64,000 bases of DNA from Frigoribacterium sp. PhB116 (GTDB lineage: Bacteria > Actinomycetota > Actinomycetes > Actinomycetales > Microbacteriaceae), in assembly GCF_004364285.1 (NCBI RefSeq), contig NZ_SOBE01000001.1, forward strand, positions 992,001 through 1,056,000, given 5' to 3'. The stretch's first letter is position 1. Each line of letters begins with the position of its first letter. The position numbers and the translations under genes were made by a program. Below are positions 1 to 64,000 of this stretch, one piece after another. The notes under the pieces are model-generated. The model saw only the letters and a program-made list of their open reading frames with translations, had not been told where the DNA came from and made no database searches.

Positions 1-137
1 TGGCCGCCGAGCGCGGCGAGCTCGACGGTGTGATCGAGCCGGCGGCGACCCGCGTCGCCGTCGTCAAGGCGCTCCGCGCCCTCCGCACGAAGCGTGCCGA
101 CCTGCCGCCCAAGAAGCACGGGAACATCCCCCTGTGA
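1..137 (+). CDS. accD: Acyl-CoA carboxylase beta (carboxyltransferase) subunit, C-terminal end only
   Basis: Only the last 45 codons lie in the window; the gene enters from the left edge. The tail has the GVIEPAATR-like segment and ends KKHGNIPL, the characteristic C-terminus of actinobacterial AccD/PccB carboxyltransferases, which move carboxyl from carboxybiotin to acetyl- or propionyl-CoA. The stop TGA (135-137) overlaps the GTG start of the epsilon subunit, so the two are translationally coupled. The alpha subunit lies at 5986-7743. The exact acyl-CoA substrate cannot be told from this fragment. Confidence 0.88.
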
Positions 138-400
138 GCGGCCGCCACGCCGCCGACGACACGACCGACGCGCAGGAGGCCGGGGCGCCGCTCCTGCGCG
201 TCGTCGGAGGCTCGCCGAAGCCGGAGGAGCTCGCCGCCGTCACGGCTGTCCTGACGGCCCTCGAGGCGGAGGCGGCCGAGTCGGCGAGGGAGGCCCCTCG
301 GGACCTCTCCGCGTCGCCCTCCGGCTGGTCCTCCCGGGCGGCTCGTCTCCGGCGCCCCGTCGACCGCGGCCCCGGTCGCTGGCGCAGCTTCTCGGCCTGA
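134..400 (+). CDS. accE: Acyl-CoA carboxylase epsilon subunit
   Basis: An 88-aa protein starting at GTG 134 inside the stop of accD. Residues about 20-40 ([17 protein letters not shown]) match the AccE consensus LRVVxGxPTxEELAAL, and the C-terminus ends [10 protein letters not shown], also typical. AccE is a small actinobacteria-specific subunit that holds alpha and beta subunits together in acetyl/propionyl-CoA carboxylases. The identification rests on this short motif plus the position right after accD; both agree. Confidence 0.88.
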
Positions 401-616
401 GCCCGGCCGCACCCGCGCGCGTACCCCGACCTCGTACCCCGCCATCGGGACCGGCGCGTCCCGATGCCCACGGATACGGCACCCGAACGGGGGTAGACGG
501 GTCACTCACCCCCGAGCTGTCCCCCTAAATGACGACTTTGCGCTCGTGGCGGGGGGCGACATACTCGTTCTTGCTAGGTGCCTCTCCTTGAGTCGCACCA
601 CCGATCGGGAGCTGAC

Positions 617-723
617 TAGGGTAAGCGAGTTCTCGGTCGGGGGCGGATCAGGGCGACATTCGGGTTGTCGCTCTGGACCGGGATATCTCCCATGAGGGCC
701 AGACGGGTGTCTGGCCCTCTTTC
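617..723 (+). ncRNA. Candidate small RNA between accE and the sensor operon
   Basis: The accE-to-816 gap has no convincing gene. On the + strand a -10-like TAGGGT (617-622) is followed about 70 bases later by a strong intrinsic terminator (694-723). Between them is a second small hairpin with GCGACA/TGTCGC arms (about 653-670). The predicted transcript, about 629-723, would be near 95 nt and contains no clear ORF. It could equally be the 3' end of the acc transcript. It lacks the GGAAGGGAGCA-type loop of SRP RNA and matches no RNA family I recognise. Confidence 0.35.
694..723 (+). terminator. Intrinsic terminator, + strand
   Basis: Perfect 11-bp arms GAGGGCCAGAC (694-704) and GTCTGGCCCTC (709-719) with loop GGGT, followed by TTTCCC on the + strand. 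It ends either the accD-accE transcript or the candidate small RNA just upstream. The minus strand has no T tract, so it is directional. Confidence 0.8.
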
Positions 724-815
724 CCGTCGTCGGGCCCGTTACCCGTTCCGGCCCGGTCCCCCGCCACCGGCCCTCGTCGTCGCGGCGACCACGCCCCTGT
801 GGTCGGCCCTCGTCC

Positions 816-1934
816 CTAGCGGACGACGCGGCGGTCCTCGTCTTGGTCCTCGAGGTCGTCGAGGTCGTCGACGCGTCCCTGGTCGGCCGAGTCCCCGGCC
901 CGGCGCGGTATCTGCAGCCAGAGGAGGACCTCGTCGTCGTCGTCGTCCTCGTCGGCCTCGGCGGAGACCCCCCGCCCGAGAGCGCTCGAGCTGAGGTCCG
1001 GCGATCCGAGGCCGACGACGCTGACGGCGTGGTCGCCACCCGCGACCGTCCGGATGATCAGCTTGTCCGCGCGCGAGCCGTGCAGCGCCGCGGCGAGGGC
1101 CTCGTGGATGCGCCGCAGCTCGTCGTCGGGGACGTCGTCGATGCCGCCCTCGTCGAGCAGGCTGACCTCGGCCCCCCGGCGTCGCGCCGCCATGACCTCG
1201 CGACGGACCTGGTCGTCGAGGAGGCGCCTCCCGCGGATCTCGTCCCGGATGGCGCCCTCGAGATGGAGGCTCTCCTGTCGCTGCTCGGGCGACAGGTCGC
1301 CCGACTGGGACACGATCGCCTGCAGCATGGGCCGGGCGGTGCGGCCCGTCTGCAGGAGGCGGTACTGACGCTCGTTGACGTGCGCCTCCTGGGCTGCCTG
1401 CCAGTCCGCGGCCTCGTGCTCGGCCAGGATGAACTCCCGCGTCTCGCGACCGGCCCGGGTCAGCGTGGACGAGATGGCGTGCGAGAAGGCGACCCAGCTG
1501 ACGCTGCCGACGATGCCGAGGTCGGCGATCTGGGACACCCCGGCCCACGCGACCCCCTGCACGGCCATGAAGCCCACGCCGAGCCACGCGAAGCCCTGGC
1601 GACGACGCGTCGAGACGATCACCATGAGCGTGCCCACGGCGGCGACGTACCAGGTCGCGTAGCCGTTCTCGGCCTCGGGGTCGAGGACCCTCGTCACGAC
1701 GAGCGGCACCACGATGCTCACGGCCAGGGCGAAGGCCGCCGCCCACACGGGCAGCACCGGCTGGCGGCTGGGCCAGAGCACGACGGCCGTGACGACCGCG
1801 TACGCGAGCATGCAGGCGACGACGGGGACGGGGTCGGCGACCTGCCCGAGCGAGACCGCCCCGAGCACCAGGTGGTAGCCGGAGAAGACCGCCGCCAGCG
1901 AGACGATGAGCCAGCGGGGGACGGTGATCCTCAC
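816..1934 (-). CDS. Sensor-kinase-like membrane protein without phosphoacceptor histidine (putative pseudokinase)
   Basis: 372 aa, GTG start overlapping the stop of the upstream kinase (GTGA, 1931-1934). Residues 1-155 hold about five hydrophobic segments. They are followed by a helical linker and a region (about 185-235) laid out like the dimerisation helices of the neighbouring kinase, but with TGRTARPML where the neighbour has the H-box VHDSVL. The C-terminal part (about 268-345) looks like a decayed ATPase fold: no clear N-box asparagine and no DxGxG box, but instead GLGSPD and an acidic run (DEDDDDDE). A second acidic stretch ends the protein. I infer a catalytically dead paralogue that may heterodimerise with the active kinase. 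The family is not one I can name. Confidence 0.7.
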   Translation of the reverse strand: MRITVPRWLIVSLAAVFSGYHLVLGAVSLGQVADPVPVVACMLAYAVVTAVVLWPSRQPVLPVWAAAFALAVSIVVPLVVTRVLDPEAENGYATWYVAAVGTLMVIVSTRRRQGFAWLGVGFMAVQGVAWAGVSQIADLGIVGSVSWVAFSHAISSTLTRAGRETREFILAEHEAADWQAAQEAHVNERQYRLLQTGRTARPMLQAIVSQSGDLSPEQRQESLHLEGAIRDEIRGRRLLDDQVRREVMAARRRGAEVSLLDEGGIDDVPDDELRRIHEALAAALHGSRADKLIIRTVAGGDHAVSVVGLGSPDLSSSALGRGVSAEADEDDDDDEVLLWLQIPRRAGDSADQGRVDDLDDLEDQDEDRRVVR

Positions 1935-3184
1935 GACGCGTCTCCCCTCGACGGACCGACGACGAGGCCCGCGGGCCACATCACGCGGACGACCGTGCCC
2001 GCACCTGGCCGGGAATCGATGCAGGCCCTGCCGCCCGCGTTGGCGACGCGTTCGATGATGGACACCCGGACCCCGAGGCGCTCCACGGGCACGGCACCCG
2101 GGTCGAAGCCCGCCCCGTCGTCGCCGACCTCGACGAGCACGCCGGCGTCGCCGGTGCGCTCGAGGGCGACCCACCGCCGGACGGGGCCGGGGCCCGCGTG
2201 TTGAGAGCTGTTGACGAGCGCCTGGGCCGCGGCGCTGACGATGGCCTCCACGGCGGTGGTCGGCAGCACCCGGTCGTCCGTGTCGTCGACGCGCAGCTCG
2301 ACGGCGACGCCGGTCGCGTCCACCGCGTCGGACAGGCGCCGGCGGAGGACGCCGAGGGTCGTCGTCGACTCGTCGAAGGGCGTCGTCGCGGCGGCCGAGG
2401 TGAGGTGGGCCATCGCGTTGCGGGCCATGGTCGTGGCGAGTACCTGCTCCGCCGGCGTGTACGCCCGAGCGGCCTGGATGAAGGTGGTCAGCACGCTGTC
2501 GTGCACGATGGCGTCGACCTGCACGCGCTCGAGCTCGGTCGCGTGCTCGCGGATCGCCCCCGAGTACCGGGCGACCGCCGTGGCCTGGGCGGCGTCGACG
2601 GCCGCGCTCGCCTGGCGCAGGATGAGCACGAGCACGAGCACGGCACCGCCGAGCAGGATCGCGTAGGTCGAGTCGAGGGCGGCGCGCGTCAGCGACTCGC
2701 CGCCTCCCGACGGGGTCAGCCGGATCGCGCCGTAGACGAGCGGGACCACGACCGAGTAGCCGATCGCGATCCACGCGGAGAAGGCGTAGGCCGCCGCCGC
2801 GGTGGCGACGGTGCAGAGGTACCAGAGCCACGGCACGCCGACGAGGACCTGGTCGGGGTCGACGACGGCCAGGGGCCACGTGACGATCGCCACGAGGTAG
2901 GACACCGCGAGGATCGCACAGGTCGTCTCGACCCCGCGCACGACGACGCTCGCGACGCCGACGGCCACGACGGCGCCGAGCATCCCCAGCCCGATGAGCC
3001 AGGCCCACGCCACCTGCATGACCTCGATCTGGGCCATCGTCGTCGGCAGCGCCTGCAGCCCGAAGATGAGCCCGGCGAGGGCGATGACCCGGCCGAGCAC
3101 CTTGTCGAACAGGGCACGGCTGATCGGGTTCCGCGCCGAGCGCGTCGTCGGCGGCGTCAGCGCCGGGAGGGGCTCAGCGGCCAT
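1931..3184 (-). CDS. Two-component sensor histidine kinase (NarX/LiaS-type HisKA_3)
   Basis: 417 aa from ATG 3184, overlapping the end of the response-regulator gene by 11 bases. About five to six transmembrane segments fill residues 28-190 with no extracellular domain of any size, so the signal is probably membrane-borne. The phosphoacceptor H228 sits in IVHDSVLTT, a HisKA_3-type H-box. The ATPase domain has N325 (ALVNSSQHA), the G1 box DDGAGFDP (355-362) and a GAGT G2 box near 394-397. It would phosphorylate the regulator encoded immediately upstream. The next gene is a degenerate relative. Ligand unknown. Confidence 0.88.
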   Translation of the reverse strand: MAAEPLPALTPPTTRSARNPISRALFDKVLGRVIALAGLIFGLQALPTTMAQIEVMQVAWAWLIGLGMLGAVVAVGVASVVVRGVETTCAILAVSYLVAIVTWPLAVVDPDQVLVGVPWLWYLCTVATAAAAYAFSAWIAIGYSVVVPLVYGAIRLTPSGGGESLTRAALDSTYAILLGGAVLVLVLILRQASAAVDAAQATAVARYSGAIREHATELERVQVDAIVHDSVLTTFIQAARAYTPAEQVLATTMARNAMAHLTSAAATTPFDESTTTLGVLRRRLSDAVDATGVAVELRVDDTDDRVLPTTAVEAIVSAAAQALVNSSQHAGPGPVRRWVALERTGDAGVLVEVGDDGAGFDPGAVPVERLGVRVSIIERVANAGGRACIDSRPGAGTVVRVMWPAGLVVGPSRGDAS

Positions 3185-3872
3185 CGCCGTCCGCGTCGAG
3201 TCCCGGCAGGATGCCGTCCTCGACGGCGCGGCGGAGCAGGTCGACCTTCGTGGGCGCCGGACGCCCCACCTCGACGTACTTGACGCGGATGCGGTCGAGG
3301 TACTCCCGAGCGGTCGAGTAGCCGATGCCGAGCTGCTGGGCGGCCAGCTTGAGGGGCAGGCCCGAGGCGTAGAGGTGCAGGATCTCGCGCTCACGCCGGC
3401 CGAGCTGGGCCTTGGCGAAGTCGCGGTCGGCGTCGATCGCGCTGGCCCACTCGAGGTTGTTGAGCACGTCTCCCCGGGCGACCGTCGCGACGGCGGCCAT
3501 CACCGTCTTCGTGGCGGAGGACTTGGGGATGACGCCGGCGGCGCCCGCCGCGAGCGCCTCGCGGACGCTCGCCACCCGGTCGGCGATGCTGTGCACGAGC
3601 ACGGCGGAGCCGGTCGCCTGGACGCGCTTCACGTTCTCGGTGACCGTCGAGCCGTCGCCGAGCCAGAGGTCGAGGACGACGACGTCGACCTCGCGTCCCG
3701 CCAGCGACTCCACCAGCTCCTGCACGCCGGCCGCGGTCAGCACGACGTCGAAGCCCTCGGCCTGGCAGGCCGCCTGGATGCCGAGCCGCACCGACTCGTG
3801 GTCGTCCACGATGGCGACGCGGACGGGGGCGGGGGTCGTCGACGCCGGAGCGTCCGTGGAGGTGTCGGTCAC
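3174..3872 (-). CDS. NarL/LuxR-type response regulator
   Basis: 232 aa. GTG 3872 is chosen because an AAGGA ribosome-binding site lies about 7 bases upstream and the receiver domain begins soon after. Receiver domain 17-135: acidic pair DD (23-24), phosphoacceptor D68 (VVLDLW), conserved K117 (IPKS). An HTH of the NarL class occupies about 160-215 (LGRREREILHLYASG, then QLGIGYSTAREYLDRIR). It is the first gene of the regulator-kinase-pseudokinase operon. The C-terminal pattern (YVEVGRPAPTKVDLLRRAVEDG) closely resembles the regulator at 63322, so both belong to one subfamily. Confidence 0.9.
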   Translation of the reverse strand: MTDTSTDAPASTTPAPVRVAIVDDHESVRLGIQAACQAEGFDVVLTAAGVQELVESLAGREVDVVVLDLWLGDGSTVTENVKRVQATGSAVLVHSIADRVASVREALAAGAAGVIPKSSATKTVMAAVATVARGDVLNNLEWASAIDADRDFAKAQLGRREREILHLYASGLPLKLAAQQLGIGYSTAREYLDRIRVKYVEVGRPAPTKVDLLRRAVEDGILPGLDADGDGR

Positions 3873-3948
3873 GATGGTCCTTCGTTCGTGTGCGACCCGG
3901 TCCCTGAATCCCGGGTCGTCAACGTCGTCATCGTAACGTGACGGGGCG

Positions 3949-5190
3949 TCACCGACGGAGCAGCCGGACCACCGTCTCGACGTGGTGCGTGCTGGGGAAC
4001 AGGTCGAAGGCCCGGATCGCGTCGACGTCGTACCCGTGGTCGCGGAACAGCGCGAGGTCACGGGCGAGGGCGACGGGGTCGCAAGCGACGTAGACGACCT
4101 GCGCCGGGGCGAGCTCCGCGATGCCGTCGACCACGGGTCGACCGGCCCCCGAGCGCGGCGGGTCGAGGACGACCGTGGCGGAGCGGAAGCGGTCGCGCTC
4201 GGCCGAGGTCGCCTGGGCGGCGGCCTGGCGCACCCACCGGTCGACCCGGCCGGTGACGGCCGAGGCGCCGAGCCAGTCGGCCAGGTTCTCGGACGCGTGC
4301 TCGGTCGCGCGCTCGTCGCTCTCGACGCTGGTGATGCGAACGCGGCTGCCGAACGCGTCGCCCACGGCGGCCGCGAGGAGCCCCACGCCGCCGTAGAGGT
4401 CGAGGTTGGCCGCGCCGGGCTCGAAGCGCTCGGCGTCGACCATCTGCTGGACGGCGGCGGTCAGCGTCGCGGCGGCGTGGCGGTGCACCTGCCAGAAGCC
4501 GCCGTCGTCGAGCTGGAACGTGCGGTCGCCGACCACCTCGGTGACCGTGCTGGGCGCCTGGCCGCCGATGATCAGGCGGGCGCCTCCCGTGCTCGGCGCC
4601 AGCACGTCGACGTGCTCCTCGCCGGGGAACGCGTCCGCGAGCGGTGCGGCCTCGGCGACCTCGGGGGTCGCGAGGGGCAGGTCGGCGACCCGCACGACGC
4701 GGTGCGACCGGGCGGCGTACTGCCCGGGGCGCCCCTCGGCGTCGAGGTGCAGGCGCACCCGGGTGCGCCAGCCGGTCCCTCCGCGCTCGTCGTCGCCCGG
4801 CAGGGCCTCGACCCTGACGGTCGCCTGCTCGTCGGGCAGCCCGCCCGTCCTCGTGAGGGCGTCGCGGACCACCTGTGACTTGAGCTCGCGCTGGTGGCCC
4901 AGCTCGATGTGCCCGAACTCGGCGCCGCCCGCCCGGTCCTCGGGAGCGCGGTCGACGGCCGCCGCCGACCAGACGTGCTCGCGTCGGTGCGGGCTGGCCT
5001 CGACGACCGAGACGGTCTCCGCCCGCCAGAACGACTTCTTGCGGTCGTCGGTCACGCGCGCGAGCACCTTCTCGCCCGGCAGCGTGTCCGAGACGAACAC
5101 GACCCGCCCGTCGAGGCGCGCCACCGAGATGCCCCCGTGTGCGATCCCGGTCACGTCCAGTTCGACCTCGCGGCCCAGCATGTCTCCCAT
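3949..5190 (-). CDS. TrmA/RumA-family 5-methyluridine RNA methyltransferase
   Basis: 413 aa from ATG 5190; ATG 5181, preceded by GGGAG, is an equally good start. An N-terminal TRAM RNA-binding domain (about 1-60, with GIAHGGISVARLDGRVVF) is followed by a Rossmann methyltransferase domain: SAM motif LDLYGGVGLL, motif LDPPRSGAGRPV, nucleophile Cys370 in VYVACDP and catalytic Glu405 in HHVET. The CGGC-type iron-sulfur cysteines of RlmD are replaced by AGGAEFGH, as in many actinobacterial homologues. It methylates C5 of a uridine in tRNA or 23S rRNA; which one cannot be decided here. It is divergent from maf with only 26 bases between starts. Confidence 0.85.
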   Translation of the reverse strand: MGDMLGREVELDVTGIAHGGISVARLDGRVVFVSDTLPGEKVLARVTDDRKKSFWRAETVSVVEASPHRREHVWSAAAVDRAPEDRAGGAEFGHIELGHQRELKSQVVRDALTRTGGLPDEQATVRVEALPGDDERGGTGWRTRVRLHLDAEGRPGQYAARSHRVVRVADLPLATPEVAEAAPLADAFPGEEHVDVLAPSTGGARLIIGGQAPSTVTEVVGDRTFQLDDGGFWQVHRHAAATLTAAVQQMVDAERFEPGAANLDLYGGVGLLAAAVGDAFGSRVRITSVESDERATEHASENLADWLGASAVTGRVDRWVRQAAAQATSAERDRFRSATVVLDPPRSGAGRPVVDGIAELAPAQVVYVACDPVALARDLALFRDHGYDVDAIRAFDLFPSTHHVETVVRLLRR

Positions 5191-5216
5191 GCTCCGAGTC
5201 TGCCAGGCTGGCGGAC

Positions 5217-5906
5217 ATGACCGTTCCCCTCTACTTGGCCAGCACCTCCCCCGCACGCCTCGCGCTGCTGCGGGCCGCGGGCGTCGAGCCGGTGCTGATC
5301 AGCCCGGGCGTCGACGAGGAGGCGGCGGTCGCGCGGGCCGAGGAGGCGGCGGGCCGAGTCCTCACCGCCTCCGAGACCGTCTCGCTCCTGGCCAGGGCGA
5401 AGGCGGAGGCCGTCCTCGACGTGACCGTCGACGGGCGACCGCTCGACGGCCTCGTCCTCGGCGGCGACAGCGCGTTCGAGTTCGACGGCGAGGTGCACGG
5501 CAAGCCGCACGAGCCGGCCCTCGCCCTCGATCGCTGGCGACGCATGGCCGAGGTCGGCCGGGGCACCCTCTGGTCGGGGCACTGGCTGATCGACCACCGC
5601 GGCGGCTCGCCCCGCGCCGACGCCTCGTTCCCGTCGGGCGGAGCGGGCGCCGTCGCCAGCGCCGACCTGGTCTTCGCCGACGACCTGGAGCCGGAAGAGC
5701 TCGCCGCCTACGTCGAGACCGGCGAGCCGCTCGAGGTCGCGGGCGCCTTCACCATCGACGGCCGCGCTTCCGCGTTCATCACCCACATCGAGGGCACCCC
5801 GAGCGCCGTCGTCGGCCTGTCGGTGCCGGTGCTGCGCTCGCTGGTGCGCGGCTTCGGGGTGTCGTGGCCCGAGCTGTGGACGACGCCGACCTCCGGCGCT
5901 TTGTAG
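5217..5906 (+). CDS. maf: Maf-family nucleotide pyrophosphatase
   Basis: 229 aa, ATG 5217. The N-terminus [19 protein letters not shown] matches the Maf signature (SxSxxRxxLL), followed by a conserved [18 protein letters not shown] segment (DTxV-like active-site loop, KP) and a C-terminal [14 protein letters not shown] block. Maf proteins hydrolyse non-canonical or UTP/dTTP-type nucleotides to monophosphates. In actinobacteria the gene commonly sits between accE and accA, as here, apart from the inserted signalling operon. Confidence 0.9.
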
Positions 5907-5971
5907 CAATCCTCACGCGCCTCGTGCGTGTTTTCGTGCACGTCAGCCAAAGGAGGCTGCGGGCGGCGCAA

Positions 5972-5977
5972 TAGGGT
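5972..5977 (+). promoter_or_regulatory. -10 box (TAGGGT) for a leaderless accA transcript
   Basis: TAGGGT ends 8 bases before the accA ATG (5986), leaving room only for a leaderless mRNA. No ribosome-binding site lies immediately before the ATG; an AGGAGG at about 5951-5956 is too far upstream. Confidence 0.55.
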
Positions 5978-5985
5978 GGGGAACT

Positions 5986-7743
5986 ATGCCGTCCATCAGC
6001 AAGGTCCTCATCGCCAACCGTGGAGAGATCGCGGTCCGGGTCGTCCGCGCAGCGCGCGACAGCGGTATCGGCAGCGTCGCCGTCTACGCCGACCAGGACA
6101 GGGACGCGCAGCATGCCCGCCTCGCCGACGAGGCCTACGCGCTCGGCGGCACTACGAGCGCCGAGACCTACCTCGTCATCGACAAGATCCTCTCGGTCGC
6201 CCGCCGTTCGGGGGCCGACGCCGTGCACCCCGGCTACGGGTTCCTCGCCGAGAACGCCGACTTCGCCCGCGCCGTGACCGCCGCGGGGCTCGTCTGGATC
6301 GGCCCCTCCCCCGAGGCGATCGAGCAGCTCGGCGACAAGGTCAGCGCCCGGCACATCGCCGAGCGCGTCGGTGCGCCGCTCGCACCCGGCACCCTGAACC
6401 CCGTCTCGGGCGCCGACGAGGTCCTCGACTTCGTCGACCAGCACGGCCTGCCCGTCGCCATCAAGGCGGCCTTCGGCGGCGGCGGCCGCGGCCTCAAGGT
6501 GGCCCGCACCCGCGACGAGGTGCCCGAGATGTTCGACTCGGCCGTCCGCGAGGCCGTCGCCGCCTTCGGCCGCGGCGAGTGCTTCGTCGAGAAGTACCTC
6601 GACCAGCCCCGCCACGTCGAGACGCAGTGCCTCGCCGACGCGCACGGCAACGTCGTCGTCGTGTCGACGCGCGACTGCTCGCTGCAGCGCCGTCACCAGA
6701 AGCTCGTCGAGGAGGCGCCCGCCCCGTTCCTGACGGAGGCGCAGACCACCGCGCTCTACGAGTCGTCCAAGGCGATCCTCCGCGAGGTCGGCTACGTCGG
6801 CGCGGGCACCTGCGAGTTCCTGATCGGCAAGGACGGCACGGTGTCGTTCCTCGAGGTCAACACCCGCCTCCAGGTCGAGCACCCCGTCTCGGAGGAGGTC
6901 ACCGGCATCGACCTCGTCCGCGAGCAGTTCCGCCTGGCCGAGGGCGGCGTTCTCGAGTACGGCGACCCCGAGCCCCGCGGCCACTCGTTCGAGTTCCGCA
7001 TCAACGGCGAGGACGCGGGCCGCGGCTTCATGCCCGCCCCCGGCCCCGTGCACGTCTTCAAGGCGCCGGGCGGCCCCGGCGTCCGCGTCGACAGCGGCGT
7101 CCAGGCCGGCGACGAGATCAGCGGCTCGTTCGACTCGCTGCTCGCCAAGCTGATCGTCACCGGCTCCTCCCGCGAGGACGCGCTCGAGCGCTCCCGCCGC
7201 GCCCTCGACGAGTTCGAGGTGGCGGGCCTGCCGACCGTGCTGCCGTTCCACCGCGCGATCGTGCGCGACCCTGCCTTCGCGCCCGCCGGCGACGAGCCGT
7301 TCTCGATCTACACCCGCTGGATCGAGACCGACTTCGTCAACGACATCCCCGCGTGGAGCGGCGAGGCCGAGGCTCCTCGCCCCGACGACCAGCGCACCAC
7401 CGTCGTGGTCGAGGTGGGCGGCAAGCGCGTCGAGGTCTCGCTGCCCGCCGGTCTCGGTGCGCGCACCGCGCCTCCTGCGGCTGCACCCCGCCGCCGCGGC
7501 TCAGGTCGCGGCGCCGTGGTCACCGCCACGGGTGCCGAGGTGAAGTCGCCCATGCAGGCGACCGTCGTCAAGCTCGCGGTCGAGGAGGGCCAGCAGGTCG
7601 TCAAGGGCGACCTCGTGCTCGTGCTCGAGGCCATGAAGATGGAGCAGCCGGTCGCGGCCCACCGCGACGGGGTCGTCTCGGGCATCTCGGCCGCCGTGGG
7701 CGAGACGGTCTCGTCGGGCCACGTCCTCCTCAGCATCGACTAG
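5986..7743 (+). CDS. accA: Acyl-CoA carboxylase alpha subunit (biotin carboxylase plus biotin carrier protein)
   Basis: 585 aa. Biotin carboxylase part 1-450: N-terminal domain beginning [17 protein letters not shown]-grasp glycine loop [12 protein letters not shown], and the [12 protein letters not shown] signature with catalytic Glu/Arg. A Pro/Ala/Arg-rich linker (about 485-505) leads to the biotinyl domain, with the biotin-accepting Lys551 in EAMKMEQ. It makes carboxybiotin for the AccD/AccE partners encoded at the left edge, feeding malonyl- or methylmalonyl-CoA synthesis. It is probably the shared alpha subunit (AccA3-like) of this genome. Confidence 0.95.
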
Positions 7744-7808
7744 CCCGCGCGCGCAGGTCGCCCAGCCGGGCGTGCACGTCGGAGCCGAGCGAACCGGGGC
7801 ACGGGACC

Positions 7809-7814
7809 TAGAGT
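7809..7814 (+). promoter_or_regulatory. -10 box (TAGAGT) for a leaderless punA transcript
   Basis: TAGAGT ends 7 bases before ATG 7822. It overlaps the alternative GTG start at 7813, which argues that ATG 7822 is the true start. Confidence 0.6.
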
Positions 7815-7821
7815 GGACGGC

Positions 7822-8652
7822 ATGTCCGAGACACCCACGCACCCCCTCGACGGTGCCGCCGACCCCTTCGAGGTCGCCCGCACCGCCGCCGCCCAGATCG
7901 CCGAGGCGACCGGCGTAGCCCACCACGACGTCGCCCTCACCCTGGGCAGCGGCTGGGCGAAGGCCGCCGACCTGATCGGCGAGACCACCGCCGAGATCCC
8001 GGCGACCGAGATCACGGGCTTCAGCGCGTCGGCGGTCGTCGGCCACACGGGCTCGATCCGCAGCATCGCGCTGCCGAGCGGGAAGAACGCCCTCGTCATC
8101 GGTGCCCGCACGCACTACTACGAGGGCCACGGCGTCCGCCGCGTCGTGCACAGCGTCCGCACCGCCGCCGCCACGGGCGCCCGCACGATGATCCTCACGA
8201 ACGGCGCCGGCGGCATCAAGGAGACGTGGACGCCCGGCAGCCCCGTCCTGATCAGCGACCACATCAACCTCACGGCCGACAGCCCCCTCGAGGGCGCCAC
8301 GTTCATCGACCTCACCGACCTCTACTCGGCGCGTCTGCGCGAGCTCGCCAAGGGCATCGACCCGACCCTCGACGAGGGCGTCTACACGCAGTTCCGCGGG
8401 CCGCACTACGAGACGCCCGCCGAGGTCCAGATGGCGAAGGCCATGGGCGGCCACATCGTGGGCATGTCGACCGCTCTCGAGGCCATCGCCGCCCGCGAGG
8501 CCGGCATGGAGGTGCTCGGCATGTCGCTCATCACGAACCTCGCCGCCGGCATCCAGAAGACGCCGCTGAGCCACCAGGAGGTGCTGCAGGCAGGCAAGGA
8601 CGCCGAGGCCGCCATCAGCCAGCTGCTGGCTCGCATCGTGGCGGCCCTGTGA
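7822..8652 (+). CDS. punA: Purine-nucleoside phosphorylase (trimeric class)
   Basis: 276 aa from ATG 7822. Family landmarks: a phosphate-binding LGSGWAKAADLIGE segment near the N-terminus, the GARTHYYEGH loop, TNGAGGI, the GPHYETPAEV purine-site motif, and GMSTALEAIAAREAG. It splits (deoxy)purine nucleosides with phosphate to base plus (deoxy)ribose-1-phosphate. The stop overlaps the start of the next gene by 4 bases (GTGA), coupling it to a phosphosugar mutase that could process the ribose-1-phosphate. Confidence 0.95.
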   Translation: MSETPTHPLDGAADPFEVARTAAAQIAEATGVAHHDVALTLGSGWAKAADLIGETTAEIPATEITGFSASAVVGHTGSIRSIALPSGKNALVIGARTHYYEGHGVRRVVHSVRTAAATGARTMILTNGAGGIKETWTPGSPVLISDHINLTADSPLEGATFIDLTDLYSARLRELAKGIDPTLDEGVYTQFRGPHYETPAEVQMAKAMGGHIVGMSTALEAIAAREAGMEVLGMSLITNLAAGIQKTPLSHQEVLQAGKDAEAAISQLLARIVAAL

Positions 8653-10337
8653 CCGACCACGCGGCACGGGGCGACCAGGCGGCGCTGGTCGCCGCCGCCC
8701 GCTCGTGGCGTGACCAGGACCCCGACGCCGAGACGCGCGACGAGCTCGGTGCCGTCCTCGCGGCGGTCGAGTCCGGCGACGCCGCCGCCCTGGCCGACCT
8801 GCACGACCGCTTCGACTCGCGTCTCGCCTTCGGCACCGCCGGGCTCCGTGGTGCCCTCGGAGCCGGCTCAGCACGGATGAACCGCGTGCTCGTCGCCCAG
8901 GCCGCGGCCGGGTTCGCGGCGTTCCTCACCGGTCGCGAGAGCGCTCCCTCGATCGTGATCGGCTACGACGGGCGCAAGAACAGTGCCGTCTTCGCCCGGG
9001 ACACGGCCGAGATCATGGCCGCGGCCGGCGTCCGCACGACGATCCTCCCCCGCGCCCTGCCCACGCCCGTGCTGGCCTTCGCCGTTCGCCACCTCGACGT
9101 CAGCGCCGGGGTCATGGTGACCGCGAGCCACAACCCCGCACGGGACAACGGCTACAAGGTCTACCTCGGCGGGGTCGACGCGGGGTCGCAGATCGTCGCG
9201 CCGGTCGACGCCGAGATCGCGGCCCACATCGACGACGCGGCCACCCGCCCCGTGAGCGAGCTGCCCCGGTCGGACGACTGGTCCGAGGCCGGCGACGACC
9301 TCGTCGGCGAGTACGTCCGCCGCACGGCCGCGCTCGCCGGCACCGCCGCCTCCGGCACGCAGCCCCGCGTCGTCTACACGGCGATGCACGGCGTCGGGTG
9401 GGAGGTCGCCCGTCGGGTCTTCGCCCAGGCGGGCTTCGTCGAGCCGATCCCCGTCGCCGAGCAGTCCGCGCCGGACCCCGACTTCCCGACCGTGGCGTTC
9501 CCCAACCCCGAGGAGCCGGGCGCGCTCGACCTCGCCTTCGCCACCGCCGACCGCGTCTCGGCCGACCTGGTGATCGCCAACGACCCCGACGCCGACCGGC
9601 TCGCCGTCGCCGTGCCGACGGCCGACGGCTGGCGCCGCCTCTCGGGCAACGAGGTCGGCGCGCTGCTCGGCTGGCGGGCCGCCGAGCGCGCCCGGCGGGA
9701 CGACGTCGACGGCACCCTCGCCGCGAGCATCGTCTCGTCGCCGGCCCTTCGGGAGGTCGCTCGCCGCTACGACCTGGACTACGTCGACACCCTCACCGGC
9801 TTCAAGTGGGTCTCCCGCGTAGGCGGGCTGCTGTACGGCTACGAGGAGGCCCTCGGCTACCTCGTCGACCCCGAGAAGGTCCGCGACAAGGACGGCATCT
9901 CCGCGGCCGTCGACTTCCTCGCGCTGGCGACCGAGCTCACCGCCGCCGACTCGACCGTCGCCGAGCACCTGGTCGCCTTCGACGAGCGCTTCGGGGCGTA
10001 CGCGTCGTCGCAGATCTCGCTGCGGGTCGACGACCTCGCCGAGATCGGCCGGCTGACGAGCCGCCTGCGGGAGGCGCCTCCCGCGACCGTGGGCTCGCAC
10101 CGCGTCGATCGTGTCGACGACTTCCGCGACGGCTTCGGCGGGTTCCCCGCCGGCGACGTGCTGCGCTGGTGGTTCACCGACGGGTCACGGGTCATCGTGC
10201 GCCCCAGCGGCACCGAGCCCAAGCTCAAGGTCTACATCGATGCGTCGAGCACCGAGGGCGACGCCCGCGGCCGCCGCGTCGCGGCCGAGGAGGCCGTCGC
10301 CGACCTCGACGCGGGGATGCGCGAGCTGCTGAGCTAG
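8649..10337 (+). CDS. pmmB: Phosphoglucomutase/phosphomannomutase-family phosphosugar mutase
   Basis: 562 aa, GTG 8649 overlapping punA. Four-domain alpha-D-phosphohexomutase: substrate-entry FGTAGLRG, the phosphoserine loop VTASHNPARDNGYK, metal-binding loop NDPDADRLAV, sugar loop TGFKWVS and the phosphate-binding loop RPSGTEPKLKVY. The length and its place after punA match the mycobacterial pmmB arrangement (recalled, not searched). Because it is coupled to punA and faces a nucleoside-salvage operon with no deoB in view, I infer that it may act as a phosphopentomutase rather than, or besides, a hexose mutase. Confidence 0.85.
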   Translation: MTDHAARGDQAALVAAARSWRDQDPDAETRDELGAVLAAVESGDAAALADLHDRFDSRLAFGTAGLRGALGAGSARMNRVLVAQAAAGFAAFLTGRESAPSIVIGYDGRKNSAVFARDTAEIMAAAGVRTTILPRALPTPVLAFAVRHLDVSAGVMVTASHNPARDNGYKVYLGGVDAGSQIVAPVDAEIAAHIDDAATRPVSELPRSDDWSEAGDDLVGEYVRRTAALAGTAASGTQPRVVYTAMHGVGWEVARRVFAQAGFVEPIPVAEQSAPDPDFPTVAFPNPEEPGALDLAFATADRVSADLVIANDPDADRLAVAVPTADGWRRLSGNEVGALLGWRAAERARRDDVDGTLAASIVSSPALREVARRYDLDYVDTLTGFKWVSRVGGLLYGYEEALGYLVDPEKVRDKDGISAAVDFLALATELTAADSTVAEHLVAFDERFGAYASSQISLRVDDLAEIGRLTSRLREAPPATVGSHRVDRVDDFRDGFGGFPAGDVLRWWFTDGSRVIVRPSGTEPKLKVYIDASSTEGDARGRRVAAEEAVADLDAGMRELLS

Positions 10338-10347
10338 CCGAGGTCGC

Positions 10348-10406
10348 CGGTCGGCAGGCCTGCCGACCGCAGGAAGGGCCAGGTCGCACGTCGTGCGTCC
10401 TGGCCC
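10348..10406. terminator. Double hairpin between convergent operons
   Basis: A perfect 22-bp palindrome (10348-10369, core GGTCGGCAGGCCTGCCGACC) is followed by a second nested hairpin: GGGCCAGG (10376-10383) pairs with CCTGGCCC (10399-10406) around GCACG/CGTGC. It lies between the + strand mutase and the minus-strand PTS gene and probably stops both transcripts. Confidence 0.7.
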
Positions 10407-10439
10407 CTCCTCGTCCCGTGCCCAGGTGGGCGCCCCTGA

Positions 10440-10712
10440 TCAGCCGAGCGAGCGCTGCAGCTTCTCGGTGAGCTCGGCCTGGTCGAAGTGGTTCTGGATG
10501 ACGATGACGTCCGCGAAGGTCGCCCCGATCGCCTCGACGAACTCCTGCGACGTGAGGATCACCTGCGCGTCGTCCGCGACGGTGCCGATGGAGGCGACGT
10601 CGGCCGCGACCACGTCGGCCTCGATGTCGAGCCGCGCCAGGACGCGCTCGGCGTTGACCTTGAGGATCCCGCTGCTGCCGATGCCGGCACCGCAGATGGT
10701 CACGATCTTCAT
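10440..10712 (-). CDS. PTS EIIB component, ascorbate/galactitol (UlaB/SgaB) type
   Basis: 90 aa, the full length of a single-domain EIIB. The N-terminus MKIVTICGAGIGSS carries the phosphorylated Cys7 in the P-loop-like CGxGxGSS motif of the lactose/ascorbate EIIB superfamily. The start ATGA overlaps the stop of the EIIA gene. No EIIC membrane permease is encoded anywhere in this operon or window, so either a distant EIIC is used or the pair is regulatory. It is the last gene of the nucleoside operon, just before the terminator. Confidence 0.82.
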   Translation of the reverse strand: MKIVTICGAGIGSSGILKVNAERVLARLDIEADVVAADVASIGTVADDAQVILTSQEFVEAIGATFADVIVIQNHFDQAELTEKLQRSLG

Positions 10713-11155
10713 GCGGTCATCCCCATCAGCCGACGGACCTCGTCGGCGCTCGCGGCGGCCGCCAGCGCCGGGATCACCGTGGAGTCGTTGAAGACGTTCG
10801 CCAGGTCGGCGATGGACTCGAGGTGGCCGCCGACGGACTCCACCGCGAGGCCGAGGACGACGCTCACGGGGTCGTTGTGCGGGTGGCCGAAAGGCACCGG
10901 CTCGGCGAGGGTCACCACCGCGAGGCCGTCCTGCAGGACGCTCTCGTCGGGGCGGGCGTGCGCCAGCACGAGGCCGGGCGCGATGACGACGTACGGGCCG
11001 TGCTCCTCGATCATGCGGACCATCTCGTCGCCGTAGCCGTCGCGCGTGGAGCCCGAGGCGACGAGCGCGTCGCCCGCTCTAAGGACGGCGGCACGCCAGT
11101 CGGGGGCGTCGGCGGCGATGACGACGGCCGAGTCCGGCAGGGACGGGAGCGCCAC
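10709..11155 (-). CDS. PTS EIIA component, mannitol/fructose (UlaC-like) type
   Basis: 148 aa, GTG start 2 bases after the add stop. It has the EIIA-2 fold pattern with phosphorylation-site His66 in LVLAHARPDESV, followed by the FGHPHNDPVSVVLGL stretch typical of the family. It takes phosphate from HPr and passes it to EIIB; enzyme I is at 28439 in this window. With its EIIB partner it forms an A+B pair lacking a membrane C domain inside a nucleoside catabolic operon. Confidence 0.85.
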   Translation of the reverse strand: MALPSLPDSAVVIAADAPDWRAAVLRAGDALVASGSTRDGYGDEMVRMIEEHGPYVVIAPGLVLAHARPDESVLQDGLAVVTLAEPVPFGHPHNDPVSVVLGLAVESVGGHLESIADLANVFNDSTVIPALAAAASADEVRRLMGMTA

Positions 11156-11157
11156 GG

Positions 11158-12282
11158 TCAGACCTCCCCGAAGCCCGCCGTGATGCGGTCGGCCAGCGCC
11201 TCGCGGTCCTCGAGGGGCAGGAAGCTCGACGCCGCGGCGTTGAGCTGGAACGTCTCGAGGTCGGACAGGCCGTAGTCGAACGCCTGGGCGAGCAGCGCCA
11301 GCTCCTTCGTCAGGCTCGTGTCGCTCATCAGACGGTTGTCGGTGTTGACCGTGACGCAGTAGCCGAGCTGGTAGAGCAGGTCGAAGGGGTGGTCGTCGAG
11401 GTCGCGGCCCCAGGCGGCGATGGCGCCGGTCTGGAGGTTCGACTGCGGCGAGAGCTCGAGCGCGATCTCACGGTCGCGGACCCAGGCGGCGATCGGGCCG
11501 AGCTCGACGGTCGTCTGGTCGCCCGCGGACGCGACGACCCGGATGTCCTCGGCGAGGCGGACGCCGTGCCCCAGTCGGAGGGCCCGGCCGTCGAGGAGCG
11601 CGCTGCGGATGCTCTCGAGGCCGTCGGCCTCGCCGGCGTGCACGGTGACGGGCATGAACTCGCGGGCCAACAGGTCGAAGGCCGGCCGCTGGTTCGACGC
11701 GGGGAAGCCCGCCTCGGCCCCGGCGATGTCGAACCCGATCACGCCTGCCTCGCGGTGCTTGATCGCGAGCTGCGCGATCTCGAGGCCGCGGTCGGCGTGC
11801 CGCATCGCCGTGACCAGCTGGCCGACGGAGATGACGTGGCCCTCGCCGTCGAGCTGGTCGATCGCCTGCTCGATGCCGCGCTGGACCGCCTCGACGGTCT
11901 GGTCGAGGCTCAGCCCGCCCTGCAGGTGCTGCTCGGGAGCCCAGCGGACCTCGCCGTGGACGACGCCGTCGGCAGCCAGGTCGAGCACGAACTCGCGGGC
12001 GACCCGCTCGAGGCCGGCCTCGGTCTGCATGACCGCGGTCGTGACGTCGAAGGTCTTCAGGTAGTCAGGCAGGTTGCCCGAGTCGGCGCTGTCGACGAAC
12101 CAGCGCCCCAGCTCGTCGGCCCCGCCCGTGACGGGCAGCTCGTAGCCGATCTCGTCGGCCAGCTCGACGATGGTCTGGGGCCGCAGCCCGCCGTCGAGGT
12201 GGTCGTGCAACGACACCTTCGGCAGGGGGGCGATGCGGGGTCCGCCGTCAGGCAGGCGGTAGTCCTTGTCCGGTGCGCTCAT
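11158..12282 (-). CDS. add: Adenosine deaminase
   Basis: 374 aa. The N-terminal zinc motif SLHDHLDGGLRP supplies two His ligands; HAGEADG and LGHGVRL contribute further His residues and the Glu general acid; NTDNRLMSDTSL holds the Asp ligand. It converts (deoxy)adenosine to (deoxy)inosine, the substrate for purine-nucleoside phosphorylase. It lies between deoA and the PTS pair in the leftward nucleoside operon. Confidence 0.95.
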   Translation of the reverse strand: MSAPDKDYRLPDGGPRIAPLPKVSLHDHLDGGLRPQTIVELADEIGYELPVTGGADELGRWFVDSADSGNLPDYLKTFDVTTAVMQTEAGLERVAREFVLDLAADGVVHGEVRWAPEQHLQGGLSLDQTVEAVQRGIEQAIDQLDGEGHVISVGQLVTAMRHADRGLEIAQLAIKHREAGVIGFDIAGAEAGFPASNQRPAFDLLAREFMPVTVHAGEADGLESIRSALLDGRALRLGHGVRLAEDIRVVASAGDQTTVELGPIAAWVRDREIALELSPQSNLQTGAIAAWGRDLDDHPFDLLYQLGYCVTVNTDNRLMSDTSLTKELALLAQAFDYGLSDLETFQLNAAASSFLPLEDREALADRITAGFGEV

Positions 12283-12336
12283 GGGACAAGGCTACCGCCG
12301 CCGACCGTCACGCTGCTGGGGGTCGCCGCCCGTCGG

Positions 12337-13659
12337 TCAGGAGACGCGTCCGGCGACCAGGGGGCCGCGCTCGACGCGCTCGTCGCCGATGGTCCAAGCG
12401 CCCTCGACGGCCTCGAGCGCACGCTCGAAGCGGGCGGGCTCGTCGGCGTGCAGGGTGAAGAGCGGCTGCCCCTCGACGACGGCGTCGCCGAGCTTGGCGT
12501 GCAGCTCGATGCCGGCAGCGGCCTGCACCGGGTCCTGCTTGCGCGCCCGGCCGGCACCGAGGCGCCAGGCACCGATGCCGAAGGGCAGCGCCTGCTGGTC
12601 GGTGACGAAGCCGCTGCGCGTCGCGGTGACCACGTGCGTCTCGCGGGCGGTGGGCAGAGCCGCGTCGGGGTCGCCGCCCTGGGCCCGGATCATGGTCTTC
12701 CAGGCGTCCATCGCCCGGCCGTCGTCGAGGGCAGCCTCGACGTCGGCGTCGGGCTGACCCGCCAGCGTGAGCATCTCGCGGGCGAGCGCGACCGTGAGCT
12801 CCCGGATGTCGGACGGACCGCCTCCGGCGAGGGTCTCCACCGACTCGCGCACCTCGAGCGCGTTGCCGATCGTGAGGCCGAGGGGGACGTTCATGTCGGT
12901 GAGCAGGGCGGTCGTCGCGACGCCCGCGTCCTTGCCGAGGTCGACCATGGTCTGCGCCAGCAGGCGCGACTGCTCGATGTCCTGGATGAAGGCGCCCGAG
13001 CCGAACTTCACGTCGAGCACGAGCGCGGCCGTGCCCTCCGCGATCTTCTTGCTCATGATCGACGACGCGATCAGCGGGATCGCCTCGACCGTCCCGGTGA
13101 TGTCGCGGAGCGCGTAGAGCTTGCCGTCGGCGGGGGCGAGGCCCGAGCCGGCGGCGCAGACGACCGCGCCCGAGTCGGCCATGATCTCGCGCATGCGCTC
13201 GTTCGAGATCGACGCCTGCCAGCCGGGGATCGACTCGAGCTTGTCGAGAGTGCCGCCCGTGTGCCCGAGGCCACGGCCCGAGAGCTGGGGGACGGCGACC
13301 CCGAAGGAGGCGACCAGGGGCGCGAGGGGGAGGGTGATCTTGTCGCCCACTCCCCCGGTCGAGTGCTTGTCGACCGTCGTCTTGCCGAGGCCCGTGAAGT
13401 CCATGGTCTCGCCGCTGCGGATCATCGCCAGCGTCATGTCGCGGATCTCGCGGCGTTCCATGCCGTTGAGGAAGATCGCCATCGTGAGCGCGGCCATCTG
13501 CTCGTCGGCGACGTACCCGCGCGTGTACGCGTCGATCAGCCAGTCGAGCTGAGGGGTCTCGAGGGCGTCGCCGCGGCGCTTCACCCGGATGAGGTCGACG
13601 GTGTCGAAGGGCTCGACGGCCGCCGAGGATGCGGTGGACGAGGTGTCGCTGGTGGTCAT
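12337..13659 (-). CDS. deoA: Thymidine phosphorylase / pyrimidine-nucleoside phosphorylase
   Basis: 440 aa. ATG 13659 is preceded by GGAGCACCACC. Family signature: KHSTGGVGDKITLPLAPLVA, the phosphate loop SGRGLGHTGGTLDKLESIPG, and DVKFGSGAF. The C-terminal alpha/beta domain contains the LGAGRARK-type segment. It phosphorolyses thymidine and (deoxy)uridine to base plus (deoxy)ribose-1-phosphate. It sits between cdd, which makes its uridine substrates, and add. Confidence 0.95.
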   Translation of the reverse strand: MTTSDTSSTASSAAVEPFDTVDLIRVKRRGDALETPQLDWLIDAYTRGYVADEQMAALTMAIFLNGMERREIRDMTLAMIRSGETMDFTGLGKTTVDKHSTGGVGDKITLPLAPLVASFGVAVPQLSGRGLGHTGGTLDKLESIPGWQASISNERMREIMADSGAVVCAAGSGLAPADGKLYALRDITGTVEAIPLIASSIMSKKIAEGTAALVLDVKFGSGAFIQDIEQSRLLAQTMVDLGKDAGVATTALLTDMNVPLGLTIGNALEVRESVETLAGGGPSDIRELTVALAREMLTLAGQPDADVEAALDDGRAMDAWKTMIRAQGGDPDAALPTARETHVVTATRSGFVTDQQALPFGIGAWRLGAGRARKQDPVQAAAGIELHAKLGDAVVEGQPLFTLHADEPARFERALEAVEGAWTIGDERVERGPLVAGRVS

Positions 13660-13673
13660 GGTGGTGCTCCTAG

Positions 13674-14093
13674 CTACGACTGCGAGTCGCGGTACTGCTC
13701 GAGTTGACGGGGCCCGAACGCGTCCGGGATCACCTCGTCGATGGTCTTGAGGCCGGAGACGGTGTCGAGCACCATCGTCTCGTGGGAGTGCTCGTACAGC
13801 AGCTGGCGGCACCGGCCGCAGGGCATCAGCACGCCGCCGTTGCCGTCGACGCAGGCGAACGCGACGAGCTGGCCGCCGCCTCCCATGACGAGGTCGGTGA
13901 CGAGCGAGCACTCGGCGCAGAGGGTGATGCCGTACGAGGCGTTCTCGATGTTGCAGCCGGTGACGAGACGGCCGTCGGCGGTGAGCGCGGCGGCCCCCAC
14001 CGGGAACCCCGAGTACGGCACGTACGCCTTGGCCATCGCCTCCCGGGCGGCCTGACGGAGCGCCTCCCAGTCGGTCGTCTCGGCGACGCTCAC
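13674..14093 (-). CDS. cdd: Cytidine deaminase
   Basis: 139 aa, GTG 14093 overlapping the permease stop (GTGA). Tetrameric-type CDA: YVPYSGFPVGAAAL, NIENASYG, zinc Cys plus catalytic Glu in LCAEC, and the PCGRCRQ zinc pair. It deaminates (deoxy)cytidine to (deoxy)uridine. The following deoA gene consumes the product. Confidence 0.95.
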   Translation of the reverse strand: MSVAETTDWEALRQAAREAMAKAYVPYSGFPVGAAALTADGRLVTGCNIENASYGITLCAECSLVTDLVMGGGGQLVAFACVDGNGGVLMPCGRCRQLLYEHSHETMVLDTVSGLKTIDEVIPDAFGPRQLEQYRDSQS

Positions 14094-15379
14094 GACTTCA
14101 CGTAGGGCTTGCCGGACGCGGCCGGGCCCCGGGACTGGCCGACGAGGCCGGCGACGGCGAAGATCGTGACGACGTACGGCAGCATGAGCATGAACTCGCT
14201 CGGGACGGGTGACCCGATGGCGCCGAGCACGTTCTGCAGGTTCGAGGCGAAGCCGAACAGCAGCGCGGCGAGCGTCGCCCTGATCGGGTCCCACCGGCCG
14301 AAGATGACCGCCGCGAGCGCGATGAAGCCGGCGCCCGCCGTCATCTCCTTCTGGAAGTTGCCGAGCGAGCCGAGCGTGAAGTAGGCCCCGCCGAGACCGG
14401 CGATGGCGCCCGCGAGCGAGACGTTCCAGAAGCGGGTCGCGTTGACCTTGATGCCCACGGTGTCCGCAGCCTGCGGGTGCTCGCCGACGGCTCGGAGGCG
14501 GAGGCCCCAGCGGGTGCGGAACAGCCCGTAGAACACCACGGCGATGGCGATGTACATCAGGTACACGATGATCGTCTGCCGGAAGAACACCGGCCCGACG
14601 ATCGGGATCTGGCTGAGCCCCGGGATCGGCAGCTGCGGGAACCGGACGCCCTGGTTGAGGGCGTCCGACTTCGTGAGGACCTGCGAGTACAGGAAGCTGG
14701 TGAGCCCCGTGACGAGCACGTTGAGCACGACGCCCACGATCACCTGGTCGACGATGTAGCGGATGCTGAAGACGGCCAGGACCATCGACACGAGCACGCC
14801 TGCCACCATGGCGGAGGCGAGGCCCACGTACGCGGACCCGGTCGCGGACGCGACGACGGCCGAGACGAAGGCGCCCGCCAGCAGCTGGCCCTCGATGGCG
14901 ACGTTCACGACGCCGACCCGCTCGCTGATGACGCCGCCGAGGGCGCCGAAGATCAGCGGCGTGCTGAGCGCGAGGGCCCCGAGGAGGAGGCCGGGGACGG
15001 GGATCGTGGCGTCGGCGCTCGTCCAGGTCAGGAAGGCGACGAGGAAGAGCACGCCGAAGACGGCGACGAGCCAGATCGGCACGCGCTGCGCACGCCGTGC
15101 GAGCAGGAACGCCAGCGCGGTCACGACCGCGAGCACGACCGTGAGCGCGACGCCCGTGGCCGCCGAGGGCAGCACGGCGTCGGGCAGCGCGAAGAAGTCG
15201 GTCGAGGTGGCGAGGCGGAACGTGCTCGACCCCTCCCGCGGGTTCACGACGAACAGGACGACCGCGACGACGGTGAAGACCGCGAAGGCGATCGGCGCCT
15301 TGTAGCTGCGCGTGGCGGTGCGGCTGAGGCCGGGGGTCGGCGCGGCGGGGACCGCCGTGTCGGGGGTGAGGGTGCTCAC
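14090..15379 (-). CDS. Nucleoside ABC transporter permease (second, NupQ/YufQ type)
   Basis: 429 aa, GTG 15379 overlapping the first permease gene. About ten hydrophobic segments; the BPD_transp_2 pattern GALGGVISERVGVVNVAIEGQLL and the conserved LRLRAVGEHPQAADTVGI motif are those of BMP-linked nucleoside importers. A hydrophilic N-terminal tail of about 35 residues precedes the membrane part. It forms the channel with the 15376 permease and the 16650 ATPase. Confidence 0.9.
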   Translation of the reverse strand: MSTLTPDTAVPAAPTPGLSRTATRSYKAPIAFAVFTVVAVVLFVVNPREGSSTFRLATSTDFFALPDAVLPSAATGVALTVVLAVVTALAFLLARRAQRVPIWLVAVFGVLFLVAFLTWTSADATIPVPGLLLGALALSTPLIFGALGGVISERVGVVNVAIEGQLLAGAFVSAVVASATGSAYVGLASAMVAGVLVSMVLAVFSIRYIVDQVIVGVVLNVLVTGLTSFLYSQVLTKSDALNQGVRFPQLPIPGLSQIPIVGPVFFRQTIIVYLMYIAIAVVFYGLFRTRWGLRLRAVGEHPQAADTVGIKVNATRFWNVSLAGAIAGLGGAYFTLGSLGNFQKEMTAGAGFIALAAVIFGRWDPIRATLAALLFGFASNLQNVLGAIGSPVPSEFMLMLPYVVTIFAVAGLVGQSRGPAASGKPYVKS

Positions 15380-16653
15380 TTGGTGACCACCGCCTCCTTC
15401 TTCGAGCCGCGGGGAGCCCGAGGGGCTCCCGGCGCGGGCAGACGGAAGATGCTGCGGACGAGCGGCGGGGCCGCCACGAACAGCACGATCAGGGACTGGA
15501 CGACGAGGACGATGTCGATGGGGACGCCGTTCGCCGCCTGCATGGAGTAGCCGCCGGCCTTGAGGGCGCCGAAGAGGATGCCCGCGCCGAAGACGCCCCA
15601 GGGGCGTGATCGGCCGAGGAGCGCGACGGTGATGGCGTCGAAGCCGATGCCCGCGTCGATGCCCGACGTGAAGCCGGTGGTGAGCGTGCCGAGCACCTGG
15701 GTCGACCCGGCCACGCCGGCGAGGGCACCAGAGATGAGCATCGCGTAGAGGTAGATGTTCTTGACGTTCATGCCGGCGGTGCGCGCGGCGTGGGGGTTCT
15801 CGCCGACCGCTCGGAAGCGGAAGCCCAGTGTCGACCGGTTGATGAGCCACCAGACGACGGCCGTGATCACGATGACCAGCAGGAAGCCCCAGTTGAGGTT
15901 GTACCGCGCGCCGAACAGGTCGGGGAGGATCGCGCTCGGGAGCGTGGCCGGCGACTTGGGGTTCGGGCTGCCCGGTGCCTGCAGCAGACCGGGGGTGCGC
16001 AGGGCGTACGCGATCAGGTAGAAGGCGACGTAGTTGAGCATGATCGTGAGGATCACCTCGTGGGCGCCGGTGCGGGCCTTGAGGAGACCGACGATGCCGC
16101 CCCAGACCGCACCGCCCGCGATCCCCGCGAGCAGGGCCAGCGGCAGGTGCACGGCGAGGGGCAGGTCGAACGAGAAGCCGACCCAGCCCGCCGCGCCGGC
16201 CGCGATGAGCATCTGGCCGCGCGCGCCGATGTTGAAGAGGCCCACGCGGAACGCGAGCGCCACGCCGAGACCGGCGGCGATCAGCGGCACCGAGTAGTTG
16301 AGCGTCTCGGTCAGGGGCCTGATGCCCGCCGCGAAGCCGTCGACCCGGAAGTTGTAGACGGCTCCCTGGAACAGGGACGAGTAAGAGCCGCCGACCGACG
16401 CCCAGAAGGCCTGGAAGAAATCGGAGGGGCGGGAGAAGAAGTAGCCGGTCGTCGACTGGACGTCGGGATCGGTGAAGCCGATAAGGAGGCCCGAGACGAC
16501 GAGGGCCAGCACGACGGCGAGCACGGAGATCGCCGCGTTGCCGGTGGTGATCTCGCGCAGCAGGCGCGAGCCGCGCGAGTCGCCTGCCTCCTGGCCGCCG
16601 CCCGTCGGTGCGCCCTGGGGCGCCGGGGTGGTCGTGGTGGTCGCGTCGCTCAC
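15376..16653 (-). CDS. Nucleoside ABC transporter permease (first, NupP/YufP type)
   Basis: 425 aa, GTG 16653 overlapping the ATPase stop. It has a Thr/Pro/Gly-rich cytoplasmic N-terminus (1-30), then a BPD_transp_2 domain with ALAFRVGLFNIGARGQML and FRFRAVGENPHAARTAGM. The periplasmic loop after the first helix (about 70-110) is longer than in the second permease, typical of the YufP-like member. All four genes from the ATPase to cdd overlap by 4 bases, implying tight translational coupling. Confidence 0.9.
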   Translation of the reverse strand: MSDATTTTTPAPQGAPTGGGQEAGDSRGSRLLREITTGNAAISVLAVVLALVVSGLLIGFTDPDVQSTTGYFFSRPSDFFQAFWASVGGSYSSLFQGAVYNFRVDGFAAGIRPLTETLNYSVPLIAAGLGVALAFRVGLFNIGARGQMLIAAGAAGWVGFSFDLPLAVHLPLALLAGIAGGAVWGGIVGLLKARTGAHEVILTIMLNYVAFYLIAYALRTPGLLQAPGSPNPKSPATLPSAILPDLFGARYNLNWGFLLVIVITAVVWWLINRSTLGFRFRAVGENPHAARTAGMNVKNIYLYAMLISGALAGVAGSTQVLGTLTTGFTSGIDAGIGFDAITVALLGRSRPWGVFGAGILFGALKAGGYSMQAANGVPIDIVLVVQSLIVLFVAAPPLVRSIFRLPAPGAPRAPRGSKKEAVVTK

Positions 16654-18170
16654 GCCGCGGTCTCCTTCGCCTGGGGGGCCTCGCCGGCCATCATGAGCCC
16701 GAGCACGTCGCGCGGGGTGTCGGCCGGGACGATGCCGATGATCGTGCCGCGGTACATGACCGCGATGCGGTCGGCCAACGCGACGACCTCGTCGAGCTCG
16801 GTGGAGACGACGATGACGGGCACTCCCGAGTCGCGCGTCGCGACGATGCGCTTGTGGACGAACTCGATCGACCCCACGTCGATGCCGCGCGTCGGCTGAG
16901 CCGCGACGAAGAGCCGCAGGTCACGGCTCAGCTCGCGGGCGAGGACGACCTTCTGCTGGTTGCCGCCGGAGAGGCGGCCGGCCGGCGTGGAGATGCCCTG
17001 GGTGCGGATGTCGAACTCGCGGACCTTCTCGACGGCGAACGCGGCGAGCTCGGCGAGCCGCAGCGACCCGCGCCGCACGAAGGGGCCGGACTGCGACCGG
17101 TCGAGCATGAGGTTCTCGGCGACCGTGAACTCGCCGACGAGGCCGTCCTCGTTGCGGTCCTCCGGGACGAAGCCGACGCCCGCGTCGAGCACGCGACGGA
17201 CGCTGTGGCCGGTGATGTCGCGACCGTCGAGGGAGACGCGGCCCTGGACCCGGGGCTGCAGCCCGAGGATCGCCTCCGTCAGCTCGGTCTGGCCGTTGCC
17301 CTGGACGCCCGCGATCGCGAGGACCTCGCCGCGACGCACCTCGAACGAGACGTCGTCGACGACGACCTGGCCGATCGGGTCGACCACCCGGAGCGACTCG
17401 ACGACGAGGGCGGCCTCGCCGGGATCGGCCGGGCCCTTCTGGACCGTGAGCTCGACGGCACGGCCGACCATGAGGGAGGCGAGCTCGGCGTTGCTGGCGG
17501 TGGGCTCGGCCTCGCCGACGACCTTGCCGAGGCGGATGACCGTGATCCGCGACGCGACCTCGCGCACCTCGCGCAGCTTGTGGGTGATGAACACGATGCC
17601 GGTGCCCGCGTCGCGGAGCTGGCGCATGATGCCCATCAGCTCGTCCGTCTCCTGCGGGGTCAGCACGGCGGTGGGCTCGTCGAAGACGAGCACCTTCGCG
17701 TCGCGCGACAGCGCCTTGACGATCTCGACGCGCTGCTGGACGCCGACCGGGAGCTCCTCGACGACGGCGTCAGGATCGATGTCGAAGCCGAAGCGACGGG
17801 AGATGTCCCGCACCTTGGCGCGCGCGGCGGCCAGGTCGAGGCGACCGCCGCCCTTCGTCTCCTCGTGGCCGAGCATGACGTTCTCGGCGACGGTGAAGAC
17901 GGGCACGAGCATGAAGTGCTGGTGCACCATGCCGATGCCGGCAGCCATGGCGTCGCCGGGGCCTGCGAACTGTTGGACGACGTCGTCCAGCAGGATCTCG
18001 CCCTCGTCGGCCTGGTACAGGCCGTAGAGGACGTTCATCAGGGTCGACTTGCCGGCACCGTTCTCGCCCAGGAGAGCGTGGATCTCTCCTGGCTCGACGG
18101 TGAGGCTGATGTGGTCGTTGGCGGTCAGTGCGCCGAATCGCTTGGTGATGCCCTTGAGCTCGAGCTTCAT
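16650..18170 (-). CDS. Nucleoside ABC transporter ATPase (tandem ABC domains, NupO/YufO type)
   Basis: 506 aa with two nucleotide-binding domains. The N-terminal domain has Walker A GENGAGKST (about 35-43) and Walker B VLVFDEPTAVLTP. The second domain starts near 250 and has the degenerate loop GVQGNGQTEL instead of a true Walker A, plus LSGGNQQKVVLAREL. This fused asymmetric layout is that of ribose/nucleoside importers. A hairpin lies 32 bases upstream of its start, between it and the binding-protein gene. Confidence 0.93.
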   Translation of the reverse strand: MKLELKGITKRFGALTANDHISLTVEPGEIHALLGENGAGKSTLMNVLYGLYQADEGEILLDDVVQQFAGPGDAMAAGIGMVHQHFMLVPVFTVAENVMLGHEETKGGGRLDLAAARAKVRDISRRFGFDIDPDAVVEELPVGVQQRVEIVKALSRDAKVLVFDEPTAVLTPQETDELMGIMRQLRDAGTGIVFITHKLREVREVASRITVIRLGKVVGEAEPTASNAELASLMVGRAVELTVQKGPADPGEAALVVESLRVVDPIGQVVVDDVSFEVRRGEVLAIAGVQGNGQTELTEAILGLQPRVQGRVSLDGRDITGHSVRRVLDAGVGFVPEDRNEDGLVGEFTVAENLMLDRSQSGPFVRRGSLRLAELAAFAVEKVREFDIRTQGISTPAGRLSGGNQQKVVLARELSRDLRLFVAAQPTRGIDVGSIEFVHKRIVATRDSGVPVIVVSTELDEVVALADRIAVMYRGTIIGIVPADTPRDVLGLMMAGEAPQAKETAA

Positions 18171-18201
18171 CTCGTCAATCTACCTCGGTGTAGGCGTGGG
18201 A

Positions 18202-18243
18202 AGGGCCCGGGACGAACGGTGGAGACCGTCCTGCCCGGGCCCT
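18202..18243 (-). terminator. Hairpin between binding-protein and ABC transporter genes (partial terminator or attenuator)
   Basis: AGGGCCCGGG (18202-18211) pairs with CCCGGGCCCT (18234-18243), with an inner ACGGT/ACCGT stem. There is no T tract on the minus strand. Such intercistronic structures commonly let a binding protein be made in excess over its membrane partners. Confidence 0.55.
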
Positions 18244-18288
18244 CGATCAGGCCATGCTAATCGATGCCTGACGTGCTGCGGACTGGTG

Positions 18289-19377
18289 TCAGTTCGTCAG
18301 CGAGGAGGGCGACTCGACGGTGATGGAGCCGTCGATGATGCCCGCCTTGATGGTGTCCAGCTCGTCCGAGAGGCCGGCGTCGACCTTGTCCTCGTAGTCG
18401 TGGAACGGAGCGATGCCGACGCCGTCGTTCTCGAGCGTGCCGACGTAGGGCTCGTTCGAGAAGTCGCCCGAGGAGGCCTGCGTGGTGACGTCGTCCGTCG
18501 CCTGCTTGATGCCCTTGAGCACCGAGGTGAGGAACAGGTCGCTGTTGGCGCTGTCCGTCTCGTAGGTGTCGGAGTCGGCGCCGACGAGGACGATCTCCGA
18601 GCCGGAGTCGCGGATCGCCTCGGCGGCGCTCTGGTAGATCGGGCCGCCGACCGGCAGGATCACGTCGGCTCCCTGGTCGATCAGCGTCTGCGCGCTCTGC
18701 TTGGCCGTAGTCCCGGCCTCGAAGCCGCCCGTGAAGGTGCCGGTCTGCGACGCGACGTCCCAGCCGACGACCTCGACGTCGCCGCTCTTCTGCTCGTTGT
18801 AGTACTCGACGCCGTCGACGAAGCCGTCCATGAAGATGGTGACGGTCGGGAACTGCATGCCGCCGAAGGTGCCGACAGTGCCCGTCTTCGAGTAGCTCGC
18901 CGCCGCGTAGCCCGCGAGGAACGCCGCCTCGGACGTGTTGAAGGTGATGGGCTTGACGTTGTCGGCCGTGATGGACGCGTCGTCGATGGTGGCGTAGTCG
19001 ATGTTCGGGTTCGTCTCGGCGGCGGTCTTGGTCGCGTCGGCGAGCGCGAAGCCCACCGTCACGATCAGGTTGCAGCCCTGGTCGGCGAGGTTCGACAAGT
19101 TCGCGTCGTAGACCGTCTCGTCGGCCGACTCGACCGTGTTGGCCTCGGCGCCCTCGGCCTCAGCCGCCTCGGTGAGGCCCTCGTAGCCGAGCTGGTTGAA
19201 CGACTTGTCGTCGAACCCGCCCGCGTCGGAGACCATGCAGGGCACGAAGTCGCTGCTGCCCGAGCCGCCGGCCGCGTCGCCGTCGCCCTCGGGGGCCGAG
19301 GCACAGCCGGCCAGGATGGCGACGCTGCTGGCCAGTGCGAGGCCGCTGAAGACGGCCCTACGCGCAGTTGTAGTCAA
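18289..19377 (-). CDS. BMP-family nucleoside-binding lipoprotein
   Basis: 362 aa from TTG 19377, chosen because a GGAGG site lies 5 bases upstream and the signal sequence begins there. Lipoprotein signal peptide: TTARR n-region, hydrophobic core, lipobox LAGC (Cys at about 24), then a Gly/Ser/Asp linker. The mature part has PnrA/BMP features: DAGGFDDKSFNQLGYEG, TVGFALADATKTAAETNP, GFVDGVEYYNEQ and LPVGGPIYQSA. It captures nucleosides for the downstream ABC transporter. It is the first gene of the nucleoside operon. Confidence 0.93.
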   Translation of the reverse strand: MTTTARRAVFSGLALASSVAILAGCASAPEGDGDAAGGSGSSDFVPCMVSDAGGFDDKSFNQLGYEGLTEAAEAEGAEANTVESADETVYDANLSNLADQGCNLIVTVGFALADATKTAAETNPNIDYATIDDASITADNVKPITFNTSEAAFLAGYAAASYSKTGTVGTFGGMQFPTVTIFMDGFVDGVEYYNEQKSGDVEVVGWDVASQTGTFTGGFEAGTTAKQSAQTLIDQGADVILPVGGPIYQSAAEAIRDSGSEIVLVGADSDTYETDSANSDLFLTSVLKGIKQATDDVTTQASSGDFSNEPYVGTLENDGVGIAPFHDYEDKVDAGLSDELDTIKAGIIDGSITVESPSSLTN

Positions 19378-19531
19378 GTTGTCCTCCAAGATGCAGCCCG
19401 GCACCAGAAGCCGGGCACGTATGGCGACAGGTTACCTACTGCGACGGCCGGTCCCGACCGTCCGGACGGAGTGATGCGGAGGCGTTACACAAGCGCGACC
19501 GGGACGTAACGGCGCCGAAACACCGCCCGGC

Positions 19532-20650
19532 TCAGAGGACGTCGCTGCGGCCGCTGAGCTTGAGGGCGTCGACGACGCTCTTCACCCGCTGCGCGTTGGC
19601 CGTCGTCGTGACGAGCAGCGCGTCCGGGGTGTCGACCACGATGATGTCGTTCACGCCGATCAGCGAGATGAGCCGGCCGCTGTGACCCACGACGATGCCG
19701 CTCGAGGCGTCGGACAGCACGCGGGCGTTCTCGCCGAGGATGGCGAGGTCGCTCTTGCGACCGCCCGAGTGCAGCTTGGCGATCGACGCGAAGTCGCCGA
19801 CGTCGTCCCAGTCGAAGTCGCCGGGCACGACGGCGAGGCGCCCGGCGGCCGCGGCGGGCTCGGCCACCGTGTAGTCGATCGCGATCTTCTCGAGGCCCGG
19901 CCAGACGGCGTCGACGACGGCGCCGCGCCTCGACGTGTCCCACGCCTCGGCGAGCTCCTCGAGGCCCGCCAGCAGCTCGGGCCGCGTCTCGCCGAGCTGC
20001 TCGAGGAGGCGGTCGGCACGCGAGATGAACATGCCCCCGTTCCAGAGGTGGTCGCCCCCGGCGACGTAGCCCTCGGCGGTGGGGAGATCGGGCTTCTCGA
20101 CGAACGACTCGACCCTGCGGGCGCTCGGGGCGCCCTCGACGTCGAGGCCCTCCCCCACGTGGATGTAGCCGAAGCCGATCGCGGGCTCGGTCGGGGTGAT
20201 GCCGATCGTCGCGATCCAGCCCGCGTCGGCGAGGGCGATGGCCTCGCGCACGGCGCGTCCGAAGCCCCGGACGTCGGCGATCACGTGGTCGGCCGCGAAC
20301 GAGCCGATGATCACGTCCGGCTCGCGCCGACGCAGGATGGCCGCGGCGAGGCCGATGGCGGCCGTCGAGTCCTTCGGCTCGCTCTCGAGGACGACGTTGT
20401 GGTCCGCGAGGGCGGGGAGCTGCGCCTCGACGGCGGCTCGGTGGGCACGACCGGTGACGACCATGATCCGCTGCTCGCCCGCGAGGGGCGCGAGGCGGTC
20501 CCAGGTGCCGCGGAGCAGGGTCGACCCGCTGCCGGTGAGGTCGTGCAGGAACTTCGGCGCGTCCGCACGGCTGAGTGGCCACAGGCGGGAGCCGATGCCC
20601 CCGGCGGGGATGATGCTGTAGAAGCGGTCGGCGGCGTCCTGGGGGGTCAT
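19532..20650 (-). CDS. manC: Mannose-1-phosphate guanylyltransferase
   Basis: 372 aa from ATG 20650. The nucleotidyltransferase signature IIPAGGIGSRLWPLSRADAPKFL is at residues about 12-34, followed by SFAADHVI, FVEKPD and a WNGGMFI active-site region. The C-terminal half contains FDWDDVGDFASI, typical of GDP-mannose pyrophosphorylases without a fused isomerase. It makes GDP-mannose from mannose-1-phosphate and GTP. It is divergent from a GDP-mannose-type glycosyltransferase gene, which fits a shared role in mannolipid or glycan synthesis. Confidence 0.9.
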   Translation of the reverse strand: MTPQDAADRFYSIIPAGGIGSRLWPLSRADAPKFLHDLTGSGSTLLRGTWDRLAPLAGEQRIMVVTGRAHRAAVEAQLPALADHNVVLESEPKDSTAAIGLAAAILRRREPDVIIGSFAADHVIADVRGFGRAVREAIALADAGWIATIGITPTEPAIGFGYIHVGEGLDVEGAPSARRVESFVEKPDLPTAEGYVAGGDHLWNGGMFISRADRLLEQLGETRPELLAGLEELAEAWDTSRRGAVVDAVWPGLEKIAIDYTVAEPAAAAGRLAVVPGDFDWDDVGDFASIAKLHSGGRKSDLAILGENARVLSDASSGIVVGHSGRLISLIGVNDIIVVDTPDALLVTTTANAQRVKSVVDALKLSGRSDVL

Positions 20651-20787
20651 GTCGGCCACCTTAGCGATGCCGCGCTGCGAGCCACGGGGCACTCGTTCAC
20701 CACCCCGACACCCGCCCGTCACGGCACCGGCTCCGACCGGCCACGACCGCGCGGCAGCCTGGTGGCACGCCGAGTCGAGGAGTGCCC

Positions 20788-21963
20788 ATGCGGGTCGCCA
20801 TCGTGACCGAGAGTTTCCTGCCCACCGTGAACGGCGTGACCACCAGCGTGCTGCGGGTGCTCGACCACCTGGAGCGGTGTGGCCACGAGGCTCTCGTCAT
20901 CGCCCCGGCGGGCCGCGGGCACGATTCCTACGCGGGCGCCCGCGTCCACCGCGTCCCGTCGGTCGCGTACCGCCAGTTCCCCGTCGGGCTGCCCGGCCCC
21001 CAGGTCGCCGGGGCGATCGCGGCGTTCGCCCCGGACGTCGTGCACGTCGCCTCGCCGTTCCTGCTCGGCGCCCAGGCGATCTCGGCGGCGGCCAGGCTCG
21101 GCCTGCCGAGCGTCGCGGTCTTCCAGACGGACGTCGCCCGCTACGCGGCGGCGAGTGGGCTCGGCACGGTCACCGAGGCCGTGGCGTGGCGGCTGGTGCG
21201 CCGCATCCACGACCAGGCGACCGTCACGCTCGTGCCGTCGACCGCCTCCCTGCGGGATCTCGAGCGGGCCGGGGTGCAGCGCCTGGCGACGTGGGGCCGC
21301 GGCGTCGACGCCCGTCGGTACCACCCGAACCGCCGTGGGGGCGCGGGCGCGTCGCTGCTCCGTTCCCGGGCCGGCGCGGGCCCGGACGACGTGCTCGTCG
21401 GCTACGTGGGCAGGCTCGCGGCCGAGAAGCAGGTCGAGCGCCTCGCGGCCCTGCGCCGCCAGGACGGCGTCCGTCTCGTCGTCGTCGGGGGCGGGCCCTC
21501 GCTGCCCTCCCTCCGCCGTCGGCTGCGGCACCTCGACCCGCTCTTCACCGGCCCGCTGCACGGGGACGAGCTCGCCGACGCCTACGCCGCCCTCGACGTC
21601 TTCGTCCACACGGGCACGACGGAGACGTTCGGACAGACGGTGCAGGAGGCGCACGCCGCGGGCGTCCCGGTGGTCGCGCCCGCGGCCGGCGGCCCCCTCG
21701 ACCTCGTGCGCCACGGCGTCGACGGGTACCTGTTCGATCCCCGCCACGACCACTCGCTCAGGCGGTCGGTCGGCAGCCTCGTGGCGGACGGGGCGCTCAG
21801 GGCCCGCTTCGGCGAGGCCGGCCGACGAGCCGTCGTGGGCCGCACGTGGGAGAGCGTGGGCGACGACCTGCTGGACCACTACGAGGCCGCACGTGACGGC
21901 GTCCGGCGTGCCGCGGTCGCCCACGGGGCCGCGGGGGTCGACCTTCTCTCGACATCGAAGTAG
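20788..21963 (+). CDS. GT4 glycosyltransferase, GDP-mannose-dependent alpha-mannosyltransferase-like
   Basis: 391 aa; ATG 20788 follows GAGGAG with 5-base spacing. The N-terminus MRVAIVTESFLPTVNGVTTSV is the classic GT-B start of MgtA/PimB-like enzymes. The C-terminal domain has GYVGRLAAEKQVE, GPLHGDELADAYAALDVFVHTGTTETFGQ (the EX7E-type donor site) and AGVPVVAPAAGGP. It probably transfers mannose to a lipid acceptor at the inner membrane face. It shares a 137-base divergent promoter region with manC, the likely source of its donor. Confidence 0.85.
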   Translation: MRVAIVTESFLPTVNGVTTSVLRVLDHLERCGHEALVIAPAGRGHDSYAGARVHRVPSVAYRQFPVGLPGPQVAGAIAAFAPDVVHVASPFLLGAQAISAAARLGLPSVAVFQTDVARYAAASGLGTVTEAVAWRLVRRIHDQATVTLVPSTASLRDLERAGVQRLATWGRGVDARRYHPNRRGGAGASLLRSRAGAGPDDVLVGYVGRLAAEKQVERLAALRRQDGVRLVVVGGGPSLPSLRRRLRHLDPLFTGPLHGDELADAYAALDVFVHTGTTETFGQTVQEAHAAGVPVVAPAAGGPLDLVRHGVDGYLFDPRHDHSLRRSVGSLVADGALRARFGEAGRRAVVGRTWESVGDDLLDHYEAARDGVRRAAVAHGAAGVDLLSTSK

Positions 21964-21973
21964 ATCGATCGTT

Positions 21974-22019
21974 CTTAGGCCCGCCTAAGCGGCGGGACCA
22001 CGTGCCCCGCTCGTATGCT
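21974..22019 (+). promoter_or_regulatory. sdh promoter with DtxR/IdeR-like palindrome
   Basis: A perfect inverted repeat CTTAGGC-CC-GCCTAAG (21974-21989) lies 24 bases upstream of a -10 box TATGCT (22014-22019). The palindrome keeps the TTAGG-N4-CCTAA core of DtxR/IdeR iron-repressor sites, so it could tie succinate dehydrogenase (three Fe-S clusters and heme) to iron status. This is inference from sequence likeness. Confidence 0.5.
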
Positions 22020-22105
22020 GGGACAGTTCTATGAACGCACACGGCGGACGCGGCTGTCCTCCCCCGGATCGCAGCCGACCGCCTCGTCCGCGAGGAGGGC
22101 CGCTC

Positions 22106-22564
22106 ATGGCTGAGCAGTCGACGGGAACACTGGCGTCACCGGCAGGCAGGTCGGGCGGCTCGTCGTCGCGCGTGCCCGAGCCTCGCAAGGGCGGCCGTTT
22201 CGCCGGCACGCTGTACCGAGGCCGTGAGGGCATGTGGTCGTGGGTGCTGCACCGCATCACCGGCGTGAGCATCTACTTCTTCCTCCTCGTGCACATCCTC
22301 GACACGGCCCTCGTGCGGATCAGCCCTGAGGCGTACGACGCGGTCATCGGCACGTACAAGAACCCGATCATGGGCCTCGGCGAGACCGGCCTCGTGGCCG
22401 CCATCCTCTTCCACGCCCTCAACGGCCTGCGCATCATCCTCATCGACTTCTGGGCCCCGGCCACCAAGCACCAGCGACTCCTCTTCTGGATCGTGATCGG
22501 CGTCGCCGTGGTGCTGTTCGCCGGCTTCGCCCCCCGCCACCTGATGAACGTCTTCTCGGAGTAA
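22106..22564 (+). CDS. sdhC: Succinate dehydrogenase cytochrome b subunit
   Basis: 152 aa; ATG 22106 follows GAGGAGGG. After a 45-residue polar N-terminus come three hydrophobic helices. HRITGVSIYFFLLVHILD carries the SdhC signature, and a second His in LFHALNGLRII is a likely heme ligand. It is the first gene of sdhCDAB; the next starts 4 bases after its stop. It anchors the complex and takes part in quinone reduction. Confidence 0.93.
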   Translation: MAEQSTGTLASPAGRSGGSSSRVPEPRKGGRFAGTLYRGREGMWSWVLHRITGVSIYFFLLVHILDTALVRISPEAYDAVIGTYKNPIMGLGETGLVAAILFHALNGLRIILIDFWAPATKHQRLLFWIVIGVAVVLFAGFAPRHLMNVFSE

Positions 22565-22568
22565 CGCG

Positions 22569-23015
22569 ATGACCACTGAGACCGTCGAGGCCCCGCGCAG
22601 CGCGCGCACCGCCCGCCGCAGCACCAACTGGGAGAAGTGGGGCTGGATCTACATGCGCGTCAGCGGCGCCGTGCTGGTCGTGCTGATCTTCGGCCACCTC
22701 TTCGTCAACCTGCTCGCGGGCGAGGGCGGGGTCAAGGCGATCGACTGGGGCTTCGTCGCGGGCAAGTGGGCCAACCCCTTCTGGCAGGTCTACGACACGT
22801 TGCTCCTGTGGCTCGCCCTGATCCACGGCTCGAACGGCATGCGCACCATCGTCAACGACTACGTCGGCCGTCCCGCCGTGCGCCGTGTGCTGCTGGGGAC
22901 GCTCGTCGTCTCGGCGGCCGTCCTGCTCCTCCTCGGCACCCTCGTGGTCTGGACGTTCGACCCGTGCCCGGCCAACGCGCCGGCCGACATGCTCCCGTCC
23001 ATCTGCTCGGCCTGA
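22569..23015 (+). CDS. sdhD: Succinate dehydrogenase hydrophobic membrane anchor subunit
   Basis: 148 aa with three membrane helices: YMRVSGAVLVVLIFGHLFVNLL, then LLLWLALIHGSNGMRTI, then a C-terminal one at about 105-130. His residues in helices 1 and 2 fit heme b coordination. It is sized and placed as the second anchor of an actinobacterial four-subunit succinate:menaquinone oxidoreductase. Confidence 0.9.
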   Translation: MTTETVEAPRSARTARRSTNWEKWGWIYMRVSGAVLVVLIFGHLFVNLLAGEGGVKAIDWGFVAGKWANPFWQVYDTLLLWLALIHGSNGMRTIVNDYVGRPAVRRVLLGTLVVSAAVLLLLGTLVVWTFDPCPANAPADMLPSICSA

Positions 23016-23087
23016 CCTCCTCGGCGTGACGACCACCGCCTCCCCGACCTGTCCCGCCGCCGGCACCACCGTCCCCCGGAAAGAACT

Positions 23088-24905
23088 GTGACCACTCCCT
23101 CCGCTCCCGCCTCGTCCGACCAGGACTCCGTCGTCGACGGCATCCACTACCACCAGCACGACGTCGTGATCGTCGGCGCCGGGGGCGCGGGGATGCGTGC
23201 CGCGATCGAGGCCGGGCCGAACGCCCGCACGGCCGTCATCTCGAAGCTCTACCCGACCCGGTCGCACACGGGCGCGGCCCAGGGCGGCATGGCCGCCGCG
23301 CTGGCCAACGTCGAGGACGACAACTGGGAGTGGCACACCTTCGACACGGTCAAGGGCGGCGACTACCTCGTCGACCAGGACGCCGCCGAGATCCTGGCGA
23401 AGGAGGCGATCGACGCCGTCCTGGACCTCGAGAACATGGGGCTGCCCTTCAACCGCACCCCCGAGGGCAAGATCGACCAGCGCCGCTTCGGCGGCCACAC
23501 GGCCGAGCACGGCAAGGCCCCGGTCCGTCGGGCCTGCTACGCCGCCGACCGCACCGGGCACATGATCCTCCAGACGCTGTACCAGAACTGCGTCAAGCTC
23601 GGCATCGACTTCTACAACGAGTTCTACGTGCTCGACCTGATCATGGGCGAGGTCGACGGCGTGGCCCGTCCGGCCGGCGTCGTGGCGCTCGAGCTCGCGA
23701 CCGGCGAGCTGCACGTGTTCCAGGGCAAGTCCGTGGTCTTCGCCACGGGCGGTTTCGGCAAGATCTACAAGACGACGTCGAACGCGCACACCCTCACGGG
23801 CGACGGGGTCGGCATCATCTGGCGCAAGGGCCTGCCCCTCGAGGACATGGAGTTCTTCCAGTTCCACCCGACCGGCCTCGCGGGGCTCGGCATCCTCCTC
23901 TCCGAGGCCGCGCGCGGCGAGGGAGCCATCCTGCGGAACAGCGAGGGCGAACGCTTCATGGAGCGCTACGCCCCCACCATCAAGGACCTGGCGCCCCGCG
24001 ACATCGTGGCCCGCTGCATGGCGACCGAGATCCGCGAGGGGCGCGGCGGCGGACCCCACAAGGAATACGTCTATCTCGACATCACGCACCTCGACCCTGC
24101 CGTCATCGACGCCAAGCTGCCCGACATCACCGAGTTCGCCCGCACCTACCTCGGCGTCGAGCCGTACACGGAGCCGGTGCCGGTGCTGCCGACCGCCCAC
24201 TACGCCATGGGCGGCATCCCCACGAACGTCCACGCCGAGGTGCTGAGCGACAACACCACGGTGGTGCCCGGGCTCTACGCCGCCGGCGAGTGCGCGTGCG
24301 TCAGCGTGCACGGCTCGAACCGGCTCGGCACCAACTCGCTGCTCGACATCAACGTCTTCGGCAAGCGCGCCGGCAACAACGCCGTCGAGTTCGCCAGGAC
24401 CGCCGAGTTCGTGCCGCTGCCCGAGGACCCCGCCGGCTTCGTGCGCGGGCTCGTCGCCGACGTCCGCAACGCCACCGGCACGGAGCGCATCGCGACGCTC
24501 CGCAAGGAGCTGCAGGACAGCATGGACCGCAACGCCCAGGTGTTCCGCACCGAGGAGACCCTCGACGAGGTGACCCACGTGATCGCCGACCTGCGCGACC
24601 GGTTCAAGAACATCTCTGTCCAGGACAAGGGCAAGCGCTTCAACACGGACCTGCTCGAGGCCATCGAGCTCGGGTTCCTGCTCGACCTGGCCGAGGTCGT
24701 CGTGTACTCGGCGCGCTCGCGCCAGGAGAGCCGCGGCGGCCACTTCCGCGAGGACTACCCGACGCGCGACGACGAGAACTGGCTGGTCCACACGATGGCC
24801 TACCTGACGGGCGACCCGCACTCGTCGCTCGCCGGCGACCACATCCGACTCGACACGAAGCCCGTCGTGATCACGAACTACCAGCCGATGGAACGGAAGT
24901 ACTGA
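23088..24905 (+). CDS. sdhA: Succinate dehydrogenase flavoprotein subunit
   Basis: 605 aa from GTG 23088. FAD-binding Rossmann motif [16 protein letters not shown] near residue 27; [15 protein letters not shown] carries the His that holds FAD covalently. Substrate-site motifs are [21 protein letters not shown] and [11 protein letters not shown], and the C-terminal [17 protein letters not shown] is intact. It oxidises succinate to fumarate and passes electrons to SdhB. sdhB begins 3 bases after its stop. Confidence 0.96.
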
Positions 24906-24907
24906 GC

Positions 24908-25675
24908 ATGAGCTCCGCAGTCCTCGAGAACGCCCCCACCGCCTCCGACGCCGTCCCCACCTTCACGGCGACGCTGATCATCCGCCGGTTCGACCCCGAG
25001 GTCGACGACGAGCCGCGCTGGCAGGACTTCGACGTGCAGGTGCTGCCCACCGACCGCGTGCTCGACGCCCTGCACCAGATCAAGTGGGAGCAGGACGGCT
25101 CGCTGACGTTCCGCCGCTCGTGCGCCCACGGTGTCTGCGGCTCGGACGCGATGCGCATCAACGGCCGCAACCGGCTCGCCTGCAAGACCCTGATCAAGGA
25201 CCTCGACCTCTCGCAGCCGATCTACGTCGAGGCCATCAAGGGGCTGCCCCTCGAGAAGGACCTCGTCGTCGACATGGAGCCGTTCTTCCAGTCGTACCGA
25301 GAGATCCAGCCGTTCCTGATGGCCTCCTCGAAGCCCGAGAAGGAGCGCATCCAGAGCGCCACGCAGCGCGAGCGCTTCGACGACACGACCAAGTGCATCC
25401 TGTGCGCCGCGTGCACGTCCAGCTGCCCCGTATTCTGGACCGACGGCCAGTACTTCGGCCCGGCCGCCATCGTCAACGCCCACCGCTTCATCTTCGACTC
25501 GCGTGACGAGGGCGCCCAGGTCCGCCTGGACATCCTCAACGACAAGGAGGGCGTGTGGCGCTGCCGCACGACCTTCAACTGCACCGAGGCCTGCCCCCGC
25601 GGCATCCAGGTGACCAAGGCCATCGCGGAGGTCAAGAACGCAGTGCTGCGCGGCAGCGTCGCCCCCGTGAGCTGA
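24908..25675 (+). CDS. sdhB: Succinate dehydrogenase iron-sulfur subunit
   Basis: 255 aa, ATG 24908. [2Fe-2S] cysteines lie in CAHGVCGSDAMRINGRNRLAC; the [4Fe-4S] and [3Fe-4S] sets are in CILCAACTSSCP and CRTTFNCTEACPRGI. All expected cysteines are present. A 13-base tandem duplication (25669-25694) covers the last codons and the stop, and an intrinsic terminator follows at 25706. Confidence 0.96.
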   Translation: MSSAVLENAPTASDAVPTFTATLIIRRFDPEVDDEPRWQDFDVQVLPTDRVLDALHQIKWEQDGSLTFRRSCAHGVCGSDAMRINGRNRLACKTLIKDLDLSQPIYVEAIKGLPLEKDLVVDMEPFFQSYREIQPFLMASSKPEKERIQSATQRERFDDTTKCILCAACTSSCPVFWTDGQYFGPAAIVNAHRFIFDSRDEGAQVRLDILNDKEGVWRCRTTFNCTEACPRGIQVTKAIAEVKNAVLRGSVAPVS

Positions 25676-25705
25676 CCCGGCGAGCTGACCCGGCGAGACG
25701 CAGGA

Positions 25706-25740
25706 GGGCCCGGCACCACCTCGGTGGAGCCGGGCCCTTC
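25706..25740 (+). terminator. Terminator of the sdh operon
   Basis: GGGCCCGGC (25706-25714) pairs with GCCGGGCCC (25729-25737), with an inner ACCACC/GGTGG element, and is followed by TTC. It separates the sdh operon from the minus-strand gene ending at 25757. Confidence 0.75.
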
Positions 25741-25756
25741 GCCGTCCCGTCAGTCG

Positions 25757-26104
25757 TCAGTCGTCCTCGACGATGCAGGTCGCCTCGAGGCCGAGCGCGA
25801 GCCGGAGGGCGACCGAGACTCCCCGCTCGCCCTCGGGGCCGTGGGGCGCGACGGCGTCGACCCAGTGCACGGGGAGGCGGACGGCCGGCGGGTCCGGCAG
25901 GAGCCGCTCGATCTCGCCCGCGACCGTGACCTCGTCCGAGCTGAACACGGTGAGCACGGCGTCGCCCCCTCCCCCGAAGACCTGGAGGGCCGCTCCGCCG
26001 TCGATCTCGCGGACGCCCAGGGAGTCGTCGACCGCCCTGGCGGCGGTCGCGAGGTCGAGGGCGTCGACGACGTGCGGACTCAGGATCGTGATGTCACGGG
26101 GCAC
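25757..26104 (-). CDS. Uncharacterised 115-aa protein of the DUF6177-like cassette
   Basis: 115 aa from GTG 26104, overlapping the stop of the upstream gene by 11 bases. There is no signal peptide or membrane segment. The sequence is acidic with a regular alternation of beta-like stretches (GGAALQVFGGGGDAVLTVFSS, then VRLPVHWVDAVAP). I do not recognise a family. Tight coupling to the 26094 gene suggests they act together. A start further upstream (26155) would add an Arg/Pro-rich, codon-poor stretch and is less likely. Confidence 0.6.
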   Translation of the reverse strand: MPRDITILSPHVVDALDLATAARAVDDSLGVREIDGGAALQVFGGGGDAVLTVFSSDEVTVAGEIERLLPDPPAVRLPVHWVDAVAPHGPEGERGVSVALRLALGLEATCIVEDD

Positions 26105-27269
26105 CGGGGGGCGCCTCCTCGTCGGTGTCGGACGCGGACGCGTCGGTGTCGGCACGCCGGTGCTCGTGCAGGAGGTCGTGCTCGTCGAGATCGTCCTCCC
26201 AGGCCTCGAGCAGCGGAGGAGAGACCATCTCGGCCAGGCGTTCCGGCCCGACGGCGTCGAGGGTGTCGTGCAGGGCGTCCCAGCCGGAGGTGGCCGCGTC
26301 GCCGAGGGGCACGACGTAGGCCGGGAGGCGCGGGCGACCGACGACCGTCACCGGCCTGGGCACGGGGATCGTCGAGACCGTCAGGCCCAGCCGCTGGACC
26401 GACGGCGCGCCGATCAGCAGCACGACGGGGTTGGGCGGTGGGTACGTGACCGCCCGGACGCTGCGGTCGGGCTCACCCTCCCGAGCAACCACGAGGGCGA
26501 AGGTCGGGACGGAGGTGCGGGCGATCTCGGAGAGCGCCTCCGTGAGGCGGCCGACCGCCGCGTCGACGGGGTCGGTCTCGCCCCCGCCTGCGGGAGTGAC
26601 GGCGGGCACCGTGATCGTGAGGGCGGTCGTCTCCTCGATGCCGTTCTCGGTCACGCGGGCCGTGAGGGTGCCGGACAGGCCGGGGCCCTCGACGACCACC
26701 CGGACCAGCGCGGGTGCGGCGTGACGTGCGCTCTGCGTGAGCACCCAACGATCCCAGGGCCGCCGCAGCGGCTCGGTCTCGCCCCATCTGTCGGGCGTCG
26801 CACCGGCCACGGCCCGGGAGAGCACCTCGACGGCCCCGCCCAGGGTCGTGTCGTGGTCGGGGCGGTGCAGCACCGTGAGGTCGACGGAGAGCTGCGCGAT
26901 GGTGTCGACCGCCTCCTGGACGACGATCGGCTCGGGGGCGACCTCCTGCCGGCTCAGGTCGTCCGGGGGGCTCGGCGGCCAGCCCGCGGAGTCGAGGTCG
27001 GCGTACGGGGAGCCCGTCAGCCCGTCGCGGAGGTCGCCGTGCTCGTCACGCACGGCCCAGGCGGCGCCGGCGTGCACGAGAGCGGCCCGCGTGCCCACGG
27101 TCAGTCGGGAGGACTCCCCCGTCACGATCACGATCCGGCGACGACCCCGGCGGCGGGCCAGGAGGTCGGCGAGCGGCGCGCTCAGCCGCACGACGCGGGA
27201 CCGGCTGTCGACCCGGACGACGCGCGCGCTCACGGCGTCGATCAACGGGTGTCGGATAGGGGTGCCCAC
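26094..27269 (-). CDS. DUF6177-like protein of unknown function
   Basis: 391 aa from GTG 27269. The N-terminus GTPIRHPLIDAVSARVV and the following SRVVRLSAPLADLLARR resemble what I remember of actinobacterial DUF6177 proteins, which I associate with type VII secretion neighbourhoods; this is memory, not a search. No transmembrane segment or catalytic motif stands out. A basic RRRGRRRIVIVTGES segment lies near residue 45, and the C-terminal 35 residues are very acidic (EDDLDEHD, then DTDASASDTDEE). It is divergent from the 27433 gene and coupled to the 25757 gene. Confidence 0.6.
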   Translation of the reverse strand: MGTPIRHPLIDAVSARVVRVDSRSRVVRLSAPLADLLARRRGRRRIVIVTGESSRLTVGTRAALVHAGAAWAVRDEHGDLRDGLTGSPYADLDSAGWPPSPPDDLSRQEVAPEPIVVQEAVDTIAQLSVDLTVLHRPDHDTTLGGAVEVLSRAVAGATPDRWGETEPLRRPWDRWVLTQSARHAAPALVRVVVEGPGLSGTLTARVTENGIEETTALTITVPAVTPAGGGETDPVDAAVGRLTEALSEIARTSVPTFALVVAREGEPDRSVRAVTYPPPNPVVLLIGAPSVQRLGLTVSTIPVPRPVTVVGRPRLPAYVVPLGDAATSGWDALHDTLDAVGPERLAEMVSPPLLEAWEDDLDEHDLLHEHRRADTDASASDTDEEAPPGAP

Positions 27270-27354
27270 GACGACAAGTCTGCTCCCGCCCCCTGGACGG
27301 TGACCGGTCCGCGACCTCGCTCCCCGGAAGAGGGCGGGAGGCGGGCCGTGCGAA

Positions 27355-27360
27355 TAGTCT
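27355..27360 (+). promoter_or_regulatory. -10 box (TAGTCT) for the YezG-like gene
   Basis: TAGTCT lies about 73 bases before ATG 27433, giving a leader of about 65 nt with an AGAGG ribosome-binding site. It sits in the 163-base divergent region shared with the DUF6177-like gene. Confidence 0.5.
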
Positions 27361-27432
27361 GTGAGTGCCGTCCGCGACGCCCGCGACGTCAACACCGCTC
27401 CCGATCCCCGATCACGACCGAGAGGCTCCGAC

Positions 27433-28353
27433 ATGGACGTCGCCCGACAGCAGGACCTGCAGAACCAGATCGCGGCCCGAGTCGCCGAGTCGCTGGTCGA
27501 CGTCGACTGGGCGGAGGCGACGCTGTTCCTCCTCCAGGTCGGCGAGGTCAGCCGGACCTGGCTCGACGCCCTCGACGCGGCCGGCAGTACGAAGCAGGAC
27601 CTCCCCACGCCTGACGTCGAGGCGCTGGGCACGCGGCTCCGCGAGGCCATGGCCGATCCGGAGCGCGGCACCTGGTTCTCGCTGGTGCTGACCCTGTCGT
27701 CCGACGGCTCGTTCACCGCGCGCTTCAACGGAGAACGCCGCGTGTTCGACGACGCCGCGTCGCCGTTCGAGGCCATCGGCGACGAGGTCGTCCCGACCGA
27801 CGCGGACTACGCCGCCGACCTCGCCCGCTTCCCTCGCGCGGACAAATACCGGCCCGAGTGGCTGCCGGGCGACGCCGCGACTGCGAGCTCCGCTGCGGAA
27901 GGGTCGACGACGGCGCCGTCGTCCACCCCGCCCGCCGCGGCCCTCCCCGCCTCGCTCTTCTCGCTCGACGGCCGCTGGGGCTGGCCCGGGGTGCTCGCGA
28001 GCGTCGCACAGCAGACCGCGGCCTCCCCCGTGGCGTCCTCGCCGGAGGCCACGCCGACCGACGAGTCCGACGCGCCCGAGCTCTCGCTCGGCCAGCTCGC
28101 GCTGCGCGTGCGGGACGCCGTCGTGCTCGACGTCATCGCGCCGCACCGGGTCGCGACGCTCCTCCGGCTGCACGCCGAGGCCGTCGCCGCCGGCGTGCTC
28201 CCCGCGGTGGACGCGGTCGAGTCCGTCGACCCTGAGCGGGGACTCGAGGAGGCGCGCGTCGCCTCCCCCGAGGTCGTCCCGGCCGTCGAGGCGGCCGTCG
28301 CGAGCGTCGTCGACGCGATCGTCGCCGAGCACCTGCAGGCCGTCGTCGCCTGA
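27433..28353 (+). CDS. YezG/DUF600-like N-terminal domain protein
   Basis: 306 aa from ATG 27433. Residues 1-145 look like the YezG/DUF600 immunity fold seen alone or at the N-terminus of actinobacterial TNT-toxin proteins: QNQIAARVAESLVDVDW, GTWFSLVLTLSSDGSFTARFNGE, then ADLARFPRADKYRPEWLPG. A Ser/Pro/Ala linker follows (about 147-170). The remaining 135 residues (SLFSLDGRWGWPG, then long Ala/Val-rich helices) match nothing I know. No TNT NADase residues are visible, so it is not an obvious toxin. It could be an orphan immunity protein or a secretion accessory. Confidence 0.6.
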   Translation: MDVARQQDLQNQIAARVAESLVDVDWAEATLFLLQVGEVSRTWLDALDAAGSTKQDLPTPDVEALGTRLREAMADPERGTWFSLVLTLSSDGSFTARFNGERRVFDDAASPFEAIGDEVVPTDADYAADLARFPRADKYRPEWLPGDAATASSAAEGSTTAPSSTPPAAALPASLFSLDGRWGWPGVLASVAQQTAASPVASSPEATPTDESDAPELSLGQLALRVRDAVVLDVIAPHRVATLLRLHAEAVAAGVLPAVDAVESVDPERGLEEARVASPEVVPAVEAAVASVVDAIVAEHLQAVVA

Positions 28354-28375
28354 CCCGAGCGCTCCTGCCCCGGAC

Positions 28376-28422
28376 ACGACGCGAGCCCGCCGCTCCGAGA
28401 GGAGGCGGCGGGCTCGCGTCGT
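28376..28422. terminator. Bidirectional terminator
   Basis: Perfect 18-bp arms: 28376-28393 (begins ACGACGCGAGCC) and 28405-28422, around an 11-base loop. It lies between the convergent 27433 gene and ptsI. Confidence 0.75.
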
Positions 28423-28438
28423 GAGGGCAGGCCGGGGG

Positions 28439-30091
28439 TCAGCCGGCGGTGACGGCCTCGGCCGCCTGACGGGCGCCGGAGGCGGTGGTCGCCGCGATCG
28501 CCGCGGTCGCCAGGGCGCGCGCCTGCTCGAGCGTGTGGTTGCCCAGCTCGAGGCGGACGTCGGCGAGGGCCGCGGGCGTCATCGACAACGTGGTCGCGCC
28601 GAGGCCGACGAGCACGACGGCGAGCAGCGGGTCGGCCGCGGCCTCGCCGCAGATGCCGACGGGCTTGCCCGCGGCCGCACCGGCGTCGCCGAGGGCCTTG
28701 ACGAGGCGCAGGACCGCAGGGTGCCAGGGGTCCTGGTAGCTGGCGACCGAGCCGAGCATGCGGTCGGCGGCGAGGGTGTACTGCGTCAGGTCGTTGGTGC
28801 CGACGCTGACGAAGTCGGCCGAGGAGAAGATCTGGTCGGCCAGCACGGCGAGCGAGGGCACCTCGGCCATCACGCCGACGGTCTTGAGCCCGAGCTCACG
28901 CCCGAGGGCCACGAAGTACTCCGTCTCCTCCGCGTCGCTGACCATGGGCGCCATGACCCAGAGGTCGGCCGTGGTGGCGGCCTGCGCCGCGGCGAGGGCG
29001 CTCAGCTGGTCGCGGAGGATCTGCTCCTTGACGCGGAGCGCACGGAGGCCGCGGAGGCCGAGTGCGGGGTTCTCCTCGTGGGCGTCGTTGAGGAAGCTGA
29101 GGGGCTTGTCCGCCCCGGCGTCGAGAGCGCGCACGACGACCTTGCGGCCGGGGAACGCCTCGAGCAGCGCCGTGTAGCTCGCGGTCTGGCTCTCGACGGT
29201 CGGGGCGGTGCTGTTGCCGAGGAACAGGAACTCGGTGCGGAACAGGCCGACGCCCTCGGCGCCGAGCGCAACGGCGCCCGCGGCCTCGTCGGGCGAGCCG
29301 AGGTTGGCGAGCAGCGGCACGGCGTGGCCGTCGGCGAGCGCGCCGTCGGTCAGGGGCGCGGCAGCCGCGGCGGCGCGGTCCGCGATGCGCTGCTCGGCGT
29401 CGGCGACCTCGTCGGCGGACGGGTCGACGGTGACGACGCCCGTCGCGGCGTCGGCGACGACGACGGTGCCGTCAGCGAGGTCGAGGGCGCCGGTGACGCC
29501 GACGATGGCGGGGATGGACTTCGAGCGGGCGAGGATCGCGGTGTGCGACGTCGGGCCGCCGTCGCGCGTGATCAACGCGAGGACCTTCTCGAGGTCGAGC
29601 AGGGCCGTGTCGGCCGGTGCCAGGTCGGGGGCGACCAGCACGAAGGGGGTGTCGCTCTCGGGCACGCCGGGGGCGGCGACGCCCCGAAGGGAAGCGATGA
29701 CGCGCTGGGCGACGTCGCCCAGGTCGGTCGCGCGCTCGGCCATGTAGCCGCCCATGCCGACGAGCATCTCCTGGAAGGCGGCGAAGGCCTCGAAGACCGC
29801 GCGCTCGCCCGTGGAGCCGTCGGCGATGCGCTGGTCGACGTCCTCGACGAGGGTCGGGTCCTGGGCCATGAGGGCCTGGGCGTCCAGGACGTCCTTGGCC
29901 TCGCCTCCGGCCTTCTCGCCCCGTGCGGTCAGGTCGGAGGCGACGGCGGCGAGCGCCGTCGCCACGGCGGCCGACTCGGCGGCGGCGTCCGCGGTGCGCC
30001 CCTCGGTGCCGGGCTCGGGAAGCGGCTCGGGCATCCTCAGGACGGGGCCGACGGCCACTCCACGTCCGACGCCAACGCCCTGTAGTGCCAC
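28439..30091 (-). CDS. ptsI: PTS enzyme I (phosphoenolpyruvate-protein phosphotransferase)
   Basis: 550 aa from GTG 30091, preferred because AAGAGG lies 6 bases before it and the family usually begins with a GVGVxxG motif (here LQGVGVGRGVAV). The active-site His is in GGPTSHTAILAR; the PEP-binding domain has GLFRTEFLFLG, the DAGADKPLSFL loop and GICGEAAAD. It starts the PEP-dependent phosphate relay and could phosphorylate the EIIA at 10709 through HPr. The HPr gene is not in the window. Confidence 0.95.
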   Translation of the reverse strand: MALQGVGVGRGVAVGPVLRMPEPLPEPGTEGRTADAAAESAAVATALAAVASDLTARGEKAGGEAKDVLDAQALMAQDPTLVEDVDQRIADGSTGERAVFEAFAAFQEMLVGMGGYMAERATDLGDVAQRVIASLRGVAAPGVPESDTPFVLVAPDLAPADTALLDLEKVLALITRDGGPTSHTAILARSKSIPAIVGVTGALDLADGTVVVADAATGVVTVDPSADEVADAEQRIADRAAAAAAPLTDGALADGHAVPLLANLGSPDEAAGAVALGAEGVGLFRTEFLFLGNSTAPTVESQTASYTALLEAFPGRKVVVRALDAGADKPLSFLNDAHEENPALGLRGLRALRVKEQILRDQLSALAAAQAATTADLWVMAPMVSDAEETEYFVALGRELGLKTVGVMAEVPSLAVLADQIFSSADFVSVGTNDLTQYTLAADRMLGSVASYQDPWHPAVLRLVKALGDAGAAAGKPVGICGEAAADPLLAVVLVGLGATTLSMTPAALADVRLELGNHTLEQARALATAAIAATTASGARQAAEAVTAG

Positions 30092-30201
30092 TGTGTACCT
30101 CTTCGTGCTCGCGGTGTCTGCGGCGGGCACGCTGATCGGCGGCGCCGCGGGGTCAGCGACATCGTACGCGAGCGGTGGCGGGCGACCCGTGCACGCGCCC
30201 G

Positions 30202-30207
30202 TACCCT
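30202..30207 (+). promoter_or_regulatory. -10 box (TACCCT) for a leaderless yihY-like transcript
   Basis: TACCCT ends 6 bases before ATG 30214, so transcription should begin at or next to the start codon. Confidence 0.55.
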
Positions 30208-30213
30208 GGGTGC

Positions 30214-31401
30214 ATGCGCCGCCGCCCCGACGACACCGAGCAGGCCGACGCCTCCCGGGACGTCGCCGCCGACAGGCCCGCCGCGACCCGCCGGGCCGCC
30301 TCGGGTGCCGTCGCCGCCGGGTCGCGCCTCGCGTCGTCGAGGGCCGTGCGGGTCATCGGCCGGCACGTCGTGCAGAAGGGCCCGCTGCTGGCGGCGGGCC
30401 TCACGTACCAGGCGCTCTTCGCCCTCTTCTCCGCTCTCTGGGTCGGCTTCAGCGTCGCGGGGTTCGTCGTCGCCGGGAACGACGTCGTGCGCGACGAGCT
30501 GATCGCCTTCATCCAGTCCGCCGTGCCGGGCGTCATCAAGGACGACACGGGCGCCGGCGTCGTCGAGCCGGGCGCCCTCATGAACGCGTCCGTCTTCGGC
30601 TGGACGGGCACCGTGGCCCTCGTCGGGCTGCTCTTCTCGTCGATCCGGCTCTTCGGCAGCATGCGCGACTCCGTTCGCACCGTGTTCCGGGCGCCGCAGC
30701 CCGCGACGCCGCTCCTCCGGCTGATCGCCCGCGACCTCGTGCTCGCGCTGGTCTTCGGCGCGACGGTGCTGGTGTCGGCGTCGATCTCGCTGCTGAGCAC
30801 CACGGCCGTGACCTGGGGGCTGCGCCTCGTCGGGCTCTCCCCCGACTCCGACGCGTCGGCGGCGCTGCTCCGGCTCGTCGGCCTGGTGCTCGTCTTCGTC
30901 TTCGACACGGCCGTGCTCGCCGTGCTGTTCCGGGTGCTGGCCGGTCTGCACATCCCGGCCCGCCGCCTCCTCGCGGGCTCGGCGATCGGCGGCGCCGGGT
31001 TCGTGCTCATCACCTTCGTCGGCGGCACGCTGCTGCGCGCCGCCGGCTCGAACCCGCTGCTCGCGTCGTTCGCCGCGATCGTCGGGCTGCTGCTCGTCAT
31101 CAACCTGCTCTGCCAGGTGCTGCTGCTCGCGGCGGGCTGGATCGCGGTCGGCATGGACGACATCGGCGTGCTCGCGGACCCGCACGCCGAGGCCGAGCGG
31201 CTGCGGCTGCTCGAGGAGGCGCGGCTGGCCGAGGAGGCGCAGCTCGGCTCGCGCAGGGCGCGCGCGGGCGAGCGGCTCCGCGCCCTCGCCTCGCGGCTGC
31301 CGCGGGGCCTCCGGAGCCCGGGCCGCGGCCCGGCCGGCCGCGACCCCGGGGGCGACGACGGCGAGGCCGGGGGCGGCTCGGGCGTCGGCGGCCGCCGCTA
31401 G
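30214..31401 (+). CDS. YihY/BrkB-family inner-membrane protein
   Basis: 395 aa from ATG 30214. After a polar N-terminus of about 55 residues there are six hydrophobic segments, with the YihY landmarks LLAAGLTYQALFALFSALW and IRLFGSMRDSVRTVF and the last helices ending VLLLAAGWIAVGMDDIG. A cytoplasmic tail of about 80 residues is rich in Glu/Arg then Arg/Gly. The family was once annotated as RNase BN; that activity is not supported here and the function is unknown. It is divergent from ptsI. Confidence 0.82.
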   Translation: MRRRPDDTEQADASRDVAADRPAATRRAASGAVAAGSRLASSRAVRVIGRHVVQKGPLLAAGLTYQALFALFSALWVGFSVAGFVVAGNDVVRDELIAFIQSAVPGVIKDDTGAGVVEPGALMNASVFGWTGTVALVGLLFSSIRLFGSMRDSVRTVFRAPQPATPLLRLIARDLVLALVFGATVLVSASISLLSTTAVTWGLRLVGLSPDSDASAALLRLVGLVLVFVFDTAVLAVLFRVLAGLHIPARRLLAGSAIGGAGFVLITFVGGTLLRAAGSNPLLASFAAIVGLLLVINLLCQVLLLAAGWIAVGMDDIGVLADPHAEAERLRLLEEARLAEEAQLGSRRARAGERLRALASRLPRGLRSPGRGPAGRDPGGDDGEAGGGSGVGGRR

Positions 31402-31404
31402 TCT
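31399..31404 (+). promoter_or_regulatory. -10 box (TAGTCT) overlapping the yihY-like stop codon
   Basis: TAGTCT begins with the TAG stop of the upstream gene and ends 7 bases before the xth ATG (31412), so it is a compact leaderless promoter for xth. Confidence 0.5.
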
Positions 31405-31411
31405 CTCTGGC

Positions 31412-32257
31412 ATGGGTTCTCGTCTGCGTCTCGCCTCGGTCAACGTCAACGGCATCCGTGCCGCGTACCGCAAGGGCATGGGCGAGTGGCTGGCCGACCG
31501 TGACGTCGACGTCCTCACCCTGCAAGAGGTGCGGGCCTCGACCGACGACCTCGAGGGCCTGCTCGGCCCCGAGTGGAACGTGCTGCACCACCCGGCCACG
31601 GCCAAGGGCCGCGCGGGCGTGGCGATCGCCTCCCGGGGCGCCGCCCGCATCCACCGGGTCGAGCTCGGCCCCGACGACTTCGACAGCGCAGGCCGCTGGA
31701 TCGAGGCCGACTACGACGTCGACGGCACGATCGTCACGGTCGTGAGCACCTACGTGCACTCGGGCGAGGTCGGCACCGAGAAGCAGGACGAGAAGTGGAA
31801 GTTCCTCGACGCGATGAGCGAGCGCCTGCCCCAGCTCGCCGCGCACTCCGAGCTCACCGTCGTCACGGGCGACCTCAACGTCGGGCACCGCGAGCTCGAC
31901 ATCAAGAACTGGAAGGGCAACGTCAAGCGCGCCGGCTTCCTGCCGCGCGAGCGTGCCTACTTCGACCGGTTCTTCGGGCCCGAGGGCGAGCCCGTCGAGA
32001 CCGCCGACGGCGAGGGCGGCACGGGCCTCGGCTGGGTCGACGTCGGCCGCCGCCTGGCCGGCGAGGTCGAGGGGCCCTACTCGTGGTGGTCGTGGCGCGG
32101 CCAGGCCTTCGACAACGACACCGGCTGGCGCATCGACTACCACGTGGCGACGCCCGCCCTCGCGGAGCGTGCCTCCGGCCTCGTCGTCGACCGGGCCGCC
32201 TCCTACGACAAGCGCTGGTCCGACCACGCGCCCGTCGTCGTCGACTACGACATCTGA
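31412..32257 (+). CDS. xth: Exodeoxyribonuclease III
   Basis: 281 aa. Exonuclease-endonuclease-phosphatase fold: SVNVNGIRAAYRKG with the metal/DNA Asn, TLQEVRA with the metal-binding Glu, VTGDLNVGHRELDIKNWK, the RIDYH motif and C-terminal KRWSDHAPVVVDY with the catalytic Asp-His. It cuts at abasic sites and trims 3' ends in base-excision repair. Confidence 0.93.
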   Translation: MGSRLRLASVNVNGIRAAYRKGMGEWLADRDVDVLTLQEVRASTDDLEGLLGPEWNVLHHPATAKGRAGVAIASRGAARIHRVELGPDDFDSAGRWIEADYDVDGTIVTVVSTYVHSGEVGTEKQDEKWKFLDAMSERLPQLAAHSELTVVTGDLNVGHRELDIKNWKGNVKRAGFLPRERAYFDRFFGPEGEPVETADGEGGTGLGWVDVGRRLAGEVEGPYSWWSWRGQAFDNDTGWRIDYHVATPALAERASGLVVDRAASYDKRWSDHAPVVVDYDI

Positions 32258-32304
32258 CCCCGCACCGCCGACGCCGGGCTCCCTCCCCGGCTCTCTCCCC
32301 CTAG

Positions 32305-33339
<1,035 letters not shown>

Positions 33340-33341
33340 CC

Positions 33342-34001
33342 GTGCAGCCGTTCGTGCTCGAGTCGCCGGCCGTCCGTCTCGAGGTGCCGGGCCCGGCAGA
33401 CGTCGAGGCGATCGTCGAGGCGTGCCAGGACCCGGTGCTGCAGCGCTTCACGACCGTGCCGGCGCCCTACGGGCGGTCGGACGCGCAGTTCTTCCTCGAC
33501 CGCATCGTCGACCACGGCTGGGCGACGGGACGCGAGGCGACCTGGGGTCTGCGCGGCCCGGGCTCGTCGCTGCTGCTCGGGGTCGTGAGCGTCCGGCTCG
33601 GCACCCGCGACATCGGCTTCTGGACCACGCCGGCCGCACGAGGACGCGGCCTGATGACCGCCGCGGTCCGGCTCGTCGCGGACTGGGCGCTCGGCGAGGC
33701 CGGCCTCGACCAGCTGCACTGGGAGGGCTACGTCGGGAACGACGCCTCCGCGGCGGTCGCTCGACGCTGCGGCTTCACCTACACGGGCGTCGGCCCGGGG
33801 ATGCACCCCGGCCGCGACGGCGGACGTCCCCTCTGCTGGAAGGCGCGGCTGCGCCCCGATGACGAGCGCTTCCCGAAGCAGGGCTGGCCCGACCTGACGA
33901 GCGGAGCCGGCGAGCCCCCGCGGGAATGGCGGCGCGCCGAGGACGTTGACGACAGTGCCCGGCAGACGCAGGGCGCCCCGCGCCTCCCGGAGGACTCGTG
34001 A
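33342..34001 (+). CDS. GNAT-family N-acetyltransferase
   Basis: 219 aa, GTG 33342. RimJ/RimL-like acetyltransferase layout: an N-terminal LESPAVRLEVPGPADVEAIVEA, a central WTTPAARGRGLMTAAVRLVADWAL with the acetyl-CoA-binding RGRG loop, and a GNDASAAVARRCGF region. A 45-residue polar C-terminal tail exceeds the usual domain. The substrate is unknown; lying between trpS and ribD is no clear guide. Confidence 0.8.
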   Translation: MQPFVLESPAVRLEVPGPADVEAIVEACQDPVLQRFTTVPAPYGRSDAQFFLDRIVDHGWATGREATWGLRGPGSSLLLGVVSVRLGTRDIGFWTTPAARGRGLMTAAVRLVADWALGEAGLDQLHWEGYVGNDASAAVARRCGFTYTGVGPGMHPGRDGGRPLCWKARLRPDDERFPKQGWPDLTSGAGEPPREWRRAEDVDDSARQTQGAPRLPEDS

Positions 34002-35044
34002 CCGACCACCTCGCCCCCGACGCCGTCGTCCTCGAGACGGCCATGCGTCGCGCGCTCGAGCTGGCGGCCAGGGGCCCGGCCAGGGGCGACAACCCGCAGG
34101 TGGGCTGCGTCCTCCTCCGGCCCGACGGCAGCACGGCCGCCGAGGGCTGGCACCGCGGCGCGGGCACCCCGCACGCCGAGATCGACGCCCTGGCGCAGCT
34201 CGGCGAGGGCGACGCCACCGGCCTGACCGCGGTCGTCACCCTCGAGCCCTGCGACCACACCGGCCGCACCGGGCCGTGCAGCACCGCCCTGATCGCCGCG
34301 GGCGTGGCGCGCGTCGTGTACGCGGTCGACGACCCGGGCGAGCAGTCCTCGGGAGGCGGCGCCCGCCTCCTCGAGGCAGGCGTCGCGGTCGAGCGAGGAC
34401 TCCTCGTCGACGAGGCGACGGAGCTGGTGCGCCGCTGGCTGGTCCCGGCTCGCCGCCACCGGCCGTTCGTCACCGTGAAGTGGGCCTCGAGCCTCGACGG
34501 TCGCGCCGCGGCCGCGGACGGCACGAGCCGCTGGATCACCGGCGCCGCCGCGCGGCAGCACGTGCACGAGGTGCGTGCCGACCACGACGCGATCCTCGTG
34601 GGCACCGGCACCGTGCTGGCCGACGACCCCAGCCTCACGGCGCGGGGCGACGGCGGCGAGCTGCTCGCCGACCAGCCCGTGCCGGTGGTCGTGGGCGACC
34701 GCCCCGTCCCTGCCGGGGCCCGCCTCCGGAGCCACCCTCGAGAGCTCGTGCAGCTCGGGGGCCACGACCCCGAGGCCGCGCTCGACGCCCTCTGGCGGCT
34801 CGGAGTCCGCAGCGTGCTCGTCGAGGGCGGCCCGACCGTGGCCAGCGCCTTCGTCCGCGACGGCCTCGTCGACGACTACCTCGTCTACCTCGCCCCGACG
34901 CTGATCGGCGGCGCGCTCACCGCGCTCGACGACCTCGGCGTCGCCACGATCGACGACCAGCGACGCCTCCGCGTCGCCGACGTCACCCTGCTCGGCACCG
35001 ACCTGCTGGTCGTGGCCCGCGACGACACCCGGAGCACCCCATGA
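33998..35044 (+). CDS. ribD: Bifunctional pyrimidine deaminase / uracil reductase (riboflavin synthesis)
   Basis: 348 aa, GTG 33998 overlapping the GNAT stop. The N-terminal deaminase (1-140) has the zinc motif HAEIDAL and EPCDHTGRTGPC. The C-terminal reductase (145-348) has VKWASSLDGRAAA, SRWITG and VLVEGGPTVASAF. It catalyses the second and third steps after GTP opening. Its end overlaps ribA (ATGA). No FMN riboswitch precedes it, and ribE, ribH and a DHBP synthase are absent nearby. Confidence 0.93.
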   Translation: MTDHLAPDAVVLETAMRRALELAARGPARGDNPQVGCVLLRPDGSTAAEGWHRGAGTPHAEIDALAQLGEGDATGLTAVVTLEPCDHTGRTGPCSTALIAAGVARVVYAVDDPGEQSSGGGARLLEAGVAVERGLLVDEATELVRRWLVPARRHRPFVTVKWASSLDGRAAAADGTSRWITGAAARQHVHEVRADHDAILVGTGTVLADDPSLTARGDGGELLADQPVPVVVGDRPVPAGARLRSHPRELVQLGGHDPEAALDALWRLGVRSVLVEGGPTVASAFVRDGLVDDYLVYLAPTLIGGALTALDDLGVATIDDQRRLRVADVTLLGTDLLVVARDDTRSTP

Positions 35045-35694
35045 CCGACGCCCACTCCCCCGACTCCCCCCGCGTCTCGCACGTGACCTTCGAGGTCGAG
35101 ACCACCGTCCCCACCTCGCACGGCACGTTCCGGATGCGCGCGTACACCGACGTCCAGACCGGTGCCGACCACATCGCGATCGTCGCCTCCGAGCCCGACG
35201 GCGCCGCCCCCTCCGACGGTGCGCTCGTGCGGGTCCACTCCGAGTGCCTGACGGGTGAGGCCTTCGGCTCGCTCAAGTGCGAGTGCGGCCCCCAGCTCGA
35301 CGCCGCCCTCGACACCATCCGCGACCACGGCGGCGTCGTCGTCTACCTGCGCGGCCACGAGGGCCGAGGCATCGGGCTCATCAACAAGCTGCGCGCCTAC
35401 CGGCTGCAGGAGGACGGCCTCGACACCCTCGACGCCAACCTGGCGCTCGGCCTGCCCGCCGACTCCCGTCAGTACGGCGCCGCGGCCGACATGCTGCGCG
35501 ACCTCGGCGTCACATCGGTCCGGCTGCTCAGCAACAACCCCGAGAAGCGCCGCCAGCTCGTGCAGCACGGCATCGAGGTGCTCGAGTCCGTGCCCCTCGT
35601 CGTCGGCGTGGGGGCCTTCAACGAGGGCTACCTCGACACCAAGCGCGACCGCATGGGCCACGAGCTGCCCGGGCAGCTGCACGGCGACGCCTGA
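35041..35694 (+). CDS. ribA: GTP cyclohydrolase II, stand-alone
   Basis: 217 aa from ATG 35041, the size of a single-domain enzyme; there is no fused DHBP synthase, unlike many actinobacterial RibBA proteins. Zinc cysteines are in CLTGEAFGSLKCECG, the catalytic region is RGHEGRGIGL, and NNPEKRRQL follows. It opens GTP to the pyrimidine substrate of RibD. Immediately coupled to ribD, it forms a two-gene unit for the first three steps only. Confidence 0.92.
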   Translation: MTDAHSPDSPRVSHVTFEVETTVPTSHGTFRMRAYTDVQTGADHIAIVASEPDGAAPSDGALVRVHSECLTGEAFGSLKCECGPQLDAALDTIRDHGGVVVYLRGHEGRGIGLINKLRAYRLQEDGLDTLDANLALGLPADSRQYGAAADMLRDLGVTSVRLLSNNPEKRRQLVQHGIEVLESVPLVVGVGAFNEGYLDTKRDRMGHELPGQLHGDA

Positions 35695-35932
35695 CGCACC
35701 GCGGCAGCACCTCGGGCGGCGCCGGGGCGGCAGGCGGCACCGACGGCACCGGCGGCACGTAGGATGGACGACGGCTGTCACGAGCGGCCCCTGCACCTCC
35801 GCACCACGGCACCGCGCGCCCCGTCCACCACCCGGGGCCACTTCACCGCCTCCGACCCCGTCGAGCCCATCTGGCACCGGACGTCGTCGAGGCCGCCTCC
35901 CCTCGTCCCCCTCCTGCTGCCCCGGAGTCCCC
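35695..35932 (+). promoter_or_regulatory. Long leader region of the MHS transporter
   Basis: A 238-base gap. A -10-like TAGGAT at 35759-35764 would give a leader of about 160 nt before ATG 35933. The leader is C-rich and low in purines until a GGAG ribosome-binding site just before the ATG. I see no known riboswitch and no convincing ORF. Confidence 0.35.
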
Positions 35933-37279
35933 ATGTCCCGCAACGCCGTCGCACCGTCGACGCCCGCCTCCCCACCCGTCAACAAGCGCTCGCGCGTGGT
36001 CCTCGCGAGCCTCGTGGGCACCTCCATCGAGTTCTACGACTTCTACGTCTACGCGACCGCCGCCGTGCTCGTGTTCCCCACGATCTTCTTCGCGAACGAC
36101 GACCCGGCCGTCGCGAGGCTCGCCTCGTTCGCGGTCTTCGGGGTCGCGTTCATCGCGCGCCCCGTCGGCTCGATCGTGTTCGGCCACTTCGGCGACCGCA
36201 TCGGCCGCAAGGGCACCCTCGTCGCCTCGCTGCTGACCATGGGCGTCGCGACCGTGCTGATCGGCTGCATCCCCGCCGGGACGACGCCCGGCTGGGCCGT
36301 CGCCGGGCCTGCGTGCTTGGTCGTGCTGCGCTTCTGCCAGGGCCTGGGGCTCGGCGGGGAGTGGAGCGGCGCCGCGCTGCTCGCGACCGAGAACGCCCCC
36401 GCCGGCCGACGGGCGATCTGGGGGACGTTCCCTCAGCTGGGCGCCCCGATCGGCTTCATCATCGCCAACCTCGTGTTCATCGTCCTCAACGCGAACCTGA
36501 CCGACGAGCAGTTCCTCAGCTGGGGCTGGCGCGTGCCGTTCCTCGCGAGCGCGCTGCTCGTGATCATCGGTCTCTACGTGCGCTTCAAGCTCATCGAGAC
36601 CCCGGCGTTCCAGGCCGTGGTCGACTCGGGCAACGTCGCGAAGCTGCCGCTCGCCCGCGTCTTCACGACGAGCTGGCGCCCGCTGGTCCTCGGCACGTTC
36701 ATCATGCTGGCGACGTACACGCTCTTCTACCTGATGACGACGTTCACGCTGACGTACGGCACCGCGGAGGCGTCGGGCGAGGCCCCGGGGCTCGGGATCG
36801 ACCGCACGCAGTTCCTGCTGATGCTCATCTTCGGCTGTGTCTTCTTCGGCATCTTCACCCTGGTGTCGGGCCCGCTGGCCGAGCGGTTCGGCCGACGTGC
36901 CCTGCTCATCGTCGTGACGAGCGCGATCCTCGTGTTCGGGTTCTTGTTCGCACCCTTCTTCTCCGCCGGCGCGGTCGGGGCCCAGGGTCTGCTGATCGTC
37001 GGGTTCACGCTGATGGGGCTCACCTTCGGCCCGATGGGCGCGGTGCTGCCCGAGCTGTTCCCGACGAGCGTGCGCTACACCGGCTCGGCCATCAGCTACA
37101 ACGTCGCCAGCATCCTCGGCGCGGCCGTCGCCCCGTTCATCGCGGTCGCCCTCTGGCAGGCAGCCGGCGGCAGCACCTGGCTCGTCGGCCTGTACCTCTC
37201 GTCGATGGCCGTGCTCACGCTCGTCGCGCTGCTGCTCAGCCGCGAGACGAAGCACGTGGAGTACGACGCCGCGGGCTGA
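35933..37279 (+). CDS. MFS transporter, metabolite:H+ symporter (MHS) family
   Basis: 448 aa with about 12 membrane helices. Start ATG 35933 follows CGGAG. The MHS/ShiA-ProP signature is clear: VGTSIEFYDFYVYATAA in helix 1, GHFGDRIGRKGTLV in the 2-3 loop, the RFCQGLGLGGEWSGAALLATENAP region, and AERFGRRALLIV in the 8-9 loop. Members import shikimate, ketoglutarate, proline/betaine or similar; the substrate is not evident. It lies alone after ribA with its own leader. Confidence 0.9.
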   Translation: MSRNAVAPSTPASPPVNKRSRVVLASLVGTSIEFYDFYVYATAAVLVFPTIFFANDDPAVARLASFAVFGVAFIARPVGSIVFGHFGDRIGRKGTLVASLLTMGVATVLIGCIPAGTTPGWAVAGPACLVVLRFCQGLGLGGEWSGAALLATENAPAGRRAIWGTFPQLGAPIGFIIANLVFIVLNANLTDEQFLSWGWRVPFLASALLVIIGLYVRFKLIETPAFQAVVDSGNVAKLPLARVFTTSWRPLVLGTFIMLATYTLFYLMTTFTLTYGTAEASGEAPGLGIDRTQFLLMLIFGCVFFGIFTLVSGPLAERFGRRALLIVVTSAILVFGFLFAPFFSAGAVGAQGLLIVGFTLMGLTFGPMGAVLPELFPTSVRYTGSAISYNVASILGAAVAPFIAVALWQAAGGSTWLVGLYLSSMAVLTLVALLLSRETKHVEYDAAG

Positions 37280-37403
37280 GCGGCAGCGGTCCCGGCGCAG
37301 GCCGCCGCGACCGCGCGCCGTCCCAGCGGAGGCGCAGGTGCCTCGGGACGGGACGAAGTACCGTGGTCCCGGCGATCCGCCGCGACCTTCCCCGAGAGGC
37401 ACC

Positions 37404-39317
37404 ATGAGCTCCGACACGAGCCGCTCCGACCCGAGCACTCGATCCGCGTCGTCCCCCGCACCTGCCCCCGCACCCGCTCGACGGGGACGGGCAGGTCGGA
37501 CGGGCCGCCGAGAGGCGGACGGGCCCCGCGCGACGTTCCGCCAGCTGCTGCCGTACCTCTTCGAGCACAAGAAGGTGATGGTCGTCATCATCGTGCTCAG
37601 CGTGCTGGGCGCCGCCGCCTCGCTCGGCCAGCCCCTCCTCGTCAGCCAGGTCATCACGCTCGTGCAGCAGGGCGAGACGCTCGGCCGGCTCGTCTGGGCG
37701 CTCGTCGCCCTGGTCGTCGTCGCCGGCCTGCTGAGCGGGTTCCAGCACTACCTGCTGCAGCGCACCGGCGAGGGCGTCGTGCTCTCGAGCCGCCGTCGGC
37801 TCGTGGCGAGCCTGCTGCACCTCCCGGTCAGCGAGTTCGACCGTCGACGCACGGGCGACCTCGTGTCGCGAGTCGGCAGCGACACGACCCTGCTGCGGGC
37901 CGTGCTCACCCAGGGCCTCGTCGAGGCGATCGGCGGCTCCCTGACCTTCGTCGGCGCCCTCGTCGGCATGTTCCTGATCGACCCCGTCCTGCTCGGCCTC
38001 ACCGTGCTCGTGGTCGCCGTCTCGGTGACGGTCGTCGTGCTGCTCTCGGGCCGCATCCGCGTCGCCAGCCGGCGCGCACAGGAGAAGGTCGGCGACCTGA
38101 CCGCCGCCGTCGAGCGGTCGATCAGCTCGGTGCGGACGATCCGCGCGAGCGGCGCGACGGAACGGGAGATCACCGGCGTCCAGGCCGACGCCGAGGGCGC
38201 CTACCGGCGGGGCCTCGAGGTCGCGCGCATCTCGGCGCTCGTCGTGCCCATCGCCTCCGTCGCGCTGCAGGCGTCGTTCCTCGTCGTGCTGGGCGTCGGC
38301 GGCTTCCGCGTCGCGAACGGCACGATCGACATCGCCTCGCTCGTGTCGTTCATCCTGTTCCTTTTCCTGATGATCATGCCGCTCGGCCAGGCCATGGGCG
38401 CCGTCCTCAGCGTCAACCAGGCGCTCGGGGCGCTCGGCCGCATCCAGGAGATCCTCGACCTGCCGCGCGAGACGGAGGGCGACGACGTCGTCGCCGCGGG
38501 CCTCGGCAGCGACGCCAGGGTCGAGACCGACGCCGCGATCCGCTTCGACGACGTGCACTTCCGCTACCCCGACTCTCCCCCGGCCGTCGACGGCACGGCA
38601 GCCGCGAAGGAGGCGCGCGCGGCCTCGGACGACGACCTCACCGTGCTCCGCGGCGTCTCGTTCTCGGCTCCCGTGGGCAAGCGCACCGCCCTGGTCGGCC
38701 CGTCCGGAGCCGGCAAGAGCACCATCCTCGCCCTCATCGAGCGCTTCTACGACCCCACCTCCGGCGTCGTCCGTCTGGGCGGCATGGACGTCCGCGCGCT
38801 CGACCGCGTCGACCTGCGCGCGCAGATCGGCTACGTCGAACAGGACGCCGCGGTCCTGGCGGGCACCCTGCGCGACAACCTCACCCTCGGCTCGCCCGAG
38901 GCCACCGACGACGACTGCCGCCGGGTGCTCGAGGCGGTCAACCTCACCGCCGTGCTCGAGCGCGGCGAGCTCGGCCTCGACGCCCAGGTCGGCGAGGACG
39001 GCGTGCTGCTCTCGGGCGGCGAGCGCCAGCGCCTCGCGATCGCGCGCACGCTGCTCTCGGCTCCTCCGCTGCTGCTGCTCGACGAGTCGACGTCGAGCCT
39101 CGACGGGCTCAACGAGCAGCGCCTCCGCGAGGCCATCGACGCCGTCGCCGAGGGGCGCACCCTGATCGTGATCGCGCACCGGCTCTCGACGGTCGTGGAC
39201 AGCGACCAGATCGTCGTCGTCGACGACGGACGGGTCGTCGGCGTCGGCACGCACTCCGAGCTGGTCGAGAGCACGCCGTTGTACAAGGACCTCGCGAAGC
39301 ACCAGCTGCTCGTCTGA
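37404..39317 (+). CDS. ABC exporter, fused permease-ATPase
   Basis: 637 aa; ATG 37404 follows GAGAGG. An N-terminal Ser/Ala/Pro/Arg-rich tail (1-45) precedes an ABC_membrane domain of six helices (about 60-340). The ATPase domain (about 370-637) has Walker A GPSGAGKST, Q-loop YVEQDAAVL, signature LSGGERQRLAIAR, Walker B LLLLDESTS and H-loop IAHRLST. An unusual Ala/Asp-rich insertion (AAKEARAASDDD) precedes the Walker A strand. A homodimeric multidrug or lipid exporter (LmrA/BmrA-like) is most likely. Confidence 0.9.
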   Translation: MSSDTSRSDPSTRSASSPAPAPAPARRGRAGRTGRREADGPRATFRQLLPYLFEHKKVMVVIIVLSVLGAAASLGQPLLVSQVITLVQQGETLGRLVWALVALVVVAGLLSGFQHYLLQRTGEGVVLSSRRRLVASLLHLPVSEFDRRRTGDLVSRVGSDTTLLRAVLTQGLVEAIGGSLTFVGALVGMFLIDPVLLGLTVLVVAVSVTVVVLLSGRIRVASRRAQEKVGDLTAAVERSISSVRTIRASGATEREITGVQADAEGAYRRGLEVARISALVVPIASVALQASFLVVLGVGGFRVANGTIDIASLVSFILFLFLMIMPLGQAMGAVLSVNQALGALGRIQEILDLPRETEGDDVVAAGLGSDARVETDAAIRFDDVHFRYPDSPPAVDGTAAAKEARAASDDDLTVLRGVSFSAPVGKRTALVGPSGAGKSTILALIERFYDPTSGVVRLGGMDVRALDRVDLRAQIGYVEQDAAVLAGTLRDNLTLGSPEATDDDCRRVLEAVNLTAVLERGELGLDAQVGEDGVLLSGGERQRLAIARTLLSAPPLLLLDESTSSLDGLNEQRLREAIDAVAEGRTLIVIAHRLSTVVDSDQIVVVDDGRVVGVGTHSELVESTPLYKDLAKHQLLV

Positions 39318-39423
39318 TCCCTGCCTGCGGAGTCGTAGGCGTGGGGTCGTTGGGCGCGGGGTCGTGGGTCGGGAGGGGTCGCGGAGCCGTGGCACCGTGG
39401 GCCCGCCGGGAGGCCGGGTCGCC

Positions 39424-39429
39424 TAGCCT
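39424..39429 (+). promoter_or_regulatory. -10 box (TAGCCT) for a leaderless transcript
   Basis: TAGCCT ends 6 bases before ATG 39436 of the hydrolase gene. Confidence 0.5.
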
Positions 39430-39435
39430 GGCCCG

Positions 39436-40485
39436 ATGAGCGACGACGCCCGCGAGCCCGAGGTCCTGTTCCACGTCGACCGGGGCGTGGGGGTCGTCAC
39501 GCTGAACCGGCCCGGCAAGATCAACGCGGTGACCGAGGGCATGCTCGGGATGGTCGAGCGCGCCCTCGACGCCTGGCAGGACGACGACGCGGTCGAGGCC
39601 CTGCTGCTGCGCGGAGCCGGCCCCCGGGGCTTCTGTGCCGGCGGCGACATCACCGCGATCCACCGCGACGCGACGGCGGACCCTGCCCGCAGCGTGGCGA
39701 TGTGGCGTCGGGAGTACCGGGGCGCGCTGCGGCTGGCCCGGTGGGACCGTCCGGTCGTCTCGTACCTCGACGGCATCGCCATGGGCGCCGGCGTCGGGCT
39801 CGGCGGCCACGTGTCCCTGCGGGTCGTGACGCCGCGCAGCCGCGTCGGCATGCCGGAGACGCTGATCGGCCTGACGCCCGACGCGGGCGGCAGCTACCTG
39901 CTCTCGAGGGCTCCCGGCGAGCTGGGCACCCACCTGGCGCTGACCGGGGCCGCGATGACCGCCTCCGACGCGCTGCTCACGGGGTTCGCCGACGTCCTCG
40001 TCGCCGAGGAGGGCGAGGCCGGCAGCGAACTCGTGCTCGACGCGCTCGCCACCGGTGGCCCCGACGCGGTCCGGGCCCTGGCGATCGAGCCTCCCCCGCC
40101 ACCGCTCGCCGCCGAGCGCAGCTGGATCGACGACGCGTACAGGGGCGACGACGCGGTCCGCGTGCTCGGCCGACTGCGCGGGCTCGCGCGGGACGGGGTC
40201 GATGCGGCCGGCAGGGCGGCGGACGACCTCGAGGCCGCCTCGCCCACCTCCGTCGCGCTCACCCTGGCCGCCCAGCGCCGGGCACGCGGCCTGCCCGACC
40301 TCGAGGCCGTGCTCGGCCAGGAGCTGGGGCTCGTCACCGCTCTGGCCGACTCCCCCGACCTCGTCGAGGGGATCCGCGCCCGGGTCGTCGACAAGGACAG
40401 GTCGCCGCGCTGGTCGCCCGCCAGCCTGGCCGACGTCGACGTCGCCGAGGTGCTCGCCCGCGTCGACTGGGACACACGGATCTGA
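39436..40485 (+). CDS. Enoyl-CoA hydratase/isomerase family, 3-hydroxyisobutyryl-CoA hydrolase-like
   Basis: 349 aa, longer than a plain crotonase and the size of HIBYL-CoA hydrolases. Crotonase core: VGVVTLNRPGKINAVTEGM, oxyanion-hole GFCAGGDITAIH (with the D-I-x-x-x pattern of HIBCH), DGIAMGAGVGLGGH and MPETLIGLTPDAGGSYLLSR. The C-terminal 130 residues (PTSVALTLAAQRRARGL, then LVEGIRARVVDKDRSPRWSP) are the HIBCH-type tail. It would act in valine breakdown; no other valine-pathway genes adjoin it. Confidence 0.87.
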   Translation: MSDDAREPEVLFHVDRGVGVVTLNRPGKINAVTEGMLGMVERALDAWQDDDAVEALLLRGAGPRGFCAGGDITAIHRDATADPARSVAMWRREYRGALRLARWDRPVVSYLDGIAMGAGVGLGGHVSLRVVTPRSRVGMPETLIGLTPDAGGSYLLSRAPGELGTHLALTGAAMTASDALLTGFADVLVAEEGEAGSELVLDALATGGPDAVRALAIEPPPPPLAAERSWIDDAYRGDDAVRVLGRLRGLARDGVDAAGRAADDLEAASPTSVALTLAAQRRARGLPDLEAVLGQELGLVTALADSPDLVEGIRARVVDKDRSPRWSPASLADVDVAEVLARVDWDTRI

Positions 40486-40545
40486 CCCACCACGGACCGG
40501 CCGCGGGTCGATGCCGCGGTGCCCGGTGTCAGGCCGCGCCGCATG

Positions 40546-41622
40546 TCAGGCCGCGCCGGCCGACTCCCGTGCCGCCTCGATGACCTCGAGCGCCGCGAGG
40601 GCGTCGCGCGGGTCGACCGGCAGCGGCCCGGCCCCGCGGAGGGCACGGGCGAGCTGCTCGTAGAACAGCGGGTACCGGCCCCGGTCGGTGGGCTCGGGCC
40701 GGGCCTCCGCTCCGATCCCGACGAGGCCGTGTCGCTCGTCGGGGACGCGACCGTACCCGGGGTCACGGGGCGACGTGCCCGACGCGAGCTGCGCCTCCTG
40801 CGGGTCGAGCCCGTCGACGACGTACGCACCGGCCGTGCCGAGCACCCGGAGGCGCGGGCCGGGCTGCGCCGCGACGTGGCTCATCCAGAGCCGCGACCGG
40901 ACACCGCCCTGGTGCCGGAGGGACACGAACACGTCGTCGTCGGCGGCTCCCGTCGGGCGTCGCCGCGCGATCTCCGCGTGCACGTCGACGACCGGGCCGA
41001 AGAGGTGCAGGGCCTGGTCGACGAGGTGCGGACCGAGGTCGAACAGGATCCCGCCGCCCTCGGCAGCCGTCGCCTCCGACTTCCAGCCCGCGCGGTTCGC
41101 GGTCTTCCACGGCTCGAAGCGCGATTCGAAGGTGTGGACGTCGCCGAGTGCGCCGTCCCGCACCAGGCGCGAGGCCGTGAGGTAGTCGCCGTCCCAGCGA
41201 CGGTTCTGGTACACCGTCAGCGACCGGCCGAGCGACTCGGCGAGCTCGATCAGCTGACGAGCCGAGGAGGCGGTGGTCGCGACGGGCTTGTCGACGACGA
41301 CCGCGGACCCGGCCCGCAGGGCGTCCGCGGCCACGTCGGCGTGCGTCGCGTTCGGCGTCGCGACGACCACCAGGTCGAGGCCGAGCGCGTGCAGGTCGCC
41401 CGCGCGCGGGACGATCTCGACCCCGGGGTGGGACGTCCTGGCCTGGTCGGCGCGGTCCGAGTCGCGCGTGACGACGGCGACGAGGTCGTACGAGTCGTCG
41501 GCGGCCACGAGCGGCGCGTGGAACACCCGGCCGGCGAGGCCGTAGCCGACGATGCCGACCCGGAGGCGGGACTGCTGCGACTCCGTGGCTCGCTCGGACT
41601 GCTGCGGGGCCGGGGCGCTCAT
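40546..41622 (-). CDS. Gfo/Idh/MocA-family NAD(P)-dependent oxidoreductase
   Basis: 358 aa, ATG 41622 overlapping the upstream stop. The Rossmann motif RVGIVGYGLAGRVFHAP marks the subfamily close to E. coli YdgJ/YdhF-type proteins; the conserved EKP-like VVDKPVATT and the substrate-site DLGPHLVDQALHLFG are present. The substrate is unknown, probably a sugar or cyclitol. It is the third gene of the leftward pncA-aldehyde dehydrogenase-oxidoreductase operon. The stop region is duplicated (40527-40558). Confidence 0.87.
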   Translation of the reverse strand: MSAPAPQQSERATESQQSRLRVGIVGYGLAGRVFHAPLVAADDSYDLVAVVTRDSDRADQARTSHPGVEIVPRAGDLHALGLDLVVVATPNATHADVAADALRAGSAVVVDKPVATTASSARQLIELAESLGRSLTVYQNRRWDGDYLTASRLVRDGALGDVHTFESRFEPWKTANRAGWKSEATAAEGGGILFDLGPHLVDQALHLFGPVVDVHAEIARRRPTGAADDDVFVSLRHQGGVRSRLWMSHVAAQPGPRLRVLGTAGAYVVDGLDPQEAQLASGTSPRDPGYGRVPDERHGLVGIGAEARPEPTDRGRYPLFYEQLARALRGAGPLPVDPRDALAALEVIEAARESAGAA

Positions 41623-43094
41623 GCGGCGAAGGGGTCGGGGGTCATCAGGTACACGGTCTCGAGGTACTCCTGGATGCCCTCCAGGCCGCCCTCGCGGCCG
41701 AGGCCGGACGCCTTGACGCCGCCGAACGGGGCGGAGGCATTCGAGACGACGCCGACGTTGAGGCCGAGCATCCCGGTCTCGAGCGTCTCGGCCAGTCGCT
41801 GCCCGCGGGCGAGGTCACGGGTGAACGCGTAGGCCACGAGACCGAACTCGGTGTCGTTCGCCAGCCGCACCGCCTCCTCCTCGTCGGCGAAGGTCGAGAC
41901 GGCCAGCACGGGGCCGAAGATCTCCGTCGTGAGCAGCTCGCTGCCCGGCCGCACCCCGTCGAGGACGGTCGCCTCGTAGAACGTGCCCGGGCCGTCGACG
42001 CGCGCGCCGCCGGTCCGCACGACGGCGCCGCGGGCGACGGCGTCCCCGACGAGGCGCTCGGCCTTCTCGACGGCTCGGTCGTCGATCAGGGGGCCGACGT
42101 CGACCCCGTCGTCGGTGCCGCGGCCGAGCGTCATCGCCGCGACGCGCTCGGTCACGCGGCGGACGAACTCGTCCGCGACCGCCTCGTGCACGAGGAACCG
42201 GTTGGCGGCGGTGCAGGCCTGTCCGACGTTGCGGAACTTGGCCAGCAGGGCGCCCTCGACGGCCGCGTCGAGGTCCGAGTCGTCGAAGACGAGGAACGGC
42301 GCGTTGCCGCCGAGCTCCATCGACGTGCGGAGCACGCGCTCGGACGCCTGGGCGAGCAGGGTCGAGCCGACCGGCGTCGACCCCGTGAAGCTGAGCTTGC
42401 GGAGGCGCGGGTCACGGATGAGGGGCTCGCAGACGTCGCCGGCCGAGGTCGTCGTCACCACGTTCACCACGCCGCGGGGCACCCCGGCCTCGGCGAGGAT
42501 CCCGACGAGGGCGAGCGTCGTGAGCGGCGTGAGGTCGGCGGGCTTCACGACCACGGTGCAGCCGGCCGCGAGGGCGGGCGCGATCTTGCGCGTCGCCATC
42601 GCGAGGGGGAAGTTCCAGGGGGTGATCAGCAGGCACGGGCCCACGGGGCGCTTCAGCACCACGGTCCGGCCGGTCCCCTCCGGGTTCGTGCCGTAGCGGC
42701 CCGAGACGCGCACCGCCTCCTCGCTGGCCCAGCGGACGAACTCCGAGCCGTACGCCACCTCGCCGCGCGACTCGGCGAGCGGCTTGCCCATCTCGAGCGT
42801 CATGAGCAGCGCGAGGTCGTCGGCGCGCTCGCGCAGCAGGTCGAAGGCCCGCCGCAGGACGTCGGAGCGGGTGCGGGGAGGCGTCGCCGCCCAGGCCGCC
42901 TGCGCGGCGACGGCGGCGTCGAGGGCGCGGAGCCCGTCGGTCGCGTCGCCGTCGGCGACCGTCGCGATCACGTCGCCGGTCGACGGGTCGCGTACGTCGA
43001 AGGTGCGGCCCGCGGTCGCCGGGGCCCAGGCCCCGTCGACGTGGAGGCCGGTGGGCACGGCGGCGAGGACGCGGGCCTCGTCGGCGGCGCTCAC
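41619..43094 (-). CDS. gabD: NAD(P)-dependent aldehyde dehydrogenase, succinate-semialdehyde dehydrogenase type
   Basis: 491 aa, GTG 43094 overlapping the pncA stop. ALDH landmarks: TPWNFPLAMATRKIAPAL, FTGSTPVGSTLL, catalytic Glu in MELGGNAPFLVF, catalytic Cys in NVGQACTAANRF, EIFGPVL, and the C-terminal GGVKASGLGREGG. Highest resemblance is to the SSADH/GabD group. No GABA transaminase adjoins it, so the substrate assignment is tentative; the enzyme class is secure. Confidence 0.88.
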   Translation of the reverse strand: MSAADEARVLAAVPTGLHVDGAWAPATAGRTFDVRDPSTGDVIATVADGDATDGLRALDAAVAAQAAWAATPPRTRSDVLRRAFDLLRERADDLALLMTLEMGKPLAESRGEVAYGSEFVRWASEEAVRVSGRYGTNPEGTGRTVVLKRPVGPCLLITPWNFPLAMATRKIAPALAAGCTVVVKPADLTPLTTLALVGILAEAGVPRGVVNVVTTTSAGDVCEPLIRDPRLRKLSFTGSTPVGSTLLAQASERVLRTSMELGGNAPFLVFDDSDLDAAVEGALLAKFRNVGQACTAANRFLVHEAVADEFVRRVTERVAAMTLGRGTDDGVDVGPLIDDRAVEKAERLVGDAVARGAVVRTGGARVDGPGTFYEATVLDGVRPGSELLTTEIFGPVLAVSTFADEEEAVRLANDTEFGLVAYAFTRDLARGQRLAETLETGMLGLNVGVVSNASAPFGGVKASGLGREGGLEGIQEYLETVYLMTPDPFAA

Positions 43095-43663
43095 GAGCTC
43101 ACCGTCTCGACGCCGGCCGCGCGCAGCTCGTCGAGGGCGGCCACGCTCGGCCCCTCTGCGACTCCGGCGACGAGGTCGGTGAGGACCCGGACGCGGAGCC
43201 CGGCCTTCGCCGCGTCGAGCGCGGAGGCGCGGACGCAGTGGTCGGTGGCCAGGCCCACGACGTCGACGTCGGTGACGCCGTGCCGGGCCACGAGCTCGAC
43301 GAGCGACTCTCCGTGCTCGGTGGCGGCCTCGAAGATCGAGTAGGCCGGGCTGCCCGTCCCCTTCCGCACGTGCTCGTCGACGAGCGAGACGTCGAGCTCG
43401 GGGTGGTACTCGGCGCCCGCCGTGCCGCGGACGCAGTGCGGCGGCCAGGTGTCCACGTAGTCCGGCTCGGCCGAGAAGTGGCCGCCGTTGTCGCCCTGGT
43501 CGTCGTGCCAGTCGCGGCTGGCGACGACGACGTCCCAGCGGGCCCGCTCGCCCCGGAGGCGCTCCGTCACCCGGGCGGCGACGCCTGCGCCCCCGGTGAC
43601 GGCGAGGGCGCCTCCCTCGGTGAAGTCGTTCTGGACGTCGATGACGAAGAGCGCGGTGGTCAT
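43091..43663 (-). CDS. pncA: Nicotinamidase (isochorismatase-like amidohydrolase)
   Basis: 190 aa from ATG 43663. Catalytic Asp in FVIDVQNDF, metal-site SRDWHDDQGDN followed by H, GTAGAEYHPEL, KGTGSPAYSIFE with the catalytic Lys region, and the nucleophile Cys in VVGLATDHCVRASALDA. It deamidates nicotinamide to nicotinate for NAD salvage. It is the first gene of a three-gene overlapping operon; NAD recycling and two NAD-linked oxidoreductases share the transcript. A hexamer repeat lies just upstream. Confidence 0.9.
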   Translation of the reverse strand: MTTALFVIDVQNDFTEGGALAVTGGAGVAARVTERLRGERARWDVVVASRDWHDDQGDNGGHFSAEPDYVDTWPPHCVRGTAGAEYHPELDVSLVDEHVRKGTGSPAYSIFEAATEHGESLVELVARHGVTDVDVVGLATDHCVRASALDAAKAGLRVRVLTDLVAGVAEGPSVAALDELRAAGVETVSS

Positions 43664-43682
43664 GCTCCCATCCTCCCTCTGT

Positions 43683-43746
43683 GGCCTGGTGCTGTGCTGG
43701 TGCCGGTGTTGGTGCTGGTGCTGGTGCTGGTGCTGTGCCTGTGCCG
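43683..43746. repeat. CTGGTG-type short tandem repeat
   Basis: The + strand reads several imperfect then perfect CTGGTG hexamers (CTGGTGCTGTGCTGGTGCC, then four near-perfect units) and degenerates to CTGTGCCTGTG. It lies between the dacB stop (43758) and the pncA start (43663), inside the likely pncA leader or promoter. Confidence 0.7.
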
Positions 43747-43757
43747 GGCTGTCCCGG

Positions 43758-45347
43758 TCAGCTGTTCGCGAGCGAGTTCCCGCAGCGCCACACCGACGCC
43801 GTGAGGGTGTCGAGGGCACTGCGGGCGTTGTCCTGCACCGGGCCGATGGCGTAGAAGGCGAAGGTCAGCGGCGTCCCGTCGGCCGAGTCGATCGAGCCAG
43901 CGAGCGTGTACGCGGTGTCGATCCAGCCGGTCTTGGCGTGGACGGCACCGCGCGCGGCGGCGTTCGAGCCGGTGAAGCGCGACGCGAGCGTCCCGGTCTG
44001 GCCCGAGATCGGCAGGGCGTCGTAGACGGCCCCGAGACCGTGGGCGCGGTCACGCACCTGGATCATCAGACGGGCCACGAAGGTCGACGGCACCGCGTTG
44101 TCCTCACTGAGCCCCGAGCCGTCGACGATCGTCACGACGGACGCGTCCAGCCCGTAGGTGCCGCTCAGCGCCGACCGGTACAGGGCCGTCAAGGAGGCGG
44201 CGGACCCGTCCGCACCCGACTCCCGCGACGAGGCCCGCGCGAGCATCTCGGCCAGCGTGTTGTCCGAGTTCGGCAGCATCTGGCCGATGAGGGTCGAGAC
44301 CGGCTGCGACTGCACCGAGCCCAGCACCGTCGCGCTGCTCGCCGTGCCCTGCGAGATCGACGCCGACGCCGCCCCCGAGACGCCCGCGGCGACGAGCGCG
44401 GACCGGAAGGCCTCGCCGGCCCGGCCGACCGGGTCGGTGCTGCGGGGGCTCGTGACCGCGGAGGGGTCGGCCCGGTCGCCGTCGACCATCAACGCGGTGA
44501 CCTCGCTGTGGTAGCCGATGGTCTGCTCGGTGCGCTTCCACGACGGGTCCCACTTGTCGGCCTGGCTCCACCAGGTGGCGTCGAGCGTGATCTGCGAGAC
44601 CGGCTGACCGCCGAGGGAGGCGGCGACCTGCCCCGCGAGGTCGCTGAGCGTCGGCGCGCCGGAGTACACGCTGCGGCCCGTCGCGCTGAGGGTCGCGTCA
44701 CCGCCGCCCACGAGGGCGATCGTCCCGCTGCCCGGGTCGCCCGTGACCGTGGTCGTCAGACGGTGGTCGCCGCCCAGGACCGCGAGGGCGACGGCGCTCG
44801 TCAGCGTCTTGAGCACGCTGCCGGTCCGGGCCGGGGTCGACCCGTTCCGGTCGAACAGGATCTCGCCCGTCGTGGCGTTGACGACCGATCCCTCGAACTG
44901 GGCGAGACGCGGGTCGGAGGCGGCAGCGGCGACCGAGCAGGTGCGCAGCTTGGTCGCGGGGGGCACGACCGCAGGCGCGACCCGCTGGGGGTCGGGCGCC
45001 TCGGTGGGGCCGGGCGTGACGGTGACGACGTCGGCCGGTTCGGCGCTGCCGTCGCCGTCCGCTCCGGACAGGGCACTCGACGCGACGGGGGCATCGGGGG
45101 CGGTCGCGGCTCCGGCGGCGACCGCACCGCCGCCGAGCAGGGCGAACGCGAGGACGCCGGCGGTCACGAGAGCGGTGCGGGGGTGCTCCCGCAGGAGGCG
45201 CGCGGCAGACGCGCGCACGTCTCGCGTCCGGCCTCGCCCTGCGGTCACGTCCGTGCCCTCGGCCCGCGTCTCGGTCGCCTCCGCGCGTACCTCGGGGGCG
45301 CCGTCGTCGGAGGGGCGGTCGTCGGGGGTCGCGTCCTGCTCGCTCAT
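43758..45347 (-). CDS. dacB: D-alanyl-D-alanine carboxypeptidase/endopeptidase (PBP4, DacB type)
   Basis: 529 aa from ATG 45347; ATG 45356 is an alternative. A cytoplasmic acidic N-terminus (1-55) is followed by one membrane segment (about 58-82) and a Ser/Thr/Pro linker. Class C penicillin-binding motifs are S177-V-L-K180, S361-D-N and K472-T-G, in order and intact. The large insertion between SxxK and SxN typical of PBP4 is present. It trims peptidoglycan side chains or cuts crosslinks outside the membrane. Confidence 0.9.
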   Translation of the reverse strand: MSEQDATPDDRPSDDGAPEVRAEATETRAEGTDVTAGRGRTRDVRASAARLLREHPRTALVTAGVLAFALLGGGAVAAGAATAPDAPVASSALSGADGDGSAEPADVVTVTPGPTEAPDPQRVAPAVVPPATKLRTCSVAAAASDPRLAQFEGSVVNATTGEILFDRNGSTPARTGSVLKTLTSAVALAVLGGDHRLTTTVTGDPGSGTIALVGGGDATLSATGRSVYSGAPTLSDLAGQVAASLGGQPVSQITLDATWWSQADKWDPSWKRTEQTIGYHSEVTALMVDGDRADPSAVTSPRSTDPVGRAGEAFRSALVAAGVSGAASASISQGTASSATVLGSVQSQPVSTLIGQMLPNSDNTLAEMLARASSRESGADGSAASLTALYRSALSGTYGLDASVVTIVDGSGLSEDNAVPSTFVARLMIQVRDRAHGLGAVYDALPISGQTGTLASRFTGSNAAARGAVHAKTGWIDTAYTLAGSIDSADGTPLTFAFYAIGPVQDNARSALDTLTASVWRCGNSLANS

Positions 45348-45452
45348 CGAGGACATCCTACGAAACGCGTGCCTCCTCCGGGGGCCGCGTCCGCGCCTCC
45401 CCGGCTCCGGACCTCAGCGGGCCGACTCAGCGGGCCCATCCAGTGGGCAGGC

Positions 45453-46433
45453 TCAGCGCTCGGGGTACTGCACGCCGACCTGGCGGCGGACCTCGTCCAT
45501 GGTGGCCATCACGGCGACGATCCCGTCGGAGGTGAGCGCCGGGCTCTCGAGCTCGCCGGCATCGGCCAGGCGGGCCAGCTCGAGCGCCTGGTGGTGCATC
45601 CCGCGGAGGTCGCCCTCGTCGGAGTCGAACCGCTCGAGGACCTCGCCGTCCGCGTCGAGGACGGTGAAGCCGCCGGGAGCGTAGAAGGTGTGGTCGATCT
45701 CGATGCGGCCCGCGCTGCCGTGCAGGACGGCGTCGTTGCGGCCCGCGGTGTCGAGCGCGCAGAACAGGTTCGACGTCGCTCCGTTCGCGTGGCGCAGAGT
45801 GATCCCGGTGCGCCTGTCGACGCCCTGGTCGCTGAGCACGGCCGTGGCCGCGACGGCCGCGACCGGCCCGAGCAGGTCGTGGGCGAACGAGACCGGGTAG
45901 ACGCCGAGGTCGAGCAGGGCGCCGCCGCCGAGGGCCGGGTCGTTGAGACGGTGCTGCGGGTCGGTCGGCAACGACTGCATGTGGGCGGCCGTGAGGAGGC
46001 GCGGCTCGCCGATAGCGCCGCTGCGGACCACCTCACGGAGGCGCGCCTGCTGCGGCAGGTACCGGGTCCACATCGCCTCGAGGGCCACGACGCCGCCCTC
46101 ACGAGCAGCGGCCAGCACGCGCCCCGCCTCGTCGGCGCTGACGGTGAACGGCTTCTCGACGAGGACGTGCTTGCCCGCCCGGATCGCGAGGAGGGCGTTC
46201 TGTTCGTGGAACACGTGCGGCGTCGCGACGTACACCGCCTCGACCTCCGGATCCGCCACGAGGTCGTCGTAGCTGCCGTGCGCGGTCGTGATGCCGTGGT
46301 CGTCGGCGAAGCGCCTCGCCTTGTCGGCGTCACGCGACCCGACGGCCGCGACGGCGATGCCTGCGGCGGCCAGGTCGTTCACGAAGGTGTCGGCGATGCC
46401 GCCGGCGCCGAGGATTCCCCATCGGATGCTCAT
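45453..46433 (-). CDS. Gfo/Idh/MocA-family oxidoreductase
   Basis: 326 aa, ATG 46433. RWGILGAGGIADTFVND is the dinucleotide-binding turn; VATPHVFHEQNALLAIRAGKHVLVEKPF includes the EKP motif; LLDLGVYPVSFAHDLLGP is the substrate-site block, with the DxGxYP form of the trans-1,2-dihydrobenzenediol dehydrogenase/glucose-fructose oxidoreductase-like branch. It is a paralogue, not a close copy, of the 40546 protein. The stop region carries repeated CGCTGAG blocks. Confidence 0.87.
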   Translation of the reverse strand: MSIRWGILGAGGIADTFVNDLAAAGIAVAAVGSRDADKARRFADDHGITTAHGSYDDLVADPEVEAVYVATPHVFHEQNALLAIRAGKHVLVEKPFTVSADEAGRVLAAAREGGVVALEAMWTRYLPQQARLREVVRSGAIGEPRLLTAAHMQSLPTDPQHRLNDPALGGGALLDLGVYPVSFAHDLLGPVAAVAATAVLSDQGVDRRTGITLRHANGATSNLFCALDTAGRNDAVLHGSAGRIEIDHTFYAPGGFTVLDADGEVLERFDSDEGDLRGMHHQALELARLADAGELESPALTSDGIVAVMATMDEVRRQVGVQYPER

Positions 46434-46522
46434 GCGACCTGTCTACCAGTCAGGCTGGTCGGCGGGGCCGCTGGTCGGCGGGGCTGCGGAGGAGGGGTCT
46501 CCGGGGACGCTCAGGACGGCAG

Positions 46523-46550
46523 AAGGCCCGATCCTGACGGACCGGGCCTT
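46523..46550 (-). terminator. Terminator after tRNA-Thr
   Basis: AAGGCCCG (46523-46530) pairs with CGGGCCTT (46543-46550) around a 12-base loop, just downstream of the tRNA on the minus strand. Confidence 0.65.
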
Positions 46551-46556
46551 CGTGGG

Positions 46557-46629
46557 AGCCGCTTTGGGGAATCGAACCCCAGACCTTCTCATTACGAGTG
46601 AGACGCTCTGCCGACTGAGCTAAAGCGGC
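46557..46629 (-). tRNA. tRNA-Thr (anticodon CGT)
   Basis: 73-nt cloverleaf on the minus strand. Acceptor arms GCCGCTT and AAGCGGC, D-arm with AGCTCAGTCGGCAGAGC, anticodon stem TCTCA/TGAGA with loop CTCGTAA giving anticodon CGT, and T-arm with GGTTCGATTCC. It reads the ACG codon, common in this GC-rich genome. The CCA end is not encoded. Confidence 0.93.
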
Positions 46630-46689
46630 GGATCTCGATCAGATCGAGAACCCGTGCCTCGCGGCACGATCACCAACTGTAGCGGATTC

Positions 46690-47349
46690 TCAGACCTGTC
46701 GCGTCACGACTCGGCCGAGCTCGGCGAACGACGCCTCCATGCGCGCGCGCAGGCCGTAGCGGTGGTCGGTCGCGTGGTCGGCGTCGTCGTCGTCGATCCA
46801 CTCGCCCCAGGCGTGGCGGAGGGCGGCGATGGCCACGAGGGTGAGGAGGTGGGCGCTGCTGAGGTCGGACTCCTCAGTGGCGTCGTCGGCACGGCCGGGG
46901 GCCGTGGCCAGACGACGGGCGACGATGCCCGTGAGGCGCTCCTCGAGCACGCGGGTGGAGGCGATCCGGCGGGCGAGCAGGTCGGGGTGGCTGCGCAGCA
47001 CCATGCGTCGACGCTGCACCAGGTCGCGGTCGAACGTCGCGGTCACGACGGCCTCGTCGAGGAGGCGGATGAGGCCGTCGATGATCGGCTCGTCGTGCGC
47101 CCCGAGGAACCGGTCGAGGGACTCGCCCTCGGGCAGGTCGGGCAGGTCGCCGACGACGGCCTCTTCTTTCGACGTGAAGTAGTTGAAGAACGTGCGGGGC
47201 GACACGTCGGCGCGGCGGCTGATCATGTCGACGGTGACGGCCTCGAGTCCCTCCTCGCCGATCAGGTCGAGGACGGAGAGCTGGATGGCCCGTCGGGTGG
47301 CCAGGCGCTTGCGCTCACGCAGGCCCGGGGCGGCAGTCGGGTCGGTCAT
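46690..47349 (-). CDS. TetR-family transcriptional regulator
   Basis: 219 aa from ATG 47349. N-terminal HTH (about 15-60): RLATRRAIQLSVLDLIGEEG, then VDMISRRADVSPRTFFNYFTSKEEAV, a textbook TetR recognition helix. The C-terminal ligand domain (70-219) resembles the MftR-like TetR_C group. It sits 14 bases after holB on the same strand, so it may be read through from there, but its target is unknown. Confidence 0.88.
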   Translation of the reverse strand: MTDPTAAPGLRERKRLATRRAIQLSVLDLIGEEGLEAVTVDMISRRADVSPRTFFNYFTSKEEAVVGDLPDLPEGESLDRFLGAHDEPIIDGLIRLLDEAVVTATFDRDLVQRRRMVLRSHPDLLARRIASTRVLEERLTGIVARRLATAPGRADDATEESDLSSAHLLTLVAIAALRHAWGEWIDDDDADHATDHRYGLRARMEASFAELGRVVTRQV

Positions 47350-47363
47350 GCCGCCATCTTGCC

Positions 47364-48509
47364 TCACCTGACCGCGTGTCGGCTGACGGCCACCAGCATG
47401 GCCTCGAGCGCCAGCGCCGGGGCCACGTTCGACTCGATCCGTCGACGTGCGACGGCGATCGCGTCCATGACTGCGAGAGTGCTCGCCGGCGTCGAGGCCG
47501 CGGTCGCCTCGTCGAGCCGGCCACGGACCGCCTGGTTGATGGGCTCCTCCGCCACCCCGAGGTGCAGCAGGAGGACGTCGCGGTACAGCGAGAGCAGGTC
47601 GACGAGGATGCGGTCGATGCCGTCGCGGAGGCTCCGGGTCGCCCGACGTTTCTGGTCGTCCTCCAGCGCGCGGAGCTGGCTGCGGAGGGCCGGGGGCACG
47701 GTCCCGCCCGGCTCGACGCCGAGCGACCGGAGGGCGCTCGCGCGTTCTTGGGCGTCACGCTGCTCGGTGATGGCCTTGGCGTCGTCCCCGGCGACGGCGA
47801 GCATCGTGGTCGCCGCGTTCACCGCGTCGGACACGCTGCGGATGGCCAGCGCGGTCTCGAGCGTCCGTCGGCGGCGCTCGCGCGCCTCCTCGTCCGTCGC
47901 GAGACGGAGCGCCATGCCGATGTGGCTCTGCGCCTCACGGGCCGCCGTGACGGCCGTCTCGTGGTCGATGCCGTCGCGACGCTCGAGCAGGGCGGCCACG
48001 TCGGCCACGGTCGGCGTCCGGAGGCGGATGCTGCGGACGCGGGACCGGATCGTCGGGATGAGGTCGGCCTCGCTCGGGGCGCAGAGGATCCACACAGTGC
48101 GGGGCGGCGGCTCCTCGAGGGCCTTCAGCAGCAGGTTGCTGGTGCGCTCGGTCATCCGGTCGGCGTCCTCGATGACGACGACGCGGTAGCGGCCGACCGA
48201 GGGAGAGAACTGGGACGACGCGACCAGCGACCGCACCTCGTCGATGGTGATGATGATCCGCTCCGTGCTGAGCACGGCCAGGTCGGGATGCGACCGGGCG
48301 TCGACCTGGCGGCTCGTCGCCTCGTCGTCGTGGCCCCGGGACAGCAACGCGGTCGCGAAGGCGTAGGCGAGGTTCGAACGGCCGGAACCGGGCGGGCCGG
48401 TGATCAACCACGAGTGCGTCATCGCCGAGCGGGACGGATCGGCGGAGGCAGCCGCCTCGAGGAGCTCGACGGCGTCGGCCTGGCCGGTCAGGCCGTCCCA
48501 GCCGCTCAT
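47364..48509 (-). CDS. holB: DNA polymerase III delta-prime subunit
   Basis: 381 aa from ATG 48509. Clamp-loader AAA+ layout: GLTGQADAVELLEAAA, a Walker A-like GPPGSGRSN in which Lys is replaced by Arg, VVVIEDADRMTERTSNLLLKALEEPPPRTVW (sensor region) and TIRSRVRSIRL. The altered P-loop fits the non-hydrolysing delta-prime role. The tmk-holB pairing and the order topA-tmk-holB are typical of actinobacteria. Confidence 0.92.
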   Translation of the reverse strand: MSGWDGLTGQADAVELLEAAASADPSRSAMTHSWLITGPPGSGRSNLAYAFATALLSRGHDDEATSRQVDARSHPDLAVLSTERIIITIDEVRSLVASSQFSPSVGRYRVVVIEDADRMTERTSNLLLKALEEPPPRTVWILCAPSEADLIPTIRSRVRSIRLRTPTVADVAALLERRDGIDHETAVTAAREAQSHIGMALRLATDEEARERRRRTLETALAIRSVSDAVNAATTMLAVAGDDAKAITEQRDAQERASALRSLGVEPGGTVPPALRSQLRALEDDQKRRATRSLRDGIDRILVDLLSLYRDVLLLHLGVAEEPINQAVRGRLDEATAASTPASTLAVMDAIAVARRRIESNVAPALALEAMLVAVSRHAVR

Positions 48510-48519
48510 CGCTCGCTGC

Positions 48520-49146
48520 TCACTGCTCGGTGAGGAGGTCGGCGACCCTCGCCCGCACGGCCGCCGCGACCTCGGCGACCGGCAGCGTCGCGTCGACCAC
48601 GAGGAACCGGGCGGGCTCGGCACGGGCGATCGCGAGGTACGAGTCCCGGACCCGGCCGTGGAACGCCGCGGCCTCCGACTCGAGCCGGTCCCAGGACTTC
48701 TCGGCAGCGTCGAGGCGCGACCTGCCGACCTGCGGGTCGAGGTCGAGCAGCACGGTGAGGTCAGGCGTCAGTCCGCCGGTCGCCCAGACGGACAGCTCGC
48801 GCACCTCGTCTCCGCCCAGCACGCGGCCCGCGCCCTGGTAGGCGACGGACGAGTCGACGTACCTGTCCTGCAGGACGACCTCGTCGCGGTCGAGGGCCGG
48901 GCGCACGAGGGTCTCGACGTGGTGGGCTCGGTCGGCCGCGTAGAGCAGGGCCTCAGCCCGGGCCGCGATGTGTCCCCGGCGGTGCAGGACGATCTGCCGG
49001 AGCTCGAGGCCCAGGTCGGTGCCTCCGGGCTCCCGGGTGCGGACGACACGGCGACCCTGCTCACCGAGCCACGCCTCGAGGAGGGCCGCCTGCGTGGTCT
49101 TGCCCGATCCGTCGCCGCCCTCGAGGGTGATGAACAGACCGGCCAC
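48520..49146 (-). CDS. tmk: Thymidylate kinase
   Basis: 208 aa, GTG 49146 sharing one base with the topA stop (TAGTG). P-loop FITLEGGDGSGKTTQ, the DR motif in DRYVDSSVAYQGAGR, and the LID region. It phosphorylates dTMP to dTDP; with the thymidine kinase at 62717 it completes thymidine salvage. Confidence 0.95.
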   Translation of the reverse strand: MAGLFITLEGGDGSGKTTQAALLEAWLGEQGRRVVRTREPGGTDLGLELRQIVLHRRGHIAARAEALLYAADRAHHVETLVRPALDRDEVVLQDRYVDSSVAYQGAGRVLGGDEVRELSVWATGGLTPDLTVLLDLDPQVGRSRLDAAEKSWDRLESEAAAFHGRVRDSYLAIARAEPARFLVVDATLPVAEVAAAVRARVADLLTEQ

Positions 49147-52088
49147 TACGAGGCCTCCGGCGCGTCGCCGTCCGTGGCCGCCGCCGTGGCAGCGGCCTTC
49201 GCGGCGGCGGGCTTCCTCGCGGCAGCCGGCTTCTTGACGGCCGCCGGCTTCGCGGCAGCGGCCCCGGCAGCAGCCGGCTTCGCGGCGGCGGGCTTCTTCG
49301 CGGCCGCGGGCTTCTTCGCAGCCGGCTTCTTGGCAGCGGGCTTCTTCGCAGACGGCTTCTTGGCCGGGCCCTTGGCGCGCTTGTCGGCGAGCAGCTGGAT
49401 CGCGCGCTCGAAGTCGACCTCCTCGACGGTCTCCCCGCGGGGGATGGTGGCGTTCGTCTCGCCGTCCGTCACGTAGGCCCCGAAGCGGCCGTCCTTGATC
49501 TTGATCGGCTTGCCGCTGACCGGGTCGGCCTCGAACTCGGCGAGGGCGCTGCTGGCCCGCTTCGCCCCGTACTTGGGCTGGGCGTAGAGCTCGAGGGCGC
49601 CGGGCAGGTCGATCTCGAAGATCTGGTCCTCGCTGGTGAGCGACCGGGTGTCCGTGCCCTTCTTGAGGTACGGACCGTAGCGGCCGTTCTGGGCCTGGAT
49701 CTCGTCGCCCGTCTCCGGGTCGACTCCGACCGTCCGCGGCAGGTCGAGCAGCGCGAGAGCGGTCTCGAGGTCGATGGTGTCGACGCTCATGCTCTTGAAC
49801 AGGGACGCCGTCCGCTCCTTGGGGGCGGCCTTCTTCGCCGGGGCTTTCTTGGCGGGCGCCTTCTTCGTCGCGGTGCCGTCCGTGGCGGCAGGTGAGGCGG
49901 TGGCGGTCGCCGCCTCGACGACCTCGCCGGTGGCGGGGTCCGCAGCGATCTCCTCCGGGGTGCGCTCGGTCACGTACGGACCGAAACGGCCGTCCTTCGC
50001 GAGCACCTCCTTGCCGGACTCGGGGTTGACGCCGACGACGCGGTCGCCGATGACGGGAGCGTCGATGAGCTCACGGGCGCGGGCCGGCGTCAGCTCGTCC
50101 GGAGCCATGTCCTCGGGGACGTTGACCCGGCGGGGGGTCTCGGGGTCGTCGCCCGGAGCCTCGAGGTAGGGGCCGTAGCGCCCGATGCGCAGGGTGAGCC
50201 CTTCGCCGAGCGGGATGGAGTTGATGTCCCTCGCGTCGATCTCACCCAGGTTGTCGATCACCTTGCGGAGCCCGCGGTGCGTGTCGTTGCCGAAGTAGAA
50301 GCCGTTGAGCCAGTCGACCCGGTCGGCGTCGCCGCCGGCGATGAGGTCGAGGTCGTCCTCCATGCTGGCCGTGAAGTCGTACTGGACCAGGTCGCCGAAG
50401 TACTCCTCGAGCAGCCGGACGACGGAGAACGCGATCCAGTTCGGCACGAGGGCCGTGCCCCGGGGCGTGACGTAGCCGCGGTCGACGATGGTCGACATGA
50501 TGGCGGCGTACGTCGACGGCCGCCCGATCCCCAGCTCTTCGAGCGTCTTGACGAGGCTCGCCTCGGTGTAGCGCGGCGGCGCGCTCGTGTCGTGCCCCTT
50601 CGCCTCGATCTCGTCGAGGGTGAGCTGCTGGCCCTCCGTCAGCGGCGGGAGCTTGGCCTCGGCGCTGTCGGCCGCGCCGTGTCGGTCTTCGTCGCGACCC
50701 TCCTCGTACGCGTTCAGGAAGCCGCGGAAGGTGATGACGGTGCCGGTGGCGACGAACTCGGCCGCCGTGCGGGCGGCCCCCTCGGCGGACACGCCCGCGA
50801 CGGCGGTCTGCGTCGTCGCCGTCACGACGACGGAGGCCGTCGAGCCCTTGGCGTCGGCCATCTGCGAGGCGACGGTGCGCTTCCAGATGAGGTCGTAGAG
50901 CTTCCAGTCGTTGCCCCTCAGGGTCGACTGCATGTCGCTCGGCGTGCGGAACGTGTCGCCGGAGGGGCGGATCGCCTCGTGCGCCTCCTGGGCGTTCTTG
51001 CTCTTGCCCGTGTAGACGCGGCGCTTCTCGGGCACCGTGTCGGCACCGTACAGGGAGGCGGCCTGGGACCGGGCGGCGTTCGTCGCCTGCTGCGAGAGCG
51101 ACGGCGAGTCGGTGCGCATGTAGGTGATGTGCCCGTTCTCGTACAGCGACTGGGCGACGCTCATCGTCTGGCGGGCGGAGAACCGCAGCTTGCGGGCGGC
51201 CTCCTGCTGCAGGGTCGACGTCGTGAACGGGGCGGCGGGACGGCGCGTGTAGGGCTTCGACTCGACCGACGAGACGACGATGTCGACGTCCGACGCCTGG
51301 AGCGCACGGGAGAGCGCCCCGGCCGAGGCCTCGTCGAGCGCGACGGCCTGCCCCTTGGGCTGGCCGCGGTCGTCGAAGTCCCGACCGCTCGCGACCCTGG
51401 TGCCGTCGACCCGCACGAGGCGGGAGGAGAAGGGCAGCGCGTCGGCGGCAGGCTCGAAGGTGGCGGTGAGGTCCCAGTAGGAGGCGGAGACGAACGCGAG
51501 CCGCTCGCGCTCGCGGTCGACGACGAGGCGGGTCGCCGCCGACTGCACGCGACCGGCCGAGAGGCCCGGACCCACCTTGCGCCAGAGGACCGGCGAGACC
51601 TCGTAGCCGTAGAGGCGGTCGAGGATGCGGCGGGTCTCCTGGGCGTCCACGAGAGCCGTGTCGAGCTCGCGGGTGTTCTCCTGGGCCTTCTGGATCGCGT
51701 CCTTCGTGATCTCGTGGAAGACCATCCTCTTGACGGGGACCTTCGGCTTCAGCTCCTGCAGCAGGTGCCACGCGATGGCCTCGCCCTCGCGGTCCTCATC
51801 AGTCGCGAGGTAGAGCTCGTCCGCGCCCTTGAGCGCACGCTTGAGCTCGGAGACCGTCTTCTTCTTCGCGTCGGAGACGACGTAGTAGGGCTCGAAGCCG
51901 TTCTCGACGTCGACGCTGAACTTGCCGAGCGACCCCTTCTTGAGCTCGGGGGGCAGGTTCTTGGGCTCGACGAGGTCACGGATGTGCCCGACGGAGGCGA
52001 GCACCTCGTAGCCGCTGCCGAGGTACTGCCCGATCGTCTTGGCCTTCGCGGGCGACTCGACGATGACCAGTTTCTTCGTGCCTGGCAC
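49146..52088 (-). CDS. topA: DNA topoisomerase I with Lys/Ala-rich C-terminal tail
   Basis: 980 aa from GTG 52088, preceded by AAGGAG. TOPRIM domain: KLVIVESPAKAKTI and YLATDEDREGEAIAWHL. The catalytic Tyr is in HITYMRTDS. After the core come several copies of the actinobacterial topoisomerase C-terminal repeat (each with a KxGRFGPYVT- or NGRYGPYLK-like element, between about 630 and 890). The last 80 residues are a histone-H1-like tail of AKKPAA blocks, which in related enzymes aids DNA binding and processivity. A TTGACC/TACAGA promoter pair lies just upstream (52112-52139). Confidence 0.95.
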   Translation of the reverse strand: MPGTKKLVIVESPAKAKTIGQYLGSGYEVLASVGHIRDLVEPKNLPPELKKGSLGKFSVDVENGFEPYYVVSDAKKKTVSELKRALKGADELYLATDEDREGEAIAWHLLQELKPKVPVKRMVFHEITKDAIQKAQENTRELDTALVDAQETRRILDRLYGYEVSPVLWRKVGPGLSAGRVQSAATRLVVDRERERLAFVSASYWDLTATFEPAADALPFSSRLVRVDGTRVASGRDFDDRGQPKGQAVALDEASAGALSRALQASDVDIVVSSVESKPYTRRPAAPFTTSTLQQEAARKLRFSARQTMSVAQSLYENGHITYMRTDSPSLSQQATNAARSQAASLYGADTVPEKRRVYTGKSKNAQEAHEAIRPSGDTFRTPSDMQSTLRGNDWKLYDLIWKRTVASQMADAKGSTASVVVTATTQTAVAGVSAEGAARTAAEFVATGTVITFRGFLNAYEEGRDEDRHGAADSAEAKLPPLTEGQQLTLDEIEAKGHDTSAPPRYTEASLVKTLEELGIGRPSTYAAIMSTIVDRGYVTPRGTALVPNWIAFSVVRLLEEYFGDLVQYDFTASMEDDLDLIAGGDADRVDWLNGFYFGNDTHRGLRKVIDNLGEIDARDINSIPLGEGLTLRIGRYGPYLEAPGDDPETPRRVNVPEDMAPDELTPARARELIDAPVIGDRVVGVNPESGKEVLAKDGRFGPYVTERTPEEIAADPATGEVVEAATATASPAATDGTATKKAPAKKAPAKKAAPKERTASLFKSMSVDTIDLETALALLDLPRTVGVDPETGDEIQAQNGRYGPYLKKGTDTRSLTSEDQIFEIDLPGALELYAQPKYGAKRASSALAEFEADPVSGKPIKIKDGRFGAYVTDGETNATIPRGETVEEVDFERAIQLLADKRAKGPAKKPSAKKPAAKKPAAKKPAAAKKPAAAKPAAAGAAAAKPAAVKKPAAARKPAAAKAAATAAATDGDAPEAS

Positions 52089-52111
52089 GGGACTCCTTGC
52101 TTCGGGGAACG

Positions 52112-52139
52112 TCTGTACCCGATCTCGAGGACCGGTCAA
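52112..52139 (-). promoter_or_regulatory. Putative topA promoter
   Basis: On the minus strand TTGACC (52139-52134), a 16-base spacer and TACAGA (52117-52112) form a plausible -35/-10 pair upstream of the topA start at 52088. TACAGA is not an ideal -10. A second TATGGT lies further upstream at 52217-52212. Confidence 0.4.
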
Positions 52140-52240
52140 GTGGTCGGAGGCGGGCGGTCCTCCCGCCGTCCCTGACACGGGACCGACGGATCGTGCGCTG
52201 CCGACAGGCACACCATACACACACCCTCCGGCGCACCGGC

Positions 52241-52672
52241 TCACGGCCCGGGGCCCGTCCGGCGCCCTGCGGAGGGCGGCGGTCCCGCCGTCGCCGAGGC
52301 GCGCACGGCGACCCCGAGCAGGGGCGCCGACCCTGTCACGACGACCGTCACGACGAGCCCGTCGACGTCGCAGGAGGAGAGCTCGACCGTGTTCGCCCGA
52401 GCCAGCGACGCTGCCACGGAACACGGCCCGCCGCCGCCCGTGACCAGCCCGGCGGCGGCGTCCGCGGCGGCCAGGGCGGAGGCGTCCGCGGCGCCCGCCA
52501 CCCTGCTGCGCTCAGCGAGCGCCTGCGTCCCCGCGAGGGCCGCCGCGGCCAGGACCGCGACCACGACGACGGCCGAGACCGAGAAGACGGAGGCGCTGCC
52601 CGCGTCGTCGTCATCGGTCCGGCCGGCCACGGCCGTCCCCTCTCTCCCCCTCGTCTCTTCTCGCCGCCTCAT
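52241..52672 (-). CDS. Rv3654c-type TadE-like pseudopilin of the Tad locus
   Basis: 143 aa from ATG 52672, overlapping the TadE stop (ATGA). A charged N-terminus (MRRREETRGREG) is followed by GSASVFSVSAVVVVAVLAAAALAGTQALAERSRVAGAADASALAAADAA, one membrane helix running into the Ala-rich amphipathic helix seen in Rv3654c-like proteins. Two cysteines in the C-terminal half could form a disulphide. It is probably a minor pilus or secretion component. Last gene of the operon. Confidence 0.8.
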   Translation of the reverse strand: MRRREETRGREGTAVAGRTDDDDAGSASVFSVSAVVVVAVLAAAALAGTQALAERSRVAGAADASALAAADAAAGLVTGGGGPCSVAASLARANTVELSSCDVDGLVVTVVVTGSAPLLGVAVRASATAGPPPSAGRRTGPGP

Positions 52673-53010
52673 CCGCCGGCGGCCGGCGCGCAGCTGCGGG
52701 CCCGCAGGGTGACGACGCCGGACAGGGGCCCGAGGGAGACTGCCCTGGCCACCGTGAGGCAGACGATCGTGCCCTCGATGGACGCGCTGCTCTCGGCACC
52801 CGGCGCCAGCGCGGCCAGCGTCGCCGAGACGGAGTCGACGTCTCCCCTCGCCGTCTGCCGGGCGGCCACCGCGGCGGCGTCGGCCAGCCGGACGGACTGT
52901 GCTGAGGCCCCGACCGCCCCGACGGCCAGCGCGACGACCGCGAGGACGGCGGGAAGGACGACCGCGAACTCGGCCGTGACGCTCCCGGTGTCGCGGAGGA
53001 CCCTGCTCAC
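52669..53010 (-). CDS. TadE-family minor pilin
   Basis: 113 aa from GTG 53010. TGSVTAEFAVVLPAVLAVVALAVG is the TadE signature: short polar leader, Glu, then one hydrophobic helix, followed by RLADAAAVAARQTARGD. The C-terminal domain has two cysteines. It is a pseudopilin of the Tad/Flp apparatus. The 4-base overlap with the next gene shows co-expression. Confidence 0.85.
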   Translation of the reverse strand: MSRVLRDTGSVTAEFAVVLPAVLAVVALAVGAVGASAQSVRLADAAAVAARQTARGDVDSVSATLAALAPGAESSASIEGTIVCLTVARAVSLGPLSGVVTLRARSCAPAAGG

Positions 53011-53016
53011 CGTGTC

Positions 53017-53295
53017 TCAGCCGACCGACAAGGCCGAGCGCACGAGGTCGCTCAGGACCCCGCGCACCTCGTCCGACCGCATGATCACGACCAGGAGCCC
53101 CGCGAAGCCCACGGCGGCCATGATCACGATCGCGTACTCCGCCGTGGCGGCCCCGTCCTCCGACAGCCACCGCCTCCTGGTCCGGGAGGCGCGGTCGGCC
53201 CGCCCGGCAGCGTGGACGGGTACGGGTACGGGGACGGGAACGCGCGGGAAGGTACGGTCGTCGGCGGTGGTCGTGGTCGTGGGGCTCGTGCTCAT
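53017..53295 (-). CDS. DUF4244 Flp-type pilin-like protein
   Basis: 92 aa from ATG 53295. The N-terminal half is a Thr-rich then Pro-Val dipeptide stretch (RVPVPVPVPVH) and a basic patch (RASRTRRRW). It then has SEDGAATAEYAIVIMAAVGFAGLLVV, the DUF4244/Flp core with the Glu-Tyr pair typical of class III pilins. It is probably the major structural pilin subunit of this locus. No prepilin peptidase is encoded nearby. Confidence 0.85.
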   Translation of the reverse strand: MSTSPTTTTTADDRTFPRVPVPVPVPVHAAGRADRASRTRRRWLSEDGAATAEYAIVIMAAVGFAGLLVVIMRSDEVRGVLSDLVRSALSVG

Positions 53296-53402
53296 GTGCT
53301 GCTCTCTCTCGTCGGTGGCGACCACGTGTCGTGGTCGGGAGCGAGTCTCCGACGACGGGGCATGCTGCCGCCGACCGCGCCGCGCCTCCTGGGCACGGAC
53401 GG

Positions 53403-54365
53403 TCAGAGGACGTCGGCTGTGGAGGAGAGGAGCGCGACGACGAGCGGGACGACCCCCACCACGAGGAACGCCGGCAGCACGCAGGCACCCAGGGGCAGCA
53501 TCAGGGTCGATCCCAGCCTGGACGCCGCTGAGCGCGCCGCCGTCGTCGCGTCGAGACGGCGCTCCGCGGCCGCCGCGCGCAGCAGCGCGCCCGCCGGGGC
53601 TCCCGCTCGCCGCGAGAGCTCCAGGACCGTCTCTCCGCCCCCGTCGTCCTCGGCGCCGGCTGCCGGGCTGTCCCGACAGGCCTCGTCGACGAGGTCGAGC
53701 CCGCCCTGCCAGGACCCGCCCCCCGAGACGGCCACGGCGAGGAGCTCGAGGCGGAGGCCCGGCACGGAGGCGCTCGGGACGGCCGAGCGCACCAGCCGAC
53801 CGTTCCAGGCACGGGCGGCGAGGACGAGAGCCCCTCCCGTCACGAGACAGCCCCAGCCCACCGGGCTGCCGAAGAGCACCGAGGCGGTGTCGAAGTCGAG
53901 CCCCAGGGAGAAGAGGAGACCCACCGGGGGGAGGGCGAGGACGATCCGCCCGGTCGAGCGCGGGCCGCTCAGCGCCACCTCCACCTCGCGTCGAGCGGCG
54001 TCGGCCTGGCGGAGGGCGGCCACGAAGCTGCCCAGGCACTCGGCCAGCGGAGCCCCGCTCCGCTCGGCCACGTGCCAGGCGCAGGCGACCTGGGCCCACT
54101 CGACCGCGTGCCGCTCCCCGTCCCGGGCCGTGCCGAAGGGCCGGTGCTCGAGGGCCTGCCGCAGGGACGCCGACACGAGGATGCCCTCGTCCGCGCAACG
54201 GCCGACGTGGGACGCCACGGCACGGACGGGCCCGTCAGGCTCGGCCTCGCCCACGTGCCTCCAGGCGGACGCTGGCGTGACGCCGGCCGAGAGGAGGACG
54301 GCGAGTCGATCGACGACGGTCGCCGCGGGGGTGGGCGGAGGTCGACGACGCCCCCGCCCGGTCAC
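53403..54365 (-). CDS. Fused TadB-TadC-like platform protein (two T2SSF-type halves)
   Basis: 320 aa, GTG 54365 overlapping the tadA stop. The first half (about 12-170) has a T2SSF-like pattern: [27 protein letters not shown], then two membrane helices ([15 protein letters not shown] and [15 protein letters not shown]). The second half (about 185-320) repeats it: [36 protein letters not shown], then a final helix pair including [20 protein letters not shown]. Many actinobacteria encode these as separate tadB and tadC genes; here one compact gene covers both. It forms the membrane platform on which TadA acts. Confidence 0.75.
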
Positions 54366-55477
54366 CGGCCCCGTCGGCCGCCGGCGTCGGCGCCGACGAG
54401 GCCCTCCCGGGCCGTGAGCTCGCCCGACGCCGACGTGCCGAGGCTGCCGATGACGGCCAGCCGCCTCCGTCCGCCTGCCCGGTCGAGGTGGAAGACGGCG
54501 TCGAGAGCGCTGACGGCCTGGCGTGCCAGGGCCGTCGGCGCGAGACCGGCGACCGCCCCGAGCGCCTCGAGACGTGCGGGGACGTCTGCGAGGCCGTTCG
54601 CGTGCAGGGTCCCGGCCCCGCCGTCGTGTCCGGTGTTCAGCGCCGACAGGAGGTCGCGGACCTCGACTCCACGGACCTCCCCCACGACGAGGCGGTCGGG
54701 ACGCATGCGGAGCGCTTCCCGCAGCAGCCGCGCGAGGTCGACGCCACCCACCCCCTCGAGGTTCGGCTGGCGGGCCTCGAGCGAGACCACGTGGGGATGG
54801 ACGACGCGGAGCTCGGCCACGTCCTCGACGGTGACGATGCGGTCGCCCGGCGACGCCGCCGACAGCATGGCCGCCAGGAACGTGGTCTTGCCGGTGCCTC
54901 CCGCGCCCGTCACGAGCACGTTGGCTCGTCGGTCCACGCACGACCGGACGACGCCCTCGTCGGCGTCGGCGAAGAAGCCGGCCCGGCTCAGGTCGTCGAG
55001 CGTCGGGGGCACGGCCCGGGGGAAGCGGATGGACAACGCCGTGCCGGATGTCGAGATCGGCGGCAGGACGACGTGCACGCGCACGCCGCCCGGGAGCCGT
55101 ACGTCGACGCACGGGCTCGCTTCGTCGACGTGGCGCCCTCCCCGGGCGACGAGCCGCACGGCGAGGTCGCGCACGGCCGCCTCGGAGAGGTGGACGCGCG
55201 GCTCGGGGCGTGCGCCGCCTCCCCGGTCGACCCACGTGCCCGCCCCGCCCGTGACGAAGACGTCCGTCACGCCGGGGTCGTCCAGGAGGGGAGCGAGCGC
55301 TCCCAGCCACGACCTGTCGACCCGAGGGCTGTGTACCCCGTTCGCGACTTGTGTACCCCATCTCGCGGCGGCACCCGGCGGGGCCGCCGCGACGAAGCGC
55401 CCGGGCTCCGAGGCGAGGGCGACGAACGGGTGGTCGGGGGTGAGGCCCGGGGTGGGGGCGGGAGGCGCTCCGGTCAT
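54362..55477 (-). CDS. tadA: TadA/CpaF-type pilus assembly ATPase
   Basis: 371 aa from ATG 55477. An N-terminal domain (1-130) has [17 protein letters not shown] and [21 protein letters not shown]. The RecA-like domain has Walker [10 protein letters not shown] (191-199), an Asp/Glu box near VTVEDVAEL, the Walker B region [12 protein letters not shown], and a His box [13 protein letters not shown]. It powers Flp pilus assembly. No CpaE-like gene lies upstream; instead the 6C small RNA does, reading in the same direction. Confidence 0.92.
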
Positions 55478-55597
55478 GTCCGGACGCTAGCTGCCCGGCA
55501 CGATCAAGACAGACAGGGCTGTGCATCCTGGGGAAGAAGACCAGGCGGCACGCGCTGGGGAGGAATCACCCGGGTGATCGTCGGACGATCCACCGGG

Positions 55598-55697
55598 AAA
55601 AAAGAGGGGCGGCACCAGTTGGGGGGAACTGGTGCCGCCACGGCAGCGCTGGATCGGGGGGAATCGCTCGCGCTGCACACCGGGGTTGAATCCGGAC
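55598..55697 (-). ncRNA. 6C small RNA (actinobacterial family with two C6-loop hairpins)
   Basis: On the minus strand two stem-loops each show six consecutive C in the loop, the defining feature of the 6C RNA family (Rfam RF01066 as I recall). Hairpin 1: 7-bp arms (55670-55676 and 55643-55649) with an inner GAT/ATC stem and C6 at 55661-55656. Hairpin 2: 13-bp perfect arms (55627-55639 and 55608-55620) around C6 at 55626-55621, then CCTCTTTTTT, so it is also the intrinsic terminator. A -10 box TACAGT (55709-55704) predicts a start near 55697 and an RNA of about 100 nt. The mycobacterial 6C RNA (B11) also lies at the Tad locus. Confidence 0.88.
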
Positions 55698-55703
55698 GAG
55701 TCC

Positions 55704-55709
55704 ACTGTA
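55704..55709 (-). promoter_or_regulatory. -10 box of the 6C RNA
   Basis: TACAGT on the minus strand, about 7 bases before the predicted RNA start. No good -35 hexamer is visible, which is common in this genome. Confidence 0.55.
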
Positions 55710-55809
55710 CCCCACGGAGGCGGACGGGTGCCAGCATCGCGCCCGTGTCCGGTCCGGGCGCTTCGCTCTCCGGCCAGGCCCCTGGCCCGGGCGGCGGCGC
55801 GGCCCGGAG

Positions 55810-55815
55810 TAGTCT
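55810..55815 (+). promoter_or_regulatory. -10 box (TAGTCT) of acs
   Basis: TAGTCT predicts a start near 55822 and a leader of about 43 nt with a GAGAGGA ribosome-binding site before ATG 55865. The rest of the 55478-55864 gap holds the 6C RNA on the other strand and nothing else I can support. Confidence 0.5.
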
Positions 55816-55864
55816 CGCTCGGGGCGCGAGGCGCCCGCATCCGCAACGACGCGAGAGGACGACG

Positions 55865-57850
<1,986 letters not shown>

Positions 57851-57854
57851 CGGA

Positions 57855-57902
57855 CGAGGCCCCGAGACGCGACGCCGGCCCCGCGCTCGTCCCGGGGCCT
57901 CG
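57855..57902. terminator. Hairpin between convergent acs and ridA-like genes
   Basis: CGAGGCCCCG (57855-57864) pairs with CGGGGCCTCG (57893-57902); the intervening bases contain further GC-rich pairing. There is no T tract, so it is probably a weak bidirectional stop. Confidence 0.55.
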
Positions 57903-57915
57903 GGCCCGGCGTCGA

Positions 57916-58395
57916 TCAGGCGGTCGGCACGACCTCGAGCAGGAGCTCCACCTCGACCGGGGAGTCGAGGGGCAGGACGGCGACGCCGACGGCGCTCCGC
58001 GCGTGGACGCCGACCTCGCCGAAGATCTCGCCCAGCAGCTCGGACGCCCCGTTGAGCACGCCCGGCTGACCGGAGAACGCCGGGTCGGACGAGACGAACC
58101 CGGTGACCTTCACGACCCGCACCACGTCGTCGAGCGAGCCGAGCACGGAGGCGGCGGCGGCGAGTGCGTTGAGGACGCAGGTCGCGGCGAGCTCGCGGGC
58201 GAGCGCGGGGGCGACGAGCCCCGGACCGTCGCCCACCTTGCCGACCGCGGGCAGCGCGCCGTCGACGAAGGGCAGCTGCCCCGCCGTGTACACCGACGTC
58301 CCGACCCGGACGGCCGGCACGTAGACGCCCGCGGGGGCCGCCACCGTGGGGAGGGCGAGGCCCAGCTCCGCGAGGCGGTCGTCGACGCGGGCCAC
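57916..58395 (-). CDS. RidA-family (YjgF/YER057c/UK114) protein
   Basis: 159 aa, GTG 58395 sharing one base with the upstream DUF4177 stop (TAGTG). Typical features: GTSVYTAGQLPFVDG, a long ALAAAASVLGSLDDVVRVVKVTGFV helix-strand, and the active-site Arg in HARSAVGVAVLPLDSPVEVE. True RidA enzymes clear reactive enamine/imine intermediates. At 159 aa it belongs to the longer RidA subgroup, whose substrate is less certain. Confidence 0.87.
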   Translation of the reverse strand: MARVDDRLAELGLALPTVAAPAGVYVPAVRVGTSVYTAGQLPFVDGALPAVGKVGDGPGLVAPALARELAATCVLNALAAAASVLGSLDDVVRVVKVTGFVSSDPAFSGQPGVLNGASELLGEIFGEVGVHARSAVGVAVLPLDSPVEVELLLEVVPTA

Positions 58396-58553
58396 TACGC
58401 CTCCTGCTTCTGGCGCTTCAGCCAGGCGACGGGGCCGCCCTCAGGGCCCTGGGTCACCTGGACCAGTTCCCAGCCGTCGCTCCCCCAGTTGTTCAGGATC
58501 GCGGTGCTGTTGTGCACCATGAGCGGCGTGGTCATGTACTCCCAAAGGACCAT
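58395..58553 (-). CDS. Small DUF4177 protein
   Basis: 52 aa from ATG 58553 (AGGAA lies 6 bases upstream) to TAG 58395. The sequence WEYMTTPLMVHNSTAILNNW followed by GSDGWELVQV is the DUF4177 pattern of small actinobacterial proteins (WEY..., then NxWGxDGWELVQV). The stop overlaps the RidA-like start by one base, so they form an operon. It is divergent from the penicillin-binding protein gene, 50 bases apart; a TAAGAT -10 box lies at 58604-58599 on the minus strand. Function unknown. Confidence 0.85.
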   Translation of the reverse strand: MVLWEYMTTPLMVHNSTAILNNWGSDGWELVQVTQGPEGGPVAWLKRQKQEA

Positions 58554-58591
58554 TTGTGGTTCCTGTCAGCTCGGATGTCAGCGGTGTCACT

Positions 58592-58597
58592 TACCCT
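58592..58597 (+). promoter_or_regulatory. -10 box (TACCCT) for a leaderless ponA2-like transcript
   Basis: TACCCT ends 6 bases before ATG 58604. It lies next to the opposing TAAGAT box of the DUF4177 operon, so the two promoters physically interlock. Confidence 0.55.
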
Positions 58598-58603
58598 GAT
58601 CTT

Positions 58604-61156
58604 ATGTCTGCCCAAAAATCGAAGCCCACGTCCGTCATCGGGGCGCTCTTCGGGTTCGTCGGCTTCAGCGTCCTGGCCGGCCTCCTGGTGACCATCGGGG
58701 TGACCCCCGCCATCGCGGTCGCCGGCATGACTGCCTCCAGCACGATCGGGGTCTTCGAGTCGATCCCCGAGTACATCGAGATCGGCAAGCTCCAGCAGCG
58801 GAACACGCTCTACGCCAAGCAGGGCGGGCAGGACGTCCCCTTCGCGACGCTCTACAGCGAGAACCGCGTCGAGCTCAAGTGGGACCAGGTCTCGCAGACC
58901 CTGAAGGACGCTGTCGTGGCCGGTGAGGACCGACGCTTCTACGAGCACGGCGGCGTCGACGTCACCTCCCTCGTGCGTGCGGGCGTCGGGTCGCTGGGCG
59001 GCGGCGAGCTCGGAGCGAGCGGCGGCGGCTCGACCCTGACTATGCAGCTGGTCCGCAACATCCGGATCGCGCAGTCGCAGCTCATCGCCGACCCCGACGA
59101 GAAAGAAGCGGCCTACAAGGACGCGATCAAGACCACCATCGATCGCAAGCTCGAGGAGATGAAGTTCGCGATCGGCCTCGAGAAGAAGTACACGAAGGAC
59201 GAGATCCTCCTCGCGTACCTCAACATCGCCTACTTCGGCGACCAGACCTACGGCGTGCAGGCCGCCGCGCAGCACTACTACAACAAGAACGCCAGCGACC
59301 TCTCGACCCAAGAGGCCGCGAGCCTCATCGCGATCGTCCAATACCCGGACACGCGGAACCTGTCGACCCCTGAGAAGTACGAGGGCAACAAGGCGCGTCG
59401 CGACGTGATCTTGAAGTCGATGTACGCCGAGGGCTTCATCGACAAGGAGACCGAGGAGGTGTCGCTGGCGACCGACGTCGCCAGCTACGTCGTCCTCACG
59501 GCGCCGACACAGGGCTGCGCAGCCGTGACGGCCACGGGCGCCCAGTACTTCTGCGACTTCGTGAAGAAGAACATCAAGAACCTGGCCGTCCTGGGCGCGT
59601 CCGCCGAAGAGCGTCTCGCGACGTGGAACACCGGCGGGCTCAACGTTTACACGACGCTGAACCTCGACATGACCTCGAACGCGAAGATCGAGCTCGACAA
59701 GTGGGCCCCGGCGACGGAGACGCGCCTCAAGCTCGGCAGCGTGGTGAACAGCGTGGAGGCCGGCACCGGCCGCGTGATCGTCATGGCGCAGAACACCACC
59801 TTCTCCGAGGTCGACGCGGGCGACCGCACCCAGACCTCCGTCAACTACAGCACCGACCGTGACTACGGCGGTTCGAGCGGGTTCCAGCCCGGCTCGACCT
59901 ACAAGCCCTTCACCCTGATCGACTGGATCGAGCAGGGCCACGGGATCACCGAGTCGGTGAACGCGTCGCCGCGCACCTTCTACCTGACCGCCGACGGGCA
60001 GCGGCAGGGCGGCTGGGCCCCCAAGAACGACGCCGGCGAGCGACCCGGTCTCATGTCGGTCACGACAGCCACCGCCCAGTCGGTCAACACCGCCTACGCG
60101 GCCATGGCGTCGAAGCTCGACCTCAACGACATCCGCGGCGTCGCCCAGAAGCTCGGCGTGCACCGCGCCGACGGCGGCGAGCTCAGCGCCTACTCGTCGT
60201 CGATCCTCGGCACCGCGGACGAGATCGCGCCCCTGACAATGGCGACTGCCTATGCTGCGATCGCCGCAGGCGGCAAGTACTGCGCCCCGATCGTCGTGGA
60301 CAACATCGTGGACGACGAGGGCAACGCCCTCGGCGGCCAGCCGCAGGACTGCAACCAGGCTGTCGGGCCCGAGGTGGCAGCTGCCGCCGCGCAGGCGATG
60401 TCCGGTCTCTGGACGAACGGCACCGGACGAGGCGGGCTCCCGGCCGACGGCTTCCCCGAGATCGGCAAGACGGGCACGACCGACGCGAAGGACCAGATCT
60501 GGATCATCGGGGCCACCACGAAGCTCGCGACGGCGGTCTGGCAGGGCAACGCCGACGGCGCCAAGGTGAGCCTCCGCCAGGTGGGCTCCCCGATCATGGG
60601 CGGGACCTACGCGAACACCCGCACCTCTCTGTTCAAGGCCGTGCAGACCATCAACAACACGGTCTACCCGGGCACGCCCTTCCCGCGTCCGAACTCCTCG
60701 GTCCTCCGAGGCTCTGGCGTGTCCGTCCCCAACGTGACGGGGAGCAGTGTCGAGGCTGCCAAGACGATACTGAAGGGCCTGTCGCTGGTCTACGCGGACG
60801 GCGGCACCCAGGCGTCGGCTCTGCCCGCCGGTCAGGTCGTCGGGACGTATCCCGGCCCCGGCGCGGTCATCCCCAAGGGCGAGACGGTGCAGGTCTACAC
60901 CAGCGACGGCTCGGGAGCGGCCCAGATCCCGGACGTGACCGGCCAATCGATCGGGAACGCGACGAAGGCCCTGACACGGGCGGGCTTCGCAGGCGACAAG
61001 GTGTCCGTCACGGCCTTCACCGCAGGCGACGGCAAGAACCAGTGTCGTGTGGCGGCTACCGATCCTGCGGCGGCGACCACCGTCGCGAAGGACTCGGCCG
61101 TGGGCCTGACGCTGTACGGCAACGCCCAGGGCGCCGACCCGGGCAACTGCAAGTGA
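58604..61156 (+). CDS. Bifunctional penicillin-binding protein with PASTA domains (PonA2-like)
   Basis: 850 aa. A membrane anchor (about 11-45) is followed by a GT51 transglycosylase: catalytic Glu108 in GEDRRFYEHGGVD and GGSTLTMQLVRN. The transpeptidase has S431-T-Y-K434, SVN in TAQSVNTAYAA, and K622-T-G. Two C-terminal PASTA repeats (about 707-775 and 776-840: VSVPNVTGSSVEAAKTIL, then QIPDVTGQSIGNATKAL) bind peptidoglycan. The stop overlaps the next start (GTGA). DUF4177-RidA opposite and a phosphoesterase behind it match the usual ponA2 neighbourhood. Confidence 0.93.
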   Translation: MSAQKSKPTSVIGALFGFVGFSVLAGLLVTIGVTPAIAVAGMTASSTIGVFESIPEYIEIGKLQQRNTLYAKQGGQDVPFATLYSENRVELKWDQVSQTLKDAVVAGEDRRFYEHGGVDVTSLVRAGVGSLGGGELGASGGGSTLTMQLVRNIRIAQSQLIADPDEKEAAYKDAIKTTIDRKLEEMKFAIGLEKKYTKDEILLAYLNIAYFGDQTYGVQAAAQHYYNKNASDLSTQEAASLIAIVQYPDTRNLSTPEKYEGNKARRDVILKSMYAEGFIDKETEEVSLATDVASYVVLTAPTQGCAAVTATGAQYFCDFVKKNIKNLAVLGASAEERLATWNTGGLNVYTTLNLDMTSNAKIELDKWAPATETRLKLGSVVNSVEAGTGRVIVMAQNTTFSEVDAGDRTQTSVNYSTDRDYGGSSGFQPGSTYKPFTLIDWIEQGHGITESVNASPRTFYLTADGQRQGGWAPKNDAGERPGLMSVTTATAQSVNTAYAAMASKLDLNDIRGVAQKLGVHRADGGELSAYSSSILGTADEIAPLTMATAYAAIAAGGKYCAPIVVDNIVDDEGNALGGQPQDCNQAVGPEVAAAAAQAMSGLWTNGTGRGGLPADGFPEIGKTGTTDAKDQIWIIGATTKLATAVWQGNADGAKVSLRQVGSPIMGGTYANTRTSLFKAVQTINNTVYPGTPFPRPNSSVLRGSGVSVPNVTGSSVEAAKTILKGLSLVYADGGTQASALPAGQVVGTYPGPGAVIPKGETVQVYTSDGSGAAQIPDVTGQSIGNATKALTRAGFAGDKVSVTAFTAGDGKNQCRVAATDPAAATTVAKDSAVGLTLYGNAQGADPGNCK

Positions 61157-62103
61157 CGCCGCTCCCCCTCGGCAGGGCGACGGCCGCGACCGCACTGGCG
61201 GGCGCGGCCGTCGGCCTGGGTGCCCTCGCCTGGGGCAGCCTCGTCGAGCGCAACCGGTTCACGGTGCGGCACGAGGTGCTGCCCGTGCTCGAGGCAGGGT
61301 CCCGTCCGCTGACGATCCTGCACCTGAGCGATCTGCACCTGGCTCCCTGGCAGACCGAGAAGCAGGAGTGGGTCCGCGGGCTCTCCGTCTACGAGCCCGA
61401 CCTCATCCTCAACACGGGCGACAACATCGGGCACGTCGACGCTCACGCGGCGCTCGAACACACCCTGGAGCCGTTCCGGGGGGTGGCCGGCGTCTTCGTC
61501 AACGGGTCCAACGACTACTACGGGCCTGTCGCCAAGAACCCGTTCGCGTACTTCGGCGGGCCCAGCGGCATCACCCGGACGCCGACACCGCTCGACATCG
61601 GCCGGATGGAGTCGTTCTTCGCCGACCTCGGCTGGCTCGACCTCAACAACGCAGCCCGGGCGATGGAGATCCGGGGGTCGCGCCTCGAGCTGTTCGGCGT
61701 GAACGACGCCCACCGGGGCTGGGACCGCCTCGACCGCCTCCCCGGGGCACTGGACGACCTGCGCGAGAACGTCCGCTGGCACGACGACCGTCGCGGGCCT
61801 GACCCCATCAGCATCGGGGTCACCCACGCGCCGTATCAGCGCGTGCTCAACTCGTTCGTCAACAACGGGGCCGACGTCATCTTCGGGGGCCACACGCACG
61901 GCGGCCAGGTGCGGGTGCCCGGCTACGGGGCGCTCGTGACGAACTGCGACGTGCCACGGAGCAAGGTCAGCGGCCTCAGCACATGGAGCCATGCCAGGAA
62001 GACGGCACACCTCGAGATCTCGGCCGGGCTCGGCACCTCGATCTACGCGCCCGTCCGCTTCGACTGCCGGCCTGAGGCCGTCGTGGTGACGCTGACGGCC
62101 TGA
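61153..62103 (+). CDS. Membrane-anchored metallophosphoesterase
   Basis: 316 aa from GTG 61153. An N-terminal hydrophobic segment (about 8-28) precedes a calcineurin-like domain: ILHLSDLHLAP (D-x-H), LNTGDNIG (GDNxG), NGSNDYYGP in place of the usual GNHD (Asn-Asp kept, His replaced by Tyr), and GGHTHGGQVRVPG (GHxHGGQ). The changed GNHD box is notable but seen in related actinobacterial proteins. It probably acts on a phosphate ester at the envelope, perhaps linked to cell-wall lipid turnover given the coupled PBP gene. Confidence 0.88.
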   Translation: MTPLPLGRATAATALAGAAVGLGALAWGSLVERNRFTVRHEVLPVLEAGSRPLTILHLSDLHLAPWQTEKQEWVRGLSVYEPDLILNTGDNIGHVDAHAALEHTLEPFRGVAGVFVNGSNDYYGPVAKNPFAYFGGPSGITRTPTPLDIGRMESFFADLGWLDLNNAARAMEIRGSRLELFGVNDAHRGWDRLDRLPGALDDLRENVRWHDDRRGPDPISIGVTHAPYQRVLNSFVNNGADVIFGGHTHGGQVRVPGYGALVTNCDVPRSKVSGLSTWSHARKTAHLEISAGLGTSIYAPVRFDCRPEAVVVTLTA

Positions 62104-62195
62104 CCGAGCTCACTCGGCCGGGTGGTGCGAGCAGGTCGAAAGATCCGCTATCCTTGTCAGGTTGCTCCACTCGGCCCGTGGGCCGAGCGACACCT

Positions 62196-62269
62196 CGGGG
62201 TGTGGCGCAGCTTGGTAGCGCGCCTCGTTCGGGACGAGGAGGTCGTGGGTTCGAATCCCGCTACCCCGA
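62196..62269 (+). tRNA. tRNA-Pro (anticodon CGG)
   Basis: 74-nt cloverleaf. Acceptor CGGGGTG with TACCCCG, D-arm GCGC-AGCTTGGTA-GCGC, anticodon stem CCTCG/CGAGG with loop TTCGGGA (anticodon CGG), T-arm GTGGG-TTCGAAT-CCCGC. It decodes CCG. The CCA end is not encoded. A strong terminator follows. Confidence 0.94.
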
Positions 62270-62275
62270 CGAGAA

Positions 62276-62311
62276 GAGAAAAGGCCAGACCCTTCGGGTC
62301 TGGCCTTTTCT
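62276..62311 (+). terminator. Terminator of tRNA-Pro
   Basis: AGAAAAGGCCAGACCC (from 62276) pairs with GGGTCTGGCCTTTTCT around the loop TTC; it combines a GC-rich stem and a T tract. The A/T symmetry would let it act in both directions. Confidence 0.9.
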
Positions 62312-62371
62312 CGTGTGCTTGCTGGTGGCGCGGTCCCCACCCGCCCCGCCCCTGCTCGAGGGAGGGTCATT

Positions 62372-62411
62372 CGGGTCGAGGGCGGGTCCACACGGACCCG
62401 TCCTCGACCCG
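62372..62411. repeat. 18-bp inverted repeat with 4-base loop
   Basis: Arms 62372-62389 and 62394-62411 match at 17 of 18 positions around ACAC (CGGGTCGAGG outer, CGGGTCC inner). There is no T tract and no adjacent gene it obviously ends; it is about 60 bases after the tRNA terminator. Confidence 0.75.
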
Positions 62412-62480
62412 GTTGACCCGCCCTCGGCTGAGATCACGCCCCGCGATCGTGCTCCCGCGGGCGTCGACGCACCACCGAGC

Positions 62481-62640
62481 AGAGCTCGGGGCCACGCTCG
62501 CCGACCACGGGTCACGATGGCCGCCGGCGGCTCAGCGTCGCCGCTTGCGGGGCGGCGTCGCAGCCGGCGGGTCGGTGTCGCCGACGGCGGGCCACAGTCG
62601 CAGCCGGCGGGTCGGCGTCGCCGTCGGCGGGTGGGCGCGG
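62481..62640. repeat. Degenerate 40-bp tandem repeat
   Basis: The last two full units (62561-62600 and 62601-62640) are nearly identical through CAGCCGGCGGGTCGG-GTCGCCG-CGGCGGG; 62521-62560 is a diverged unit and 62481-62520 a weaker one. The period of 40 is not a multiple of 3, so this is not a coding repeat, and there are no unique spacers. The remainder of the 62312-62716 gap holds nothing I can identify as a gene. Confidence 0.65.
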
Positions 62641-62716
62641 ACCCGCTGCGGGCTACGGGAACCCGCCGACTCACCGAGGGCGCGCGGGATCACGTGCTTG
62701 GAGACGCCCTGAGGGG

Positions 62717-63322
62717 TCAGGCGAGGCGGCCGTCGCTCTCGGCGAGGTAGCAGGCGCCGCAGAGCGACTCGTACGTGACCTCTCGGCCGTCGATGGCGAC
62801 CTGGTCACCGTCGAAGACGAAGCGGTCGCCGACCTTGCGCGCGTTGAAGACCGCCTTGCGGCCGCACCGACAGATGGTCTTGAGCTCCTCGAGCGAGTGC
62901 GCCACCTCCAGGAGTCGGCGACTGCCCGGGAACGCGATCGTCCGGAAGTCGGTCCTGATGCCGTACGCGAGGACGGGGACGCCCTCGAGCACTGCGATGC
63001 GCAACAGGTCGTCCACCTGGACCGGAGTGAGGAACTGCACCTCGTCGACGAGCAGGCACGACAGGTCGGTCCCCGTCTCAGCCCGGACGCGCTCCCGCGA
63101 ACGGCAGAACACCTCCCGCACGTCGTCGTCGGGAGCGAACGTCACGTCCACGGGCCGGGTGACGCCCAGCCGGGAGACGATCGCGTCGTCGCCCTTGGTG
63201 TCGACCCGCGGCTTGGCCAGCAGGACGCGCTGACCGCGTTCCTCGTAGTTGTACGCGGCCTGGAGCAACGCCGTGCTCTTGCCGCTGTTCATCGCGCCGT
63301 AGCGGAAGTACAGCTTCGCCAC
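62717..63322 (-). CDS. tdk: Thymidine kinase
   Basis: 201 aa, GTG 63322 sharing one base with the response-regulator stop. The type II TK pattern is complete: P-loop GAMNSGKSTALLQ, Walker B LLVDEVQFLTPVQVDDL, LAYGIRTDFRTIAFPGS, and the zinc site CRCG plus CGAC. It phosphorylates thymidine (and deoxyuridine) for salvage, complementing tmk and the nucleoside importer in this window. Confidence 0.94.
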   Translation of the reverse strand: MAKLYFRYGAMNSGKSTALLQAAYNYEERGQRVLLAKPRVDTKGDDAIVSRLGVTRPVDVTFAPDDDVREVFCRSRERVRAETGTDLSCLLVDEVQFLTPVQVDDLLRIAVLEGVPVLAYGIRTDFRTIAFPGSRRLLEVAHSLEELKTICRCGRKAVFNARKVGDRFVFDGDQVAIDGREVTYESLCGACYLAESDGRLA

Positions 63323-64000
63323 TACTGCAGGTAGCCGTCCTCCGCCGCGCGACGGATCAGCTCGGACTTCTTGCTCGCGGGCCTGTTGGCCTTCGCGTAC
63401 TTTTCGCGGACCCGACGGAGGTAGGTCTTCGCCGTCTCGTACTGCACGTTCATCTGGGCGGCGACCTCGTTGGTGCTGAAGCCGGACACGTAGAGACGGA
63501 ACGCCTCCGACTCGCCCGCGCTGAGCTTCGGGCGGCTCTGGTTCGCGGCCCCCACCGGCAGCGGGCGCCAGTCGCGCTGAGGCGACGCGTCACGAGCCAC
63601 GCCCATGACCTGGCGGGCCGCGTCCATCACCTCGCGCATCGGCAGCGCCTTCGAGAGGAACGCCGACGCACCCGCGTCGAGCGCGCGCTCACGCGACTCG
63701 CGCGTGTCGAGGCTCGACAGCACGATCACCTTGGCGCCGGCGGCGCGGCACGTGCGGACCCGGGCCTCGATGGAGACCGGCTCCTTCAGCTGGAAGTCGA
63801 GGAATACGAGGTCGGTCGGGAAGTTGTCGCTGTGCACGAGCTGCAGCCAGGTGTGCGCCGTGAGGACCAGGTCGAAGTCGTAGGCGTTGACGTTGATCCA
63901 GCTCGACAGGCTGTCGAGCAGGACCTCGTGGTCGTCGAGGATGGCGAGGCGGACGCGACGGGTCGCAGGCCCCTCGGAACCGGGCCCGACGGTGCTCCAC
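63322..64000 (-). CDS. LuxR/NarL-type response regulator, 5' end outside the window
   Basis: The open frame runs off the right edge with no good start visible (the GTG at 63837 lies inside the receiver domain). Visible order: VRLAILDDHEVLLDS (acidic pair), phosphoacceptor Asp in LVFLDFQL, conserved Lys in LSKALP, then a NarL-type HTH: LSAGESEAFRLYVSGFSTNEVAAQMNV and ETAKTYLRRVREKYAKANRPASKKSELIRRA. The C-terminal block is very similar to the 3174 regulator. The stop overlaps the tdk start, so the two are co-translated. The cognate kinase must lie beyond the window or be shared. Confidence 0.87.
   Translation of the reverse strand, partial: WSTVGPGSEGPATRRVRLAILDDHEVLLDSLSSWINVNAYDFDLVLTAHTWLQLVHSDNFPTDLVFLDFQLKEPVSIEARVRTCRAAGAKVIVLSSLDTRESRERALDAGASAFLSKALPMREVMDAARQVMGVARDASPQRDWRPLPVGAANQSRPKLSAGESEAFRLYVSGFSTNEVAAQMNVQYETAKTYLRRVREKYAKANRPASKKSELIRRAAEDGYLQ

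Follow-up and report, generated by a model that had tools for sequence, protein, structure and literature searches.

6C is a family of actinobacterial RNAs (Rfam RF01066) built from two hairpins, each with a terminal loop containing about six C or more, the second hairpin being also the terminator; its first description reportedly pointed out an association with pilus and partitioning genes. The closest described relatives are the mycobacterial B11 RNAs. In Mycobacterium marinum, lead probing resolved B11 into three stem-loops, of which loops 2 and 3 are C-rich, and the RNA has its own −10 element; the C-rich loop of its terminator pairs with G-tracks adjoining ribosome-binding sites (PMC12395582). 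B11 was first found in the gap between Rv3660 and Rv3661 (PMC12395582). In M. abscessus, B11 has two C-rich loops that repress through G-tracts, and either loop is enough to repress eccB4 (PMC10470900). The 6C RNA of Corynebacterium glutamicum (cgb_03605) was seen by Northern blot as a transcript of about 100 nt, which extends 27 nt beyond the Rfam model at its 5′ end and contains two stretches of eight C (PMC4046766). An Ms1/6S-like RNA lies beside 6C in mycobacteria (PMC6582537, PMC9569102), and the conserved Ms1-adjacent location has been published for mycobacteria and Streptomyces coelicolor (PMC6582537).

The window analysed here, a stretch of 64,000 nt from Frigoribacterium sp. PhB116, specifies on its minus strand an RNA of the same design (Table 1). 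Direct reading gives a molecule of about 100 nt with two C6-loop hairpins, as 6C requires, the first with an inner GATT/GATC stem enclosing CCCCCC and the second with a perfect terminator stem of 13 pairs; both loops are flanked by U and A or G. These hairpins and the T6 tail, to which an earlier note on this DNA had drawn attention, were confirmed by direct reading, a terminator scan and folding. The terminator scan of a 501-base stretch covering the locus returned exactly the second hairpin, its sole terminator-like site (0.1 expected in shuffles), which is predicted to work as an intrinsic terminator, and the minus strand folds at −47.6 kcal/mol compared with −28.2 (sd 2.7) for shuffled sequences (z −7.2; 0 of 200 as good). 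We regard the RNA, with a probability of about 0.85, as the Frigoribacterium orthologue of 6C/B11, i.e. a trans-acting sRNA with its own promoter, ending at the second hairpin. It is an ordinary orthologue, which differs from B11 in its host, in having C6/C6 loops where M. marinum has C6/C9, and in the absence of ssd from the 120 nt between 6C and tadA.

Table 1. Features of the 6C–tad region, in coordinates of the window.
Feature	Position	Strand	Basis and remarks
TadE-like pilin gene	52669..53010	minus	match slightly under Pfam cut-off
DUF4244 gene	within 53017-53451	minus	
tadB-like gene (T2SSF)	53403..54362	minus	start codon not fixed
tadA (TadA family ATPase, TIGR03819)	54362..55477	minus	
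−10-like element TAGCGT of tadA (putative)	55484..55489	minus	6 nt before ATG
Box 2, TCCCCA	55529..55534	minus	27 nt from box 1, 51 nt before tadA ATG
Box 1, TCCCCA	55556..55561	minus	upstream of tadA; genus alignment and box scan
6C small RNA (presumed transcript)	55598..55698	minus	RF01066 43.4 bits; own model R1 110.9 bits (window copy is itself part of R1); fold
T-tract of 6C terminator, CCTCTTTTTT	55598..55607	minus	direct reading; contains T6 tail
Second C-loop hairpin and intrinsic terminator stem, GGCGGCACCAGTT-CCCCCC-AACTGGTGCCGCC	55608..55639	minus	C6 at 55621-55626
First C-loop hairpin, GCAGCGC...GCGCTGC	55643..55676	minus	C6 at 55656-55661; direct reading and fold
5′ stem-loop (third hairpin, no C loop), CCGG...CCGG	55680..55695	minus	fold and family alignment
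−10 element TACAGT of 6C promoter (putative)	55704..55709	minus	alignment of window and 14 genus loci
acs (acetyl-CoA synthetase)	55865..57850	plus	divergent from 6C

Conservation across the Microbacteriaceae was judged from an alignment of 55 sequences, comprising the window and 54 of 78 non-redundant loci; the 24 omitted were six loci of other families, divergent Microbacterium, Agrococcus and Pseudoclavibacter types, L106, L020, L058 and the near-identical L022. In the 55 sequences the two C-runs hardly vary, nor do the U/A flanks beside them, and a structure of 30 pairs in three hairpins is paired in 90.5% of 1634 cells, with double changes at 19 of the 30 pairs. None of 500 shuffles matched the real alignment in any of five measures, and sliding the pairing partners lowered the paired cells to 37–49%. 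Double changes were found at all seven pairs of the outer helix of the first C-loop hairpin and at 5 of the 12 pairs of the second. The 5′ hairpin covaries but is the weakest helix (66–76% of cells paired), and since it was placed by hand before counting, its counts lean on our own reading; RNAalifold did not predict it from the MAFFT alignment, which is poor in that part. As a class-wide feature the 5′ hairpin was rejected, for 48 of 62 upstream stretches score as a hairpin but so do 741 of 1240 shuffles, a rate that confines the evidence for it here to Microbacteriaceae. This third hairpin, overlooked in the earlier note, is also already known from M. marinum B11. In nine class loci, eight found by scan and one by eye, at least five C stand in the loop of the 5′ hairpin, and some other actinobacterial families thus have three C-rich loops in their 6C RNA.

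RF01066 aligns end to end (model 1–75) with the 501-base stretch at 43.4 bits (E 1.8e-4), which is 3.6 bits short of the gathering score of 47, so that a scan of the window at gathering level lists two tRNAs and no 6C; the next best Rfam family on the same stretch gave 24.4 bits, its gathering score being 65.3. Some stem positions of the model are missing from the window copy, and its extra 5′ hairpin lies outside the model. The covariance check proposed in the earlier note thus fell below the curated threshold, but by a marginal shortfall, for all 15 other genus genomes have a match at E up to 0.05 and eight of them pass the cut-off. Relatives overall gave a match in 35 of 60 genomes, 12 of these above the cut-off, and the class gave 116 of 196 at E up to 0.01 (82 above the cut-off). 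The strict filters lose weak matches, both in the 80 class genomes where RF01066 found no 6C at E 0.01 and in the 18 of 100 tadA-carrying family genomes where R1 found none. A simple scan of the tadA strand, covering 1.2 kb upstream of the gene, located two C-loop hairpins in 69 of 80 tadA loci, four of which are doubtful or very divergent (L047 and L106 lack a proper model match, and L051 and L060 are of the L047 type). Among the 11 loci missed, the covariance model places 6C farther upstream in three (L038, L049 and L059), leaving 8 of the 80 without 6C, one of them with only a partial match (L066, 17.5 bits). The window adds a new 6C orthologue, together with a family-level model of three hairpins and near-invariant loops that recovers copies below the Rfam cut-off. 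Elsewhere in the window genome, a lone C6-loop hairpin scores 32.9 bits with RF01066 (G000:C1:1236215-1236287, minus strand); inspection by eye found neither a second hairpin nor a T-tract there.

Upstream of the RNA, the TACAGT element forms the right end of the interval delimited in the earlier note. In an alignment of copies from 14 of the remaining 15 genus genomes (G007 had no locus given), 13 show TACACT or TACAGT at this position and the fourteenth, L028, shows TACTGT; the GGGG directly upstream is kept across the genus. A sigma-70 consensus scan of the 501-base stretch found no promoter, and the case for a 6C promoter is therefore one of conservation. Transcription from it would begin about 6 nt below the −10 element and end in the T-tract.

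The conserved location beside tad that had been suspected for this RNA was borne out on a larger scale. R1 matched 82 of the 100 family genomes searched, all 100 of which carry a tadA homologue, and a same-strand tadA lies downstream of 6C in 80 of the 82, one of them broken; the other two, G290, where the contig ends, and G270, fall outside the tad count. In 77 of the 82, tadA lies within 8 kb downstream, in 68 of these within 600 nt, with a median of 231 nt from the end of the 6C model to the aligned tadA start. The apparent exceptions were settled by inspection, G315 and G028 having divergent tadA genes 76 nt downstream and G286 a tadA fragment at 540 nt. In G286 tadA is broken into a part beside 6C, which matches residues 54–200, and another at a distance of about 86 kb, both on contig C5, and the 6C gene is intact. 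Beyond the family, 40 class neighbourhoods were hand-picked from RF01066 matches among relatives and class genomes, and 36 have a same-strand tadA downstream of 6C, at 0.2–0.4 kb in seven Microbacteriaceae and mostly at 1.0–1.5 kb elsewhere; those without tadA nearby are L168, L173, L174 (a doubtful 6C) and L184. At six tad-linked loci tested, the first gene after 6C encodes the septum-site protein Ssd in five, one of these matches (L150) lying under the NCBIfam cut-off, and a GntR-type regulator in the sixth (L172). Rv3660, which borders the B11 gap, we take to be the ssd gene. Given this same-strand tad linkage in family and class, the window copy is a positional orthologue and occupies the ancestral place between divergent acs and the ssd/tad operon. 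Structure, covariation and synteny together therefore support the earlier note in its central claim, namely that a 6C RNA with promoter and terminator of its own lies at a conserved place between tad and acs.

What the linkage means is a separate matter. There is an even chance that it reflects the inertia of gene order in an old chromosomal stretch, with no functional tie between 6C and pili, an explanation that is compatible with a trans-acting sRNA. The order of acs, RidA and PBP is likewise kept in most Microbacteriaceae loci inspected, and in 24 of the 40 class neighbourhoods acs stands upstream, on the other strand; against inertia, linkage to tad persists in more of these neighbourhoods than linkage to acs does (36 versus 24 of 40), although the neighbourhoods reach about 9.5 kb a side and miss more distant acs genes. 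With a tad linkage this strong, whether 6C and pili are functionally tied can be put to the test.

The same linkage, seen in nearly all loci examined, would also suit a mainly cis-acting element, in which 6C is a leader or attenuator of the tad operon, its terminator passes a controlled share of transcription into ssd/tadA and the stable RNA is a by-product. Rfam types 6C as Cis-reg, and the distances to tadA in the window and the family are short. What lies between the two genes tells against this. On the tadA strand the gap contains two TCC[A/C]CA boxes, a GTCTGT-like element and CTA..GTC directly before the ATG, in the window and in most of 14 genus loci. When a spacing of 26–28 nt and a distance of 49–55 nt to the ATG were allowed, both boxes were perfect in 12 of 15 genus loci (the window and 14 others), with one mismatch in L028, two in L023 and three in L019. 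The 81 family tadA loci (80 and the window) gave 8 perfect box pairs and 23 with one mismatch, where about 60 permuted consensi gave means of 0.22 and 2.03 and maxima of 4 and 17 on the same loci, counts that are non-independent owing to the relatedness of the genomes. The tadA transcript would probably be leaderless, and from their sequences 6C and tadA look like separate transcription units. As tadA has conserved boxes and a −10-like element of its own below the 6C terminator, a regulatory region common to both, which the earlier note had considered, is not borne out. The terminator, moreover, is a perfect 13-pair stem, and mycobacterial B11 is trans-acting (PMC10470900, PMC12395582), so a mainly cis-acting 6C is improbable. 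That the RNA is a mere C-loop terminator hairpin without regulatory role, for which the single-hairpin look-alike in the same genome could be cited, is most improbable in view of two to three conserved hairpins with almost invariant loops in a fixed place and of mycobacterial orthologues that are functional sRNAs.

As a trans-acting sRNA, 6C would be transcribed from its own promoter, terminate at the second hairpin as a unit separate from tadA, and expose C6 loops able to pair with G-tracts located in or close to ribosome-binding sites, thereby blocking translation or speeding decay of the target mRNAs. Since the window RNA has the anatomy needed, this mycobacterial mechanism of pairing near ribosome-binding sites is taken, by analogy, as most likely here. 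A search of the window genome for G6 sites near starts gave no convincing target, and two of three counts showed no enrichment over the reversed pattern: KGGGGGGA occurred at 46 sites versus 51, GGGGGGN3-11RTG at 190 versus 178 and the ATG-only form GGGGGGN3-10ATG at 46 versus 23. The likely starts among these 46 ATG sites include mraZ and an ECF sigma factor, both identified by eye instead of through a family search, besides some unknown genes. The best candidate, mraZ, carries six consecutive G at the ribosome-binding site of its leader (G000:C1:198040-198056). It was dismissed as a conserved target, since 3 of 29 leaders, its own included, have such a run within 60 nt (30 loci, one dropped as its start was not found) and most relatives have shorter G runs. 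The suggestion in the earlier note that G-rich leaders are the targets hence remains plausible from the mycobacterial work, but the search yielded no convincing example and the G6 run of mraZ is not conserved. G5 runs outnumber C5 runs on the sense strand of the tad side (380 versus 129 in 72 loci), and on the acs side the counts are 91 and 153 (79 loci). The G-runs in tad mRNAs were set aside as a target signal, at least one run in the window falling within codons (VVGEV).

The boxes in front of tadA recur well beyond this genus. In the 36 class loci that remain when the four of 40 without tadA are left out, TCCACA occurs in sense within 150 nt after 6C in 27 and twice or more in 15, compared with 2 in antisense, 3 in an equal stretch upstream of 6C, and 0.8 (any) and 0.00 (twice or more) in shuffles; 14 of 17 spacings fall within 26–32. 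Among 69 family loci, 50 have TCC[A/C]CA after 6C, against 4.5 in shuffles and 3 upstream, and 7 have the pair.

Genome-wide, YGTCCACA-N18-26-GTCCACA has 85 sites in 15 class genomes versus 5 for its reverse, G098 having no site, and most genomes with several sites have one or two dominant box spacings. These genomes were chosen because most had tad box pairs, so that tad is not independent evidence there. Genes following 77 of the sites were examined (of the other eight, six are at tad and two overlap counted sites). They were assigned as ssd/tad, by position (5), TadE or DUF4244 (4), ComEA-type with SLBB plus HHH (5), ComM/YifB-type (6), ComF-like (2), SSB (9), RecA (2), RecQ (1), DUF4192 (4), AbiEi_4-type (11) and replication or partition genes (DnaN, RecF-type, DnaB, ParB; 4), leaving 24 other or unassigned, among them L324 without a gene and five outside the Pfam scan. 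Some assignments were made by similarity to Pfam-annotated members, and the names ComM and ComF are our reading of Mg_chelatase/ChlI and phosphoribosyltransferase matches. Under mechanical start prediction, 20 of 76 starts lie 50–53 nt after the second box; the distance varies, from 21 to 83 nt for the five ssd genes, 19 to 106 for SSB and 16 to 420 for the ComM-type.

In the window genome, TCCMCA-N20-22-TCCMCA has 10 sites at 8 places versus 2 for the reversed pattern. Three lie 51–52 nt before a predicted start, namely those of tadA, a methylguanine-DNA methyltransferase gene and an AbiEi_4-type gene (below the Pfam cut-off), and the remaining sites lack this geometry. Before its comEA stands a box pair with a single mismatch, a spacing of 27 nt and a distance of 52 nt to the ATG, a layout near that of its tadA (no mismatch, 27 and 51 nt); this pair came to light only in a scan that tolerated mismatches and let starts fall inside the match. 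Perfect pairs precede comEA in 9 of 16 genus loci, with one mismatch in a further 6 and none in G003; all 30 comEA loci gave 12 perfect pairs and 10 with one mismatch, where about 60 permuted consensi averaged 0.53 and 1.37, with maxima of 9 and 16. A stricter first scan had given exact pairs in 10 of the 30, the window genome not among them.

Taken together, the 6C–tadA stretch carries a candidate operator, at slightly better than even odds, of an undescribed actinobacterial competence regulon, in which a direct pair of TCC[A/C]CA boxes would control the Tad operon and comEA-, ComM-, ComF-, SSB- and RecA-type genes. The boxes would mostly be spaced 26–32 nt apart, often about 51 nt before the start codon, in promoters of the leaderless type, and in much of the class the 6C sRNA would have stayed beside its pilus operon. 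The consensus of the DnaA box is of the YYNTCCACA type, also found at oriC genes. The class boxes fit this consensus, the TCCCCA of the window does not, and two paired-box sites precede a dnaN and a recF-type gene; on account of this likeness and these two sites, DnaA, or else a protein whose site is DnaA-like, is a possible regulator.

Transformation of Micrococcus luteus depends on Flp (Tad) pili (PMC4322843), and the competence regulon of that organism was termed currently unknown in 2026 (PMC12849477). Searches limited to open-licence literature brought up no description of such a box, nor was one seen in the available part of PMC8467076. The regulation of natural transformation in Actinomycetota is still open, and the paired box offers a gene list, a promoter geometry and a DNA bait with which to approach it. 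As far as comparison of sequences can tell, this promoter signal is the more novel result, and one that matters more than the RNA beside it and is worth following.

Genes of the AbiEi_4 type, encoding regulator domains, and DUF4192 genes recur behind the paired box in several actinobacteria, the former at twelve loci, with DUF559 in one (L319, L321, L369, L370, L380, L381, L383, L389, L394, L395, L397 and L358).
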